The translations under genes were made by a program, and so were the position numbers. From positions 1,054,001-1,118,000 of the forward strand of contig NZ_CP152389.1 in assembly GCF_038806765.1 (NCBI RefSeq): a DNA stretch of 64,000 nucleotides. Direction: 5' to 3'. Numbering within the stretch: the first letter of the stretch is position 1; each line of letters opens with the position of its first letter. Under the pieces are notes generated by a model. That model saw nothing but the letters and a program-made list of their open reading frames with translations, was not told the origin of the DNA and searched no databases. Origin of the DNA: Mucilaginibacter sp. CSA2-8R. GTDB taxonomy: Bacteria > Bacteroidota > Bacteroidia > Sphingobacteriales > Sphingobacteriaceae. This document shows positions 1-64,000 of this stretch, piece after piece.

Positions 1-502
1 TATATAACGGAGCGGTAATAAGTGGATACATCATTAACGAGAACAGGTTCATCATAAAGTGTATAGGGTTCATCCGGGTAAGATTACCATTGTCCATCTC
101 TGTTTCTATCTGTTTCAAAAAAGTATTCACTTTGGTGTTTTTTTCTTCAAAACATATTTGCGGGCCTACCGAGTTAATTTGGGTAATCAGGAAAACCTCC
201 TGGTAGGGGTAGCGCATAGTTTGGTCTAAAAAAACATCAATCATATGCTCCACTTTTTTCTTAAACGGCAGGTCGGAGTTCATTACACTTTCCAGGCGGC
301 CATTAGTTTCTTGCATTGCATCTTTAAATACCTGCTCTACAAGCTGGTCTTTTGAGCGGAAATAATAATGTAGTAAAGTACGGCTTACTCCGGCGGCATC
401 TGCTATGTCTTGCGTAGTTGAATGAAGTTTGCCCTCCACAAAATACACACGCTTGGCAGTGTCTATTATTAGCTTTTCAGTGCTGTTATCCTTGATTCCC
501 AT
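1..502 (-). CDS. TetR/AcrR family transcriptional regulator (3' end cut by window)
   Basis: Read on the minus strand, the frame is open to the window edge. It gives an N-terminal helix-turn-helix typical of TetR repressors (TQDIADAAGVSRTLLHYYF at about residues 27-45), followed by the start of an all-helical ligand-binding domain. Such proteins are dimeric repressors, often of efflux or transport genes, released by a small ligand. The target is not visible because the downstream side lies outside the window. I place the start at 502 (MGIKDNS...). An in-frame ATG at 526 exists, but it falls inside a perfect inverted repeat that looks like the operator, so the shorter start is preferred. Confidence 0.85.
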   Translation of the reverse strand, partial: MGIKDNSTEKLIIDTAKRVYFVEGKLHSTTQDIADAAGVSRTLLHYYFRSKDQLVEQVFKDAMQETNGRLESVMNSDLPFKKKVEHMIDVFLDQTMRYPYQEVFLITQINSVGPQICFEEKNTKVNTFLKQIETEMDNGNLTRMNPIHFMMNLFSLMMYPLITAPLY

Positions 503-510
503 AGATTTTA

Positions 511-531
511 CAAAAATGTCAAACATTTTTG
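511..531. promoter_or_regulatory. Inverted repeat, candidate TetR autoregulatory operator
   Basis: A perfect 9-bp inverted repeat with a 3-bp spacer (CAAAAATGT-CAA-ACATTTTTG) lies 8 bp upstream of the chosen TetR start. The size and symmetry suit a TetR-family dimer site, and the position suits autorepression. Assignment as operator is inference from position. Confidence 0.5.
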
Positions 532-712
532 ATAAAACAGTCTATTGAGCATTTGATTGTTTGTTTAAGGCTGAAATATGAATATTTGGTGACTTTTTGG
601 TAAGAGGTAAAATATGTCTGCATCCCAACTCAATTTAATATCTGAGTTGAATTCGTAGCGAAATACAAACCATTTATTCCTGATAGTGTTAATCAATCAA
701 AAATCTACTACT

Positions 713-922
713 ATGAATAATTTTTTTAGAGCACTTATTGCCGGTTACGGAGCAAAAAAATTGGGCGGCGGTTGCCTCTCTACCATTGTCATATTTATTG
801 TTATTTATACCTTGTTAGGTAAGTGTAACAATTCACCTCGTGCTGCAATGCGCCCGCAAAATGTTAAAGGTGTTAATACCCATAGTATGGTTTATGTGCC
901 CGTTCAAAAGCTTAACCGTTAA
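713..922 (+). CDS. Small membrane protein of unknown function
   Basis: The ORF encodes 69 residues starting MNNFFRALIAGYG. It has an amphipathic Gly-rich N-terminus (residues about 5-20), one transmembrane segment (about residues 22-36) and a polar tail rich in N, R and K. A GTG nine codons upstream (686) would also work, but the ATG at 713 gives the more natural N-terminus. I do not recognise a named family. It stands alone between the divergent TetR gene and a strong terminator, so it is probably monocistronic. No function is assigned. Confidence 0.6.
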   Translation: MNNFFRALIAGYGAKKLGGGCLSTIVIFIVIYTLLGKCNNSPRAAMRPQNVKGVNTHSMVYVPVQKLNR

Positions 923-976
923 GCTACCGTTAAATTTATACGCATAGGCTAAAGCAAATTTCGCTTTAAAATATTT

Positions 977-1022
977 AAGCCGGAGTATGATGAATGACCG
1001 TTCATTTATCATACTCCGGCTT
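977..1022 (+). terminator. Strong hairpin terminator
   Basis: A 15-bp perfect stem (AAGCCGGAGTATGAT paired with ATCATACTCCGGCTT), extended inward by a few more pairs, lies 55 bp after the small membrane gene and is followed by a T-rich stretch. It should insulate the kinase cluster that begins at 1282. Confidence 0.75.
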
Positions 1023-1281
1023 ATTTGTGAGGTGGTTTTTAATTTTTCAACTTTTCTAAGATGTGCCTTCTCTTTTAAAGTGACGCTTTATTTTACATCA
1101 AATTTCGGACGTGGCCATTTCTGAAAATTATTGAGTTGATAAAATAAGGCAATTAGGTTAATTTGTGGCTTCTTAAAATCAAGTTATCACGTTAAGCCCA
1201 TTGCAGCCGGCCTAAGTGTAAAGTACTTGGTTTCTATCGTCTCCGTTTAAATGGAGATGATTAATCATCAATACATAGTCA
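1023..1281 (+). promoter_or_regulatory. Leader/promoter region of the kinase cluster
   Basis: About 260 bp of AT-rich non-coding DNA between the terminator and the first kinase gene. It must hold the promoter of the cluster, but I find no convincing Bacteroidota -33/-7 pair and no strong dyad. Confidence 0.4.
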
Positions 1282-2697
1282 ATGAGTAAAGTTTTTACAA
1301 TAACAGAAGGCTTAGAAAACCTGGGTGCTCTGCGCACAGGCGGGCAAGGCTCGGTATATAAGGGTAAAAGGCAGGGTACGCTGTATTCGGCCATTAAACT
1401 GCTGCCTACACCCATCATGAACGAAAGTGAGGACGACCGCGGCTACCGTAATTATCAGAGTGAGGTTGCTAAACTGCAAAAGGTTAACGAGCAGCCCAAC
1501 CCTCATGTAGTTAAAATTCGCAGTTTTGGGCTTACCGATAGCGGCTCGTTTCCGTTCATCGAGATGGAGTACATTGAAGGGCCTGACCTCAGCGAGTTGC
1601 TGCAGCCACCGCATGACCCCGTTTTTAGTTTAAAAGAACTGATAAAGGTAGCCGACCAGTTAGCCGATGCTTTAGCGCATTGTCATAAAGTAGGCGTTAA
1701 ACACGGCGACATCAAGAGCAATAACGTTAAGTATAATATAAATACGGGTAACTATGTGCTGTTAGATTTCGGTCTGGCCATTTTAACTGATGAGCAGCGG
1801 CGCAGCTCGGTAAGGCATGCAGGGGCTATTGAGTTTATGGCACCCGAGCAGCACGAGGGCGGGCAGATGCTGCCTCAAACAGATGTGTACAGTTATGGCG
1901 TAATTTTGTATGAGCTATTAGCTGGTGAGGTTCCCTTTACCCTAAGTGGTAACAGCGAAACGGGCAGAAACGCGGTAATGTTATCGCATTTAGAGCAAGC
2001 CATACCCGACCCCATCGCAAAACGGGAACAAAAGCTACCGGCTGAGTGGAGTGCCGAAAAGCGCCGGCAGGAAATGCAGGTACCACACTGGCTGCTGCAA
2101 CTGATTGCCAAATGTTTGGAGAAAAATCCGGATAACAGGTATCGTGATGGGCTTGAACTACAACAAGCTATCACCGAAGGCAGCTTGATGGCCAACGCAC
2201 CCTATCTTACTACACCGCAGCCACAAAGCATGCCTGATGTAGGCACTGCCCTGCAAGACGAGAACCAGCGTTTGCAAAACCAGATTTTAGCCTTACAACA
2301 GCAGTTGGATGAAGCACCTCAGGCGGAGCAGGAAGATGATGAATCGAATGTGACAATGTCTAAGCCACTGTTTTTTTTGTTTGTGTTTTTATTGGTGGTG
2401 TTTATGGGCTTTTCGGTTTACTCGGCGTTTTTTAAACGTGAGCCTATGCCTGCGGCTACTGAGCAGGGAGGTACTACCGATACTACCCAAATAAAAACAG
2501 ATACCGGCGCAGTTAGTGAGCCAAAAACTTACAATCCGGATAGTATAAGTGATGCTGTAATGCGAAAGCGCAGGAGAGACTCAATTATACAAAGTAGTAT
2601 TGACAGTGTAAGACGTGCTACGCAGAAAGCCCTGGAAGAAAAACAAAAAGACAGCGCTGATGTGCAAACCGACACCACACAAAGCCAGGAAGAGTAA
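1282..2697 (+). CDS. Membrane-anchored Ser/Thr protein kinase (first of two paralogues)
   Basis: This 471-residue Hanks-type kinase has a glycine loop (GGQGSVYKG, residues 20-28), ATP lysine K39, catalytic loop HGDIKSNN (141-148, D143 the base), DFG (162-164) and APEQ. The HGD in place of HRD makes it a non-RD kinase, which often does not depend on activation-loop phosphorylation. A short coiled stretch (about 325-345) precedes one transmembrane helix (about 361-383) and an external tail of about 85 residues rich in K, R, D, S and T, with no PASTA repeats. It opens a cluster with FHA, PP2C and SEDS-PBP genes, so its likely role is to phosphorylate cell-envelope factors that the FHA proteins read. 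The kinase call is firm; the substrates are inferred. Confidence 0.92.
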   Translation: MSKVFTITEGLENLGALRTGGQGSVYKGKRQGTLYSAIKLLPTPIMNESEDDRGYRNYQSEVAKLQKVNEQPNPHVVKIRSFGLTDSGSFPFIEMEYIEGPDLSELLQPPHDPVFSLKELIKVADQLADALAHCHKVGVKHGDIKSNNVKYNINTGNYVLLDFGLAILTDEQRRSSVRHAGAIEFMAPEQHEGGQMLPQTDVYSYGVILYELLAGEVPFTLSGNSETGRNAVMLSHLEQAIPDPIAKREQKLPAEWSAEKRRQEMQVPHWLLQLIAKCLEKNPDNRYRDGLELQQAITEGSLMANAPYLTTPQPQSMPDVGTALQDENQRLQNQILALQQQLDEAPQAEQEDDESNVTMSKPLFFLFVFLLVVFMGFSVYSAFFKREPMPAATEQGGTTDTTQIKTDTGAVSEPKTYNPDSISDAVMRKRRRDSIIQSSIDSVRRATQKALEEKQKDSADVQTDTTQSQEE

Positions 2698-2816
2698 TTT
2701 TAACAAAACTGATTTAACAGAATTTATTGTAGGCAATTATTAAAGCGCCGGCAAACATCTGCGCAGATTTGCCTGTTTTGCTACCTCATAATTGCCAAGC
2801 ACTGTAACTTACTTTT

Positions 2817-3782
2817 ATGGAAACCAAACCTAATTTTTGGCAACGTTTAGGCATACAAGATTGGTTTTTAACCAACGAGAGCCAGCCTGTTGCTAACGTA
2901 ACTCCGGCACTTACTCCCGAAGTGATTTATAAATATATTGTCGAGAAATTTCAGGAGTCTATCAACGAATTGTCGTTTGCCGGGCGGGTGGTATTTTATC
3001 ACGAATTTATTATCAGCTTTAATGCTGATGACTACCGCGAGTTTAACGACAACAAACAAGGCATTATTGGCTTGATTGTGCAGGAATGCGTTAAAAAGTT
3101 TTATGAGATATTAAAGGGCTACCGCGAGGCCGGAAAAACCGTAGAGCCTTCGGGTTCAAAATGGGTGTTCCGGGTAGTTACCCATCCCGACTATGCCCGC
3201 GGCGATAAAGGCTTTATCGGTAAATTACTGCCGGATAGCAGTGCGCCGCAAAAAAAGGAAGAAAATCTGCGTGTTACCTTCATCCCGAGGCAAACCGGTA
3301 TTGCGCAAACTTTTGACGTGAACCAGGAAGTGCTGAGCGGCTTTACTTACTACAGTGATGGTTATTTCGAAATACCATACGAGGAGCAACTGGAATATGA
3401 CGCTCAGGAGGTAAATGATAGTAAGCCCGGTCAGGCCGTTATTGCCCGCCTGGAAACCATCATCCCCGATAAACAGTTTGCCGGCAAAAAGGTAGAGTAC
3501 CTGATGAAGAGCGAGGAAATCATTATAACCGGTAAAGAAGAAACCCGCGAGGGAGACGAGATATTTAAAATCCCGTCGGATTGGGTGAGCGTGCCGCACC
3601 TGCATATCCGCTACAATAAGGCCGACGGCAAGTTTTACCTGGCCTCTTTTGGCGAGATGACCACCCTGAATGAAAACCTCGTACAGCATAGCGATATTAA
3701 TGCGCCGGTTTGGGTGGAACTGCCGGTTAACTCGCGCATGCTGCTCAACGGCATTATTGGTTTAAACCTTTTTAAAGGATAA
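2817..3782 (+). CDS. FHA-like protein with N-terminal FhaA-like domain
   Basis: A 321-residue soluble protein. Residues about 35-130 form an alpha/beta domain whose layout recalls the DUF3662-type N-terminus of mycobacterial FhaA (resemblance by eye, not proven). Residues about 225-320 look like an FHA phosphothreonine-binding fold: Ser-x-x-His is kept (S258...H261) and an Asn sits at the expected loop (N285), but the usual Gly-Arg is Gly-Lys (G239-K240). Phosphopeptide binding may therefore be altered. The gene follows the kinase by 119 bp and precedes a tiny membrane ORF by 4 bp. A role as adaptor or kinase substrate is inferred from the neighbours. Confidence 0.6.
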   Translation: METKPNFWQRLGIQDWFLTNESQPVANVTPALTPEVIYKYIVEKFQESINELSFAGRVVFYHEFIISFNADDYREFNDNKQGIIGLIVQECVKKFYEILKGYREAGKTVEPSGSKWVFRVVTHPDYARGDKGFIGKLLPDSSAPQKKEENLRVTFIPRQTGIAQTFDVNQEVLSGFTYYSDGYFEIPYEEQLEYDAQEVNDSKPGQAVIARLETIIPDKQFAGKKVEYLMKSEEIIITGKEETREGDEIFKIPSDWVSVPHLHIRYNKADGKFYLASFGEMTTLNENLVQHSDINAPVWVELPVNSRMLLNGIIGLNLFKG

Positions 3783-3786
3783 CGGT

Positions 3787-3885
3787 ATGTCGCAAATATT
3801 ATCGGTAGGCTTGTTAGTATTGATTGTGGCCTTATTGGGCACACATTTTTTTGACATTAAAAACTCGGGAAAGCGCAATGGCTGA
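3787..3885 (+). CDS. 32-residue single-pass membrane peptide, coupled to the phosphatase
   Basis: An ATG at 3787 opens a 32-codon ORF (MSQILSVGLLVLIVALLGTH...) that is almost entirely one transmembrane helix with a short basic tail. It starts 4 bp after the FHA-like gene and its stop overlaps the phosphatase start by 8 bp, a layout that implies translational coupling. Codon use resembles its neighbours. It is too short for family recognition. It may be a small regulatory subunit of the envelope complex, or only a leader for coupling. Confidence 0.5.
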   Translation: MSQILSVGLLVLIVALLGTHFFDIKNSGKRNG

Positions 3886-5329
3886 AAACTATTTTGGATT
3901 AACCGATACCGGCAGGGTGCGGGATAATAACGAAGATACCTTTATTGCCCAACAAACCCCCGGCGGTTTAATTGTAGCCTGCGTAATTGATGGCGTTGGC
4001 GGCTATCACGGCGGCGAAGTGGCTGCCGAAATTGCCCGGCAGGAAGTGGTTGCCCAACTCAATCGGACTCAAGGTGATATTATTACGGGTATGACCGCGG
4101 CGTTTAAACAAGCCAGCAAAAACATCTACCAGCGCCGTAAAGAAGAAAAAGAACTGGAAAGCATGGCCTGTGTTGCTACCCTGGCCGTGGTAGACATCAC
4201 CTCTAATCAATTTTATTATGCCCACGTAGGCGATACGCGCTTATACTTGCTGCGCGATGGCTCATTGGTAAAGATTACCAAGGACCATTCTTTTGTAGGT
4301 TTTCTGGAAGATTCGGGCCGGTTGACAGAAAGTGCCGCCATGAATCATCCTAAACGGAACGAAATAAATAAAGCCTTAGGCTTTGACACCGCCATTGCCA
4401 CCGACGAAAGCTATATCGAGACGGGTCAGTCGCCTTTTTTGCCCGGCGATGCCTTGCTGTTATGCAGTGACGGCCTGACCGATTTGGTAGACAAGGAAGT
4501 AATGACGCGAATTGTAACGCAACCGGTTACGCTCGAGCAAAAAGCCGCTCAGCTTATAGATGCAGCTAACCGCGCCGGAGGTAAAGACAATATTACGGTA
4601 GTACTCGTACAAAACGATAAAACATCACAAAAAACCGTAGCCCGGATGCCTGCAAGCCCGGTTAAAAAAAAGGAGACGGTAAATAAGCCTGATACCATCA
4701 TTAGCAGAACAAACGAAACTGTTACTACACCGCAGCAAGCCCCTGCCGTCGCAGATAAAAAAAGCAGTAGCTGGGGACTTGTTTTTGGTTTGCTTAGCTT
4801 AATCTTTTTGGGTACTACGGTTTGGTTTTATATGCAGTTGAATGCTAAATCAAATCAGCAAGCAACACCGTCTGATACTGCCGCAGCCAAACAACCCGGT
4901 GCCATGCAAGTCAAGCTGCAAAATGCCATTAATGCTGTTAAAGGAGATACGCTTACCTTGTCCGACACGACTTACAAAGCGCCCATCCTCATCAGCGATA
5001 GCCTGGTGATTGATAAAGATACCTTGTTCATTAAAACCAAAGGTAATATCCGTTTGCAGCGCGATTCTGTTTATGCAGGTCCAGGCCTGATATTGGGTGG
5101 GGCATGTAAATATTTAGTGATTGAAGGTTTGCAAATGCAGGATTTCAACACAGGTATAGCTTTGCAAAACACGTCCTTAGAATTAAGGGGAGTTCAGTTT
5201 ATTAATTGTAAACAGCCGGTGAATGCATCTTATCTTTTTAATAATGACAAGCGTATTACTGCCAAAATTGGGCGCGTTAGCTACCGGGCCGATTCTATAA
5301 TTACTGTAAAGCCTAATGGAAACAAATAA
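3878..5329 (+). CDS. PP2C-type Ser/Thr phosphatase with transmembrane segment and external domain
   Basis: The 483-residue protein starts MAENYFGLTDTGRVR at 3878. A longer in-frame start at 3824 would only add an unlikely hydrophobic stretch. Residues 1-245 carry the PP2C metal-site motifs: DNNED, VIDGVGG, VGDTRLYL, CSDGLTDLV and GGKDNITVV. A Lys/Thr-rich linker leads to one transmembrane helix (about 299-321). The external part (about 325-483) has short repeating hydrophobic strands and an FINC turn, suggesting a small parallel beta-helix. That is unlike mycobacterial PstP, whose external part is short. It should reverse the action of the two kinases. It overlaps the next gene by 14 bp. Confidence 0.88.
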   Translation: MAENYFGLTDTGRVRDNNEDTFIAQQTPGGLIVACVIDGVGGYHGGEVAAEIARQEVVAQLNRTQGDIITGMTAAFKQASKNIYQRRKEEKELESMACVATLAVVDITSNQFYYAHVGDTRLYLLRDGSLVKITKDHSFVGFLEDSGRLTESAAMNHPKRNEINKALGFDTAIATDESYIETGQSPFLPGDALLLCSDGLTDLVDKEVMTRIVTQPVTLEQKAAQLIDAANRAGGKDNITVVLVQNDKTSQKTVARMPASPVKKKETVNKPDTIISRTNETVTTPQQAPAVADKKSSSWGLVFGLLSLIFLGTTVWFYMQLNAKSNQQATPSDTAAAKQPGAMQVKLQNAINAVKGDTLTLSDTTYKAPILISDSLVIDKDTLFIKTKGNIRLQRDSVYAGPGLILGGACKYLVIEGLQMQDFNTGIALQNTSLELRGVQFINCKQPVNASYLFNNDKRITAKIGRVSYRADSIITVKPNGNK

Positions 5330-8300
5330 AATAGAGGCAACGGGCAGGGGTAAGGAGCGTATTTTTTTACTGCTCATTACTGTTTTATTAGGCTTGCTTT
5401 TTTACCGCCTGTATACGGTATTGCAATTGCGCTTTGCTGATGTTGACCAACGCCTTAGCGATGGCACGATGGTCAACATCAATGCAAAAAATCCGGCTGC
5501 AAATTTCAAAGATTTATTAACTAAGGGATATTATTTTGATGACAAACGCGACATCAATTTAATCGAATCGGTGGTGGCGCAGGGCATCAGTACCGGCGAA
5601 AAAATTGATAATATAGGCGAGCTCAACAAGCGTAAATATTATTTGAATGCCGATGATGCTTTTGCCAACGGCGGCACTTCGTTTAAAAAGCGCGTTGCAG
5701 CGTCCCGCTCTTTATTGGGTTATACCGGGGCCGATTCTGTTCGTTTTAAACAGGAACGACGCAATCCGCCTGAGTTGCCTTCGGAGGTAGATTTAGCCAT
5801 GGGCCAATACAGCATCGAGGGTAAGATTGTCAACAAAGAGCAGCCGGTAGGTGGCGTGCTGGTGCGCTTGGAAATGATTTTGCCGCAAGACAGTATTGTG
5901 AACGATGAGGTAGGCGAAGACATTAAAACCACCACCGAAACCAGTCGTACATTTACTAAACAATATATCCCCGACAGTGCAGGCAAGCGTCATTTGCAAG
6001 CTTTAACAGCTTACGCACGCACCAATGCCGACGGCGAAATTGAGTTTAAAAACCTGCCAACAGAAAAGGCATTCCGGTTGCTGCCTTTGCAGCCCGGTTA
6101 CCAGTTTGGTACTTCGCAGGGTGTGCAAAGCCTGGACGGTAATGAAAAGTTCATCTTTCATCAGCAACCCCATACCATTAGGCTGCTTTCAACCCGCGAT
6201 TTTAATATTCTTAAAAAAGAAAAATCGCTGATTGTACGTACCCCACAAGAGTTTAACCGCTGGTTTTTCATCATCGCCGGATGTTTTGTGATGGCTTTCC
6301 TGCTCATTCACCTGGTACTGTCAGCAAAATTCAGTAATGCCGACCAGTTGATTTTGCCGGTAATTATGACGCTGACTGGTCTTTCATTCCTTACACTGCT
6401 AAGTTTGCAGGACCCTTTGCGTGACCGTTTTTTGGCTAAAGATACTTTGGTCTACCTGGGCATCGGTACTGCCGTAACCATAGCTATGCTAACGCTAAAC
6501 TTGCGCCGCTTTACTACCGACTCGGGTTTATACCGCTTATTTGTATTTAAAGGTACGCCAAGCGCAGGCAACGGCTGGCCGTGGGCGGTAATGGCCGCAG
6601 GTTTACTGGCTTTAACCATTTTGTTTGGTACAGGCCCCGAGGGTAGCGGTGTTAAAGTGAACTTATTTGGCTTTCAGCCGAGTGAGATTGTTAAATACCT
6701 GGTGATATTTTTTCTGGCTGGTTTTTTTGCTGCTAACGAGAAACTTATAAGCGAGTATACCACCTGGACCAAGCGCTGGTCTTTCTTCTACTTCGCGCTT
6801 ATAGCCATATTGGTTACGTTGATGCTGTTTTTGCTCTTGGGCGATTTAGGCCCGGCCATGGTGGTTTGCTTTACGTTTATTACGCTGTTCTCGTTCTCGC
6901 GCGGCGATTTTGGCTTTATGGCTTTGGCTGTCATTATTTATGTATTAGCCTCGTGGCTGTTAAAAAACGTATGGCTCTCAGCACTGGCAACAGCAGCCGT
7001 AATGGCCTTGTTAATGCTTTTCCAAAGGCGCCAGTTGAGCGAGTCGGCCGTGATGGTGCTGATTATTATGGCGGCTTTCCTCACCATCGACCAAATACCT
7101 TACCTGGATAAAGTTTTCCCCGGCCCTGTTCAGCGTTTAATTGATCGTAAAGCCATCTGGCAGGATGCCTGGAACAACGAAGTTTACGGCGGCGACCAGG
7201 TGGCTAACGGTTTGTGGGCTATGTCGAGCGGCGGTGTTTCCGGCCAGGGTATAGGCGAAGGCTTCGCCAAAACCATCCCTGAGGCTCATACCGACATGAT
7301 ATTGCCCTCTATGGGCGAGGAGTTCGGCTGGACGGGTATTGTCTGCATATTTATCTTGTTTTTGATTTATTTGCACAGGGCTATTTTAATAGGCCGCCGA
7401 ACGGGAACGCCCTTCCTGTTTTATTTATGTGCCGGCATAGGCGTATCTACCTTTGTGCAATTTTTGCTGATTGCCGGTGGCTCAACCGGGGCCTTACCTT
7501 TATCCGGTGTATCACTGCCTTTCCAAAGCTATGGAGGCTCGTCTTTAGTGGCTAATATGCTGGCATCGGGCTTTTTACTGTCTGCATCAATGGTGCGGGG
7601 TACGCCGGTGCAAATGACCTATATCTCCAAACAGCAAGACCGTAACCTAGTGCCTGCATTATTAGCGGCTTGTATGGGTATCATACTGCTTACCGTAAAT
7701 GTGTCGCGCTACTTATTTGATAATAAAAAGTGGGTAGTACAGCCTGCCTTAGTGGCCGACAAAAGCGGTGCCCGTATGTTTAGCTATAACCCGCGCATCG
7801 CCATATTAATGAACCGGTTGCAAGCCGGTAATTTGTACGACCGTAACGGCGCTTTGCTGGCTACCAGCAAACCCGAAACCATCCGCAAACAACGGAGCAA
7901 ACTAATAAGTGCTGGGGCCGGTAATTACAATTTAGACTCGGCCATGCATAAGCGGCTGGACCGCTATTACCCTTTTGAGGAGCAAACCTTTTTTTGGACG
8001 GGCGATGCAAATACCGGCGTTTTTAACGGCAGCAGCAACGGCTACTTTGCCGAATATGAACATGCTGCCGAACTGCGTGGTTTTGAACTGCCAACTACCC
8101 ATTATAACGTAACGGCCAACCGCTACCGCGAAGACCGCTTTTTAGCGCGGGGCGTTAAAGAGATGGCGGTGGTGAAAAAAGATTACAAAGCATTGGCCAC
8201 GTTGTTACTGGCGGGGATAAATAGTAAGCAAGTAGATGCATTTCGTAACCGAAACCGCAACGTGCAGTTAACTATTGATGCCAGCTTGCAAACCAGTATT

Positions 8301-9386
8301 CAGAAATCACTGGCTACCGACACATCATTGGCCGATAACCGGGTATCGGTGGTGGTAATGGAAGCGAATACCGGCGATGTACTGACCTCGGCCGTTTACC
8401 CCTTGCCGCCTGTGCGCGATTGGGAAAAACTTACCATGACCACAGCCGAGCAAAACCAGCTGGCTGGCTGGATGACTACCTCCGATTTGGGTTTTACTAC
8501 GGCAACACAACCTGGCTCAACGGCCAAGGTGCTAACCGGCTTAGCGGCGTTTAATAAATTGGGTATGGCAGCTGCCGATGTAAAATACCCGGTTTATGCC
8601 CGCGAACGTATCCGTACCAAGGGTATCGAACCTGACGAAACCGGGATGATTAGTATGGAGCGGGCTATCGTTAAATCTAATAACGTATATTTCATCAAAC
8701 TGGCTAACCAGCAACATCTGGAAAACCAGATGACGGATTTGTACCTAAAAACCGGTATGTTTTTACACGGCGTTGGTGGATACTACTACGGCCGGGGCAC
8801 CGTTGATTCTGTTCAGCAGGATAAATGGCGTAAGCTCTGGACAAAAACCGAGTTTAACACCAAGCCCCGTTACGACCCTAACAACATACACCGTACACGG
8901 GCTAAAGGTATATCGGGTATGGCCTGGGGCCAGGGCGAATTAATTGCCACTCCGGCAGCCGTAGCCAGGCTGGTATCGGGCGTTGCCAACAATGGCGTAT
9001 TGGTTAACAACCGTTACGTGTTAAAGGTTAGTGCAGATGCCCAGCCTGTTAAAGCCGGTATTAAGCTGGCCAATAAGCCGCAGTATGCCGATTTAATGCG
9101 AAGGTATATGATTGAGCAAAGTGCCCCCAAAGCTTATACGCTTGGTATTGCAGTAGCCGGTAAAACCGGAACGCCCGAACGTATCTGGAAAAAGCAACAG
9201 ATTAACGATGGCTGGTACACCTTTTTTGCACCCAAGGCTAATGGCAGCGGCAATATGGTGGTTTGTATTCGCATAGAGGCTACCAAAGGGTCATCAGATG
9301 CAGTGAAGCTGGCGGGGCGGCATGTGGTACCTTTTTTGCTTCAAAAAGGGTATATTAAAAGTATTGTTCCACAAGCAACGGAGTAA
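5316..9386 (+). CDS. SEDS (RodA/FtsW) glycosyltransferase fused to class B penicillin-binding protein
   Basis: One 1356-residue chain. Residues 15-35 form a transmembrane helix; 36-315 are external and include a beta-sandwich like carboxypeptidase-regulatory/CNA-B folds (about 160-290). Residues 316-770 are a multi-pass SEDS domain with the hallmark PEAHTDMIL (catalytic-type Asp D660), GEEFGW and LPFQSYGGSS. An extra helix (779-798) then carries the chain outside, followed by a PBP pedestal (NLYDRNGALLA) and a transpeptidase with all three motifs: S1068-T-A-K1071, S1121-N-N1123 and K1283-T-G1285. It therefore holds both glycan polymerisation and cross-linking activities, normally split between RodA/FtsW and PBP2/FtsI. 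The topology is self-consistent. The kinase/phosphatase/FHA neighbours suggest phospho-regulation. Confidence 0.9.
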   Translation: METNKIEATGRGKERIFLLLITVLLGLLFYRLYTVLQLRFADVDQRLSDGTMVNINAKNPAANFKDLLTKGYYFDDKRDINLIESVVAQGISTGEKIDNIGELNKRKYYLNADDAFANGGTSFKKRVAASRSLLGYTGADSVRFKQERRNPPELPSEVDLAMGQYSIEGKIVNKEQPVGGVLVRLEMILPQDSIVNDEVGEDIKTTTETSRTFTKQYIPDSAGKRHLQALTAYARTNADGEIEFKNLPTEKAFRLLPLQPGYQFGTSQGVQSLDGNEKFIFHQQPHTIRLLSTRDFNILKKEKSLIVRTPQEFNRWFFIIAGCFVMAFLLIHLVLSAKFSNADQLILPVIMTLTGLSFLTLLSLQDPLRDRFLAKDTLVYLGIGTAVTIAMLTLNLRRFTTDSGLYRLFVFKGTPSAGNGWPWAVMAAGLLALTILFGTGPEGSGVKVNLFGFQPSEIVKYLVIFFLAGFFAANEKLISEYTTWTKRWSFFYFALIAILVTLMLFLLLGDLGPAMVVCFTFITLFSFSRGDFGFMALAVIIYVLASWLLKNVWLSALATAAVMALLMLFQRRQLSESAVMVLIIMAAFLTIDQIPYLDKVFPGPVQRLIDRKAIWQDAWNNEVYGGDQVANGLWAMSSGGVSGQGIGEGFAKTIPEAHTDMILPSMGEEFGWTGIVCIFILFLIYLHRAILIGRRTGTPFLFYLCAGIGVSTFVQFLLIAGGSTGALPLSGVSLPFQSYGGSSLVANMLASGFLLSASMVRGTPVQMTYISKQQDRNLVPALLAACMGIILLTVNVSRYLFDNKKWVVQPALVADKSGARMFSYNPRIAILMNRLQAGNLYDRNGALLATSKPETIRKQRSKLISAGAGNYNLDSAMHKRLDRYYPFEEQTFFWTGDANTGVFNGSSNGYFAEYEHAAELRGFELPTTHYNVTANRYREDRFLARGVKEMAVVKKDYKALATLLLAGINSKQVDAFRNRNRNVQLTIDASLQTSIQKSLATDTSLADNRVSVVVMEANTGDVLTSAVYPLPPVRDWEKLTMTTAEQNQLAGWMTTSDLGFTTATQPGSTAKVLTGLAAFNKLGMAAADVKYPVYARERIRTKGIEPDETGMISMERAIVKSNNVYFIKLANQQHLENQMTDLYLKTGMFLHGVGGYYYGRGTVDSVQQDKWRKLWTKTEFNTKPRYDPNNIHRTRAKGISGMAWGQGELIATPAAVARLVSGVANNGVLVNNRYVLKVSADAQPVKAGIKLANKPQYADLMRRYMIEQSAPKAYTLGIAVAGKTGTPERIWKKQQINDGWYTFFAPKANGSGNMVVCIRIEATKGSSDAVKLAGRHVVPFLLQKGYIKSIVPQATE

Positions 9387-9449
9387 CCCAAGGAACGCGT
9401 AACGGGCTGCTTAAACCTTTTGCATTTATAACAGTATAAGTAAGAACCT

Positions 9450-10241
9450 ATGTTTAATTTTTTTAAAAGCGGTGCAGACGAGCGACCCACTGATGTTAAA
9501 GGTGTGCGTTATGCCTTGCTGCAATTTATAAAACAAGAACTGCAAAAAGCAGAAGGTGGTGAAGGTGCCAACATTAAAGGGTTGTGCTTATACATCAACG
9601 CTAATGCCGCCGAGCAGCATATTTATGAAACTGCGGTTTATGCCGAGCAACCAGAAGAGTTAAGAGAAGAGATACAAAAGATAGCCGACGACTATGCATT
9701 GGCTTTGCCTGATAATTGGACGCTGGATTTGATTTATGAAGATGATGTACCCGACGAAGCCGTAAAGGCAACTAACGTAGATGCAGCTATTTTTATCAAA
9801 ACCAGCCGTCACTTTATCAAGCAAACCACTACTGCCTATATAACGGTATTAAGCGGAGAAGCAGAAAAACCGGAGTATGTGATTACCTCCGAGAGTGGCA
9901 AGATAAATATTGGCCGGGATAAAAAGGCGCAGGCTGATGACGGTTTTTTTCGAACTAACCATATTGCGTTTCCGTCTGATAGCCAAAATCAGAGCAATCG
10001 TTATGTGAGCCGTCAGCATGCCCATATAGAGTGGAATAATGACAATTCTCATTTCATGCTTCACGCGGATGAAGGTGGTGTGCCGCCACGCAACAAAGTG
10101 AAGATTAAAGTGGCAGCTACCGAAGAGCTGGTAAAACTGCACTCTACCGAAATCGGTCACCCGTTAAATGAGGGCGACCAGATTATCATAGGCGAATCGG
10201 CCGTATTACAGTTTAGCAATAAACCGTCGGGAAATGAGTAA
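9450..10241 (+). CDS. FHA domain protein
   Basis: A 263-residue soluble protein. Residues about 1-125 form an N-terminal alpha/beta domain reminiscent of, but shorter than, that of the other FHA-like protein in the cluster. Residues about 138-258 are a complete FHA domain with the phosphothreonine-reading residues in place: G155-R156, S187-R-Q-H190 and N215. It lies 63 bp after the SEDS-PBP fusion, and its stop overlaps the second kinase start by 8 bp (GAATGAGTAA), so the two are translationally coupled. It probably docks on phosphothreonines made by the cluster kinases and recruits partners to the synthase, as FhaB-type proteins do in mycobacteria. The FHA call is firm; the role is inferred. 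Confidence 0.85.
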   Translation: MFNFFKSGADERPTDVKGVRYALLQFIKQELQKAEGGEGANIKGLCLYINANAAEQHIYETAVYAEQPEELREEIQKIADDYALALPDNWTLDLIYEDDVPDEAVKATNVDAAIFIKTSRHFIKQTTTAYITVLSGEAEKPEYVITSESGKINIGRDKKAQADDGFFRTNHIAFPSDSQNQSNRYVSRQHAHIEWNNDNSHFMLHADEGGVPPRNKVKIKVAATEELVKLHSTEIGHPLNEGDQIIIGESAVLQFSNKPSGNE

Positions 10242-11673
10242 GGTATTTACAATAGCGGATGGATTAGAAAACCTGGGTGCTTTACGCACAGGTGGCCAGG
10301 GCTCGGTATACAAGGGCAAACGGCAGGGTACATTGTACTCGGCCATTAAACTGCTACCTACGCCGATCATCAGCGAAAGCGAAGACGACCGTGGCTATCG
10401 CAATTTCCAGAACGAGGTAACTAAGCTGCAAAAAGTTAACGAGCAGCCTAATCCGCATGTAGTCAAAATCCGCAGCTTCGGGCTTACTGACAGCGGCTCA
10501 TTCCCTTTTATTGAGATGGAGTACATTGAGGGGCCGGATCTTTGTGAACTGTTGCAACCCCCTCACGACCCAATCTTCAGTTTAAAAGAATTGATTAAGG
10601 TAGCCAACCAGTTGGCCGATGCTCTGGCGCACTGCTACCGGGTAGGAGTAAAGCACGGCGATATTAAAAGCAATAACGTAAAGTACAACGTTCACACCGG
10701 TAATTATGTATTGCTGGACTTTGGTCTAGCCATTTTAACCGACGAGCAGCGGCGCAGTTCGGTAAGGCATGCTGGGGCTATCGAGTTTATGGCGCCAGAG
10801 CAGCACGAAGGAGAGATGCTGCCACAAACAGATGTATACAGTTATGGTGTTGTGTTGTACGAACTACTTACAGGCCAGGTGCCTTTTGTGTTGAATGGTA
10901 ATGGCGAAACCGCCCGGAATGCGGTGATGTTGGCACACCTCGAGCAGGCAGTGCCCGATCCAATCACCCGGCGTATATTGCGGCTGCCTGCAGGTTGGGA
11001 TGAGGATAAGCGTAAACAGGAGTTGGCAGTTCCGCAATGGCTCTTACAGGTAATTACCAGGTGCCTTGAAAAAGATCCAGCCCGCAGGTATGCAAACGGG
11101 ATTGAACTTCAGCAAGCCCTTACCGAAGGCAGCCTGATGGCAGCTGAGTCTCATCATTTGCCTGCATCGGCACGCATAGATGCTACTGCCCTGCAGGAAG
11201 AAAATGAACGGTTGCAAGCAGAACTGCTGCAATACCGGCAAAAAGAAGAACAACATCAAAATCAACTATCTTCTCTGCAATCGGTAGCCCTGGAAGCAGG
11301 CGGCCGTTACAATCCCGAAAAGGGAATGTATGAATCTAACAAAGATATTGTACACCTGCCTAAGCGCTGGTTTGTAGGTCTGGCTGGCGTCGCTGCCTTG
11401 TTTATCGCGCTGTTTTCTTTCTCTTTTTTCTCCAAACCTAAAACGCCTGCGGGTACCGAAGCTGCAGCTGTAAAAGTGGACGAGAACTATAAATCGCCGT
11501 TTGTCTTTTTAAGCAAACGTTACCAGGATAGTGTGAAGGCAGTGTATACCAAACCTGCCGTTAAAATGGCTGCTTTTAAACCTGCCGAACAGCAGTTTGT
11601 ACCGCCGGGTTGGGCCAAACATCATAAAAAGTTTAAAGGCAAGCATCGTAAAAGGTTTTTAGGTCTTTTTTAA
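10234..11673 (+). CDS. Membrane-anchored Ser/Thr protein kinase (second paralogue)
   Basis: A 479-residue paralogue of the first kinase. The first roughly 300 residues are nearly identical, with the same glycine loop, K39, H141-G-D143 and DFG. After a Gln/Glu-rich coiled coil (about 308-345), one transmembrane helix (about 380-400) leads to an external tail that ends in a very basic segment rich in K, R and H (about 458-479). The two kinases therefore share a catalytic unit but carry unlike external ends, one mixed-charge and one strongly cationic, which may touch anionic envelope polymers. The gene closes the cluster and is translationally coupled to the FHA gene. The resemblance suggests duplication and perhaps gene conversion. 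Confidence 0.92.
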   Translation: MSKVFTIADGLENLGALRTGGQGSVYKGKRQGTLYSAIKLLPTPIISESEDDRGYRNFQNEVTKLQKVNEQPNPHVVKIRSFGLTDSGSFPFIEMEYIEGPDLCELLQPPHDPIFSLKELIKVANQLADALAHCYRVGVKHGDIKSNNVKYNVHTGNYVLLDFGLAILTDEQRRSSVRHAGAIEFMAPEQHEGEMLPQTDVYSYGVVLYELLTGQVPFVLNGNGETARNAVMLAHLEQAVPDPITRRILRLPAGWDEDKRKQELAVPQWLLQVITRCLEKDPARRYANGIELQQALTEGSLMAAESHHLPASARIDATALQEENERLQAELLQYRQKEEQHQNQLSSLQSVALEAGGRYNPEKGMYESNKDIVHLPKRWFVGLAGVAALFIALFSFSFFSKPKTPAGTEAAAVKVDENYKSPFVFLSKRYQDSVKAVYTKPAVKMAAFKPAEQQFVPPGWAKHHKKFKGKHRKRFLGLF

Positions 11674-11784
11674 GTTATAAAACGATAGCTTCTTAATGGT
11701 TAGGGTGTAGTTTTATCAGCAGTGAAATTAAAACCGTATTAACTGTTATTTAAAAATTAAACTAAAACTGCTATTTTGCAGAAC

Positions 11785-11800
11785 TGCCAAGTAATTGGCA
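11785..11800 (+). promoter_or_regulatory. Short dyad upstream of the sensor kinase
   Basis: TGCCAA-GTAA-TTGGCA is a perfect 6-bp dyad 23 bp before the sensor kinase start. It could be a weak hairpin or a regulator site. Nothing decides between these. Confidence 0.25.
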
Positions 11801-11822
11801 TTTTACATCTATACCTAAGAAC

Positions 11823-14519
11823 GTGTCCGAAACTTTTACCTTTTTAAAAGGCGGCGGCCTAATGGGCGAATTAATGCGCGCCAATAACTGGTCCGAAACA
11901 TCTTTCGGCTCGCCTCAGACCTGGCCCGATAGCTTGCAATTGGCCGTGAGTATTGCTTTAAATTCGGGTTTCCCCATTGCTGTTTATTGGGGTGCTGACT
12001 TTTCTTTATTATATAACGATGCCTGGAGCACCATACCCGCACAAAAACATCCCTGGGCGTTAGGTAAACCTGGTGCGGTAGTATGGCCCGAAATATGGGA
12101 AGGGTTGAAAGATGAGTTTGAAAGTGTACTGCACGAAGGTGCATCTTACCGAAGGCCTGATGCCCTGCTGTTGATGAACCGCAACGGTTACACCGAAGAG
12201 TGTTATTTTGATTATACCCTTTCGCCGGTAATGTCTAAAGATGGTACCGTGGGTGGTGTGTTTAACGCCGTTATCGAGACTTCATACAAGTATATTCATG
12301 AGCGCCGCAATCAGTTACTGCTTCAGCTGATACACAGTGCTAATAAATCACAAACGGTAATTCAAGGCATTAGCAACGTAATGCAGATATTGGGCAATTC
12401 GCGCCTGGATATTGCTTTTGCTGCCTTATACTTAAGTGACGAACACCAAGTTACCCAGGTAAGCCTGAAAGCCCATAGCAATATTTTACTAGAGCACCTC
12501 ACTGCTTTCCAGCAATTGTGTAGTGAGGTTGCTATCGGAGGCAAGTCAATCTTTGTTGAACAATTGAACGATTATTTGCCAGCACCGGTTGATAGCTTAT
12601 GGCCTGAGCCTGTACAAGAAGCTTTAATTGTGCCCGTTAGTAATGATAATGCCCGTTTAAAAGGCTGCCTGGTATTAGGGGCTTCGCCCCGTAAACGCAT
12701 TGATGCAGATTACCGGCAGTTTTTAGAGACTACCGGAATGCATGTAGGGACTTTATTAAATAATGCTCACGCGCACGAAATGGGCGAGTCGTACCAGCGC
12801 GAACAGGCTCTAAACGAGGAACTGGGCGCAGCTAATGAGGAGCTTTCGGCAGCTAACGAAGAATTGGCCGCAATTAACGGAGAACTGCAGCAGACTCAGC
12901 AGCGCTTAAGCAGTCTGAATGCTCACCTGGAAGAACGTATTGAGAGCCGGACATTTGAACTGGCGGCAACTAACGAAGAGCTGTCATCGACTAATGAAGA
13001 GTTGCTAACCATTAACGAAGAACTTTACGCAACTAAGCACGACCTCGAAAAAACGATAAAAGAACTGGCTGCCAGCCAGGACCAGTTCACGTTTTTACTA
13101 AATGCCATACCGCAACAGGTGTGGACCGCAAAACCTGATGGTAAGCTCAACTACGTGAACCAGACGGTAAGTAAAGATTTTGGCTACATGCCAAGCGAGG
13201 TAGTTAACCACGGTTGGCAAAAACTTATTCATCCTGATGATTTGCCGGGCTGTTTGAGGGCATGGCACAAAGCGTTGGCCTCGGGCAATGAGTATGTGAC
13301 TGAATTTAGGTTGCGTATGCACAACGGCGAATACCGGTGGTACTTGAGCCGGGCCGTGCCATTGATTGAAGAAGGGGCCATTAAAATGTGGCTGGGTACT
13401 AATACGGATATTGATTTGCAGAAGAGCAATGAGCATAAAAAAGATGAGTTTTTATCTATTGCAAGCCATGAGCTAAAAACGCCGCTTACCAGTATCAAGG
13501 CGTTTAACCAGTTAATGAGCAGGGCAAAAGACAGCGAAAAGCTTCACGGCTTTATCAAAAAATCTGCTGAGCATATATCCCGTTTAGAAAAACTGATTAA
13601 CGATTTGTTAGATGTAACTCGCATTAACGCCGGCAAAATGGACTACAATATGGCGCCGTTTAACATGGCCGAGTTGATCATGAGCAGCGTTGAGGCAGTA
13701 CAGCTTACAGCGCCGGATTATGAAATTATCATCCGCGAAAATGCCAACGTTACTTATACCGGCGATTATTTTAGGCTGGAGCAGGTGGTGCATAATTTTT
13801 TAACCAATGCCGTTAAGTATTCTCCCGATAATAAAACCGTAATCGTAGACGCTGTGGTTGAGGATGACAGCGTAATAGTTTCGGTAGAGGATTTTGGTAT
13901 TGGTATAGCGCAAGACCATCTTGATAAACTATTCGACCGCTATTACCGGGTAGATAATACTGCCATGCGTTTTGAGGGCTTGGGCTTGGGGTTATTTATC
14001 TCGTCCGAAATTTTAAAGCGGCACCAGGGCACTTTCTGGATTGAAAGCAAACAAGGCAATGGCTCTACGTTTTATTTTAGGCTGCCGTTGGTACAAAAGG
14101 ATGAGCGCCGGGAGTTGATGATGGCCGATAATTTTTATCAGGATAACAACATTACGTTGCAATACAGTGCAGTGCATAACTACGTAGCGGCCGATTGGAC
14201 AGGTTTCCAAACGGTAGATACGGTGAAAAACGGCTGTATGCAGATGCTGAGCTTAGTTAAAGCAAATGGTGCAACCCAAATACTTAATGACAATACCCAT
14301 GTACAAGGCACTTGGTCTGAAGCCTCTGATTGGGTAGGGCAGGAGTTTTTTCCGATGCTCGAAGATGCTGGTGTTAAACATGTAGCGTGGATTTTTTCGC
14401 CTAGCATATTCAGCCAGCTATCTGCTCAAAAAAGTGTTGATGTTAAGCAGGGTAATGTAGTAGCCCAGTTTTTTACCACTCGTGCCGAGGCCGAACAATG
14501 GCTTAATAACAAAGACTAA
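11823..14519 (+). CDS. Cytoplasmic PAS sensor histidine kinase with C-terminal STAS-like domain
   Basis: An 898-residue protein with a GTG start and no transmembrane segments. The order is an N-terminal PAS-like domain (about 20-160), a GAF-like region (about 165-318), a long coiled coil of repeated NEEL heptads (about 322-420), a PAS/PAC domain (about 422-535), HisKA with SHELKTPLTS (H549), HATPase (about 650-760) and a C-terminal domain of about 125 residues. The last has the layout of a SpoIIAA/STAS-like fold ending in TTRAEAEQWL. No receiver domain or cognate regulator lies nearby, so it is an orphan. The fusion of a STAS-like module to a kinase end suggests protein-protein output or tethering. 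The kinase call is firm; the C-terminal fold is by resemblance. Confidence 0.87.
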   Translation: MSETFTFLKGGGLMGELMRANNWSETSFGSPQTWPDSLQLAVSIALNSGFPIAVYWGADFSLLYNDAWSTIPAQKHPWALGKPGAVVWPEIWEGLKDEFESVLHEGASYRRPDALLLMNRNGYTEECYFDYTLSPVMSKDGTVGGVFNAVIETSYKYIHERRNQLLLQLIHSANKSQTVIQGISNVMQILGNSRLDIAFAALYLSDEHQVTQVSLKAHSNILLEHLTAFQQLCSEVAIGGKSIFVEQLNDYLPAPVDSLWPEPVQEALIVPVSNDNARLKGCLVLGASPRKRIDADYRQFLETTGMHVGTLLNNAHAHEMGESYQREQALNEELGAANEELSAANEELAAINGELQQTQQRLSSLNAHLEERIESRTFELAATNEELSSTNEELLTINEELYATKHDLEKTIKELAASQDQFTFLLNAIPQQVWTAKPDGKLNYVNQTVSKDFGYMPSEVVNHGWQKLIHPDDLPGCLRAWHKALASGNEYVTEFRLRMHNGEYRWYLSRAVPLIEEGAIKMWLGTNTDIDLQKSNEHKKDEFLSIASHELKTPLTSIKAFNQLMSRAKDSEKLHGFIKKSAEHISRLEKLINDLLDVTRINAGKMDYNMAPFNMAELIMSSVEAVQLTAPDYEIIIRENANVTYTGDYFRLEQVVHNFLTNAVKYSPDNKTVIVDAVVEDDSVIVSVEDFGIGIAQDHLDKLFDRYYRVDNTAMRFEGLGLGLFISSEILKRHQGTFWIESKQGNGSTFYFRLPLVQKDERRELMMADNFYQDNNITLQYSAVHNYVAADWTGFQTVDTVKNGCMQMLSLVKANGATQILNDNTHVQGTWSEASDWVGQEFFPMLEDAGVKHVAWIFSPSIFSQLSAQKSVDVKQGNVVAQFFTTRAEAEQWLNNKD

Positions 14520-14563
14520 TCATTGTTATCAGAGCATCTGCATAAACACATGCCCTGATAGTT

Positions 14564-16330
14564 TTAACTGTTGCTATTGGTACGGGCAATGGGTAGGCTA
14601 AAGTAAAACGTACTGCCTTCGCCCAGGGCACTCTCTACCCAGATGCGGCCTTGTTGCGCCTCGATAAAATCTTTGGAGATAGCCAGCCCTAAGCCCGATC
14701 CCGACTTATTTTGCCCGTCTGTTGGTACCTGAAAGTAGCGGTCGAACAGACGCTTTTTGTACTGCTCGTCAATACCTTTTCCAGAGTCGGTTACCGAAAA
14801 TATCATTTGGTTACTTTCAGCATTCAGCCTGATGATAATTTTAGATTTTTCGGCACTGTAACGCAGCGCGTTCGATAAAAAATTAATCAGCACCCAGGCA
14901 GTTTTTTCAACATCGGCCTGTACTTGCGGCAGGTCATCGCTTTTTACTACCTCTAACTGCACGCTTTTTTGCTCGGCCTGAAATTTTACCGAATTGATCG
15001 CGTAATCAAGTATTTGCTCGGGAGCTACAGGTATAAAGTTTAGTTGGATGTTTCCGGTTTCTACCTGCGAAAGCTCGAGCAACTCACTGGTGATTTTTAA
15101 CAACCGCGAGGTATCATCGGCTATGTGTTCAACCAGTTGCTGCTGTTCGGCGTTCATGCTGCCAATGCGCGAATCGTTAAGTAGCTTGAGACTCATCTTG
15201 ATGGAAGAAATCGGGGTTTTAAGCTCGTGAGAGATCGTGGCGATGAAGTTGGTTTTAGCCTCGTCGCGCTCTTTAAATTCGGTAACGTTACGAAGCAGGT
15301 AAACCTTACCGGCAGATTTACTGGCAATTTTAATAGCTTCAGTTTGCTCACCCAGATTAGGTACATAAATATCGCGGCTTTGCAACTGGAAGTACGATTC
15401 CTGCCCATCCAACACAATTTTCAGCAGTTTAACAGCTGCCGTGTTGCTCAGAATAGAACGGAACAAATCATTATTTTTCTCTAGCTCTGCAGTGTTTTGG
15501 CCAACTACTTTGCCGTCGGTCAGGTTGAGGACTTTACGGGCAGCGCTGTTGATAAATAGTATCTCGTGGTTTTCATTCACCCCTACAATGGCATCCTGCA
15601 TTTGCTCAATAATGGTTTCGATACGGCGTTTTTCGGAAAGGATGGTTGCCACGTTGCTGTTTTCCCACTCGTTAAGGCGTATGGCCATATTGTTAAAGGC
15701 GTTGGCTACTTCACCAAACTCATCACCCTCGTCAAAATGTAAACGCTTCCGATAGTTTTTCTCGCTGATTTCGCGGATACCTTCCAACAGCGACCTAAGG
15801 GGGTTGGCAATAAAGCCCGGAAAGTTTACGCTAAAGCTAAACAGTACTAAAAAGGTAAACGCACCGGCCAGTCCCATAATAATGCCGGCCTGGTTTACAG
15901 ATGCTCTTGCCGCATCATTTTTACGCACAATGGCCTGCATATTTAAAGCCTCAATGTTGCGCAAATGAGCGCGGGCCTGCCGTTCGGTAGCCTGCTGCTC
16001 GGCCAGGGAGCCTTGCCCCAGGCTTAATTTTTTAAAAGATTTCCGCAAAGCGGCTACGGCTTCACCCTCACCTTTCTCGGTGATGTTGTGCTCTTCTTTC
16101 ACCAGCTGCACGTCAAACAGGTGTGCTGCCTGCTGATTAAGCGGCAGCGGTGTTTCATCAAGCAGGGTCCGCATCTCGCGGGTATAGCTCAAGGTTTCGT
16201 AATTATCCTTCAGGATGATTTTTGCGTTGTTGGATATCTGCTGGATGTAATAGATAGAAAGCGCACCAAAAAGCAGCACGATAGTGAACAGGAAGCCGAA
16301 GCCGAGCCAAAGTTTAGTTTTTATTTTCAT
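14564..16330 (-). CDS. Membrane HAMP/PAS sensor histidine kinase, partner half of a split KdpD
   Basis: A 588-residue kinase with two transmembrane helices (about 7-29 and 148-170) around a periplasmic loop, a HAMP linker (about 172-224), a PAS domain (about 240-345), HisKA with SHELKTPISS (H368) and a HATPase with the GSGLGLAIS box. It starts inside the stop codon of the KdpD-sensor gene (4-bp ATGA overlap) and is the last gene of the kdp run. E. coli KdpD carries sensor and kinase in one chain; here the kinase half is separate and has a HAMP/PAS architecture instead of the KdpD four-helix bundle. It probably signals to the sigma54 activator at 23440-24774. Confidence 0.88.
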   Translation of the reverse strand: MKIKTKLWLGFGFLFTIVLLFGALSIYYIQQISNNAKIILKDNYETLSYTREMRTLLDETPLPLNQQAAHLFDVQLVKEEHNITEKGEGEAVAALRKSFKKLSLGQGSLAEQQATERQARAHLRNIEALNMQAIVRKNDAARASVNQAGIIMGLAGAFTFLVLFSFSVNFPGFIANPLRSLLEGIREISEKNYRKRLHFDEGDEFGEVANAFNNMAIRLNEWENSNVATILSEKRRIETIIEQMQDAIVGVNENHEILFINSAARKVLNLTDGKVVGQNTAELEKNNDLFRSILSNTAAVKLLKIVLDGQESYFQLQSRDIYVPNLGEQTEAIKIASKSAGKVYLLRNVTEFKERDEAKTNFIATISHELKTPISSIKMSLKLLNDSRIGSMNAEQQQLVEHIADDTSRLLKITSELLELSQVETGNIQLNFIPVAPEQILDYAINSVKFQAEQKSVQLEVVKSDDLPQVQADVEKTAWVLINFLSNALRYSAEKSKIIIRLNAESNQMIFSVTDSGKGIDEQYKKRLFDRYFQVPTDGQNKSGSGLGLAISKDFIEAQQGRIWVESALGEGSTFYFSLPIARTNSNS

Positions 16331-17460
16331 GATAATATCACTAAATCTGTTTCTGTAGTAGATAAGTTTTTGAGCAGTTCGTTAAAAATGGCAGTTTGTA
16401 AAATAACCTGAAATAAGCTTAAGTGTGGTTTGCCTATACAAATGGTAGTTACCTCGCGCTCTTGCGCCAGTTTGATGATGGTTTGGGTAATCTGGTCGCT
16501 TTTAAGTTTAACTACCTCGGCACCCAGTTCGGTAGCCAGTTTAAAATTATTAATCAGGTGCCGCTGTTTATCCAACTTTATTTTGTCCAGGCTCTCATTG
16601 CTGCTTTGCACATATAATACAATCCACGGCGAGCGGTAGTAAGAGGCTAGTCGTGCCGTTTTCCGGATAACTGTTTTAGCTGTGGTAGCGTTTGAGGATA
16701 TACAGGCTAAAAACTTTTCGGCCCGGAGCTTGATTTGCTTGGGTATTTCTACGTCAATTTTGCGTTCCAGGTAATGTGCCACTTCTTTTAACGCTATCTC
16801 GCGCAGCTGCAATATTTTATCGCTCCTGAAAAAATTTTGCAGCGCTGTCTCTACCTTGCTCTTGTCGTAAATCTTACCCTCTTTAAGCCGGTCAATCAGC
16901 TCGTCGGCGGTAAGGTCAATGTTTACAATCTCGTCGGCCAGTTGCAGCACTTTATCGGGTATGCGTTCGGTAATGGCAATGCCGGTAATGTTTTCCACTT
17001 CCTCGTTCAGGCTTTCCAAGTGCTGTATGTTTACGGCGGTTATTACGCTGATGCCGGCCTCTAAAATATCAAGCACATCCTGCCATCTTTTGGCATTTTT
17101 ACTGCCTTCGATGTTAGAATGTGCCAGCTCATCAACAATCACTACTTCGGGATGCCTGTTTAAAATGGTTTGCAGGTCCATTTCCTCCAGCTCTTTGCCT
17201 TTATAAAACGTACGGCGCCGGCTAATTGCCGGCAGTCCGTCTAAAAGGGCATGGGTATCGGCCCGGTTGTGCGTTTCAATAAAGCCAATTTGTATGTTAA
17301 TCCCATTGCGCAACAAAGCATGTGCCTCCTGCAGCATCCTGAAACTTTTGCCTACACCAGCACTCATACCGATGTAGACTTTTAGCTTACCGCGCCTTGA
17401 TTTTTGTATCAGTTCGATAAAGTGTTTTACCGAATCGTCTTTGTGCTCCTGTTCTTCCAT
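16327..17460 (-). CDS. kdpD: KdpD N-terminal sensor protein (KdpD ATP-binding + Usp domains)
   Basis: 377 residues equal to only the cytoplasmic N-terminal part of KdpD. Residues about 20-230 are the KdpD domain with a P-loop (GMSAGVGKSF) and a Walker B-like VVIVDELAHSN. Residues about 250-370 are a universal-stress-protein fold, which in some Firmicutes binds cyclic di-AMP. There are no transmembrane helices and no kinase core; those sit in the next gene, which overlaps by 4 bp. Split KdpD proteins of this type occur in several bacteria. It should sense K+ status or a nucleotide signal and act on the downstream kinase. The start at 17460 gives MEEQEHKDDSVKHF. Confidence 0.9.
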   Translation of the reverse strand: MEEQEHKDDSVKHFIELIQKSRRGKLKVYIGMSAGVGKSFRMLQEAHALLRNGINIQIGFIETHNRADTHALLDGLPAISRRRTFYKGKELEEMDLQTILNRHPEVVIVDELAHSNIEGSKNAKRWQDVLDILEAGISVITAVNIQHLESLNEEVENITGIAITERIPDKVLQLADEIVNIDLTADELIDRLKEGKIYDKSKVETALQNFFRSDKILQLREIALKEVAHYLERKIDVEIPKQIKLRAEKFLACISSNATTAKTVIRKTARLASYYRSPWIVLYVQSSNESLDKIKLDKQRHLINNFKLATELGAEVVKLKSDQITQTIIKLAQEREVTTICIGKPHLSLFQVILQTAIFNELLKNLSTTETDLVILS

Positions 17461-17505
17461 ACCATTGGCGGTTCAATTATGCAAAAATTTGGTATAGCTG
17501 CATCC

Positions 17506-18585
17506 TTAAAAAGAAACAGCCATGCTTGCCGTAATGAGCGGGTCAGTGTTAACCGGCGTTCCCAAACGGGTAAATACATCATCTTTACTATTATACAGTT
17601 TGCCTTCCAGGCGTAATAACGCATTGCTCACCGGGGCATAATCCAGGTTAATTGAGTAACCTGTAGTTTTAAATCCGTTCGGGGTGTTAGAGGCTACAAT
17701 AATTCCGTTTTTATCCTGGTAATATTCAACCCGGCCGGCTACCGCCCATTTGCCCGAAAACTGGTAACGTGCAATAGCTACCGGTGATAACACATGGTAA
17801 TGTTTATTGCTGCCGATGCTTTGTTGCTGAGTACCATAATCAAATCCGGCGGTTAAACCAAAAACCTGACTAAGCTGAATGATACCGTAGAAGTTGTGAT
17901 AAAAGCGACGTACCCTTATCGAGTCTGCTCCCTCGGTACCTAAATAATTACTGTAATTCAAGGTAATCTGCGATGCCGGTTTATAAACAATCTGTACGCC
18001 ACCGGCCGGTTTACTGTTACCCGGCTGACGGTTGATGCGTTGCCAGCCATTTAAGTATAAGCCGGTTAGCGTTAATTTACCATCATTGGTGATGTAGGTA
18101 ACTTTAGCACCCGATTCATAATAAGGCGTATTTTCTGACGCGATGTTACGGGTAAGTACCCAGCAATCTTTACTGATGGCACTTTCAAAACCAATATGCG
18201 ACGCAAAAATACCGGCATCCAGCCACAGGTTAGCATTTTTGGCTAGTTTAACACCGGCGTTGGCCTCAAATATGTTTTTTAACACGCCCGGCTCTGCGGC
18301 CAGGTTGGCGTTGGCATAAGTACCTGCCATCACCGCTAAATTTGCTCTGAAGTTGCTGGCATCATAATTAGCTTTAATAAAGCCAAGGTTAAGATTAAAC
18401 TCATTGTGGCGGTTGTGCGAGTATACAAACCCCGGACGATTATTATCTGCAGGGCGGTTAAAATCAAAACCGTAGTATAATTCGGCATAGCCACTAAAAG
18501 TTAACTTACCTGCTTTCACACTATCCTGCGCTTTTGAGCAAATAGCCGAAACGCAAAGGATAGTGAATATTATAAATTTTTTCAT
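17506..18585 (-). CDS. Outer-membrane beta-barrel porin (OmpL/BBP2-like) in the kdp operon
   Basis: About 360 residues. A clean signal peptide starts at the second methionine (MKKFIIFTILCVSAICSKAQ), which is why I choose 18585 over the longer frame at 18621. The mature protein is built of alternating hydrophobic strands, ends in Phe (ITASMAVSF, a typical barrel C-terminus) and has a FSGYAELYYGFDF start like Bacteroidota outer-membrane porins of the BBP2 type. It lies between kdpC and the KdpD sensor, all on one strand. I infer that it passes K+ or other small solutes across the outer membrane for KdpFABC. The barrel call is firm; the substrate is inferred. Confidence 0.8.
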   Translation of the reverse strand: MKKFIIFTILCVSAICSKAQDSVKAGKLTFSGYAELYYGFDFNRPADNNRPGFVYSHNRHNEFNLNLGFIKANYDASNFRANLAVMAGTYANANLAAEPGVLKNIFEANAGVKLAKNANLWLDAGIFASHIGFESAISKDCWVLTRNIASENTPYYESGAKVTYITNDGKLTLTGLYLNGWQRINRQPGNSKPAGGVQIVYKPASQITLNYSNYLGTEGADSIRVRRFYHNFYGIIQLSQVFGLTAGFDYGTQQQSIGSNKHYHVLSPVAIARYQFSGKWAVAGRVEYYQDKNGIIVASNTPNGFKTTGYSINLDYAPVSNALLRLEGKLYNSKDDVFTRLGTPVNTDPLITASMAVSF

Positions 18586-18673
18586 CTGTAGTATTAAGTG
18601 TGTGTGGGTTATAGTTTGCACTGTAGGGTTTTTGCCTTGTTATTGGCAGGGTTTTAAAAAACAGCAAGGCTGT

Positions 18674-19237
18674 TTACTTTTTAAGGTTGTTTAAAGCGAT
18701 GTTAAGCGCTAAAACGTTTACGGTAGCGGGGCCAAACATTCCCAGCAAGGGTTTCTGAATATGGCTTTCTACCAGTGCCGCAACTTGTTGCTCGCTTAAC
18801 CCACGTTTAGCAGCAATCCGTTTAACTTGCAGGCGGGCAGCCTCGGGCGAAATGTCAGGGTCTAAACCACTACCGGAGGCGGTAACCAAATCGGCCGGGA
18901 TGTCGCTGCGTTTGATGCCCGGGTTGTATTTTAACAGGGTATCAATACGGTTGTTCACCTCTTTCAGGTAGTCGGGGTTGCTTGGGCCTTTGTTAGAACC
19001 AGCAGAGCCGGCCGCGTTGTATCCAATCGCCGACGGGCGCGACCAGAAGTATTGCGGCTGGTCAAACTTTTGACCTAAGGCAGCATAGCCAATTACTTTG
19101 CCATTTTGGGTAATGGTTTCGCCATTGCCCTGGCCTTTAGATAATTTACCGGCAAAGGCAATAATTACCGGGTATATACCGCATAGTAATACCATGAGTG
19201 CCAGGGTTAATTTTATAGATTGAGCTAATGTTTTCAT
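18674..19237 (-). CDS. kdpC: K+-transporting ATPase subunit C
   Basis: 187 residues with one N-terminal transmembrane helix (about 10-30) and a periplasmic domain carrying KdpC signatures: YFWSRPSAIGYN, GSNKGPSNPDY, DLVTASGSGLDPDISPEAA and LGMFGPATVNVLALN near the end. KdpC is the accessory subunit that stabilises KdpFABC and raises ATP affinity. Length is normal for the family. It follows kdpB by 31 bp and so belongs to the same transcript. Confidence 0.97.
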   Translation of the reverse strand: MKTLAQSIKLTLALMVLLCGIYPVIIAFAGKLSKGQGNGETITQNGKVIGYAALGQKFDQPQYFWSRPSAIGYNAAGSAGSNKGPSNPDYLKEVNNRIDTLLKYNPGIKRSDIPADLVTASGSGLDPDISPEAARLQVKRIAAKRGLSEQQVAALVESHIQKPLLGMFGPATVNVLALNIALNNLKK

Positions 19238-19268
19238 GTCTTTTTTAATAATTAATGCTACTATTTAC

Positions 19269-21296
19269 TTACACCATCAGGCCTACCACCATATCAATCA
19301 GTTTGATACCGATAAAAGGGGCAACAACACCGCCTACGCCATAAATCAGCAGGTTGCGACGTAATAGTGCACTGGCACCGATGGGTTTATACTCTACGCC
19401 TTTTAATGCCAGCGGAATAAGCAACGGGATAATGATAGCGTTGAAGATAACCGCAGATAAGATGGCACTTTCCGGACTGTGCAAGCCCATTATATTCAGG
19501 CTTTGCAGCGCCGGGATAGAAGCAATAAAAAGTGCCGGCACGATAGCAAAATACTTGGCTACGTCGTTAGCGATGGAGAAGGTAGTTAAGGTACCACGGG
19601 TAATTAATAACTGTTTTCCTATCTCTACAATTTCAATGAGTTTGGTAGGGTCGTTGTCTAAATCCACCATGTTGCCGGCTTCTTTGGCAGCCTGGGTACC
19701 GCTGTTCATGGCTACACCTACATCAGCTTGGGCCAGGGCAGGGGCATCATTGGTACCGTCGCCCATCATGGCTACCAGTTTACCAGTGGCTTGCTCTTGT
19801 TTAATGTAGTTCATTTTATCCTCAGGTTTAGCTTCGGCAATAAAATCGTCTACACCGGCTCTTTCGGCAATAAATTTTGCAGTTAACGGGTTATCACCGG
19901 TTACCATTACGGTTTTAACACCCATTTTGCGTAGCCTTTCAAAACGCTCGGCAATACCGGGTTTAATAATATCCTGCAACTCAATAGTGCCTAAAACCTC
20001 TTCATTATAGGTAACTACCAGCGGCGTACCACCGTTAGAGGATATGGCCTGTACACGTTCTTTAACCGCGTTTGATACAGTATGACCTGCGTTCAGCGCC
20101 ATTTTACGCATGCTGTCATAAGCGCCTTTACGGGTACGGTTACCATCAAGTGTGTTGATACCGCTTGAGCGGGTTTCGGCAGTAAACTTGATAAACTCAG
20201 CACCGGCTGGAACAGATGGTATAGCCATATGGCTACTGGCCAGTTCAATGATTGATTTACCTTCGGGTGTTTCGTCAGCTAAAGAAGCCAGTACCGCAGC
20301 TTTAACCAGAGCATCCGGACTAACATCAGGTGCAGGCCAAAACTGGGTAGCTTTACGGTTACCAATGGTAATGGTACCGGTTTTGTCCAGCAGCAACACG
20401 TCAATATCACCGGCAGTTTCTACCGCTTTACCCGATTTGGTAATTACGTTAGCTCTCAGCGCGCGGTCCATCCCTGCTATACCGATGGCTGATAACAAAC
20501 CGCCAATGGTAGTAGGAATCAGACACACAAACAACGAAATTAAAGCGGCAATAGTGATAGGCGTATTAGCGTAAGTGGCAAAGGGTTTCAGTGTAACACA
20601 CACGATGATAAACACGATGGTAAAGCTGGCCAGCAAAATGGTTAAGGCAATCTCGTTAGGTGTTTTTTGACGCGATGCACCTTCAACCAGGGCAATCATT
20701 TTATCTAAAAAGCTTTCGCCGGGTTGGGTGGTTACCAGTACTTTAATCTTATCAGATAAAACTTTAGTACCACCGGTTACAGACGATTTATCGCCTCCGG
20801 CTTCCCTGATAACTGGTGCAGATTCGCCGGTGATGGCCGATTCGTCAATGGTGGCCAGCCCTTCTATAATCTCGCCGTCCGTAGGAATGGTATCCCCGGC
20901 CTGACACACGAACATATCGTTTTTTTTTAGCTGGCTTGATGACACGACCGAGATGTTGCCGTTAGCATCAATCAGGTTAGCGGGTGTGTCTTCGCGGGTT
21001 TTGCGTAAGCTATCGGCCTGTGCTTTACCTCTGGCTTCGGCAATAGCCTCTGCAAAGTTGGCAAACAGTACGGTAAGCAGTAAAATCAGGAAGATGATCA
21101 AGTTGTATACCCATGAACCCTGACCGCTATGCGTAAAGCTGTATATGGTTACATATAACATAACAGCCGTACCCACCTCTACGGTAAACATTACCGGGTT
21201 ACGCATCATAACGCGTGGGTCAAGTTTTATAATCGACTCTTTAAGTGCGGATTGCACTAAAGCAGGTTCAAATAATTTATCAGATTGATTTTTCAT
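19269..21296 (-). CDS. kdpB: K+-transporting P-type ATPase subunit B
   Basis: 675 residues, normal length. The P-type ATPase core is intact: TGES in the actuator domain, phosphorylation site D304-[12 protein letters not shown] and [17 protein letters not shown] in the hinge. It hydrolyses ATP to drive K+ uptake through KdpA at micromolar K+. It follows kdpA by 71 bp. The N-terminus [18 protein letters not shown] is slightly longer than in enterobacteria. Confidence 0.98.
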
Positions 21297-21367
21297 TTTT
21301 ATATTGAGTAACTAACCGGCCCGGTTAGGCCGGTTAAGTATCATTGGTATTTATAGAGGGAAAACTT

Positions 21368-23086
21368 TTAGTGAGCCATTGAAAAATACTCAGCCAGCGG
21401 GCCTAAGGCCAGTGCCGGGAAATACGACAGGGCATTAAGTACCAAAATTACCGCCAGTGTCATCACACCGAAAGTAAAGGTGTCGGTACGCAAAGTACCA
21501 GCCGACTCAGGTACGTATTTCTTTTGGGCCAGCAAACCTGCTATAGCAACCGGGCCAATAATGGGTAAGAAGCGGCCTAAGATGAGTACCACACCGGTGC
21601 CTACGTTCCAGAATATATTGTTATCGCCCAAGCCTTCAAAGCCGGAGCCGTTGTTGGCGTTGGCCGAGGTAAATTCATACAGCATCTCCGAGAAACCATG
21701 GAAGCCAGGGTTGTTTAACCAGTTTGCCGGCTTAACAGCCCAATCGGCATTACCCAAGTTAGTGAAGATGAACGCTGCCAGGGCAGTGCCTGCTAAAATC
21801 AGGAACGGGCTGAGCAGGGTAATGAGTGCCGCAATTTTAACCTCGCGCGCTTCAACCTTGTGGCCCAAAAACTCAGGCGTACGGCCTACCATCAGTCCCG
21901 AAATAAACACGGCGATAATGAGGTAGATAAAGTAGTTAAGTATACCTACACCGCAACCACCAAAAAAGCCGTTAATCATCATACCTAACAACTGCCATGC
22001 ACCGGTAAGCGGCATGGTACTATCGTGCATACCGTTTACTGAACCGGTTGATACGATGGTAGTCAGCGTGCTCCAGTAGCCGGTAGCCATAGGGCCAATG
22101 CGTACTTCTTTACCTTCCATAGCGCCGGTAGCTTGTTGTACGCCCATTTTAGCTATTGCTGAGCTGCCGCCGGTTTCGCTGAAAAGTGTTGGAATCATCA
22201 GCATCAGCATGCCCACGGTCATCATCGCAAATATAACCCAGCCTAATTTTTTGCGGCGAACAAAGTAGCCAAAAGCCAGAATCATAGCCATTGGTATAAT
22301 CATCTGCGAGATGATTTCGACCATATTGGTAAAGTAGCTTGGGTTTTCGAGCGGGTGGGCAGAATTTGCTCCAAACCAGCCGCCACCGTTAGTACCCAAG
22401 TGCTTAATGGCAATCATTTGCGCAGCCGGGCCGTGGGATACATTAACCGTATCACCCTGCATCGAAATAAACTGGTCTTTACCGGCGTAGCTTGATGGCG
22501 TGCCGCTGAATGATAGTATCAAGGCTATTACTATTGATAGCGGCAATAACAAGCGGGTAATTGATTTAAGAAAATATTCCCAAAAGTTACCGATGTTAGA
22601 GGTGGTTTTTTCTCTGAATGCTTTAAATAAGCCAATTGCTGCCGCTATACCTGTGGCCGCACTGGTGAACATCAAAAACATTACGATAAATTGTTGAGTG
22701 AGATAAGTTAAGCCGCTCTCGCCCGAGTAGTGCTGTAAGTTACAGTTAACTACAAAGCTGATGATGGTATTAAAGGCCAGATCAGGTGTCATACCTGGGT
22801 TGCCGTCGGGGTTAAGCGGCAATTTATCCTGGTAGATTAAAACAAAAAAGCCGTAAACCAGCCATACCAGGTTAATGATCATCATGGCCTTCAAAAATTG
22901 TTTCCAGTTCATGGGCTCGCTGGGGTTGATGCCCGAAATTTTAAACAAACCGTTTTCAAGCGGCTTCATAAAGTCGGTCCATACCTTTTCGCCGGCAAAC
23001 ATTTTAGCGAGGTATTTTCCTAAAGGAATAGCGATAAGGAGGGTGATCGCAAAGGAAGCAACGATTCCTAAGAATTCAGTGTTCAT
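21368..23086 (-). CDS. kdpA: K+-transporting ATPase subunit A
   Basis: 572 residues and about ten transmembrane segments. KdpA signatures are clear, including NTIISFVVNCNLQHYSGE, GTNGGGWFGANSAHP, the GGCGVGILNYF filter loop and the VGRTPEFLGHKVEAREVK loop. It forms the K+-selective pore of KdpFABC in the inner membrane. It is preceded by kdpF (14 bp) and followed by kdpB. Confidence 0.98.
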   Translation of the reverse strand: MNTEFLGIVASFAITLLIAIPLGKYLAKMFAGEKVWTDFMKPLENGLFKISGINPSEPMNWKQFLKAMMIINLVWLVYGFFVLIYQDKLPLNPDGNPGMTPDLAFNTIISFVVNCNLQHYSGESGLTYLTQQFIVMFLMFTSAATGIAAAIGLFKAFREKTTSNIGNFWEYFLKSITRLLLPLSIVIALILSFSGTPSSYAGKDQFISMQGDTVNVSHGPAAQMIAIKHLGTNGGGWFGANSAHPLENPSYFTNMVEIISQMIIPMAMILAFGYFVRRKKLGWVIFAMMTVGMLMLMIPTLFSETGGSSAIAKMGVQQATGAMEGKEVRIGPMATGYWSTLTTIVSTGSVNGMHDSTMPLTGAWQLLGMMINGFFGGCGVGILNYFIYLIIAVFISGLMVGRTPEFLGHKVEAREVKIAALITLLSPFLILAGTALAAFIFTNLGNADWAVKPANWLNNPGFHGFSEMLYEFTSANANNGSGFEGLGDNNIFWNVGTGVVLILGRFLPIIGPVAIAGLLAQKKYVPESAGTLRTDTFTFGVMTLAVILVLNALSYFPALALGPLAEYFSMAH

Positions 23087-23100
23087 GGGGCAGGGGATAA

Positions 23101-23178
23101 TTAGAATTTTTCGGGTTTAAGCAGTACGTATACCATGTATACAAACACTGCCAGAGAGATAATAAATAACGCTAACAT
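23101..23178 (-). CDS. kdpF: K+-transporting ATPase subunit F
   Basis: A 25-residue membrane peptide, MLALFIISLAVFVYMVYVLL then KPEKF. Both the length and the C-terminal YxLxxPEKF match KdpF, the small lipid-like stabiliser of the KdpABC complex. It sits 14 bp upstream of kdpA and 5 bp after another small membrane ORF, as expected for the first structural subunit. Confidence 0.9.
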   Translation of the reverse strand: MLALFIISLAVFVYMVYVLLKPEKF

Positions 23179-23183
23179 AGTTT

Positions 23184-23273
23184 TCAGATTTGCTCGAACC
23201 AGTCGATAGATTTAAAAATGAACCAGCACAAAACGAGTAAGGCTGCCAGTAATAGTAGAGTAAGCATGTGCAT
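23184..23273 (-). CDS. 29-residue membrane peptide heading the kdp operon
   Basis: The ORF encodes one hydrophobic helix followed by a short amphipathic end (KSIDWFEQI). It ends 5 bp before kdpF and appears to be the first ORF of the kdp transcript. Its length and composition resemble KdpF, but the sequence differs. It may be a second small KdpFABC subunit or a regulatory leader peptide. A second ATG two codons in would also serve. Support is position, spacing and a clean transmembrane profile. Confidence 0.5.
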   Translation of the reverse strand: MHMLTLLLLAALLVLCWFIFKSIDWFEQI

Positions 23274-23293
23274 CTGTTTTGGTTACCCCAATG

Positions 23294-23309
23294 CCAAAAC
23301 AAATACCAA
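23294..23309 (-). promoter_or_regulatory. Possible sigma54 (-24/-12) promoter of the kdp operon
   Basis: Read on the minus strand this is TTGGTATTTGTTTTGG, matching the -24 TTGG element and the TTG of the -12 element at correct spacing, but with G instead of C at -12. It lies 20 bp before the first ORF. The upstream regulator is a sigma54 activator, which makes the site plausible, but the match is imperfect. Confidence 0.3.
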
Positions 23310-23349
23310 TACTAAGAGAGGTATTTATAAGGTGTTGAAATACAATAAA

Positions 23350-23371
23350 TTAATCTGAAATTATAGATTAA
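23350..23371. promoter_or_regulatory. Dyad in the kdp promoter region
   Basis: TTAATCT-GAAATTAT-AGATTAA is a perfect 7-bp inverted repeat upstream of the candidate sigma54 promoter, so it is a possible enhancer site for the NtrC-type activator. It is closer to the promoter than most enhancer sites and AT-rich, so chance is not excluded. Confidence 0.3.
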
Positions 23372-23383
23372 TAAAATTCTAAT

Positions 23384-23421
23384 AAAACGAAAAACCCTTC
23401 CAAAATGGAAGGGTTCGTTTT
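23384..23421 (-). terminator. Terminator of the sigma54 activator gene
   Basis: A 10-bp perfect stem (AACCCTTCCA with TGGAAGGGTT) plus further flanking pairs, followed on the minus strand by a T-rich tail, lies directly after the activator stop codon. It separates the activator from the kdp transcript. Confidence 0.8.
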
Positions 23422-23439
23422 CAAAATGAAAGAAAAGCA

Positions 23440-24774
23440 TCAGCTAATCTTGTATTCGTCAATTTTTCGGTAAAGGGTAGTTAGGCCTATGCCCAGCAAA
23501 CGGGCCGTTTCGGTTTTGTTACCCTGGGTATGGGCAAGTACTTTCTGGATATGCTGCTTTTCAACCATCTGTAAGGCAAAGGTGTTGCCCTGGTAGTTGT
23601 TTTGCCTAAACCCCGGTGGCAGCAGGTCGGTGGTAAGCGTATCGTCATCCGCTAAGATTACCACGCGTTCCATCATGTTTTTTAATTCGCGGATGTTACC
23701 TTTCCAATGATGCTGGTGCAGGTTTTGTAAAAAGTCGGTTCCCATTTTCATGGATGGTTTGCCATTCAGGGCAGCAAAGTGCCGCAGGTAATAATCAGCC
23801 AATAAATCAATATCCTGTTCGCGCTCATTAAGCGATGGCAGTTGTATGGTAAAAACTGATAAGCGGTAGTACAAATCAGACCGGAACTTACCGTTATCAG
23901 CATCTTGTTGCAAATCGCGGTTAGTAGCGGCAATAATGCGCACGTTAACCTTGGTAGGCTGGGTATCGCCTACTTTAATAAAGGTTTTATTTTCGAGCAC
24001 CCGCAATAATTTAGCTTGCAGCTCAATGCTCATCTCACCAATCTCGTCTAAAAATATAGTGCCATGGTTAGCTTCTTCAAACAGGCCCTTCTTGTCTTTT
24101 AATGCACCAGTGAAGGCGCCGGCTTTGTAGCCAAAAAGTTCGCTTTCTAATAGTTCGGCGGTAAAGCTGCTGCAGTTAATGGCCACAAAGGGCATCTGGC
24201 GGCGTTCGCTTTCGTAATGTATAGCCGAGGCAAAAACCTCTTTACCAGTTCCGGTTTCGCCAAGCAGCAGCACCGTAGTATTGGTGGCTGCAACCTTACG
24301 GGCCAGTGCTATGGCATTGACAATTTGGGGCGACTTGCCAATAATGGCCGATAGCATGGTTTTACTTTGTGCTTTGCTGTTTTCTTTAAAAGCCTGGTAT
24401 TGTTGCTGGGCCTTTTGCATAGCCTGGTGCACCAATGGGATAATCCGCTCGTTATCGTCGCCTTTGGTAATGTAATTAAAGGCACCGTTTTGAATTGCCT
24501 TTACACCATCGGGTATATTGCCATAAGCAGTCAGATTAATGACCTCGGCAAATGGCTTTTGTTCTTTAATGGTTTTAACCAGCTCAACGCCGTTTACATC
24601 CGGTAGTTTAACATCGCTTAACACCACCAGTACGTCTTCGTGCTGGCCTAATTGTTTTAACCCTTCTTTACCAGTTGCTGCTTGTAAAACGGTAAAACCT
24701 TCCAGCTCAATAATGCGGGCCATTAAGCCACTCAGCTTTTTCTCGTCGTCAATAATTAAAATGGTGGGGCGCAT
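23440..24774 (-). CDS. NtrC-family sigma54-dependent response regulator, probable kdp activator
   Basis: 444 residues in the standard three-part order. The receiver domain (1-120) has the acidic pocket IIDDE and phospho-acceptor D54 (LSDVKLPD), with Thr in NLTAYGN and Lys in YITKG. The AAA+ domain (about 145-380) has Walker A GETGTGKE, the sigma54-contact GAFTGA loop and FLDEIGE. A Fis-type helix-turn-helix ends the protein (GNKTETARLLGIGLTTLYRK). KdpE-type OmpR regulators normally serve kdp; here a sigma54 activator takes that place, directly upstream of the operon and with its own terminator. Pairing with the split KdpD/kinase genes is inferred from position. Confidence 0.9.
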   Translation of the reverse strand: MRPTILIIDDEKKLSGLMARIIELEGFTVLQAATGKEGLKQLGQHEDVLVVLSDVKLPDVNGVELVKTIKEQKPFAEVINLTAYGNIPDGVKAIQNGAFNYITKGDDNERIIPLVHQAMQKAQQQYQAFKENSKAQSKTMLSAIIGKSPQIVNAIALARKVAATNTTVLLLGETGTGKEVFASAIHYESERRQMPFVAINCSSFTAELLESELFGYKAGAFTGALKDKKGLFEEANHGTIFLDEIGEMSIELQAKLLRVLENKTFIKVGDTQPTKVNVRIIAATNRDLQQDADNGKFRSDLYYRLSVFTIQLPSLNEREQDIDLLADYYLRHFAALNGKPSMKMGTDFLQNLHQHHWKGNIRELKNMMERVVILADDDTLTTDLLPPGFRQNNYQGNTFALQMVEKQHIQKVLAHTQGNKTETARLLGIGLTTLYRKIDEYKIS

Positions 24775-25220
24775 ATGGGGGCTGTAGAATTATAGCAACT
24801 AATTGCTTAAAATGAAAAGTGGTGCAATCTAAATATTTATCTCCGAATGATAAAAGTTTAAAAGCCGAACCCAGTATTTATGTTCGGGCGGAGGTAACTA
24901 AAAGCAAAATTTACGCTGATGTAGGTTTGATGAGTCAGCTTTTGCGTCAATATTCGCTTAAAACAAATTTAAATAAAATGCTGCTGACGTTTTTTTAAGT
25001 AATTGATAGTAAGTAACATAAATCAAATAAAGCTTAAATAAGCCTATATTCTGTTGTTACAATTAGGATAAACTGAGCGTCTGCTTTTTCTTTGCTTACC
25101 GATTAATAAAAAGGGCAAATGAGACGCTGCTTAAAGTAGTAATCTATTTGTCCGGGTGGCTGCCAATGCCACACCTAACCTGTAACTAACCATTTTGTAT
25201 ACCAAATTATAAGCGTTTAA
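24775..25220. promoter_or_regulatory. Intergenic region between divergent activator and GH97 genes
   Basis: About 445 bp without a gene. It holds a spaced inverted repeat AGCGTCT ... AGACGCT (25076-25128), whose interior also has CTTTTT/AAAAAG and TTTGC/GCAAA pairs. It could fold as a long leader hairpin or mark a regulator site ahead of the GH97 gene. I cannot place promoters with confidence. Confidence 0.35.
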
Positions 25221-27329
<2,109 letters not shown>

Positions 27330-27350
27330 TTTTTGTTATATATTAGGTTG

Positions 27351-27386
27351 AAGCCGTAGGACCGAAAGGTTCTGCGGCTTTTTTGT
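27351..27386 (+). terminator. Terminator of the GH97 gene
   Basis: AAGCCGTAGGACC-GAAA-GGTTCTGCGGCTT pairs at 11 of 13 positions and is followed by a T run, 21 bp after the GH97 stop. Confidence 0.85.
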
Positions 27387-27648
27387 TGGATTTCCGAGCG
27401 GCAACACTATAATTTACAATTCTTTAAACAAGGTATTTTATAATGCGTCCTGTAGCTTGCAAATATTAGTCGTTTGATAAGCCAAGATGAAGTCTCATTA
27501 ATAACGTGTTCATATAATGTGGTTAATTATGGCTACCTGGCGCGGTAATCATGATGTATATCTTCGTATCACTTGAGCATCAAGAAGAAAGCCGTGCTCC
27601 CTTAAAAGAAGTACAGCTTTCAACTTAATTTGGGTAACCTGTATAAGG
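27387..27648. other. Intergenic region between convergent GH97 and GH43 genes
   Basis: About 260 bp without a plausible gene. An imperfect hairpin near 27580-27620 (AAAGCCGTGCT with AGTACAGCTTT) may terminate the GH43 transcript on the minus strand. Nothing else is seen. Confidence 0.35.
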
Positions 27649-28629
27649 TTATTTAGAAGCCTGTAATTTTATCCTTTTACCTACGGTAGGGTGCACTTTT
27701 AATATGTTGCCTTGTTTATCAAAATTCAGGCTGTCTATACAAAGCTGTCTAAGCACGTAGGCTTCTTTTTGCGGATAAATACGGTGATACAAAATGTAAT
27801 CTTGATTACCGACTTTAAAGGTAGTATGGTGCCCCGGGCCAACTACCAATTTATCTGCCGAAGTATTCAAAATTAACCGGTGGTCATCCTCTTTAAAAGG
27901 GCCTAAAGGTGTTGGGCCAACAGCATAACCTACCTGGTAAGTATCATCAATGGCTTTACCTTCCGAAAACATCAGGTAGTATTTACCCTTGCGTTTTAAC
28001 AAATGTGCACCTTCAAAAAAATGAGGAGTAGTCACATCTTCGGGTTTACCATCAAAGGTGTACATGTCTTTCTTAAGTTTAACCGCCATGCAATGGCCAT
28101 TTTTCCAGTTATAGCCCGATCCCCAATACAAGTAGGCCTGGCCGTTATCGTCAATAAAACAATCCGGGTCAATATTATGCACTAAAGGGAAATCTGTATA
28201 TTTTACCAATGGGCTATTATCTGGTTTAATGTTCTTCCAGGGGCCAAGCGGCGCATTGCTTACTCCGGCCCAAACCTCGCTGCCCACAGCTACATACATA
28301 TAAAACTTACCGTCTTTGCCTTTTACTACCGAGGGTGCCCATACCATGGAGTCTTTTGAGGTAGGGCTGGTACAAGCCGCTTTGGTTGGCCAGTTAATAT
28401 GGTGGCGTTTAAATGTTTTAAAATCTTTAGTTTCAAAAACAGCTAACTCCTTACTGCCCCATGGGTCAATAGTAGCATAAATAAAATAACTATCGCCATT
28501 TTTAACTATGGTTGGGTCGGCAAAGTAGCCATCTACGATGGGGTTTTGCGGCGATAGCATTTTTTGAGCAAAGCCGGGTGAGAGCAGGAAAAAAAATACG
28601 GCAAAGAAAAAATAGAAGGGTTTGTTCAT
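27649..28629 (-). CDS. Glycoside hydrolase family 43 (arabinan/xylan-type beta-propeller)
   Basis: 326 residues: a signal peptide (ends LSPGFAQ) and then a single five-bladed propeller domain of GH43/GH62 type. The three catalytic carboxylates fall in recognisable motifs: GYFADPT near the start (general base Asp), NIDPDCFIDDNG (pKa-tuning Asp) and FFEGAHLL (general acid Glu). There is no carbohydrate-binding module. GH43 enzymes release alpha-L-arabinofuranose or beta-D-xylose, or cut arabinan; the exact substrate is not decided by sequence here. It is transcribed in the same direction as the ECF sigma gene upstream (161-bp gap) and likely belongs to the glycan locus. Confidence 0.9.
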   Translation of the reverse strand: MNKPFYFFFAVFFFLLSPGFAQKMLSPQNPIVDGYFADPTIVKNGDSYFIYATIDPWGSKELAVFETKDFKTFKRHHINWPTKAACTSPTSKDSMVWAPSVVKGKDGKFYMYVAVGSEVWAGVSNAPLGPWKNIKPDNSPLVKYTDFPLVHNIDPDCFIDDNGQAYLYWGSGYNWKNGHCMAVKLKKDMYTFDGKPEDVTTPHFFEGAHLLKRKGKYYLMFSEGKAIDDTYQVGYAVGPTPLGPFKEDDHRLILNTSADKLVVGPGHHTTFKVGNQDYILYHRIYPQKEAYVLRQLCIDSLNFDKQGNILKVHPTVGKRIKLQASK

Positions 28630-28790
28630 GTAAGTATAAATGAGACTGAAAGTTAAATGCCTGTCAAAATAAATGCATCTTGCCGGATAAGAGCGTTTTA
28701 GTCTATCATCCGCCGCAGTGTTAACCGCTGTTAGCAGGATGCAATTTGCTTGAGCTTTTAAAACTATAAAAAATCAATCAGGTCTGTAGG

Positions 28791-29366
28791 TTATTGCAAA
28801 AACAAAATGATAAAAAGCGGTGCGCTCTTAAAAACAACTTTAAGGTGTTTGATAGCTAATGCTAACTGGTTTTCGACAGAACGTTTAGAAATGCCCAAAG
28901 CGTCAGCAATTTCCTGATTACTTAAATGATCCAGTTTACTCATCTGAAAAATAGTTTGGCAGCGCTTGGGCAACTGGCTTAAATGCCGGTATAATTCAGT
29001 TTTGAGTTCTTGCTCCTGTATTTTTTCATCGCCTTGGTTTGCTACCGAGCGAGCGTCTTCAAACACAGTAAAATCAGTTGGCACCAATGTAAGTTTAGCG
29101 GCCCGCTGGTGGTTGTAAATCTGGTACCTAACGGCCCTTGTTAAAAAGCTTTCAAAATGCTGTATTTCAAGCGTCTGCCTGCGTGTCCAGATGTTTAAAA
29201 AAACATCATGCACAATCTCTTCGCTTAACTCCTGGTTTTGGGTGTAGTTGTATGCCGCATAGAAAAGCTTTTTCCAATACCGGTTAAAAAGCACAGCAAA
29301 AGCTGCTGTGTCATTACTACGAATGGCGCTCCACAAATCAACATCATTAAACAAACCTGGCGGCAT
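28791..29366 (-). CDS. ECF sigma factor, FecI-like
   Basis: 191 residues. Region 2 spans about residues 20-90 (FAVLFNRYWKKLFYAAYNY ... EEIVHDVFLNIWTRR) and region 4 about 125-180 (LPKRCQTIFQMSKLDHLS, then NQEIADALGISKRSVENQL). It ends in a hydrophobic tail, common in Bacteroidota FecI-like factors. It should direct RNA polymerase to the glycan locus when released by its anti-sigma factor. Unusually, the fecR gene is divergent (138 bp apart) and not downstream on the same strand, so each could have its own promoter in the shared gap. Confidence 0.93.
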   Translation of the reverse strand: MPPGLFNDVDLWSAIRSNDTAAFAVLFNRYWKKLFYAAYNYTQNQELSEEIVHDVFLNIWTRRQTLEIQHFESFLTRAVRYQIYNHQRAAKLTLVPTDFTVFEDARSVANQGDEKIQEQELKTELYRHLSQLPKRCQTIFQMSKLDHLSNQEIADALGISKRSVENQLALAIKHLKVVFKSAPLFIILFLQ

Positions 29367-29504
29367 ATAATTGGATTTTTAAAGGTATGAAAGCTTTTTG
29401 ACAATGCAAACTCCATGATTTAGAGCATCAAAAAAAATAAAAAAAGTGTGTGAGTTAGTGCAGCCTTTCTACACTATGTAGGTAAACCAATTATTTTATC
29501 TTTC
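29367..29504. promoter_or_regulatory. Divergent promoter region of the sigma/anti-sigma pair
   Basis: 138 bp of AT-rich DNA between the divergent starts of the ECF sigma and fecR genes must carry both promoters. I see no clear dyad. Confidence 0.45.
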
Positions 29505-30668
29505 ATGATCAGTAAAGAGCAGTATATACTTCTTTATGAAAAATTTTTGCAAGGGCAGTGTACGCCCGAGGAAATAGCATTGCTTGATGCTTATCAGGAT
29601 GAGATAAATTTAAACGGCGAAAACGTTAGCGCAAAAGAGGTAGACGAAAATGCTGTACAGCATCGTCTATGGCAGCGGCTGCAAAATCATATAGACGTTG
29701 CATCCGAGCCGACACTACAAAAAACATCAGGTTACCTTTGGTTAAAAATTGCTGCGGTTTTGTTAGTAGTGATCTCATTTGGTCTTTTATTATTTAACTA
29801 CACACGGGTAAATAAACCGCAGAACCAGTTTGGCAGCGTTAAAGGCGGTGCAGCGCAAATAAAAGCTGGTGGTAACAATGCTTATTTAACACTGGCCGAC
29901 GGAACGGTTATTAGCCTTAATGGCGCCGGTGACGGCGAGTTGGCTAACCGGTCGGGCATTCAGATTACTAAAGCCAAAGATGGGATGCTGGTTTACAAGT
30001 TTGTAAACACGAAAGGTACTAAGCCTGCAACCAATGAGATAAATACCATTACAACGCCGCGCGGCGGCCAGTACCAGGTGCAACTTGCAGACGGTACCAA
30101 AGTTTGGTTAAATGCCGAAACCTCAATCAAATTTCCGGTTACGTTTAATACTAAGCATCGTGATGTAGAATTAACAGGCGAAGCTTATTTTGAAGTAGCC
30201 AAAAACAAACATCAACCTTTTACGGTGCACGCTAACGACACTAAAGTGCAGGTATTAGGTACACATTTTAACGTGAGTGCCTATGACCGTGATGCTGTAT
30301 CTACTACATTACTCGAAGGCTCTGTGAGATTGGTAAAGCAAAACGCTACGGCAATGCTTAAGCCAGGTCAAAACGGAACTACTGAGCAAAACCGGCAAGA
30401 TATAAACGTACAAAAAGCAGATATAGAGCAGGATATAGCCTGGAAAAACGGTTATATTATATTTAACGATGCCGATATTAAAACCGTCATGAAACAAGCT
30501 GCGCGATGGTATAATGTAGACGTAGAGTATCAGGGAAGTTTGTCTGATCAGCGTTATAATGGCAAAATTTCAAAATACAAGGATATAACAGAACTGTTAA
30601 CTAACATGGAATTGACTGGTACAGTCCATTTTAAAATTGAAGGAAGGAGGATAATCGTGATGAAGTAA
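29505..30668 (+). CDS. FecR-type anti-sigma factor
   Basis: 387 residues. A cytoplasmic N-terminal segment (about 1-75) that would bind the sigma factor is followed by one transmembrane helix (about 77-97). The periplasmic FecR domain has the typical TTPRGGQYQVQLADGTKVWL and GEAYFEVAKNKHQPFTVHA motifs (about 180-280), and a C-terminal DUF4974-like part ends the protein. In this family the periplasmic side touches the STN domain of a TonB-dependent receptor, here the SusC homologue encoded next, and passes the substrate signal to the sigma factor. A 148-bp leader with two hairpins separates it from susC. Confidence 0.93.
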   Translation: MISKEQYILLYEKFLQGQCTPEEIALLDAYQDEINLNGENVSAKEVDENAVQHRLWQRLQNHIDVASEPTLQKTSGYLWLKIAAVLLVVISFGLLLFNYTRVNKPQNQFGSVKGGAAQIKAGGNNAYLTLADGTVISLNGAGDGELANRSGIQITKAKDGMLVYKFVNTKGTKPATNEINTITTPRGGQYQVQLADGTKVWLNAETSIKFPVTFNTKHRDVELTGEAYFEVAKNKHQPFTVHANDTKVQVLGTHFNVSAYDRDAVSTTLLEGSVRLVKQNATAMLKPGQNGTTEQNRQDINVQKADIEQDIAWKNGYIIFNDADIKTVMKQAARWYNVDVEYQGSLSDQRYNGKISKYKDITELLTNMELTGTVHFKIEGRRIIVMK

Positions 30669-30701
30669 AATTTACTCTCCGGTTATCTGTAAAAAAAATC
30701 A

Positions 30702-30759
30702 TCAGGAGCGTTCGCACCGCCCCTGACGATATAAAAGTTTCAGCCTTGAGAAGCTGAAA
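30702..30759 (+). promoter_or_regulatory. Two hairpins in the susC leader
   Basis: A stem ATCAGGAGCG/CGCCCCTGAC (one mismatch) near 30702-30728 and a second stem TTTCAGC...GCTGAAA (30738-30759) lie between fecR and susC. Neither has a good T tail, so they may tune read-through or mRNA stability between anti-sigma and transporter genes more than stop transcription. Confidence 0.35.
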
Positions 30760-30816
30760 TGTCGGATAATCTTCTTAATCGTTTCTACAACCAATTATCA
30801 ACTAACCAACATTCAA

Positions 30817-33800
30817 ATGTATAAAAATTTCACTGCAATTACTTGCGGGGCTCGCTCCTGCATTGTACCTAAATTTTTGAGAATAATGAAATTAGCGCTT
30901 GTTTTGTGGGTAGCAACTATGTTGCAGGTAAGTGCTGCAAGCTATGCCCAAAAAGTAAGCCTCGACGTAAAAAATGCCCCGCTAAATGAAGTACTGAATA
31001 CGCTGAGTAAACAAAGCGGATATAATTTTTTATATACTAATGCCGCACTTAAAAGCAGCAATCCGGTAAGCGTTTCACTAAAAAACGAATTACTGAGTGA
31101 AGCATTGGAGCAATGCTTAAAAGGACAGCCGTTGAGCTTCGTTATAAACGGTAATACCGTCATTATAAAAAAGAAGGAAGATTCTTCTGCTCTTAATATT
31201 TCATCTGCAGCATCCGTTGTGCCGATAAAAATAACAGGTACCGTTGTTGATGCCAAAGGTGCGCCATTGCCGGGTGTAACAGTTAAGGTTAAGGGTGTAC
31301 AATCGGGTACGCTTACCGGCGTAAATGGCAATTTCGCTATCAACGTTCCAGACAATGACGCAGTGTTAGTGTTTTCTTATGTCGGTTTTGTTACGCAGGA
31401 AGTACCTGTGGGCAGCAACACCAATTTGAAAGTGGTTTTAGCCGACGACGACAAGACACTTACCGACGTGGTGGTGGTAGGCTATGGCACTAAAAAGAAA
31501 AGCGATTTAACAGGTAGTATAGCTTCGCTTAGTTCTGACGAGATTGTAAAATCGCGTGCCCCAAATGCACAAGAGGCATTGCAGGGTCGTATGCCCGGAG
31601 TAGACGTAAAACGGAGCTCGGGTAAGCCCGGAGCCGATATGACGATCGAGATCAGGGGCGTAAACTCTATATATGGCAATACCCAGCCCTTGTATGTAGT
31701 TGATGGTATCCCGGTAGCTAATATTAACGACATCAACCCGGCCGACATTGAGCGTATGGATGTGCTAAAAGACGCGTCCTCTACAGCAATATTTGGTTCG
31801 CGCGGTGCTAATGGGGTGGTTATTGTAACTACCAAACGCGGTACCAGGGGAAAAACAAAAATTAACTATGACGGCTATGTAGGTTTTGTAAACCCCTACA
31901 ACTTGCCTAAAGTTATGGATGGTGCCAAGTTTGTTGATTACGCCCGCGAATACTACCGCACGCTTGGTACTAACGTAACGCCCAATGTTAACTATACCGA
32001 TGCTCAGATATTTTCTCCTACAGAACTATCTAACATTGCAAGTGGCAACTACACCAACTGGATTGACCTGATTAAACGTAACGGGCTGCAAACCAACCAT
32101 AACTTATCAATAACAGGAGGAGATGAAAAAACGCTTTACTTCTTGTCGGCCGGTTATCAGCAATATGAAGGTGCTTTAAAGGTAGAGAATACCAAAAAGT
32201 ACACGCTAAAAGTGGGATTAGAAAAAACGCTGAATGATGTGGTAAAAATCGGTGCCTCTATTTACGGCACTTATGCCGATTTTAATTTGGGCAGTGGCGA
32301 GGTATTTAGAAGTGCCTACCGCTTACGCCCCACCGGAAGCGCTTATAATGCCGATGGTTCACCAAGGTTTTTTGCTTACGAAACCGAAGCTCAGATAACT
32401 AATCCGTTATTTGACTTTGATAACGACCTGCGCCGCAATCAATACATCCGCATGCTGCCAAACCTGTTTGCGGAAGTTAATATTCTTAAAAATTTAAAGT
32501 TCAGGTCGTCTTTTACGCCCGACATTACTTTCCAACGCTCGGGAACTTATACAGATACCTACTCAAAAATAGGTGCAGGTACCCGGCCAAATGCAGCCAC
32601 CAATGGGGCAAATCACCTGTTTAATTACACGCTGGATAATCTGCTTATCTATAATCAAAACATTAATAACGATAATAAGCTGGAATTTACCGCAGGTAAT
32701 TCACTTAATTATTACCAGCAGGATAATAACCTGATTTCGGTAACAGGTTTACCTTACCGCTCGTTGTGGTACAATGTAGGCAACGTTACTACCATTAACG
32801 GCATTGCACCATCTACTACGGTATCCAGCGCTTACAGTAAGCAAAATATCAGCTCCTTCTTTTTTAGAGGTAACTATACCTTAAAAAACAGATACCTGTT
32901 AACCGTTACCGGCAGGGCAGATGGTAACTCTATTTTTTCTAACGGCAACAAGTGGGGTTTCTTCCCATCGGCCGCATTGGGTTGGGTAGCCAGCGAAGAA
33001 AATTTTATTAAAAATATATCAGCAATCAGTTTTCTAAAATTCAGGTTAAGCTACGGTAAATCGGGTAATGCTGCGGTAAATGGCACTTACTTTTATCCTT
33101 ACGTAACCCAATCGGCCGTTACTACCAGCTTTTACGATTTTAACGGCAGCACAGCCAATGGCTCGGCCATCGTAAACCTGGCGCCTGCCGATCTTACCTG
33201 GGAGAAAACAACCGAGTACAATGCCGGTATGGAACTTAACGTGCTGAAAAACCGCATTGCCTTTACCTTTGATTATTATAACAAAACAGCTAAGGGTACC
33301 TTACTGCCGCAGCAAATTCCGGCTGCTAACGGTTACAGCACCGTAACGGCCAACGTTGGGTCAATCCGCAATAGCGGTATCGAAATCGGGCTGAATACCA
33401 CTAATATTAAATCGTCAGATTTTAAATGGAGCACCAGCTTTAATTATTCAAAAAACAATAATAAGATTATTGACCTGTTTGGCAACGGTGCCAATGATGT
33501 GGGTAACGCGCGTTTTATCGGCCAAAAAGCCCGTGTATTGTATAACTACAAAATCATTGGTGTTTGGCAAACCAGCGAGGCGTCACAGGCCGCAACCTAC
33601 GGGCAAAAGCCGGGGCAATATAAATTGCTGGACGTAAACGGCGATGGCAAGATTACTGCTGATGACCGGGTAATACAGGGCAGCGATATCCCTGATTGGT
33701 TTGGCGGCATCACTAACAATTTCAGTTACAAAAACTTTGATTTTGGAATTACCGTTTATACCCGCCAAGGTACCACCCAGGCAAGCACCTTTTTAGACCA

Positions 33801-34167
33801 GGCCATGAACGGCGACCAGGGCCGGGCCAGGTTTGGCGCGTATGACCGCAGCTATTGGACAACTACTAACCCAAGCAATACCTGGGCTAACAACGCCATT
33901 GAAACCGATGCAACGCGCAGGTTGATTGCTACTTACCAAAACTCGTCATACACTAAAATTAGTAACATGACTTTAGGGTTTACGGCACCTAAAAACTTAG
34001 CATCAAAAGTAGGGATGAGTAACCTGCGTATTTACGCTACCGCTTACAATCCATTTATCTGGACCAAGTTTATAGGATGGGACCCGGAAACTGCCGATTT
34101 AAACTCATTTGGTTTGCAGGATTTCCGTACCCGCACATTTATTTTAGGTGTAAACCTTACTCTGTAA
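30817..34167 (+). CDS. SusC/RagA-type TonB-dependent receptor with STN signalling domain
   Basis: 1116 residues. A long n-region and signal peptide (to SAASYAQ, about residue 44) are followed by an STN domain (about 45-125), a carboxypeptidase-regulatory-like domain (GTVVDAKGAPLPGVTVKVKG, about 135-215), the TonB box/plug (about 225-345, including ADIERMDVLKDASSTAIFGS) and a 22-strand barrel ending in FILGVNLTL. It imports oligosaccharides with the SusD partner, powered by TonB. The STN domain marks it as a transducer that signals to FecR. The start at 30817 gives the long N-terminus typical of this order. It is 16 bp ahead of susD. Confidence 0.97.
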   Translation: MYKNFTAITCGARSCIVPKFLRIMKLALVLWVATMLQVSAASYAQKVSLDVKNAPLNEVLNTLSKQSGYNFLYTNAALKSSNPVSVSLKNELLSEALEQCLKGQPLSFVINGNTVIIKKKEDSSALNISSAASVVPIKITGTVVDAKGAPLPGVTVKVKGVQSGTLTGVNGNFAINVPDNDAVLVFSYVGFVTQEVPVGSNTNLKVVLADDDKTLTDVVVVGYGTKKKSDLTGSIASLSSDEIVKSRAPNAQEALQGRMPGVDVKRSSGKPGADMTIEIRGVNSIYGNTQPLYVVDGIPVANINDINPADIERMDVLKDASSTAIFGSRGANGVVIVTTKRGTRGKTKINYDGYVGFVNPYNLPKVMDGAKFVDYAREYYRTLGTNVTPNVNYTDAQIFSPTELSNIASGNYTNWIDLIKRNGLQTNHNLSITGGDEKTLYFLSAGYQQYEGALKVENTKKYTLKVGLEKTLNDVVKIGASIYGTYADFNLGSGEVFRSAYRLRPTGSAYNADGSPRFFAYETEAQITNPLFDFDNDLRRNQYIRMLPNLFAEVNILKNLKFRSSFTPDITFQRSGTYTDTYSKIGAGTRPNAATNGANHLFNYTLDNLLIYNQNINNDNKLEFTAGNSLNYYQQDNNLISVTGLPYRSLWYNVGNVTTINGIAPSTTVSSAYSKQNISSFFFRGNYTLKNRYLLTVTGRADGNSIFSNGNKWGFFPSAALGWVASEENFIKNISAISFLKFRLSYGKSGNAAVNGTYFYPYVTQSAVTTSFYDFNGSTANGSAIVNLAPADLTWEKTTEYNAGMELNVLKNRIAFTFDYYNKTAKGTLLPQQIPAANGYSTVTANVGSIRNSGIEIGLNTTNIKSSDFKWSTSFNYSKNNNKIIDLFGNGANDVGNARFIGQKARVLYNYKIIGVWQTSEASQAATYGQKPGQYKLLDVNGDGKITADDRVIQGSDIPDWFGGITNNFSYKNFDFGITVYTRQGTTQASTFLDQAMNGDQGRARFGAYDRSYWTTTNPSNTWANNAIETDATRRLIATYQNSSYTKISNMTLGFTAPKNLASKVGMSNLRIYATAYNPFIWTKFIGWDPETADLNSFGLQDFRTRTFILGVNLTL

Positions 34168-34183
34168 TTTAAAAAACTGTAAC

Positions 34184-35932
34184 ATGACTGCTATTAAATA
34201 TTTAAAAAACAGCGTACTGTTTTTCTTATTCGCCATCATCGCAACCGGCAATACCGGCTGTAAAAAATATATCGAAGAAACTAATCTGGGTGCAGCAACC
34301 GACCAGTTGTATTATGTAACCAAACAGGGTTTCGAAGATTTGGCCAGGTCTAACTATCCTAACCTGCGTTATGTTGTGAGCATGAGTTCGCTTTATAACC
34401 TTGGCACGGATGTGTACACCTCCTATGCCACAACGGATGTTAACCCGCTAAATATTTACAACGTCTCCCTTAACTCGTCATTAATCGACGTAGATAACTA
34501 CTGGAAGCAATTGTATTATACTATAGGCGGAGCCAATACTACTTTGTACTGGGCAACACAAGTGCAGGGAATGGATGCTGCCACCTTAAACGCCCGCGTA
34601 GGCGAAGCAAAAGCATTGCGGGCATACTGCTATTACTTGCTTGCCGAAACCTTTGGCGATGTGCCGCTGGTTTTAGATCGTACCGTAAGTGTAAACGTAT
34701 CTTTTACCCGTACACCCGAAAAAGATATTTACACGCAGATTATTAAAGATTTAATGGAGGCTACCACCGCTTTGCCCGCTACTACCACCGATTTTGGCCG
34801 TATTACTAAAGGTTTTGCCCAGCAATTACTGTCTAAAGTTTACCTTACCCGTGGGTATAAAAGCTACGGCGCAGGAGCAACTGATTTTACGCAGGCAGCA
34901 TCGCTTGCCGAATCGTTAATTACGAGCGGCACCTACTCACTGCGGCCACAGTTTTCTACGCTGTTCGATCCTACGGTTGCTAACTTTCAAGTAAATTCTG
35001 AGGTGATATTTTCTGTGCAGTACAGCACCAATGTGGCTACTAACCCGGTTTATTTTATGGGTAAAACCGGCGTTCCGGCTGTGGCAGGCGGTTCGGCCGC
35101 CTCGGGTACTGCAGTTGTAGGTAATGTGTTGCAGCAGTACTTTTTATGGGATGTACAAAACGTGCCAACTATAGGTAGGGCAGCTTTTTACAACAAGCCC
35201 AATGCTGCCCATACAGCCGTTCCCGACCCGTACTTTTTTTCGTTATTTGATAAAGCGCGCGACAGCCGGTACCAGGCCAGTGTGTGGACAGGTTTGTTAG
35301 CGCAAACCGCCGGTACATTAAACGGAAAAACTTTTGCGGTAGGAGATACCGTTATCTATTATCCTGATGTTGCTTTTACCGCAGCGCAAAAAGCAAATCG
35401 TAAATATTATGTTATTAATCCCGATGAGTACCGCACATCGCCATTTACGGGTAATACGCGTTCTTTTCCGCTGTTTAAAAAGTTTAGAGACCCTAACGCA
35501 GCATTTGCTGATAATGGTGGCACACGCGATACTTATGTTTTTAGATTGGGCGAAACTTACTTACTGGCTGCCGAAGCATTTTTGCAGGCTGGTAATTTGC
35601 CAAAGGCATTGCAGTATTTTAATCTGTTACGGGCAAGGGCTGCCAGGCCGGGTAATAACCCAAGCACCGGCACGTCATATGCCAGCGAGTTACAGGTAAG
35701 TTCGTTAACGCTCGACAACATCTTAGATGAGCGTGCACGCGAACTGGCCGGAGAAGAATTCAGGTGGTTTGAGTTAAAGCGTACCGGTAAATTAATCAGC
35801 CGTACGCTGGCCTACAACGAAGAAGCCCGTGCCGCAAATACACTGCAGTCGTTCCACTTGCTGCGCCCTATTCCGCAAAGCCAGATCGATTTAAATCGTG
35901 GGGCAGCGTTTCCGCAAAATCCGGGATATTAA
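34184..35932 (+). CDS. SusD/RagB-type glycan-binding outer-membrane lipoprotein
   Basis: 582 residues. A lipoprotein signal ends at Cys26 (ATGNTGCKK). TPR-like helices of the SusD fold follow, with the family sequences EAKALRAYCYYLLAETFGD, FRLGETYLLAAEAFLQAGN and ILDERARELAGEEFRWFELK near the C-terminus. It sits on the cell surface as the lid over SusC and captures the polysaccharide. It is co-transcribed with susC (16-bp gap) and ends before a terminator, so the four enzyme genes that follow may need read-through or their own promoter. Confidence 0.97.
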   Translation: MTAIKYLKNSVLFFLFAIIATGNTGCKKYIEETNLGAATDQLYYVTKQGFEDLARSNYPNLRYVVSMSSLYNLGTDVYTSYATTDVNPLNIYNVSLNSSLIDVDNYWKQLYYTIGGANTTLYWATQVQGMDAATLNARVGEAKALRAYCYYLLAETFGDVPLVLDRTVSVNVSFTRTPEKDIYTQIIKDLMEATTALPATTTDFGRITKGFAQQLLSKVYLTRGYKSYGAGATDFTQAASLAESLITSGTYSLRPQFSTLFDPTVANFQVNSEVIFSVQYSTNVATNPVYFMGKTGVPAVAGGSAASGTAVVGNVLQQYFLWDVQNVPTIGRAAFYNKPNAAHTAVPDPYFFSLFDKARDSRYQASVWTGLLAQTAGTLNGKTFAVGDTVIYYPDVAFTAAQKANRKYYVINPDEYRTSPFTGNTRSFPLFKKFRDPNAAFADNGGTRDTYVFRLGETYLLAAEAFLQAGNLPKALQYFNLLRARAARPGNNPSTGTSYASELQVSSLTLDNILDERARELAGEEFRWFELKRTGKLISRTLAYNEEARAANTLQSFHLLRPIPQSQIDLNRGAAFPQNPGY

Positions 35933-35960
35933 CTATGTTTGTCATTCTTTAATTTATTTC

Positions 35961-35994
35961 AAAGCGTACCGCCGCAATAGTGGTACGCTTTTTT
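35961..35994 (+). terminator. Terminator after susD
   Basis: AAAGCGTACC and GGTACGCTTT pair as a 9-10 bp stem, followed by a T run, 28 bp after susD. It probably makes the SusCD message more abundant than the enzyme message. Confidence 0.85.
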
Positions 35995-36054
35995 GCATTT
36001 TATTCTCTTAGCAATTATAGGGGTATTAAAGTGCTTATCTAAATCATCTGTAAC

Positions 36055-37563
36055 ATGAAAAAGATATACTCAATAGTTTTGCTAATGTGTGCGCACTTGG
36101 CAGTACATGCTCAAAAAAATTACACCATCGCCAATTACGGAGCTAAAATAACGCTGCCTGATAATGCATCGGCAATACAAAAAGCTATTGATGATGCATC
36201 TGCAAACGGTGGTGGCAGAGTAATTGTTCCGGCAGGTAATTTTGTAACAGGCCCCGTTAAACTTAAAAACAACGTCGAGCTTCATTTAGCTGAATATGCC
36301 GTTTTATTAGGCAGTACCCATCGGTTAGATTTTGCTGAAAACAGCATGGCGGTAATATCGGCGCTGGGCCAGCACCATGTATCGGTAACTGGTAAAGGAA
36401 CCATTACCGGGCAGGCACATTTGCTAATGGCAGATGTATTTAAGCAGTTGCGGGATGGAAAGATACAGGACGAGCAATGGCTCACTAAACGGCCTACTGA
36501 AAAAAACCGACCTAACTTAATTTTCTTTAAAAACTGTAAAGATGTTAAAGTAACCGGCATTAATTTGAAAGACGCTGCCAGCTGGATACAAAATTATAAA
36601 GAATGTGACGGCGTGGTTATAGATAGTATCTCGGTAAATAGTACCGCCTATTGGAACAACGATGGTATCGATATTGTAGACTCTAAGAATGTTAGAATTT
36701 CCAACAGCTTTTTTAATGCTTCTGATGATGCCATCTGTCTGAAATCAGAAATTGCTGATGGTTATTGCGAAAATGTTGTGGTAGAGAACTGCACATTGCG
36801 CTCAAGTGCCAATGGGTTTAAGTTGGGTACAGGTTCGGTTGGCGGCTTTAAAAATATTAAAGTAAGAAACATTACGGTTTATGACACCTACCGGTCGGCA
36901 ATAGCGCTGGAGGCCGTTGACGGCGGCTTTATAGAAAATATAGACATCCGTAATGTAAGGGCAAAAAATACGGGCAACGCATTTTTTATTCGCTTAGGGC
37001 GTCGTAATACTGATAACCGTTACAGCAGTATTAAAGATGTACTGATTGATGATGTTAAAGTACAAATTCCGGCCGGAAAGCCTGATATAGGCTATCCGTT
37101 TGAAGGGCCGTTACCTAAAGTGCCGCCACACAATGTGCTGCCGGCTTCAATAGCAGGTTTGCCCGGGCATCTGGTTCAAAATGTAAATCTTCAAAATATC
37201 GAAATTACTTATGCAGGCGGCGCAAGCAAAGAAAAAGCTTATGTAAGTATCGATTCGCTTAATTCTGTTACCGAAAATGCCGCAGGTTACCCAGAATTTA
37301 ATATGTTTGGTGAATTACCCGCATGGGGATTATATATTCGTCACGCTCAAGGTATACAGCTAAAACGTTTTATTGTAAATGTCGATCATGCTGACTTTCG
37401 TCCGGCAATGATTTTTGATGATGTAACGGGGCTGGCTTTACATGGTGTGTCAATCCCCGCAGGTAATCAATTGCCGGCAGTAGTGTACAAAGGCGTAAGT
37501 AAACTAAGTACTGTTGCTCTTACTATGCCTGTGGCAGCCGGAGCCATAAAACTTCAGAAATGA
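36055..37563 (+). CDS. Glycoside hydrolase family 28 (polygalacturonase type), first copy
   Basis: 502 residues with a signal peptide ending in AVHAQ. The right-handed beta-helix of GH28 shows as repeated 'IxNxx' strands. The catalytic acids appear as YWNNDGIDI and NASDDAICLKS (one Asp from the first, the Asp pair from the second). The usual GHG and RIK positions are diverged (SANGFKLGTGS and YRSAIALE), so substrate and action pattern may not be plain polygalacturonan; exo-acting rhamnogalacturonan or galacturonide hydrolysis is possible. It overlaps the GH92 gene by 4 bp, and the two are translationally coupled. Confidence 0.9.
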   Translation: MKKIYSIVLLMCAHLAVHAQKNYTIANYGAKITLPDNASAIQKAIDDASANGGGRVIVPAGNFVTGPVKLKNNVELHLAEYAVLLGSTHRLDFAENSMAVISALGQHHVSVTGKGTITGQAHLLMADVFKQLRDGKIQDEQWLTKRPTEKNRPNLIFFKNCKDVKVTGINLKDAASWIQNYKECDGVVIDSISVNSTAYWNNDGIDIVDSKNVRISNSFFNASDDAICLKSEIADGYCENVVVENCTLRSSANGFKLGTGSVGGFKNIKVRNITVYDTYRSAIALEAVDGGFIENIDIRNVRAKNTGNAFFIRLGRRNTDNRYSSIKDVLIDDVKVQIPAGKPDIGYPFEGPLPKVPPHNVLPASIAGLPGHLVQNVNLQNIEITYAGGASKEKAYVSIDSLNSVTENAAGYPEFNMFGELPAWGLYIRHAQGIQLKRFIVNVDHADFRPAMIFDDVTGLALHGVSIPAGNQLPAVVYKGVSKLSTVALTMPVAAGAIKLQK

Positions 37564-39872
37564 TAAAAACAGATACACACTTAAAAATGACTTTCAAAAC
37601 CTGGTTTGCTGCAATTATAGCTTGTGTTTTAATTACTGGCAATAATGCGGAAGCGCAAAATCTGGTAAATTATGTACAGCCTATGGCAGGTACGGCTATT
37701 GCCACTACAGCATCTGCCTTAAAACATGGCTCGGAGCTAACGGGGGCACGTTTTGCTAATACTATACCTGCTGTGACTTTGCCTTTTGCCATGACCCAGT
37801 GGACGCCGCAAACCCAAATTAGCGAAACTAAGTGTGTACCGCCCTACTATTACCAGGATAAAGTTTTTTATGGTTTTCGCGGGTCGCATTGGATAAGCGG
37901 TTCCTGTATGCAGGATTACGGAAGTTTTAGTGTGATGCCTATCACCGGCCAGCTAAAAACCACCAATTACGGCGCAAACTTCGAACATGTTGATGAAATG
38001 TCGGCTCCGCATTTATATAGCATCAACCTGAAACAATACCAGCTGCATGCTGCCATAACCGGCACCGAGCGTTGTGGCCTGATGCAGTTTACTGCTGATA
38101 AAACAGACAGCTTGTACTTGCTGGTGAAAGCTAACAGTGATTACCATGAAGGTTATATACGGTTTAATGCCAAAACCGGCGAAATATCAGGTTATAACCC
38201 GGCGCATCGCATTTATCAGGGTTGGGGTAAAAGCGCAGGCTTTAACGGGTATTTTGTCATCAAATTTGAAAAAAGTATTGGCAATACAGGTACTTATGTA
38301 AACGATAAGTTGTTTAAAACCGATAGTGTTAAAAATGATGCAGGTGCTGGTATTTACGCCGGGTTTAAACTCAACAAAGGCGAAAAGCTAACCATCCGCA
38401 TTGGTACCTCATTTACCAGTTTAGCCGGTGCCCGTAAAAACCTGCAAGCTGAAGCGCCCGACTTTAACTTTGACCGGGTAGCGGCTACTGCCAAAGCCAA
38501 ATGGGAAAAAACTTTAGGACAAATTACGCTTACCACTACTAATGAGCGCGACAAGCGAATATTTTACACCTCGTACTACCATGCCATGCAGCAGCCGCGG
38601 CTTTTTAATGATGTAGATGGTAAGTACCCCCGCTTTGCCGGCAATTATCAAACTGAGCAATTGGCTGGTGGTAATTATTATGACGATTTTTCGATGTGGG
38701 ATATTTATCGCGCTCAGATTCCGTTATTTGAAATTTTGAATCCGCCTTTCATCAATAACCTGTCTAAATCGTTATTGCTTAAAGGCAAGCAAGCCGGCTG
38801 GATGCCTATTTTTCCTTGCTGGAACAGTTACACCTCCGAAATGATAGGTGACCATACTACCTCAGTCATCAGCTCGGCCTATTTAAAGGGGATTACCGAT
38901 TTTGATGCTAAAGAAGCCTATCAGATTTTAAGGCGCAATGCTTTTGAGCAGCCTGCCAGCCATGCTGATTATGTAGAAGGTAAGGGCCGCCGCGCGCTGG
39001 ATAGCTATTTAAAATATAAATACATTCCGGTTGAAGACAGCGTGCTGGATGCTTTTCATAAAATGGAGCAGGTAAGCCGTACCATGGAGTATGCTTATGA
39101 CGATTTTGCCCTGGCTCAATATGCTAAAAGCTTAAAAAACACAACTGATTACAATGCCTTGATGCAGCGTTCTAAATATTATGCCAATGTGTTTGATAAA
39201 TCGACAGGTTTGGTGCGGGGCAGGCATGCCGATGGTAGCTGGATTACTCCTTTTAAACCCGACCAGAAAGAAACCTACATTACCGAAGGTACGCCCCGGC
39301 AGTTTACATTTTACGTACCGCATGATGTAAGCGGCTTGGCTAAGTTAATGGGCGGCGCGACAAAACTCGAGCAAGCTTTAGATAGTCTGTTTAATAAAGG
39401 CGAGTACTGGCATGGTAATGAGCCCGGGCACCAAATTCCTTTTATGTACAATTATTCGCCCTCGCCTTGGAAAACGCAGGCAGCCGTGCGCAAAATATTG
39501 GCAGCCGAATACAGCGACGGGCCGGGCGGTTTAGGTGGTAACGATGATGCCGGGCAAATGAGTGCCTGGTATATGTTTGCCGCGATGGGCTTTTACCCGG
39601 TTAATCCGGTGTCGGGCGAGTATATGCTTTGCGCACCCCTGTTTGATAAAGTGTCTGTAAGTTTACCGGGCCAAAAAAAGTTTGAAATTGTTTGCCATAA
39701 AGGTAGCGGCGATGCTGCTTATATTCGTGCAGTTAGCTGGAACGGGAAACCTTATAACAGAAACTTTATCCGCTACCAGGATATGATGAAGGGTGGTAAG
39801 CTGGACATTTACCTGCAAAGCCAGCCCAACAAACAATGGGGCAGCAAGCCTCAAAATCAATCTGCCCTGTAA
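37560..39872 (+). CDS. Glycoside hydrolase family 92 (alpha-mannosidase type)
   Basis: 770 residues. GH92 features include YTSYYHAMQQPRLFNDV, YYDDFSMWDIYRAQIPL, CWNSYTSEMIGDHT, GNEPGHQIPFMYNY and GGNDDAGQMSAWYMFAAMG. Known members are Ca2+-dependent exo-alpha-mannosidases of the inverting type. A signal peptide (ends NNAEAQ) is cleanest from the second methionine at 37587, but the ATG at 37560 overlaps the previous stop (ATGA), so both starts are possible. A mannosidase among GH28, GH2 and GH43 enzymes is unexpected for a pure pectin target and suggests a mannose-bearing glycan or unusual specificity. Confidence 0.92.
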   Translation: MIKTDTHLKMTFKTWFAAIIACVLITGNNAEAQNLVNYVQPMAGTAIATTASALKHGSELTGARFANTIPAVTLPFAMTQWTPQTQISETKCVPPYYYQDKVFYGFRGSHWISGSCMQDYGSFSVMPITGQLKTTNYGANFEHVDEMSAPHLYSINLKQYQLHAAITGTERCGLMQFTADKTDSLYLLVKANSDYHEGYIRFNAKTGEISGYNPAHRIYQGWGKSAGFNGYFVIKFEKSIGNTGTYVNDKLFKTDSVKNDAGAGIYAGFKLNKGEKLTIRIGTSFTSLAGARKNLQAEAPDFNFDRVAATAKAKWEKTLGQITLTTTNERDKRIFYTSYYHAMQQPRLFNDVDGKYPRFAGNYQTEQLAGGNYYDDFSMWDIYRAQIPLFEILNPPFINNLSKSLLLKGKQAGWMPIFPCWNSYTSEMIGDHTTSVISSAYLKGITDFDAKEAYQILRRNAFEQPASHADYVEGKGRRALDSYLKYKYIPVEDSVLDAFHKMEQVSRTMEYAYDDFALAQYAKSLKNTTDYNALMQRSKYYANVFDKSTGLVRGRHADGSWITPFKPDQKETYITEGTPRQFTFYVPHDVSGLAKLMGGATKLEQALDSLFNKGEYWHGNEPGHQIPFMYNYSPSPWKTQAAVRKILAAEYSDGPGGLGGNDDAGQMSAWYMFAAMGFYPVNPVSGEYMLCAPLFDKVSVSLPGQKKFEIVCHKGSGDAAYIRAVSWNGKPYNRNFIRYQDMMKGGKLDIYLQSQPNKQWGSKPQNQSAL

Positions 39873-39899
39873 TCGCCAGCCAAATTACCACGTTTAAAA

Positions 39900-42800
39900 A
39901 TGAACAAACTCTGCATACTTTTCCTCCTATATACTTCTTTAACTGCTAAAGCATCGGCCGGCAATATAGAGCCCGACAGCTTAGGCAAAGCACCCGTACC
40001 TAAAGAAATTCAGGACCCCGAATGTTTGGGAATCAATAAGGAGCCTGCCCACGCTACGCTGATGCCATATGCCAGTTTAAAAGAGGCGCTGAAGGCCAAC
40101 CGCCATGCTTCATCTTTTGCTCGGTCACTTAATGGTAAATGGAAATTTAATTGGGTATCGTGGCCGCAAAGCCGGCCCGAAGATTTTTACAAACCGGATT
40201 ACGATGTATCTAAATGGAAGGATATCGAAGTGCCGTCTAATTGGCAGATTAAAGGATACGGTACACCGTTTTACCGCAATATAGGCTATACCTTTCAAAA
40301 GGATTTTCCGCGGGTGATGAGCGCACCACCTAAAACCTATACGGCCTATACAGACCGTAATCCGGTAGGAAGTTACCGCCGTAATTTTACCGTACCGGCC
40401 AATTGGAAAGGCGGACGCTTATTTATCACTTTCGACGGTGTAGATGCCGGTTTCTTTTTATGGATAAACGGCCAAAAAGTAGGTTACAGCGTAAATAGCC
40501 GTAATGCCGCCGAGTTTGATATTACTAAATACGTTAAAGCAGGCGAGAATACGATTGCGGCAGAGGTATACCAGTATACCACAGGCAGCTATCTGGAAGA
40601 CCAGGATATGTGGCGGCTAAGCGGCATATTTCGTAATGTTACATTATGGCGCGCGCCAGAGCAGCATATCCGCGACTACTTCATCAAAACCGATTTAGAT
40701 AAAAATTATAAAAACGGCGTTGCCCAAATTACCGCCAAAGTGATTAGGTATGCCGGCGTAGCTACAGGTAAGCAAAAATTAACGGCCACCATTTATCAGG
40801 GCGATAAAATGGTGGCTACGGCCCTAGTTGCCGTAAGCCCGCTGGCACCGGGCAAAGAAGCTGCCGTTAAACTTTCAATACCTATTACTAATCCTGCCAA
40901 GTGGACGGCCGAGACCCCTAATCTGTATACTGTAGTATTGAAGCTAAACGGAGCAATAGGCGAAACAGAACTGTTATCTCAACAAACGGGTTTTCGTAAG
41001 ATTGAGATTAAAGGCCGCGTGTTTATGGTAAACGGTGTGCCTATCAAATTAAAAGGCGTTAACCGGCACGAGAACTGGCCCGAAGATGGCCATGCCATTA
41101 CCGAGGCGCAAATGATTAAAGACATTGAGGTTATTAAACAAGGCAATTGCAATCACGTACGTACCTGCCATTACTCTGATGATCCGCGCTGGTACGAGCT
41201 ATGCGACCAGTACGGGCTTTACCTCGTAGCCGAAGCCAACGTAGAGTGCCACGGCCTGCGCGACCGGTTTAACGAAGAGCCAACCATGAAAGGCGCCATT
41301 GTTGACCGCAACGTGGCCAACGTGCAAAGTTTTAAAAACCATCCATCGGTAATTATCTGGTCGCTGGGCAATGAGTGCGGCAGTGGTGGCAGTAACTTTA
41401 GGTATGCCTTGCAGGCCATCAACAAAATAGATGGTACCCGCCCAACTCATTACGAAGGTTTTGGGGTGGGGGCTAACAACCCGGCCAGTATTGATAGTAA
41501 AATGTATTCGCCTATTTTGCCGTATGAAAATCCGACGCCTAAACAGAAATTATTATCCTCAGTAGAGTTAACCGCTACAGATAAAAGCCTGACCAAGCCG
41601 TTTTACTTGTGCGAGTTTGCGCACGCCATGTTTAACTCTATGGGATCGCTTAAAGAATATGCAGATCTTTTTGATAAATATCCAACCATTTTGGGTGGTG
41701 CTATCTGGGAGTTTCAGGATCAGGGCATCTGGAACCGGCGCAACTCGGAGCATCCCATCCTGGCCTTTGGTGGCGGGTTTGGCGAGTTTCCGAACGATCA
41801 TTATTTTATTCACAAAGGCGTAGTAGCGTCCGATCGATCGCCTAAGCCTCATTATCCTGAAATGAAACACGTGTTTCAATGGATAAGCGCAAGTGCCGAA
41901 GATTTGAATAAGGGAATGATCAGGGTACGTAACAAATATCAATTTATCAACTTAAGCGGTTTTAAAGCAAGTTACACCATTACTAAAAATGGCGAGGTTG
42001 AAACCTCTGGTAACCTGGATGTGAGTACTATTGCACCACGCTCATCTAAACTGGTACAAATTCCTTACAAAAGCTTTGCCTTTAAACCGGGCAATGTTTA
42101 TCATGTGCGGATAGTCTTTACATTAAATCATGATGAACTTTGGGCAAAAAAGGGATACGAAATAGCATCTGATCAGTTTGAAATACCGGCCGCTGCGGTA
42201 AGTGCTGTGCCAATAATAGCTACTAACGAGCCTGTGAAACTGCAAGATGCCGGTTCGGTAATTACCGTGAACGGTAATGCATTCAGTGCTGTATTTAGCA
42301 AGCAGAGCGGTACTTTAAAATCTTTAATAAACCATGGGGCTGATATGCTGCAAAGCAACGGTGGCCCTATGCTGCACTTGTGGCGTGCCCCGCACCAGCG
42401 TGATGATATTTACGCAGATGACCAGTGGGAAAAGTTTGGTATTAAACAACTGTCATGGTCGGCCAGTGGTGTTAACGCCCGCCAGGTATCACCATCGCTG
42501 GTTGATGTATCGGCTACTTTAACGGGGACCGGTAAAAATAATTTTCAGGTAAAGCACCAGGTGGTTTATCATATTTACGGCAACGGCATTATAAAGGTAG
42601 ATAACCAGGTTAACGCCAACGATGCCAACATCACCATTGCACGCATGGGTGTACGCTTGTTTGTGAACGATGATTACCAACAGTTTAGTTACTTTGGTCG
42701 TGGCCCGATGGAAAACTATGCCGACCGCAAAATTGGCTCTGATATTGGTGTTTACAGCAGTTCGGTAGCTGAGCAGTTAACACCGTACGAAAAGCCGATG

Positions 42801-43097
42801 GAATGTGGTAACCACGAGGATGTACGTTGGGCCTGGCTAAGAGGCAACGGTGGCCGCGGCCTTAAAGTTACTGCTACAACCTCATTGTTACAAGTAGCTG
42901 CATTGCCTTACAGTGACGAGCAGCTGGCACCGGTTGAATACCGGATAGATTTGCCTAAAAGCACTGCTACTGTGCTTACTATTGGCTATAAAACATTGGG
43001 TGTAGGATCTAACTCATGCGGGCCAACACCATTGCCGCAGTACACGGTTACTACCAAGCCGGCCTCGTTTACTTACACATTAAATTTAACCCATTAA
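39900..43097 (+). CDS. Glycoside hydrolase family 2 beta-galactosidase (LacZ type)
   Basis: 1065 residues, LacZ length, with a signal peptide (ends AKASA or nearby). The domain order is sugar-binding domain, immunoglobulin-like, TIM barrel with acid/base E492 (SLGNECGSG) and nucleophile E572 (YLCEFAHAM), second Ig-like, and the C-terminal LacZ beta-sandwich (FGRGPMENYADRK). It removes terminal beta-galactose, plausibly from galactan or arabinogalactan side chains of a pectin. It lies 27 bp after GH92 in the enzyme run. Beta-galactosidase is the default reading; other GH2 activities cannot be excluded without assay. Confidence 0.93.
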   Translation: MNKLCILFLLYTSLTAKASAGNIEPDSLGKAPVPKEIQDPECLGINKEPAHATLMPYASLKEALKANRHASSFARSLNGKWKFNWVSWPQSRPEDFYKPDYDVSKWKDIEVPSNWQIKGYGTPFYRNIGYTFQKDFPRVMSAPPKTYTAYTDRNPVGSYRRNFTVPANWKGGRLFITFDGVDAGFFLWINGQKVGYSVNSRNAAEFDITKYVKAGENTIAAEVYQYTTGSYLEDQDMWRLSGIFRNVTLWRAPEQHIRDYFIKTDLDKNYKNGVAQITAKVIRYAGVATGKQKLTATIYQGDKMVATALVAVSPLAPGKEAAVKLSIPITNPAKWTAETPNLYTVVLKLNGAIGETELLSQQTGFRKIEIKGRVFMVNGVPIKLKGVNRHENWPEDGHAITEAQMIKDIEVIKQGNCNHVRTCHYSDDPRWYELCDQYGLYLVAEANVECHGLRDRFNEEPTMKGAIVDRNVANVQSFKNHPSVIIWSLGNECGSGGSNFRYALQAINKIDGTRPTHYEGFGVGANNPASIDSKMYSPILPYENPTPKQKLLSSVELTATDKSLTKPFYLCEFAHAMFNSMGSLKEYADLFDKYPTILGGAIWEFQDQGIWNRRNSEHPILAFGGGFGEFPNDHYFIHKGVVASDRSPKPHYPEMKHVFQWISASAEDLNKGMIRVRNKYQFINLSGFKASYTITKNGEVETSGNLDVSTIAPRSSKLVQIPYKSFAFKPGNVYHVRIVFTLNHDELWAKKGYEIASDQFEIPAAAVSAVPIIATNEPVKLQDAGSVITVNGNAFSAVFSKQSGTLKSLINHGADMLQSNGGPMLHLWRAPHQRDDIYADDQWEKFGIKQLSWSASGVNARQVSPSLVDVSATLTGTGKNNFQVKHQVVYHIYGNGIIKVDNQVNANDANITIARMGVRLFVNDDYQQFSYFGRGPMENYADRKIGSDIGVYSSSVAEQLTPYEKPMECGNHEDVRWAWLRGNGGRGLKVTATTSLLQVAALPYSDEQLAPVEYRIDLPKSTATVLTIGYKTLGVGSNSCGPTPLPQYTVTTKPASFTYTLNLTH

Positions 43098-43107
43098 TTT
43101 TTTGTTA

Positions 43108-44556
43108 ATGACTTCAGTTTCTTTTTTTCGTTTGCAGCAGCTTTTATTTGCCGGTGCTTTTTTGTTTCTTTTCTTTATTCAAGGCGTAGTTGTAGCTCAG
43201 CAAAAAGCATACAATATAGCCGATTACGGAGCAGTAGGCGATGGCAAAACCAACAACGCCGTTGCTTTGCAAAAGGCCATTGATGCGGCATCTAATGCAG
43301 GCGGGGGCAGAGTAGTAGTGCCATCAGGCGCAACTTACCTCACGGGGCCGTTTAACCTTAAATCGAATATTGAATTTGAGGTACAGGTGAACGCCCGTGT
43401 GCTGGCCAGTCCGGACGAAAAGTTGTACACCCAAAGTGCGTTTAAAGACAACAAGGGCGAAGGCTCGATTTGGATAGGCGGCCAAAACCTGAACAATGTA
43501 ACCCTATGCGGTGCCGGTACCTTAGATGGCAACGGTATTTCTTTTATGGGTGCCGAGCTCGAAGATTCGTACGTGCTTAAACCCTTTAACGTGGTAGACC
43601 CTCGTCCGCATTTGTTAACGATAATGGGTGGCAAAAACATCCGTATCCGCGATTTAAACATCAAAAACTCGGCTTACTGGACAGTACACCTGATTGGTTG
43701 CGATGATGTAGCCATTGACAATATAACACTCCTTAACAGCCTCAAGGTGCGTAACAGCGACGGTATTGATGTTGACCATAGTAAAAACGTGCGCATCAGC
43801 AATTGTTATATCGAATCGGGTGATGATTGTATATGTTTAAAAAACCGTCGTGAGTACGAAGAATTTGGCGCCTGCGAAAATATTGTGGTCAGCAATTGTA
43901 CCATGAGCTCGCGCTCATGCGCCATTAAAATCGGGTCCGAAAATATGGATCGTATCAGCCGGGTGCTTATCAATAACTGTATCATTACTAAGAGTAACCG
44001 CGGTATAGGCATCCAGAACCGCGATGAGGGTACGGTAAGCGATGTGATATTTTCAAATATTTTGATTGACTCGCACCTGTTTTCGGACGTATGGTGGGGT
44101 AAGGCAGAGCCTATTTATGTAACTGCCTACCGCCGCGCCAATGGCAATAACAAGGATGCAGGCTGGCGTTTCCCCAAAGGCCAAACCGAAGGCCGCATAG
44201 GCAAAGTAAGCAACATCACATTCAGCAATATCAAAGCTACCAGCGAAAATGGGGTATATGTAGGCGGCGAAACGCCCGGCATGGTATCCAACATCATGTT
44301 TGACCAGGTAGACCTCAACATTACCAAAACCACTAACATTCCGGGCGGTGTGTACGACCGCAGGCCAAGCAAGGTAGAAGGTTTAATTAAAGCCAAAATA
44401 GCCGGCTTTTATTTAGACGAATCAGAAAATATCACTATCCGCAACAGCTCACTAACCTGGGGCGCCAACCGGCCCGATTATTATGGAGGCGCCATTCAAA
44501 AAGAAAAGGCCAAACAGGTAGTGGTTAAACAGTTGGACGAGCGGTTTGAGAAGTAG
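43108..44556 (+). CDS. Glycoside hydrolase family 28 (polygalacturonase type), second copy
   Basis: 482 residues from the ATG at 43108; a TTG two codons upstream is less likely. The signal peptide ends in GVVVAQ. The beta-helix carries NSDGIDVDHS and ESGDDCICLKN, the classic GH28 Asp motifs, then AIKIGSE and RGIGIQNRDEG in the positions of GHG and RIK. It is the better match of the two GH28 proteins to exo-polygalacturonase-like enzymes. It is the last gene of the enzyme run, 10 bp after GH2 and just before a strong terminator. Confidence 0.92.
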   Translation: MTSVSFFRLQQLLFAGAFLFLFFIQGVVVAQQKAYNIADYGAVGDGKTNNAVALQKAIDAASNAGGGRVVVPSGATYLTGPFNLKSNIEFEVQVNARVLASPDEKLYTQSAFKDNKGEGSIWIGGQNLNNVTLCGAGTLDGNGISFMGAELEDSYVLKPFNVVDPRPHLLTIMGGKNIRIRDLNIKNSAYWTVHLIGCDDVAIDNITLLNSLKVRNSDGIDVDHSKNVRISNCYIESGDDCICLKNRREYEEFGACENIVVSNCTMSSRSCAIKIGSENMDRISRVLINNCIITKSNRGIGIQNRDEGTVSDVIFSNILIDSHLFSDVWWGKAEPIYVTAYRRANGNNKDAGWRFPKGQTEGRIGKVSNITFSNIKATSENGVYVGGETPGMVSNIMFDQVDLNITKTTNIPGGVYDRRPSKVEGLIKAKIAGFYLDESENITIRNSSLTWGANRPDYYGGAIQKEKAKQVVVKQLDERFEK

Positions 44557-44570
44557 TGCTGAGAGCATGA

Positions 44571-44620
44571 CGAAATCAAAAAGCGCCTTTACAAATTTGT
44601 GAAGGGGCTTTTTGATTTCG
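44571..44620. terminator. Bidirectional terminator between convergent genes
   Basis: A 14-bp perfect stem (CGAAATCAAAAAGC with GCTTTTTGATTTCG) plus inner CCTT/AAGG pairs serves the glycan locus from the left and the alpha/beta hydrolase gene from the right. Confidence 0.85.
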
Positions 44621-44641
44621 GTTAACACCCGAGTAATTACC

Positions 44642-45556
44642 TTATTCCTTTTCTTTTAAAAATGAGATAACTGCATTGTTTACCGCTTCCGGGTTTTCTT
44701 CAAACATATAATGCCCGGTATCTGCTAAATGAACCAAATTATACTGTGCAGCCAGCATTGGCAATGCATATTGATAAAACCCATAAGAAACATTGCTGGC
44801 TATGCCCAAAACCGGCATTTTTAACTGGTTATAGCTTTTGGCATCTTCTATGTCCTGGTTAAACGTTTGGTACCACGCATTTGAGGCGCGTATGCGTTCC
44901 GGGTCATTGTAAATAGTGGCGTATATCTCCTTTTCAAAGTCGGATATCTTACTGTCATCTACCATTACATAGTCAAAAAGCCAGTCTAACAACAGGCGAT
45001 ACCTGCCCGCCAGTAACTGTTCGGGTAAGCCTTTTACCTGGTTAAAGCTCATCCACCAGGTGTAAGGCTGCTCATTATCTATTTTACTGCCAAAAGTACC
45101 GGGTGCAGGTAGTAAACGCATTTGCATCATGCCTTCGCCTGGATGTAGCCCATCAGCCACAATCAATTTTGCCACTACTTCTGGGTAATTGAAAGCTAAA
45201 CTCATAGCCACCATACCACCGATATCGTGACCGAGTACATATACCTGCTGCAGCCCAAGTTGCTGGATGAAGTAATAGATATCGGCAGCCATGTTTTTTT
45301 TGCTGTAGCCAGATGCGGGCGTAGCAGAACTGCCCATACCACGTATGTCTGCCACAATAACGCGGAAGTGCTTTGCCAGTTCGGGTGCAACTTTATGGTA
45401 AGAATACCACGTTTGCGGCCAGCCTGGCAAACAGAGCAGGGTAGGACCTTTGCCACCCTCTACATAATGAATTTGCGTGCCGTTAACTGTGATAGTATGA
45501 TTAGTGAAGCCTACCCACTGTTTGATAAGTTCCTGGTCGGTATATTGAATTTGCAT
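44642..45556 (-). CDS. Alpha/beta hydrolase (epoxide hydrolase-like)
   Basis: 304 residues. The oxyanion motif LPGWPQTWYSY, the nucleophile elbow GHDIGGM (Asp nucleophile, not Ser) and the late His in DTGHYMFEE fit the epoxide hydrolase/haloalkane dehalogenase branch. A cap region follows the elbow. No signal peptide is seen, so it is cytoplasmic. It lies 30 bp downstream of an NmrA-like reductase and then a Crp-like regulator, all on one strand, suggesting a small detoxification unit. The substrate is unknown. Confidence 0.85.
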   Translation of the reverse strand: MQIQYTDQELIKQWVGFTNHTITVNGTQIHYVEGGKGPTLLCLPGWPQTWYSYHKVAPELAKHFRVIVADIRGMGSSATPASGYSKKNMAADIYYFIQQLGLQQVYVLGHDIGGMVAMSLAFNYPEVVAKLIVADGLHPGEGMMQMRLLPAPGTFGSKIDNEQPYTWWMSFNQVKGLPEQLLAGRYRLLLDWLFDYVMVDDSKISDFEKEIYATIYNDPERIRASNAWYQTFNQDIEDAKSYNQLKMPVLGIASNVSYGFYQYALPMLAAQYNLVHLADTGHYMFEENPEAVNNAVISFLKEKE

Positions 45557-45586
45557 AGCTGTTGGTTTTAAATGGTGAATGAAAAA

Positions 45587-46483
45587 TTAAGCTTGTTTTT
45601 GCTGCAAGGCATCCGATGCCGATGTCCAGCTTAAACTCAAATAACGTGCATTATCAAGATGGGGATGATGAACTGCAAACATGCTGTATAAATACTGCAT
45701 TTGCTGCCAGCGTGGGTAAAGCTCTGCCTCACCCTCCGGGTTTGCTTGCCTTTGTTTATTGATGACAGCCAGAAATTGTTCTAAGCTACCATCATCAGTT
45801 AATTTAAAAGCTTCACCATAAAGTGATTTACTTAGATCTGCCAAATCTTGTGCACTTATTTGAAAGCTTGCAATATGCAGATGTCGGGGAGTACTATCAT
45901 CCAAAGCCGCCGCCGCTGTATAGGCCGCAGTGTCATTCACCGTAGTGAAGTCAATTTTCCAGTCCTTTTTACCTTCGTAGTAGGCAATAGTTTTGTTTCG
46001 AGTATCAAATAGCGGGATGCCATATTGAAGCACATAAGCAAACGCACCGTTAAATATGGATGTTGCTTTGATTTTACTATCATTAATCAAAGTTTCAAAT
46101 TCTTTACGCAGATCAAAATTCCGATTAACGCCTTCAGGTAATTGGGTATAATCGGTACAAAAATCAGAGGGGATAAAGCGTGGAACGCCTACCTGTAATG
46201 CAGCACTGAGCAATTGTGATTGGGTAGTAACAATCACATCACGTAACCCTGCCAATGCAGACACTATACATGATACGTCCTCGCAGGCAGATAATAAATC
46301 AGTGGGTTTGTTAAAGTCAATTACCTTCACATCTACCCCAATATCCTGTAATGCTTTTGTTTTGGCCGGGTCACTTTGCGCACGTACAACGGCTCTTACC
46401 CCTGCTCCGCAGTTAATTAGTTGTTTGCATATTTGCTTTCCTAAATTCCCGGTAGCACCGGCAACTAAAATAATGTTTTTCAT
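45587..46483 (-). CDS. NmrA-like NAD(P)-binding protein (isoflavone reductase type)
   Basis: 298 residues from the second methionine (MKNIILVAGATGNLG at 46483), which places the Rossmann motif GATGNLG at residue 9; the longer frame from 46531 adds an unlikely leader. The atypical short-chain dehydrogenase fold continues with VRAVVRAQ. Such proteins reduce aromatic or enone substrates or sense NADP. It sits between the Crp-like regulator and the alpha/beta hydrolase, probably in one transcript. Confidence 0.82.
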   Translation of the reverse strand: MKNIILVAGATGNLGKQICKQLINCGAGVRAVVRAQSDPAKTKALQDIGVDVKVIDFNKPTDLLSACEDVSCIVSALAGLRDVIVTTQSQLLSAALQVGVPRFIPSDFCTDYTQLPEGVNRNFDLRKEFETLINDSKIKATSIFNGAFAYVLQYGIPLFDTRNKTIAYYEGKKDWKIDFTTVNDTAAYTAAAALDDSTPRHLHIASFQISAQDLADLSKSLYGEAFKLTDDGSLEQFLAVINKQRQANPEGEAELYPRWQQMQYLYSMFAVHHPHLDNARYLSLSWTSASDALQQKQA

Positions 46484-46556
46484 AGCTTGTGTATTTTGAT
46501 ACAGCAAAGCTACCGGCTTAATGAAATCCAAAAACTACCATTTGGTAGAAATCACA

Positions 46557-47117
46557 CTATGGCAGATTTTTACGAATGCGGCTCAGTGCGTTAGGTGTGA
46601 TGCCCAAATAAGAAGCTAATTGTTTTATAGATACATGTTGCATGACTCCCGGCTTTTTTAAAAATTCGAGATATCGTTCTTCGGCACTGAGGGTCTGAAA
46701 GCGAATAATTTCATCAATCATCCGTATGGCCATCCCTTCCCAAAGCTTTCGGCCAAATTCTTGCCAGGCGGGTATTTGCTTGTAAAGTATTTCCATTTCA
46801 GTTTTGTCAATATAGCAGAGTTCTGTAAGGTCAACTGCTTCTATATTAAATCTGGTAGGCCGTTGCGGACTTAGGCTGGATATTTCGGCAAAGAACTCAT
46901 TGGGCAACACAATCCACGCTGTAAGTGATACTTCCTCTTCAAAAAAAAATCGCAATGCGCCGCTGTTAACAAAATAGTATTGATTGGCAATCTGACCCCG
47001 ACGCAATAGCAACTGCCCTTTATATAACGTTTTGCTGCGAAATTTTGACACAATGGCCTGCAGCTCATCATCGTTTACTACAACCTGACTACTAATGAAC
47101 GATTTGAGTTGATGCAT
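46557..47117 (-). CDS. Crp/Fnr-family transcriptional regulator
   Basis: 186 residues. A cyclic-nucleotide-binding-like beta-roll (about 20-115, with YKGQLLLRRGQIANQYYFV and FFAEISSL) is followed by a short C-terminal helix-turn-helix (VSIKQLASYLGITPNALSRI). This compact form is common in Bacteroidota, where ligands are mostly unknown. It heads the minus-strand run with the reductase and hydrolase (74-bp gap to the reductase) and may control them. The non-coding gap upstream would hold its promoter. Confidence 0.85.
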   Translation of the reverse strand: MHQLKSFISSQVVVNDDELQAIVSKFRSKTLYKGQLLLRRGQIANQYYFVNSGALRFFFEEEVSLTAWIVLPNEFFAEISSLSPQRPTRFNIEAVDLTELCYIDKTEMEILYKQIPAWQEFGRKLWEGMAIRMIDEIIRFQTLSAEERYLEFLKKPGVMQHVSIKQLASYLGITPNALSRIRKNLP

Positions 47118-47548
47118 TATGAGGGCTAATAATGAGGAGTTCTTGGTGAGTAAATTTAAAAAGTGTTTATCAACCTGAACGTTAGTCGATAAAATCTTAA
47201 GACGTTTTTATTAAATATTCGCAAAGTATTGAAAGTTAATGTGTTATATATAAATCAAGAACTTTTTGGATGATTTAGTGGCCAGTATCGATGCAAAATC
47301 AGATGATCAGCCAAATGTGCATGTAACGTTTTTAACCAACAAATATAAGTCACCAAATACTAAGCAATTTTTTGTAAAAGCTTGAATAAAATGTTTGCGT
47401 TTAAAACTTAATTGTTTTAGCTAAGTCGTTTTTTAGGTGTATACCAAATTTAACTTCTTTGTAAGGCTGGATTATAATTCTCTTAAAAGCGTTAAAAATT
47501 TATTGATAATCGATATATTTTATATGTTTGTAATCTTAGTTTAAAATA
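47118..47548. promoter_or_regulatory. Divergent intergenic region
   Basis: About 430 bp of AT-rich DNA between the Crp-like regulator (minus) and the DUF2975 gene (plus). It should contain both promoters. I see no repeat, RNA structure or ORF worth naming. Confidence 0.4.
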
Positions 47549-48133
47549 ATGAATAATTTGGACAGGTGGCTGATAGGGCTGAAGACACTTTTGTGGATAT
47601 CTGTTATAGGATTTGGGCTGACGTTGTATAATGCTGTGTACTTAGTTATCTCCTCTGATCATTTACGGGCGGAGGTACGCCTGAAACAAGGGCGCTTACC
47701 GCTGGAGAAAGTGGATGGTATTCAATTAAACAGCGGGACATTCGTATTTGAATCGGCCAATATTATAGATAGAATAGTATTTAGGCATACTCCCGAAAAT
47801 TGGGATTTCCCACAGTCGCTGTTTGCCTTTTTAAGCTGTGCGCTTTTGCTTTACGTTAGTAGGAGTGTGAGCAGCCAAAATCCTTTTAACCTCAGAACTG
47901 CTAATGCTATTAGGCTTATGGGGCTGGTTTTTATTGGCTACGGATTAATTAATGTGGTTGCAGCCTACTATATGCGTTTGAGGGTTGGGCAACTCACTAA
48001 AGTAATGGACCTGCGCTATATATCATTTCCAAGTGATCTCACTTATCTTAAGTCAGGCGTATTTATTCTGATTTTTTCACTGATTTACCGCATGGGCGTA
48101 GTTTACCAGGAAGAAGCACGATTAACTATTTAA
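47549..48133 (+). CDS. DUF2975-type membrane protein
   Basis: 194 residues with four transmembrane helices (about 12-34, 88-106, 121-142 and 165-184) and an extracytoplasmic loop between the first two. This is the layout of DUF2975 proteins, which are often paired with a tiny XRE-type regulator. Here such a regulator starts 3 bp after this gene. The pair may be a membrane-linked sensor/repressor unit, but no function is established. Confidence 0.75.
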   Translation: MNNLDRWLIGLKTLLWISVIGFGLTLYNAVYLVISSDHLRAEVRLKQGRLPLEKVDGIQLNSGTFVFESANIIDRIVFRHTPENWDFPQSLFAFLSCALLLYVSRSVSSQNPFNLRTANAIRLMGLVFIGYGLINVVAAYYMRLRVGQLTKVMDLRYISFPSDLTYLKSGVFILIFSLIYRMGVVYQEEARLTI

Positions 48134-48136
48134 GCT

Positions 48137-48343
48137 ATGCCAATCATTGTTAATGTTGATGTCATGATGGCCAGGCGCAAAATGTCGCTGAACGAGTTGC
48201 AACAAAAAGTAGGTATCACGCTGACAAATTTATCTATACTTAAAACCGGCAAGGCCAAAGCAATACGCTTTGAGACGCTGAATGCAATTTGTAAGGCACT
48301 GGACTGTCAGCCTGGTGATCTTTTAGAATACCGTTCTGATTAA
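48137..48343 (+). CDS. Small XRE-family HTH regulator (YozG-like)
   Basis: 68 residues that are nearly all helix-turn-helix: MSLNELQQKVGITLTNLSIL (recognition region), then RFETLNAICKALDCQPGDLL. This is the short Cro/YozG-like type. It starts 3 bp after the DUF2975 gene and so is co-expressed with it. The family usually autoregulates such pairs. A MetMet a few codons in offers an alternative start. Confidence 0.88.
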   Translation: MPIIVNVDVMMARRKMSLNELQQKVGITLTNLSILKTGKAKAIRFETLNAICKALDCQPGDLLEYRSD

Positions 48344-48412
48344 CAGTTTGTCGTTGCTCAATAGCTAAGTTCCCTTTCATTAGGGTGGAACTTCTAATTA
48401 AAACCTATCCTC

Positions 48413-50131
48413 ATGAAAAAGATTTTTATCCTCATTTTTCTTTGCCTGTCACAAGTAGCTCAATATCCAGGCGCTGCCTTGGCTAAGCCTTTGTATGCTG
48501 ATCGTAAAGGTGATCAGCATATCAGCGACTTGGTTTTATTGTGCAAAGTATGGGGCATGCTCAAATATCACCATCCGGCGGTAACCAAGGGACAGTATAA
48601 CTGGGACCAGGAACTAATTAAATTGCTGCCATCGTATGAGGCTGTTAGGAATAAGGTAGAGCGCAATCAGGTGCTACTGAACTTGGTAAAAGCCTTAGGT
48701 CGCGTATCTAAAGGAACGCCCTTTCCTGACAGTCTTTTAAGGGATGTTAAAATGAAACCTGACTATACCTGGGTTAGCCAAAAAAGCTTAGGAATGCAAC
48801 TTGCTGACTTATTAACGCAGGTAAGTCATTATCATGATACCACAGAACAGCATTATCTTAAATATCTGGCAGAAGACAATATTGTGCTTCCATCTTTTGT
48901 AAACGAAGAACCCTATGCACAGATGGCTTTACCTGACCCGCAATACCGGCTACTGGCCGTTTACCGCTACTGGAATATCATTGAGTACTGGTACCCTTAT
49001 AAGTACCTGGCAAAACAAAACTGGAACAAGTGCTTACCCATTTTTATCCAGGATGCACTTGCTGCAAACACTGAGGCAGCTTACGTTCGCTTCATCCAAA
49101 AGATGGTTGGAACAATCAAAGACAGCCATGCTACGGTAACTGCTCAAAAGGTAGAAATGCTTAAGGGACGTTGGTTTCTGCCGCTAAGAGTGCAGTTTAT
49201 CGAAAATCAAGCTGTTGTTACTTCCATAGATGCGAAACTGCCGGCGGCGGCATTGAGAGTAGGAGAAGTGATTAAAGAAGTGGATGGCGTACCGGTCAGC
49301 ACGTTTGTTCACAGGCAAAGGCCTTACGTTTCCGCCTCTAATGAGGCGGTGGTGCTGCGTGAGGTGGCAAGGTTGCTTGTACGAAGCGATGATTCGGTAA
49401 GTCATTTAAAGGTAGCCGCCTTGGATGGCAAAGTGCGCCAGTGTACACTGAGCAATATCCCGTTTGCACGGGCAACGCTGGCACCGGTTTACAATTTCCC
49501 TTATCAGCGCGACTCTAGCTGCTTTATGCTGACTAATGGTGTGCTTTATGTAAACCCCGGACGTTTCACAAATAATCAGGTTGCTTGGGTTAAGCAGCAT
49601 CTGCCGGCGGCCAAGGGCTTAGTGCTGGATGCCCGGCAATACCCCAGAACCGGTGCCGGGGCAGTATTCAATCTATTGCAAAGCTGTTTGCTTTCGGGCA
49701 AGGGGCCGATGTGCAAGTTTAGCAGTGCGGTTAAAGGTTTTCCAGGTTTATTCAGGTTTGCTCCCCCGTTTGTCATCGGCGAAACCAATACAAATTACTA
49801 TCGCGGCAGGGTAATTATCCTGGTAGATGAAAATACGCAAAGTACCAGCGAATTTTTAACGATGGGTTACCAGTTAGCGCCAGGCGCATTGGTGGTGGGT
49901 TCTACTACGGCCGGTGCAGACGGCAATGTAACTTACCCATTTCAGTTACCAGGCGGTATAGTAACTAAAATTACCGGCTTAGGCGTATATTATCCAGACG
50001 GTAAGGAAACGCAGCAAATTGGAATAGTAGCGAAGGTGAAAGTGACTCCAACTCTAACCGGCTTCCGTGCGGGGAAGGACGAATTACTGGATAAAGCTAT
50101 ACAGATTATATTGACTGAAAAAAGCAATTAA
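48413..50131 (+). CDS. S41 family secreted/periplasmic peptidase
   Basis: 572 residues. The signal peptide ends near GAALAKP. A helical N-terminal part (about 40-190) is followed by a PDZ-like region (about 265-330) and an S41 (C-terminal processing/tail-specific protease) core with ENTQSTSEFLTMG, where the Ser of STSE is the probable nucleophile, and GSTTAGADGNVTYPFQLPGG. Many Bacteroidota carry such lone S41 proteins of unknown substrate. It lies 69 bp after the XRE gene and probably has its own promoter. Confidence 0.85.
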   Translation: MKKIFILIFLCLSQVAQYPGAALAKPLYADRKGDQHISDLVLLCKVWGMLKYHHPAVTKGQYNWDQELIKLLPSYEAVRNKVERNQVLLNLVKALGRVSKGTPFPDSLLRDVKMKPDYTWVSQKSLGMQLADLLTQVSHYHDTTEQHYLKYLAEDNIVLPSFVNEEPYAQMALPDPQYRLLAVYRYWNIIEYWYPYKYLAKQNWNKCLPIFIQDALAANTEAAYVRFIQKMVGTIKDSHATVTAQKVEMLKGRWFLPLRVQFIENQAVVTSIDAKLPAAALRVGEVIKEVDGVPVSTFVHRQRPYVSASNEAVVLREVARLLVRSDDSVSHLKVAALDGKVRQCTLSNIPFARATLAPVYNFPYQRDSSCFMLTNGVLYVNPGRFTNNQVAWVKQHLPAAKGLVLDARQYPRTGAGAVFNLLQSCLLSGKGPMCKFSSAVKGFPGLFRFAPPFVIGETNTNYYRGRVIILVDENTQSTSEFLTMGYQLAPGALVVGSTTAGADGNVTYPFQLPGGIVTKITGLGVYYPDGKETQQIGIVAKVKVTPTLTGFRAGKDELLDKAIQIILTEKSN

Positions 50132-50239
50132 AACTTCCACATCCGAATCATTATCGGATTCTATGACATATGATGTCATCATCATGCTAATTGTAATAGA
50201 AGTAGCGCGCCAGCAGGTAAAGCGTTATGCCAATCGGCC

Positions 50240-50357
50240 ATTCCGGCACTACATCACCAGATGGTGCGGCAAGCTGATTCGCTGTATAAATAGAAACAGT
50301 TTCTTTATGCAGCTTATGGATACACCCCGTCGTTCAATATGAGTGAAAGGCTGGGTA
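50240..50357 (+). pseudogene. Possible decayed gene fragment
   Basis: In one plus frame the translation reads ALHHQMVRQADSLYK, stop, KQFLYAAYGYTPSFNMSERL, then stop. Codon choice matches the neighbours and the text is protein-like, but in-frame stops break it. The parent family is not recognised; the first part recalls TPR tails. This is a weak call. Confidence 0.25.
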
Positions 50358-50440
50358 CCGGATAACAGACTGATGTACTTTCAGGCTAATGTGCTCCCAA
50401 TGCAAGAGCAACTGCCATTTAATAAGTAAATATAGCGCAA

Positions 50441-50490
50441 AGCGTCAACTAAAAAGCTTCTGTTAAAATAGAAGCTTTTTAGTTGACGCT
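50441..50490. terminator. Perfect 21-bp hairpin
   Basis: A 21-bp perfect stem (50441-50461 with 50470-50490) and an 8-nt loop (GTTAAAAT) includes AAAAAGCTTCT/AGAAGCTTTTT. It is the most stable short hairpin in the window, but lacks a long T run outside the stem. It is probably a terminator for the S41 transcript or the decayed region; a small mobile-element remnant is also possible. Confidence 0.6.
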
Positions 50491-50994
50491 TAATAGGCAT
50501 TTCTCGAGCTACTTTATAAAAGATTTGAATAGACTGGGAAATTAGGAAACCTCGTAGTTCAAGTCTTTTTTGGGCTGCTTTGTAAGGAATTAACAAGTGC
50601 TGATCCCTTACGAGAGGTTGCTCAGAATAATGGCAGAGGAGTGGAAAAAGTGATGTTTTGCGGCTAGTATTAACAATATACTTCCGTTGATCACTTCATA
50701 CAACATATCAGTGATGATGATACTCACCGATGATGACACTCGCCGATGGTACATTAAAATATTTTGTATTTACCACTGTATAGTCTCCAGCGGCTAACGA
50801 GTTGAAGATATACCCGGAGAAAAAGATTTACCGCCTAAAAGTTACGAAAAGTCTGATATCGAGTCCAGTAGCTTTCTTCCTGAGACAGCCATGCAAGACT
50901 TTTCTATTCAAGGCAAGATTAAGTAATGTTGTGCATTAATCGGCTTAGATGAGCCGATGGAAAGTTTCTGCTTTCTTTTGCCTGTGAATAACTC

Positions 50995-51417
50995 TTATTG
51001 GCTTTTTTTTAACTCTGCCAATATAACAGGAAGCGTGTTGATGCCCCAGTGCTCCACATATTTTCCATTTTTGATTCTTACGATGTCAATGACATCGATA
51101 CTGATCTTTTTACCCGACGGAGCAATTCCCATTAACTCGCCGGTTTGGGTACCGCTTATTGTCTTCCGCGTAGTAACTAAGTCTCCTTCTGCAACCTGCT
51201 GATAAATAGTCACTTTTAAATCCGGCATGGCTGGTCTCAAAATATTGTTGAATGTGTTTATCATTCCCGCCGGGCCATTGTCTGCACCAGTTGGAGCAGA
51301 GTGATTGATGAAGTGCTCATCCATCAATGTGTTGAAACTGTCTATGTTTCCCTCCTCAATTACTTCTTCATTAAATCGGCGTACAACGGCTTTGTTCTTT
51401 TCTGTCTGTGCTTCCAT
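50995..51417 (-). CDS. SnoaL-like ester cyclase-type protein
   Basis: 140 residues of the NTF2/SnoaL-like fold: EKNKAVVRRFNEEVIEEG near the start, HFINHSAPTGADNGPAG, then ISGTQTGELMGIAPSGKKI, DIVRIKNGKYVEHWG. Members range from polyketide cyclases to small-molecule hydrolases; without context the activity cannot be named. It is cytoplasmic, has no signal peptide and stands alone. Confidence 0.85.
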   Translation of the reverse strand: MEAQTEKNKAVVRRFNEEVIEEGNIDSFNTLMDEHFINHSAPTGADNGPAGMINTFNNILRPAMPDLKVTIYQQVAEGDLVTTRKTISGTQTGELMGIAPSGKKISIDVIDIVRIKNGKYVEHWGINTLPVILAELKKSQ

Positions 51418-51715
51418 AGGTCTAAGTTTTTATAATATTGTTTTTTTGATAGCAGTTGGAAAGCGTTGCTTTTACTTTTTACTATAGCAATTGATAATCC
51501 CATTACTGCCCCGCTTACAATGTGACTGTTGTTTTTTCAACGGTCAAAGGTCACTCGGCAATCGGAAGACTGTTAACGCGGAATTATCAATCTTTAAGTT
51601 TAATCCTGTTTCGGGATAGATACTACAACAAGTTCTTATTGGACAAATTTTGAATTAGTTGCAGAATAGTCAAATTGATTGCAGATCAATATTTCACGAT
51701 AATAAACATGATTTA
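51418..51715. other. Intergenic region
   Basis: About 300 bp with low coding potential between two minus-strand genes. It should include the promoter of the SnoaL-like gene. I see nothing else. Confidence 0.35.
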
Positions 51716-52570
51716 TTACGGCCAACAATTGCTATCTCTTCTTAATACTTTAGTCGTTAGATCTAATTCTCCCGCAGCTTCATCGCTAAATCGCTTCAAT
51801 GCATCTTTCCTCAAATTCAACAATGCGGTTTGATTGAGCTGCTTAACATAGTCAGCTTCTTCTTTATCTAATTTGCTATGTTTTATAACGTCTTTTGCAA
51901 AGTTCCTCACGTCTTTACTTAACAATTTGTCTTCAATGCTCGCTTTTATTGAACCGTCTCCTTTGCAACTATACGCAAACCATAAAGTCATAATAATTGA
52001 TTTTTGGGCAGCCGGACTTGATGTTTTAAAAACGGAAATCAAAGCATCTACATAAAGTGTGTTTTTTTGTGGCAACAGTATATAGGCCAGTGCTAATCCT
52101 TGGTCAACAGTAAAAGCATGCTGTGGAATAAAAAAAGAGAATTTATCATCGTTTAAGATTTTTAAAGCTGCAGCAGTCACGTCCACCCCGTCATTAGCAA
52201 GTTGGTTTAACATTCTTGTGTACATTTCGGGATTTAAATCTTCTATATCAGCTTTCACAATGGCTTTGGCGATTAAGTCTTTGTCAATGATGTTATCAGA
52301 TAAAGAAAGTAAAAAGGCACAACCATCATAGTAAAAATAAGGGTTGTGGCCAGAAGCAATCAATTCAGTTCGTAATTGAGGTAAATACTGCGCCGTATCA
52401 CTTTTAATCTTATTAAAAAGTTTATCCATCGCCGGAAACTTTGTTTGTTGTTCGGCTTTGGAAAGTTTACTTGGTTTAAAGTTATAAGTATTGTCAATTT
52501 CTAATTTAAGTGACTGGCCTAATACAGCAGTATTTATGCAAATCAAAATTAACAATAGCCTGATACACAT
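51716..52570 (-). CDS. Secreted protein of unknown function
   Basis: 284 residues with a short signal peptide (ends TAVLGQ). The rest is mostly helical, with repeated Leu-rich helices that suggest a HEAT/ARM-like solenoid. I recognise no family or catalytic motif. It lies alone on the minus strand, downstream of the tRNA-Lys gene. An ATG is used at 52570. Confidence 0.7.
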   Translation of the reverse strand: MCIRLLLILICINTAVLGQSLKLEIDNTYNFKPSKLSKAEQQTKFPAMDKLFNKIKSDTAQYLPQLRTELIASGHNPYFYYDGCAFLLSLSDNIIDKDLIAKAIVKADIEDLNPEMYTRMLNQLANDGVDVTAAALKILNDDKFSFFIPQHAFTVDQGLALAYILLPQKNTLYVDALISVFKTSSPAAQKSIIMTLWFAYSCKGDGSIKASIEDKLLSKDVRNFAKDVIKHSKLDKEEADYVKQLNQTALLNLRKDALKRFSDEAAGELDLTTKVLRRDSNCWP

Positions 52571-52640
52571 ATCTCGATGTTTAATGATCGTTTGATTTAA
52601 ATGGAAGTTTTGACGAACGAGTAATCTTAAAAATTAAAAA

Positions 52641-52669
52641 AACCTCAAAACTTTCGAATTGAGGCTTTT
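52641..52669 (-). terminator. Terminator after the tRNA-Lys gene
   Basis: On the minus strand a CCTCAA/TTGAGG stem with a TTCGAAAG-type loop is followed by a T run directly after the tRNA. It matches a simple intrinsic terminator. Confidence 0.7.
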
Positions 52670-52678
52670 GCCTAAAAG

Positions 52679-52751
52679 TGACCCCGCTGAGGCTCGAACT
52701 CAGGACCCACAGATTAAGAGTCTGTTGCTCTACCAACTGAGCTACGGAGTC
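52679..52751 (-). tRNA. tRNA-Lys (anticodon CTT)
   Basis: A 73-nt cloverleaf on the minus strand. The acceptor stem is GACTCCG with CGGGGTC, the discriminator is A, the D arm is AGCTCAGTTGGTAGAGC, the anticodon stem is ACAGA/TCTGT with loop CTCTTAA (anticodon CTT), and the T arm is CTGAG-TTCGAGC-CTCAG. CCA is not encoded, as usual in this phylum. Confidence 0.97.
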
Positions 52752-52804
52752 GGGTATAGTAGGGAGTAGCTGTTTATTTTAATGGCTACTCCCTGCAAAA
52801 TGTT

Positions 52805-54711
<1,907 letters not shown>

Positions 54712-54792
54712 ATGATAGCAGTTATTGTTAGTTTAATAGTTGTAAATATCATTGTAGTGTATTACAACAGAGAACAAAAAAAGGTGTATTAA
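54712..54792 (+). CDS. 26-residue membrane peptide
   Basis: MIAVIVSLIVVNIIVVYYNR followed by a short basic tail is one transmembrane helix with a cytoplasmic end, 26 residues in all. A hairpin with a T tail (54843-54874) lies shortly downstream, which supports a real transcript. The family is not recognised. Short ORFs of this type arise by chance in AT-rich DNA, so confidence is modest. Confidence 0.45.
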   Translation: MIAVIVSLIVVNIIVVYYNREQKKVY

Positions 54793-54842
54793 TATCTGGT
54801 GTAGCAGATTTGGTAACTTACCAGGTCTTCCTGATATAAAAT

Positions 54843-54874
54843 AATACCGGGCCTAATTAATTAAGTCCGGTATT
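54843..54874. terminator. Bidirectional terminator
   Basis: AATACCGG and CCGGTATT form an 8-bp stem, with T-rich DNA on the plus side and A-rich DNA on the minus side. It can end both the small membrane ORF and pyrE. Confidence 0.7.
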
Positions 54875-54882
54875 TTATTTTC

Positions 54883-55524
54883 TTATTGACCCCATTCAGC
54901 AGGGTTTCGGCGCCATTGTTGTAAAAGGTCAATGCTTGAGCTGTTAATGTATTGCTTTTCTTCGGCAAACTTAAGCATGGCATTGTAGTTTGATAAAGTA
55001 ACATAGCGGCACTTAGCTTTCTTGAAATTTTCTTCGGCTATATCAAATCCGTAGCTAAAAATAGCAGCCAAACCAGCCACTTCATATCCTGCGCTTCTTA
55101 AAGCTTCAACAGCTTGCAAGCTGCTTTTACCGGTCGAAATCAGATCTTCTACTACCGCTACGCGTTTGCCTGGCATAATTTCACCTTCAATCAGGTTGCC
55201 GGTGCCGTGGTCTTTAGGTTTAGCACGTACGTATACAAAGGGTAAACCTAACTCTTGGGCAACCAGCGCACCTTGCGGAATGCCAGCTGTAGCTACCCCG
55301 GCAATACAGCTCACCGAGCCGAATTCTTCCTGAATAATCAGGCTTAATTTTTGACGGATGTAGGTACGGATAGATGGATAAGATAGTGTTACGCGATTGT
55401 CGCAGTATATAGGCGATTTCCAACCCGAGGCCCATGTAAATGGATTATTGGGTTGTAATTTAATTGCTTTAATTTGCAACAGAAATTCAGCCACCTGCTG
55501 TTCAATCTCATTATTATTAAACAT
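54883..55524 (-). CDS. pyrE: Orotate phosphoribosyltransferase
   Basis: 213 residues, normal length. It has FTWASGWKSPIYCDNR near the N-terminus and the PRPP-binding motif VAVVEDLISTGKSS (about residues 120-135). It converts orotate and PRPP to OMP in pyrimidine synthesis. Its start codon overlaps the Nudix gene start head to head (CATG), so no space is left between the divergent genes. Confidence 0.96.
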   Translation of the reverse strand: MFNNNEIEQQVAEFLLQIKAIKLQPNNPFTWASGWKSPIYCDNRVTLSYPSIRTYIRQKLSLIIQEEFGSVSCIAGVATAGIPQGALVAQELGLPFVYVRAKPKDHGTGNLIEGEIMPGKRVAVVEDLISTGKSSLQAVEALRSAGYEVAGLAAIFSYGFDIAEENFKKAKCRYVTLSNYNAMLKFAEEKQYINSSSIDLLQQWRRNPAEWGQ

Positions 55525-56164
55525 GGCACAAAAATACAGAATTTATATCAACCAAAAGGTTATTTTGATTACGGAGTCGGTTCCCAAACATCCCGAAAAA
55601 TACGAACCGCTTGAGCAGCAATCTTTTGATTTAAAAACTTTATACCCTAAAGTGGTAAATAATAATGACAGGTCTTACTATTATGTGCTGTGTGACAATG
55701 CCAAAGCGTTTTTAAAACAAGTAATTAAAAGCGTAACGCTTATTGAAGCGGCTGGTGGACTGGTAAAAAATGGAAAAGGTGATTACTTATTTATATTTAG
55801 AAATGGTAAGTGGGATATTCCTAAAGGTAAGCTTGAAAAAGGTGAAAAGCCACGTGCAGGTGCCGTGCGTGAGGTAGAAGAAGAGTGCGGAATTTCGATT
55901 GGTGAGTGCGGTAAAAAAATTGTGAATACTTACCACGTGTATACGTTAAAAGGCGAGGTGGTATTGAAGAAGACGCATTGGTATAAAATGAAATATAAAG
56001 GTAAGGAGAAGCTTAAGCCGCAAATAGAAGAAGGAATTACCGAAGTGCGCTGGTTAAATAAAAGGGAAATTAATATGGTAACCGATAATACATTCCCCTC
56101 TATTATGGACGTTTTGCTGAAACGTGATTTGCTTGAAGATATTCCAGCGCCTCTTTCGGAATAA
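55523..56164 (+). CDS. Nudix hydrolase
   Basis: 213 residues from the ATG at 55523 (MAQKYRIYINQKVILITES). The longer frame from 55397 lies inside pyrE and is rejected. The Nudix box GX5EX7REXXEEXG reads GKLEKGEKPRAGAVREVEEE then CGI (about residues 104-126). An N-terminal part of about 70 residues precedes the fold. The substrate (nucleoside diphosphate derivative) is not decided. It shares its start codon region with pyrE and overlaps the 3' end of coaD by 62 bp. Confidence 0.9.
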   Translation: MAQKYRIYINQKVILITESVPKHPEKYEPLEQQSFDLKTLYPKVVNNNDRSYYYVLCDNAKAFLKQVIKSVTLIEAAGGLVKNGKGDYLFIFRNGKWDIPKGKLEKGEKPRAGAVREVEEECGISIGECGKKIVNTYHVYTLKGEVVLKKTHWYKMKYKGKEKLKPQIEEGITEVRWLNKREINMVTDNTFPSIMDVLLKRDLLEDIPAPLSE

Positions 56165-56594
56165 ACTGACTCACATCGCCATTGTGCCGTAACACTTCGC
56201 GCACAATGGTTGAACTAATGGAGGAGTATCCTGGTTTACTTACAATAAAAATACTCTCAATGTCGGGCGCCAGGGCATGGTTCATCTGCGCTATGGCTTT
56301 TTCATATTCAAAATCCGACACAGTACGTATACCCCGTATCATGTAATTAGCATTGATGCTTTTACAGAAATCTACCGTTAGACCTTCGTAAGCAATAATA
56401 TGTATTTTGGGCTCCGACTCAAATACCGCCCTTAGCATTTGCTGGCGCTGTTCAATACTCAAAAAACTTTGTTTGGAGCTATTTACACCGATGCCTATGT
56501 AAAGCTTGTCGAACAAAGTTACCGAGCGTTTTACAATATCCACGTGGGCTTTGGTAATAGGATCAAAAGAGCCGGGGAACAGGGCAATTTTCAT
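56103..56594 (-). CDS. coaD: Phosphopantetheine adenylyltransferase
   Basis: 163 residues from MKIALFPGSFDPITKAHVDI at 56594; an upstream in-frame ATG at 56618 is less likely. The nucleotidyltransferase motif is GSFDPITKAH and the ISSTIVREVLRHNGDVSQF end is typical of CoaD. It makes dephospho-CoA, the fourth step of CoA synthesis. Its last 62 bp overlap the convergent Nudix gene, and both C-termini look natural. Confidence 0.96.
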   Translation of the reverse strand: MKIALFPGSFDPITKAHVDIVKRSVTLFDKLYIGIGVNSSKQSFLSIEQRQQMLRAVFESEPKIHIIAYEGLTVDFCKSINANYMIRGIRTVSDFEYEKAIAQMNHALAPDIESIFIVSKPGYSSISSTIVREVLRHNGDVSQFIPKEALEYLQANHVSAKRP

Positions 56595-56762
56595 AGATGG
56601 CGCAATAGCTTTATACAAAGGTATATTTTTGCAACATATTTGTCTTTAATAATTGTGCCTGCATCGTTGTGCCACTCGGTAAATTATCGTGACAATAATT
56701 GCATTTAATTATAAATCAATTTTTGCGCATACCTGTTAAAGGTAAACACTTACCGAAAACTT

Positions 56763-58286
56763 ATGGCTATTATCGGCGAACTCATCAAATCTGCAATTGA
56801 CTTTACTGATAAATTTGTTAAAAACCCCGAACCTGTATCAGCTCAGCAACAGGTTTTAAACCAGTTACTTACTGAGGCCCAAAATACAGCGTTTGGCAGG
56901 CATTATCAATTTGAGCGTATTTTAAACAGCACCAATATGGCCAAGGCATTTGCTGAGGCGGTGCCTGTATTTGATTATGATAGCTTGGCCAGGCAATGGT
57001 GGCAGCGGGTAGTTGATGGAGAAAATGACGTAACCTGGCCCGGCGAAACGCATTACCTGGCCTTAAGCAGCGGCACTACCAGCCATAGTAAAACCATACC
57101 TGTTACTAACGATATGCTGACCGCTATCCGCCGGTCGGGTATGCAACAGGTGGCTGCGCTGGCCAATTTTGATTTGCCTGCCGAGTTTTTTGAAAAACAG
57201 ATATTGATGCTGGGCAGCAGCACAAATCTCAAAGATATTAAAGGCCACTTGGCCGGCGAAATTAGCGGTATAAGTGCCAGTAACATCCCATTTTGGTTTA
57301 AAGGCTACTACAAACCCGGAAAAGATATTGCCAGTATTAGTGATTTTGACGAGAAAGTTAAAGAGATAGCACGGCAGGCGCCTAATTGGGACATCGGTAG
57401 CTTATCGGGCATACCGGCTTGGATAGAGCTCATGCTAAAAGAAATCATCAAACAGCATAACCTCAAAAACATTCATGAGCTGTGGCCTAACCTGGCGGTG
57501 TATACCACGGGTGGCGTAGCGTTTGATCCGTATCGCCGTAGCTTTGAAAAACTGCTGGCTCACCCGCTCGTTTACATTGATACCTACCTGGCTTCAGAGG
57601 GTTTTTTGGCTATGCAAAAACGGCCGGATACTTCGGCCATGGCCTTAGTGGTAGATAATGGAATTTATTTCGAATTTGTGTCCTTTGAGGAAAAAAATAT
57701 CACTTCTGAAGGCGGTATAGTTTCTGACGCTGAAATCGTCACGCTGGCCGATGTTGAAGAAGGAAAAGAATATGTACTGTTGATCTCCACCGTATCAGGT
57801 GCCTGGCGTTATGTAATTGGCGATACAGTTACTTTTACCGATGTAAGCCGGTGCGAAATTAAAATTACGGGCCGTACCAAACAGTTTTTAAACGTAGCAG
57901 GTTCCCAGCTTTCGGTACTGCAAATGAATAAGGCTATCGAAGTGATGGCAGAAAAATATAATGCAGCCATGCAGGAGTTTATTGTAGCTACCATACACCG
58001 CGGGGATGAACTGATAGATCGCTGGTATATCAGCACCGATCAGGAATTAGACAACAGTGCGCTGGCCAAAGACATAGACCAGCATTTAAAAGACAATAAC
58101 AAAAACTATGCAGTGGCACGCACACGGGCATTAAAAGACGTAGAAGTGCATACCTTGCCGGTAGAGGTGTTTCACCAATGGAGCGAAGAAAATAAAAAAC
58201 TGGGTGGGCAGGTAAAAATACCCCGGGTAATGAAAGAAGAACAGTTTTTAGAATGGGAAGCCTTCGTTAAAGCGCATCAGCATTAA
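56763..58286 (+). CDS. GH3 auxin-responsive-type acyl-adenylating enzyme
   Basis: 507 residues. It resembles the plant GH3/JAR1 acyl-amido synthetase family found in many Bacteroidota, with LALSSGTTSHSKTIPVT (ATP-binding loop), VYTTGGVAFDPYRRSF, a YIDTYLASEGFLAMQ stretch and VSGAWRYVIGDTVTFTDV. The name GH3 here is not glycoside hydrolase 3. The bacterial substrate is unknown. It ends in a palindrome shared with the convergent metallopeptidase gene. Confidence 0.88.
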   Translation: MAIIGELIKSAIDFTDKFVKNPEPVSAQQQVLNQLLTEAQNTAFGRHYQFERILNSTNMAKAFAEAVPVFDYDSLARQWWQRVVDGENDVTWPGETHYLALSSGTTSHSKTIPVTNDMLTAIRRSGMQQVAALANFDLPAEFFEKQILMLGSSTNLKDIKGHLAGEISGISASNIPFWFKGYYKPGKDIASISDFDEKVKEIARQAPNWDIGSLSGIPAWIELMLKEIIKQHNLKNIHELWPNLAVYTTGGVAFDPYRRSFEKLLAHPLVYIDTYLASEGFLAMQKRPDTSAMALVVDNGIYFEFVSFEEKNITSEGGIVSDAEIVTLADVEEGKEYVLLISTVSGAWRYVIGDTVTFTDVSRCEIKITGRTKQFLNVAGSQLSVLQMNKAIEVMAEKYNAAMQEFIVATIHRGDELIDRWYISTDQELDNSALAKDIDQHLKDNNKNYAVARTRALKDVEVHTLPVEVFHQWSEENKKLGGQVKIPRVMKEEQFLEWEAFVKAHQH

Positions 58287-58296
58287 TGCTGATGCG
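58273..58296. repeat. 24-bp perfect palindrome holding two stop codons
   Basis: CGCATCAGCATTAATGCTGATGCG is its own reverse complement. The plus gene ends CAT CAG CAT TAA and the minus gene ends CAT CAG CAT TAA within it, so both proteins end His-Gln-His. As RNA it forms a stem that may stop either transcript. Confidence 0.9.
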
Positions 58297-58981
58297 GGTG
58301 CTTCATTCTTTCTACCAAATCAACAATCTGCTGCGGAGAGGGATATAGCCGGCGTATACGTGCTTTGTATTCGGGCGGAATATCAGAATTATGAAGGATG
58401 AAATTTTTCGTTTTAATAATGTAATCACCCAGGCCATGGTTTACCGCATAAGTGTCGGCATTTTGCTCGGCCTGCATCAAAAACTTATCCGAGCATACAT
58501 ATTTTAGCCCAAATAAGGCCATGTTAGCATTGCCTCGGGTGGTGTAATCTTTTATATGGCCTAATTCATGCCCAAACCAGCCAATCAATATGTCTTGCGG
58601 TACGTTTTGTATAGGCATAGAGTTGTGTGTAGTGGCAAACCGTGGGTTAATTTTGACTACGTAACTGCGGTTTTGCTGCCCCCTGAAAAAGCTCGATATC
58701 ACCGGTTGCGAAAGCATGATGGATTTGCTGGTGTGTGGGTCGAGTACAAAATCAATCGCTGTGTTTTTTAAATCGGGATAGTGGCTCAGCGCAGCTTTAA
58801 TTTCTTTCTCAACCACTACCGGTATAGTTTTATGCTGGTAGAGTACGTTTAGCGGGTTCATGCCGGCTATGGCAGCCGGTTTCGGTGAAAAATAAACCAA
58901 TGCACTAACAAAGGCGGTAACCAGTACAATAATTGCTGCAATAATAAACCAGTATTTCCTGAGCATAATCTGATAACGCAT
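58283..58981 (-). CDS. Membrane-anchored putative zinc metallopeptidase
   Basis: 232 residues with one N-terminal transmembrane helix (about 10-30). The rest carries HELGH in WFGHELGHIKDY, a zincin HExxH motif, followed after about 38 residues by AEQNADTYAV, where the Glu or Asp could be the third ligand. This looks like a periplasmic-facing M48-type or related protease domain, not a known family by eye. The 3' end overlaps the previous gene by 4 bp. Confidence 0.65.
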   Translation of the reverse strand: MRYQIMLRKYWFIIAAIIVLVTAFVSALVYFSPKPAAIAGMNPLNVLYQHKTIPVVVEKEIKAALSHYPDLKNTAIDFVLDPHTSKSIMLSQPVISSFFRGQQNRSYVVKINPRFATTHNSMPIQNVPQDILIGWFGHELGHIKDYTTRGNANMALFGLKYVCSDKFLMQAEQNADTYAVNHGLGDYIIKTKNFILHNSDIPPEYKARIRRLYPSPQQIVDLVERMKHPHQH

Positions 58982-59079
58982 TTGTGCTTTAATAGTTAAT
59001 TAAAACAAATTTTATTCTCAATTTCGGCGCTGTTGGTTAAACTATATAACTGCGGTAATGGCAATATTATTTTACGCAC

Positions 59080-59652
59080 ATGGAGCTACGCACGTATGAT
59101 GGCAAAAATTTCGAAAAGGTTGACTACACAGAAAAGGCAGCTACCAGCCGCGAGTTTCACGACTGTACCTTTATCCAGTGCAACTTTTCGGGCAGCAATT
59201 TCTCCGGCAGTAAATTTATCGACTGCACCTTTACAAGCTGTAACCTATCGCTCGTTAAGTTTGACCAGGCTACGCTAAGGAACGTCACTTTTAAAGATTG
59301 CAAAATATTAGGCGTAAATTTTCACGAGTGCAGTGCCTTTTTATTCAGTGTTTCTTTCGAGGGTTGCATGCTCGATTTTGCCTCGTTTGCAGGGCGCAAA
59401 ATGGCCAAAACCAGTTTTATTAAATGCTCGCTTAAAGAAACCAGCTTTATGCAGGCTATTTTAACCGGCTCCAAATTTGATCAATGCAATTTATTGGGCA
59501 CAATATTTAACCGGACGGACCTAAGCAACTGTAATTTCGTCACTGCCTATAACTACCAGATAGACCCCGAAATAAACAAACTCAACAAAGCTTCCTTTGC
59601 CGAGCATGGCTTAGCCGGGCTGTTGTTCAAGTACGGTATAAAGGTGGTATAA
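59080..59652 (+). CDS. Pentapeptide-repeat protein
   Basis: 190 residues made almost wholly of A(D/N)LXX-like pentapeptides (DCTFIQCNFSGSNFSGSKF, then DCTFTSCNLSLVKFDQATL, and more), which build a right-handed square beta-helix. Relatives include Qnr-type gyrase protectors and many proteins of unknown role. It has few breaks and no signal peptide. Function is not assignable. Confidence 0.9.
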   Translation: MELRTYDGKNFEKVDYTEKAATSREFHDCTFIQCNFSGSNFSGSKFIDCTFTSCNLSLVKFDQATLRNVTFKDCKILGVNFHECSAFLFSVSFEGCMLDFASFAGRKMAKTSFIKCSLKETSFMQAILTGSKFDQCNLLGTIFNRTDLSNCNFVTAYNYQIDPEINKLNKASFAEHGLAGLLFKYGIKVV

Positions 59653-59663
59653 CAGGTATAAAG

Positions 59664-60230
59664 CTATTCTGCCGAAGGTTGGTCTGCATCCTCGTCAGGC
59701 ATATTAAAAAACGAAAACGATGAGTGCCCGTATCGCCGTTGCTCTGTAAAATTCGGATGATTGCTCAGGTTTTGGTTAGACTGATGTTCTACTATCAGTA
59801 AGCCGCCCGGTAACAGTAAATTTTTGCCGAATATGATTTTGGGTAACTCGGGTATACGGTTCAGATCGTAAGGCGGGTCGGCAAATATCAGGTCGTACTG
59901 CTCGGTTTCCAGCTCCAGGTATTTAAATACATCGGCCTTAAAAGTGCTGATTTGGGTAAGTCCGTGTTGGCGGGCGCAGTCTTTAACGTAATTGATGCAA
60001 TGTATACTTCGGTCAATAGCGGTTACACTTTCAGCATAACGTGATGCAAACTCCAAAGCCAAGTTACCGGTGCCGCTAAAAAGATCTAAAACCTTGATGC
60101 CTTCTAACTCCACCTGGTTTTGCAATATGTTGAACAACGCTTCTTTAGCCAGGTCGGTTGTGGGCCGTACCGGTAGGTTTTTGGGCGGATTAAGCCGCAA
60201 GCCCTTTAAACGTCCGCCAATGATGCGCAT
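59664..60230 (-). CDS. rsmD: 16S rRNA (guanine966-N2)-methyltransferase
   Basis: 188 residues. It has MRIIGGRLKGLRLNPPKNLP, VRPTTDLAKEALFNIL, the SAM motif LDLFSGTGNLALEF and the catalytic FADPPYDL. The protein methylates G966 of 16S rRNA. Its 5' end overlaps the upstream DUF3822 gene by 25 bp, the arrangement often seen in Bacteroidota. Confidence 0.95.
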   Translation of the reverse strand: MRIIGGRLKGLRLNPPKNLPVRPTTDLAKEALFNILQNQVELEGIKVLDLFSGTGNLALEFASRYAESVTAIDRSIHCINYVKDCARQHGLTQISTFKADVFKYLELETEQYDLIFADPPYDLNRIPELPKIIFGKNLLLPGGLLIVEHQSNQNLSNHPNFTEQRRYGHSSFSFFNMPDEDADQPSAE

Positions 60231-61027
60231 AGCGATAGTGCGGTTAAGGCCAGTAGTTGGTGTTGAGGTAAGTGTTCCGGCAGGGTAGCCACGGCTAGGG
60301 TGTTCAAACTCACAGCGCCAAAAATATCCTGCAGCAAATGCTGGTAGCGTTCATCGCCGGCTGCAATATCACCGCTTAGTTTAACGGTAAGAGTCCGTAA
60401 ATCGAGTTTTAGTTGCTGGCAAACAAACACGGCGTAGTAAGCAAGTTCGTCTTGGTGCGTAAATTCAAACGTGTTGAATAGATTTAACCTGCCTTTATCA
60501 AAGTGTGCAATTTCTATCCGGTCGTCGTTTACGTTAAGATATAATTCATCAGCCGATGGTTGATTGGCTTCAACCGCCTGTATCCAACCCGATGGGCCAA
60601 ATACGGCCTGCGTTACGTCAAAACTTTTTATAGCTTGTATTAAGGTTTCAGGTGCCTTAAAAATAACCTGATTGAAGGCGTCCAGCGGTTGCGCATAAAC
60701 GGTATCGGTAGGTGCTACGTCCAGGTAACGCGCTATATCTTTTACCTGGCTTTCATTAAATACACTTTGCGCCACCAACGTAAAATAGGAAGAGCTGATT
60801 CCCGTTATTACTTCATGGTATTTAAAGTTTAACACTTCCTGTACTTCGCCTGCCTGGGTAAGCTCTGCCAGCGGAGCAGGTTTGCGCCAAACCATTAATT
60901 TGTTGTGATGCATAACCGCCAGCGAAAACTTCTTATCGCCAACCCAAAGTAAAAGCTTATAGCTGTTTACCTCCAGGTGATTAAAAGCGGGGTCAATATA
61001 GTGGTATAGCAAATCGTTCATGAGCAA
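60206..61027 (-). CDS. DUF3822 family protein
   Basis: 273 residues, soluble, with an actin/ATPase-like alternation of strands and helices. This family commonly sits upstream of rsmD in Bacteroidota, as here (25-bp overlap). No active-site motif is clear. Met3 (61021) is an alternative start. Confidence 0.8.
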   Translation of the reverse strand: MLMNDLLYHYIDPAFNHLEVNSYKLLLWVGDKKFSLAVMHHNKLMVWRKPAPLAELTQAGEVQEVLNFKYHEVITGISSSYFTLVAQSVFNESQVKDIARYLDVAPTDTVYAQPLDAFNQVIFKAPETLIQAIKSFDVTQAVFGPSGWIQAVEANQPSADELYLNVNDDRIEIAHFDKGRLNLFNTFEFTHQDELAYYAVFVCQQLKLDLRTLTVKLSGDIAAGDERYQHLLQDIFGAVSLNTLAVATLPEHLPQHQLLALTALSLCASLADV

Positions 61028-61086
61028 CTATGCAAATCTAACTATTTTTTTATTTTTTTGTTAAGGCCATAAGCCCGGTTTACATC

Positions 61087-62508
61087 ATGCCTGCACAAGA
61101 GCAAATAAGCAAATCATTTCAGCACCAGCCCACCGGCCAGCAATTTGAGCTGTTTGGGCGCATACATACTTTTTTAAACACCAATAATGGGTACGAGTGC
61201 TTTTTATTAAGGGGGTATGCAGGTACCGGTAAAACTACCGTTTTAAGCGCCTTGGTTAAAGCTTTAAGGTCGTACGGGCAAAAGGCGGTTTTACTTGCGC
61301 CAACAGGGCGGGCTGCCAAGGTTATTACCGGCTATTCCGGGCGTAAGGCATTTACTATCCACAAGCGCATTTACCGCCGCAAGTCGGCCGTGAGTATGGA
61401 TGATTCATTTACGCTGGCTACCAATAATGCCGAAAATACGCTGTTCATTGTTGATGAGGCCTCCATGATATCTGACGAAGCCAACCCGGGTAACCGCGAA
61501 ACCTTGCTAAAAGATTTGATTGATTACGTTTACAACTTTAAAAATTGTAAGCTGATGCTGGTGGGTGATACTGCTCAGTTGCCCCCCGTAGGCTCGGCCA
61601 TTAGTCCGGCTTTAGACGCAAAAATATTGCAGGAGTACTTCGGGTTACAAGTGTTTAGTTTTGAGCTTACGGATGTATTGCGACAGCAAAAAAACTCAGG
61701 GATATTGTACAATGTAACTTCGGTGCGGGATATTATCCGTCGCGAAGAAGAGGCGTACCCTCAAATAGTGACCAAGGGTTATAAGGATGTTTACCGCATG
61801 AGCGGCGAGCGGCTTGAAGAAGGCCTAAACTATGCTTACAGCAAATACGGGTTTGATAGTACGCTTGTTATTTGCAGGTCGAATAAAAATGCCAACATGT
61901 ACAACCAGCAGATCCGTAACCGCATACTCATGCGCGAGGAGGAGCTGACCGGCGGCGACCAGATTATGATAGTGCGTAACAATTACTTTTGGTTGCAGGA
62001 GCACGAAGAGGACAGCACGGGTTTTATTGCCAATGGCGATATTGCCCGCATTAAGAAAGTGCGGCGCACCGAAGAAATGTACGGTTTCAGGTTTGCAGAT
62101 GTGCAATTGGAATTTATTGATTATGCTGAAGATCCGGTCATTGAATGTAAGGTGTTGCTGGAAGCTTTGTATTCCGATTCGCCATCGTTACCATCTGACG
62201 ACCAAAAGCGCCTTTACCTCGAGGTGATGAAAGATTATGAGCACATTCCTAACCGCCGCGAAAAACTAAAGGAACTGAAGCTTAACCCTTATTATAACGC
62301 GCTGCAAATTAAATTTGCTTATGCCGTAACTTGCCACAAAGCCCAGGGCGGACAGTGGGAGGCCGTGTTTGTTGACCAAGGGTATTTGACAGATGAGATG
62401 GTGAATACCGATTTTTTACGCTGGTTTTATACCGCCTGCACCCGTGCAACTACAGAGTTGTTTTTGGTAAATTTTAATGATAAATTTTACCTGGCGCCTG
62501 CCGAGTAA
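61087..62508 (+). CDS. RecD-like superfamily 1 DNA helicase
   Basis: 473 residues. Helicase motifs run in order: Walker A GYAGTGKTTVLSAL (about 43-56), LFIVDEASMISDEA (motif II), LVGDTAQLPPVGSA (motif III), the UvrD-like C-terminal VTCHKAQGGQWEAVFVDQG and WFYTACTRA (motif VI). It is shorter than RecD2 (about 740) and lacks its N-terminal domain. It probably unwinds DNA during repair. It is divergent from the DUF3822 gene. Confidence 0.9.
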   Translation: MPAQEQISKSFQHQPTGQQFELFGRIHTFLNTNNGYECFLLRGYAGTGKTTVLSALVKALRSYGQKAVLLAPTGRAAKVITGYSGRKAFTIHKRIYRRKSAVSMDDSFTLATNNAENTLFIVDEASMISDEANPGNRETLLKDLIDYVYNFKNCKLMLVGDTAQLPPVGSAISPALDAKILQEYFGLQVFSFELTDVLRQQKNSGILYNVTSVRDIIRREEEAYPQIVTKGYKDVYRMSGERLEEGLNYAYSKYGFDSTLVICRSNKNANMYNQQIRNRILMREEELTGGDQIMIVRNNYFWLQEHEEDSTGFIANGDIARIKKVRRTEEMYGFRFADVQLEFIDYAEDPVIECKVLLEALYSDSPSLPSDDQKRLYLEVMKDYEHIPNRREKLKELKLNPYYNALQIKFAYAVTCHKAQGGQWEAVFVDQGYLTDEMVNTDFLRWFYTACTRATTELFLVNFNDKFYLAPAE

Positions 62509-62515
62509 AAACAAA

Positions 62516-62564
62516 AAAGCATCAATATAAAAGCGTTCTCAGAAAGATTTTATATTGATGCTTT
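62516..62564. terminator. Hairpin terminator with better tail on the minus strand
   Basis: A 17-bp perfect stem (AAAGCATCAATATAAAA with TTTTATATTGATGCTTT) has a 15-nt loop. On the minus strand it runs into GCTTTTTTGTTTTTA, a good T tail; on the plus strand the tail is weak. So it likely ends a minus-strand transcript as well as the helicase gene. Confidence 0.75.
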
Positions 62565-62598
62565 GTGCTGATGCAAATCTATAAAATGCACCATGCAA

Positions 62599-62691
62599 TC
62601 AATAATGAGGATCTTTTAGGTTCACAAATACTGATACAGCTAAGTACACTAAACTGAACGCAGAGGAAACTGTAGTAACTATTGTTTTCAT
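62599..62691 (-). CDS. 30-residue membrane or secreted peptide
   Basis: The ORF reads MKTIVTTVSSAFSLVYLAVS and ends NLKDPHY: one hydrophobic helix and a short polar tail. It would be transcribed toward the strong terminator at 62516-62564, whose T tail suits this strand. The family is not recognised. Confidence rests on that layout alone. Confidence 0.4.
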   Translation of the reverse strand: MKTIVTTVSSAFSLVYLAVSVFVNLKDPHY

Positions 62692-63345
62692 ATTGCTTTT
62701 AAGTTTATAATTATGTAATTGTATAGCAATATAAGCTCAATTTTATGGCTTAGTTTAACGTTAAAATATTTTTATGAAATTTTTATCGACTGGTGCTAAA
62801 ATGCCCTCAGCGTTATAAATAAGCACTATTTGCTTTGCTAATTATAAAATATTGGCTTTAATTACCTATCAATTTCAAAAATAGCTTTTGGTAGTATTTT
62901 CGCCAAAGTAAAACATTTTTGCACTAAAAAGCGCGTGAAATCAATAGAAAAGGCTTTTTTGGTAGTTTGTTGTTATGCAGAGGGCATTGCTCGGTTAAAT
63001 ATTCTGTGTAAATAATGAAGCCATTGCATGAATTTGTTTGTGCCTGATTAATCATGATTTCCGCACCTTTCTTGCCATAGCTAATTGGTAAACGCAACTA
63101 CATCTCTAAAACTTGATTATATGAAAACTGTACTTCATGAGTAAGCGTTATCTGCAAAACGGCTATAAACGCAATTATTGAGTCATCTGCAGTTAGGATG
63201 GCTTAGCACGAATCCGCTATTGGAGAACTGAAAAAAGGGCATGTAATTTTAGAATCGAAAGACAAAATGTCGTTAAGAATTATCTAAAGCTGACTTTTTA
63301 ACATTTGTGTAGCCGTGGCAAGTAGTTTGAACACCATAGTATACC
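62692..63345. promoter_or_regulatory. Intergenic region upstream of clpB
   Basis: About 650 bp of AT-rich non-coding DNA. It should hold the clpB promoter. I looked for a CIRCE-type element and found only a short GACA-AAA-TGTC dyad near 63260. No ORF of substance is seen. Confidence 0.4.
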
Positions 63346-64000
63346 ATGAATTTTAACAACTTTACCATCAAAGCCCAGGAAGCTGTACAGAAAGCTTCCG
63401 AAATAGCAACCGGTAATCAGCAGCAAGCCATCGAAAATGCGCACCTGCTGAAAGGATTGTTACTGGTTGATGAAAACGTAATCAGCTATTTATTAAAAAA
63501 GCTGAACGTAAATATGAGTCGCTTAAACGATACTTTAGATAAGCAAATTGAGTCTTTTCCTAAAGTGAGTGGCAGCAACGTTTATTTATCATCTAACGCC
63601 AACACTGCGTTGCAAAAAGCGCAGAGTTACTTGAAAGAATTTAAAGACGAGTTTGTATCGGTTGAGCATATTTTGTTAGGCATTTTAGCCGTAAGTGATA
63701 AAACTAGCAGCGCCCTTAAAGATTATGGCGTTACCGAAAAAGATTTAAAAACTGCCATTGTTGCCCTGCGCGGCGATAGTAAGGTAACCGACCAAAATGC
63801 TGAGGCTACTTACAATGCTCTGAATAAATATGCCCGAAACCTAAACGAGTATGCCGAATCCGGCAAACTCGACCCGGTGATAGGGCGCGACGAAGAAATA
63901 CGGCGTGTGATACAGATCCTGTCACGCCGCACCAAAAATAACCCGGTGCTGGTAGGCGAGCCGGGGGTGGGTAAAACTGCCATTGCCGAGGGTATCGCTT
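63346..64000 (+). CDS. clpB: ATP-dependent disaggregase ClpB (3' end beyond window)
   Basis: The open frame from ATG 63346 runs to the window end (218 codons). The N-terminal Clp repeats ([23 protein letters not shown] and VEHILLGIL), the linker [19 protein letters not shown] and the first AAA+ Walker [15 protein letters not shown] are all present. ClpB with DnaK rescues aggregated proteins. The sequence past the window edge is not seen. Confidence 0.95.

Follow-up and report, generated by a model that had tools for sequence, protein, structure and literature searches.

Gene content of the locus

We analysed a 64,000-nucleotide stretch of the genome of Mucilaginibacter sp. CSA2-8R (contig NZ_CP152389.1, positions 1,054,001 to 1,118,000; referred to here as the window), which belongs to the Sphingobacteriaceae, in line with the initial annotation, which had placed the DNA in the Bacteroidota. 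Positions 1282–11673 hold seven genes, all on the + strand, in the order K1, FHA1, a 32-amino-acid membrane peptide, PP2C, a SEDS-PBP fusion, FHA2 and K2 (Table 1). The initial annotation had counted eight same-strand ORFs; the ORF coordinates agree with the shared strand but reduce the number to seven; a further 78-aa ORF (686–922) lies outside this range. The overlaps that it gave (8 bp between the peptide and PP2C, 14 bp between PP2C and SEDS-PBP, and 8 bp between FHA2 and K2) were recovered exactly, with the PP2C start taken as the ATG that overlaps the stop codon of the peptide.

The inverted repeat upstream of K1 comes from a terminator scan that returned 18 terminator-like sites across the whole window against 15.4 expected. 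A Bacteroidota-style promoter pattern was no more frequent than chance, and the sigma-70 promoter scan gave the same result as shuffled sequence. A downstream histidine kinase gene (11823–14519) and an upstream TetR gene were excluded from the system because, among 85 loci searched (L045–L124 and L135–L139), they flank it in no genomes but those of two very close relatives.

Table 1 Features of the cluster in the window
Feature	Coordinates	Strand	Evidence
Inverted repeat, strong, 20-pair stem, 5′ of K1; candidate terminator delimiting the cluster	978..1021	.	Consensus scan only
K1, single-pass Hanks-type Ser/Thr kinase	1282..2697	+	Pfam Pkinase 2.5e-37; hydropathy; invariant residues
FHA1, putative FhaA-type protein	2817..3782	+	hhalign via intermediates; FHA fold in model; residues
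32-aa single-pass membrane peptide, basic tail	3787..3885	+	Presence in related loci; pN/pS 0.30
PP2C phosphatase	3878(ATG)..5329	+	Pfam PP2C_2 2.3e-18; NCBIfam Stp1_PP2C 2.5e-63; invariant Asp
SEDS-PBP fusion, 1356 aa	5316..9386	+	Pfam; TM map; invariant catalytic residues
FHA2, alpha/beta N-domain and FHA domain	9450..10241	+	Alignment of 42; model and fold comparison
K2, single-pass sister kinase to K1	10234..11673	+	Pfam Pkinase 3.4e-34; TM by hydropathy; identity to K1; invariant residues

Domains and catalytic residues of the encoded proteins

Both Ser/Thr kinases and the PP2C phosphatase that had been read from the DNA were borne out by Pfam. K1 consists of a kinase domain (residues ~17–287), a transmembrane (TM) helix at 355–385 by hydropathy and a short low-complexity outer tail, and K2 shares 83% identity with it across the kinase part. 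The GGQGSV loop, K39, HGD (141–143), DFG (162–164) and APE (187–189) are invariant in all 34 kinases from the window and 19 related loci. Pfam found no PASTA domain in K1 or K2, nor in six more kinases (two each from L137 and L175, one each from L135 and L187); outside this count, the kinase of L176, the seventh checked for PASTA, was examined in the best 25 of its 61 matches. The NCBIfam PASTA-kinase model scored 152.9 bits, far below its cut-off of 450. PP2C has a catalytic domain (6–244), a TM helix (297–319) and an extracytoplasmic tail, and its match to NCBIfam Stp1_PP2C (213.7 bits) falls under the cut-off of 230. Asp20, Asp38, Asp198 and Asp237, which presumably have a metal role, are invariant in 20 of 20 sequences. 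At one locus, L087, PP2C appears as two pieces.

The predicted SEDS-PBP enzyme likewise stood, as a single ORF matching both FTSW_RODA_SPOVE (3.4e-46) and Transpeptidase (7.2e-22) in Pfam. An N-terminal TM helix is followed by a periplasmic domain of ~280 aa, the SEDS polymerase and the class B transpeptidase; the periplasmic domain is carboxypeptidase-regulatory-like in relatives, and that of the window itself gave no match. Asp660 in the SEDS part and the SxxK (1068–1071), SxN (1121–1123) and KTG (1283–1285) motifs, which we take to be the SEDS catalytic residue and the transpeptidase motifs, are invariant in 14 of 14 fusions, and synthase activity is predicted from them. The genome also carries separate FtsI and FtsW genes in dcw and PBP2 and RodA genes beside mreBC; since both pairs are kept, the fusion represents a third SEDS-PBP. 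By pairwise BLAST only, its SEDS part shares 26–28% identity with FtsW or RodA of the same genome, no closer than these two are to each other. Inspection by eye of the 14 aligned fusions revealed no conserved Thr in the short cytosolic N-terminus. For five relatives (G363, G382, G132, G153 and G247) the matches flag one internal stop; the ORFs are open and encode 1322, 1350, 1221, 1221 and 1221 aa, respectively.

Direct searches of Pfam, NCBIfam and PDB sequences yielded nothing above cut-off for FHA1 or FHA2, and AlphaFold models predict an FHA fold in both. FHA1, described initially as an atypical FHA-like protein, thus has no Pfam match yet a predicted FHA fold (Z up to 14.6). FHA2 had been called canonical, which does not apply to its Pfam FHA score (0.0074; 17.1 bits against a cut-off of 20.7) but does to its phosphothreonine-site residues: within its FHA domain (126–260), G155, R156, S187, R188 and H190 are invariant in an alignment of 42 sequences. 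By contrast, the corresponding site of FHA1 is partly decayed, with Arg replaced by Lys and with Ser258 present here but not conserved in the lineage.

FHA1 combines an FhaA_N-like N-domain (~33–136, limits from the model) with a divergent FHA domain (207–321). Its family (A1) aligned with a second family, A5, over columns 29–311 (hhalign probability 99.1, E 1.3e-18); three A5 members, among them that of L148, exceed the Pfam FhaA_N cut-off, and these occupy the same place beside the fusion as FHA1. By way of these intermediates only, FHA1 is classed as an FhaA-type protein with predicted FhaA_N and FHA domains, which gives the actinobacterial parallel a homologous core part. The FhaA N-domain fold was not among the structure matches of FHA1, whose lists were filled by the FHA domain. 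As to type VI secretion control by Fha, PpkA and PppA, in which the FHA protein is of the TagH type, FHA1 and FHA2 had no NCBIfam match up to E 1, and the distant FHA2 of L138 scored 15.1 bits against a TagH cut-off of 120.

Conservation and distribution of the cluster

Scattering of these genes in related genomes had been named as an outcome that would undo the idea of a module. Instead, FHA1, PP2C, SEDS-PBP and FHA2 stand collinear in all 19 related genomes and in 77 of the 80 named loci, with contig ends accounting for the remaining three; these 80 are the best of 187 loci from an all-species scan with FHA1, the reach of which is close relatives only. An overlap between PP2C and SEDS-PBP is present at 49 of 78 loci and measures 14 bp at 34 of these; one between the peptide gene and PP2C recurs at 69 of 74. 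Many species keep the gene order, the spacing and the 32-aa ORF, more than chance would allow. Among open-licence PMC papers, as far as the excerpts of these extend, we found no earlier report of this Bacteroidota cluster.

Across the phylum, the fusion occurred in 15 of 395 sampled genomes, and FHA1 and FHA2 flanked it in all 15. Five of these lack a kinase in the cluster and three lack PP2C, so the link between the synthase and the phosphorylation genes, which could lie elsewhere, is not universal. These counts bear on a reading in which the kinases, PP2C and FHA proteins form a general signalling hub with its main targets elsewhere, the SEDS-PBP being merely co-transcribed. Two of the four Pkinase genes above cut-off in the genome sit in the cluster, as might be expected of a hub, and in Mycobacterium the roles of PstP extend broadly beyond the wall, according to an excerpt of PMC6554272. 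Also, Pfam FHA at 1e-3 detected no FHA gene elsewhere in the genome; that search missed FHA2 as well, so it is no proof that the genome has none outside the cluster. However, both FHA genes flank the fusion even where the cluster has no kinase, making FHA and synthase the tightest unit, and the frequent PP2C/SEDS-PBP overlap also speaks against mere co-transcription. We therefore regard the hub as unlikely. A second copy of the fusion in one genome (L177) had no FHA matches.

Within the family, 20 of 121 genomes carry the cluster, as judged by FHA2, and this patchy occurrence indicates that not every species needs it. A weak FHA2 match in G500 proved spurious, being a 32-aa frame without cluster genes. 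Kinases of the K1/K2 family were absent at 1e-20 from eight of nine cluster-less relatives tested, the exception (G021) having one at 38%. We considered excision by recombination between K1 and K2 and sought a remnant kinase in two cluster-less congeners; none of the family was found at 1e-20, so nothing there backs it.

Patchiness would also suit an anti-phage or conflict system, with kinases like the PD-T4-6 and MAD6 defence kinases. K1 and K2 match the PADLOC models for PD-T4-6 and mad6 (1e-43 to 1e-46; PADLOC gives no cut-offs), PP2C weakly matches another PADLOC model (2e-7), and in distant genomes HEPN_Swt1 is carried by FHA proteins or encoded next to them. PD-T4-6 comprises one kinase, and MADS has further MAD proteins besides its kinase. 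The PADLOC matches span the kinase domain, which Hanks kinases share, however, and the NCBIfam MAD6 score is 107 against a cut-off of 460. When the cluster proteins were scanned, FHA1, FHA2 and SEDS-PBP had no PADLOC match at 0.01, and the strict collinearity and intact SEDS and PBP residues fit a wall function. Judged from the cluster proteins, a defence role is very improbable.

Comparison with known systems and proposed function

We compared the cluster with actinobacterial and firmicute clusters through published descriptions and what is generally known of them. Control of peptidoglycan synthesis by kinases, FHA readers and PP2C phosphatases is known in Actinobacteria and partly in Firmicutes, some of which carry pknB–fhaA clusters. 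In Actinobacteria the shared genes stand in the order fhaA, pstP, rodA, pbpA, kinase, and the window has the like order FHA1, PP2C, SEDS, PBP. In Actinobacteria, FhaB unites a TM helix and an FHA domain in one protein.

The initial annotation had equated the window's inventory with the actinobacterial fhaA-fhaB-pstP-rodA-pbpA-pknA-pknB locus, a seven-gene cluster described in an excerpt of PMC6554272. The likeness extends to the gene content, with an FhaA-type FHA protein, a membrane PP2C, a SEDS protein, a class B PBP and membrane Ser/Thr kinases together, but not to the kinases, which are without PASTA and stand on both sides of the cluster, nor to rodA and pbpA, which are separate there and fused here into one ORF with an extra periplasmic domain. 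Nor does an ORF of the TM-FHA type occur: a membrane peptide of 22–33 aa fills the slot of FhaB, and FHA2 is separate and without TM. The host, moreover, belongs to a Gram-negative phylum, and its genome keeps a separate elongasome and divisome.

With the Stk1, PrkC and PknB PASTA kinases and their Stp1 or PstP phosphatases the cluster shares a membrane kinase and a PP2C, but not the PASTA domains. Like the RodA-PBP2 and FtsW-FtsI pairs, the fusion has both enzyme activities predicted, with catalytic residues kept; unlike them, it is a single polypeptide whose gene has kinase and FHA genes, not those of mre or dcw, as its neighbours. Natural SEDS-PBP fusions, likewise with one ORF for both activities, exist, the Rhodococcus RHA1 genome being cited in an excerpt of PMC10449877. 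Set beside these, known here by mention, the window's fusion has the N-terminal TM helix, the periplasmic domain of ~280 aa and an FHA gene to either side.

Recent transfer of the actinobacterial locus into Bacteroidota would explain the same gene classes and similar order, and among 14 control genomes FhaA_N matched only in Corynebacterium glutamicum. It is nevertheless improbable. Deeply diverged versions from a different family of the same class and from a second class share only 21–28% (FHA1) and 31–42% (fusion) identity with the window, and PASTA was not found. In the PDB, the kinase matches Stk1/StkP-type chains best, with PknB behind them, while PP2C matches a cyanobacterial enzyme and PstP about equally well (chain 2cm1, named PstP, at 7.5e-34), so that no special affinity of kinase and PP2C to actinobacterial PDB chains was found; the organisms of unlabelled chains are presumed.

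Our preferred interpretation is that the cluster probably encodes a third, accessory peptidoglycan synthase switched by Ser/Thr phosphorylation. The "phospho-regulated wall synthase" of the initial annotation is thus the likeliest reading, with kinase–synthase and FHA–substrate contacts that are putative. What the sequences show are the gene set with its synteny and conservation, catalytic residues left intact, FHA folds in the models, the relation of FHA1 to FhaA-type proteins, and divisome and elongasome genes that stand apart. As for activity, phosphorylation targets, assembly and working condition, we infer the following. The SEDS part would polymerise lipid II and the transpeptidase part would cross-link, while the extra periplasmic domain may sense the envelope or position the fusion there. 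K1 and K2 would phosphorylate threonines on cluster partners (linkers of the kinases or PP2C) or on other wall proteins; FHA2 would read the phosphothreonine, FHA1 may serve as a standing scaffold, and PP2C would erase the marks. The 32-aa peptide might bind in the membrane beside the SEDS-PBP or the kinases and tune the complex. Several observations weigh against this interpretation: the fusion genomes whose cluster has no kinase or no PP2C, the L177 copy lacking FHA matches, the altered phosphothreonine site of FHA1, the want of a conserved Thr at the N-terminus of the fusions, and the patchy distribution.

If so, the control of wall growth by protein phosphorylation may extend to a group very distant from Actinobacteria, and the cluster would offer a compact model, probably non-essential in view of its patchiness, for studying how kinases communicate with SEDS-PBP synthases. 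Some Bacteroidota carry a third SEDS-PBP besides those of the divisome and elongasome, which, speculatively, could be a factor in envelope stress and the beta-lactam response.

A bolder proposal, which we put forward tentatively and hold to be possible rather than probable, is that Bacteroidota have in this unit an ancient third wall machine, complete in itself, with the micropeptide as an obligatory small subunit, possibly a split-off FhaB-like membrane anchor, linking kinase signalling to the fused SEDS-PBP inside the membrane. The tiny membrane peptide, which the initial annotation had identified correctly, was present in 19 of 19 related loci and in all 81 of the set L045–L124 and L135 (5 of these read by eye), and the 80% consensus of the relatives' peptides reads MSQxLSxxLLxxxxxLLxxHFxDIKxS. 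Wherever a cluster with FHA1 was examined, across two classes of the phylum, a single-pass micropeptide took the slot behind that gene.

Organization of the locus and its SEDS-PBP fusion

Seven genes on one strand, within positions 1282-11673, encode the Ser/Thr kinase K1, the FHA protein FHA1, a 32-aa ORF, a PP2C phosphatase, a 1356-aa SEDS-PBP protein (a SEDS polymerase and a class B transpeptidase in a single ORF), a second FHA protein (FHA2) and the kinase K2. The initial annotation had counted eight ORFs, one too many; the overlaps of 14, 8 and 8 bp that it listed are correct. A TetR gene and an RND efflux operon lie upstream of the cluster and a PAS/GAF histidine kinase gene downstream; the TetR and histidine kinase genes adjoin it in just two of the loci searched. 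Close to a 20-pair inverted repeat upstream of K1, we noted an ORF of 78 aa that contains a single hydrophobic stretch and may encode a small membrane protein.

Positions of the cluster genes and of associated features (L-numbers, loci of other genomes; L187, a second locus of the same genome)
Feature	Position	Remark
78-aa ORF	686-922	just upstream of the inverted repeat
Inverted repeat	978-1021	upstream of K1
K1	1282-2697	
FHA1	2817-3782	
32-aa ORF	3787-3885	
PP2C	3878-5329	
SEDS-PBP	5316-9386	
FHA2	9450-10241	
K2	10234-11673	
Direct repeats	1282-2192, 10234-11141	K1 and K2
Third kinase of the K1 family	L187:8131-9723	2932130 of the genome
Kinase with FHA domain	L175:13654-15042	
Second fusion copy	L177:5165-9088	genome G247
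HEPN_Swt1 joined to FHA proteins	L138:9435-10805, L152:9572-10873	
HEPN_Swt1 beside an FHA protein	L149:1854-3554	slightly below cut-off

The genome (5.34 Mb, one contig) contains one cluster with FtsI, MurE, MraY, FtsW, MurC and FtsA and another with MreB, MreC, PBP2 and RodA; with the fusion counted, there are three SEDS and six transpeptidase ORFs. In pairwise BLAST, the fused SEDS domain was 26-28% identical to FtsW and RodA of the same genome, which are themselves 26-27% identical to each other. The separate FtsW/FtsI and RodA/PBP2 genes, together with these similar identities, argue that the fusion is a third SEDS-PBP pair.

The fusion protein consists of an N-terminal TM segment, about 280 residues outside the cytoplasm, the SEDS domain and the class B transpeptidase. 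The catalytic motifs were invariant in 14/14 aligned fusions: HTDM with its Asp660, SxxK, SxN and KTG. PMC6207328 reports that the RodA substitution D262A abolishes activity. The outer domain of a distant fusion (L138) matched a carboxypeptidase-regulatory-like domain above the cut-off (1.7e-11) and those of L177 and L175 below it; no such match was found in the window fusion.

Kinases, phosphatase and FHA proteins

K1 and K2 are single-pass kinases, and the glycine loop, Lys39, HGD, DFG and APE were invariant in all 34 kinases compared, which come from the window and from 19 related loci. PASTA domains were found neither in K1 and K2 nor in six further kinases. K1 and K2 form 0.9-kb direct repeats whose DNA is 76% identical across 911 bp. 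In the tree the two kinases are sisters, and so are those of each pair at loci L027 and L030, despite both positions being common to relatives; gene conversion or repeated duplication would account for this. A third kinase of the family (63% identical to K1) is solitary, at a site remote from the cluster and close to a Beta_protein (PF14350) gene. One cluster kinase (L175) has an FHA domain of its own at the C-terminus (3.4e-10) and so links kinase and FHA by natural fusion.

The phosphatase, PP2C, crosses the membrane once and is of the Stp1/PstP type, scoring 213.7 bits against an NCBIfam model with a cut-off of 230. Asp20, 38, 198 and 237 were invariant in 20/20 sequences, and its outer tail had two invariant residues only.

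FHA2 residues 126-260 were modeled as an FHA fold (pLDDT 85.7; best fold match Z 14.3, rmsd 2.1, 101 aligned), and Gly155, Arg156, Ser187, Arg188 and His190 were kept in 42/42 sequences. FHA1 residues 207-321 likewise gave an FHA fold (pLDDT 70.9 for the whole model; best match Z 14.6, rmsd 1.8, 101 aligned), which superposed on the FHA domain of FhaA (3oun) with Z 11.9, rmsd 1.8 and 25% identity over 89 aligned residues. The site Arg of FHA1 is Lys in the window and variable in relatives, and the site Ser (Ser258), kept in the window, is Asn or Asp in most relatives; distant relatives retain both Arg and Ser.

By way of intermediates, the N-terminal part of FHA1 appears to be of the FhaA type. 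Columns 29-311 of the window family could be aligned with a distant family (prob 99.1, E 1.3e-18). At 0.001, FhaA_N matched in 4 of 395 phylum genomes, passing its cut-off in three (loci L148, at 4.9e-6, L150 and L151) of one genus of another class, where the protein adjoins the fusion; L138 (0.0011) and L176 (0.0033) fell below the cut-off. Among 14 control genomes, only Corynebacterium glutamicum matched.

A conserved membrane micropeptide

The 32-aa ORF was present in 19/19 related loci and in 81/81 of L045-L124 plus L135 (76 by tblastn, five by eye), two sets that share species. Its variation favours silent changes, with pN/pS of 0.30 over 2628 pairs (73 distinct sequences) and of 0.34 when 488 closer pairs are considered; silent sites are close to saturation. 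The end of the ORF and the start of the PP2C gene overlap in 69 of 74 loci, and in 58 the overlap is exactly 8 bp long. In 8/8 distant clusters examined, which are non-independent (three from one genus, two from one family), an ATG-started ORF of 22-31 aa with a single TM segment occupies the slot behind FHA1; when the gaps were shuffled, an ORF of this kind arose in 0 to 16 of 1000 cases if it had to start with ATG and in 0 to 78 of 1000 if any one of three start codons was allowed. The actinobacterial counterpart of this slot holds fhaB, encoding a TM-FHA protein, and we speculate that the micropeptide is the split-off anchor of the fhaB product.

Distribution, origin and proposed function

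FHA1 of the window shares 98 and 95% identity with proteins from two uncultured Mucilaginibacter, and 81% with one from M. galii (Sphingobacteriaceae, Bacteroidota). FHA2 occurs in 20 of 121 family genomes, this one included; in the other 19, FHA1, PP2C, SEDS-PBP and FHA2 were always collinear and adjoined by at least one family kinase, with kinases on both sides in 10. An FHA1 scan with one genome per species gave 187 loci, of which the best 80, from Mucilaginibacter, Pedobacter, Hufsiella, Segetibacter and some less precisely named MAGs by their titles, were kept; 77 of these 80 had the full order and three end at contig ends.

At 1e-100, the fusion was found in 15 of the 395 phylum genomes, flanked by FHA1 and FHA2 in all 15, with an in-cluster PP2C in 12 and an in-cluster kinase in 10. 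Of 146 genomes of the class to which G149 belongs, 5 carry the fusion. Order varies among distant clusters: L136 and L137 read FHA1-PP2C-kinase-kinase-fusion-FHA2, and L148, L150 and L151 read FHA1-fusion-FHA2 without PP2C. The FHA1-fusion-FHA2 core thus ranges widely across the phylum, though its occurrence is patchy, and it is probably old. A second fusion copy in G247 has no FHA neighbours by tblastn, counter to a strict rule.

The interpretation with the best support is that the cluster encodes an accessory, phospho-switched peptidoglycan synthase; the data establish its anatomy and conservation, and its activity and contacts are predicted. The kinases would write phosphorylation marks, FHA2 would read them and PP2C erase them, with FHA1 as a putative scaffold; the micropeptide may tune the synthase in the membrane. 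Since five of the 15 fusion genomes lack an in-cluster kinase, kinases there would act from elsewhere, or the FHA proteins would also have a phosphate-independent role.

The main text of PMC6554272, in which the word Bacteroidetes is absent, describes a seven-gene pstP cluster as conserved across Actinobacteria and, for some Firmicutes, pknB-fhaA; PMC10449877 states that natural SEDS-PBP fusions exist. In the open-licence papers searched we found no description of the Bacteroidota cluster or its peptide. PDB chains from several phyla are about equally similar to the kinase and to PP2C, so this comparison does not indicate a recent transfer from Actinobacteria.

In two distant loci HEPN_Swt1 is joined to FHA proteins, and in a third it is encoded beside one; at L138, Hsp70-like ORFs were seen downstream by eye.
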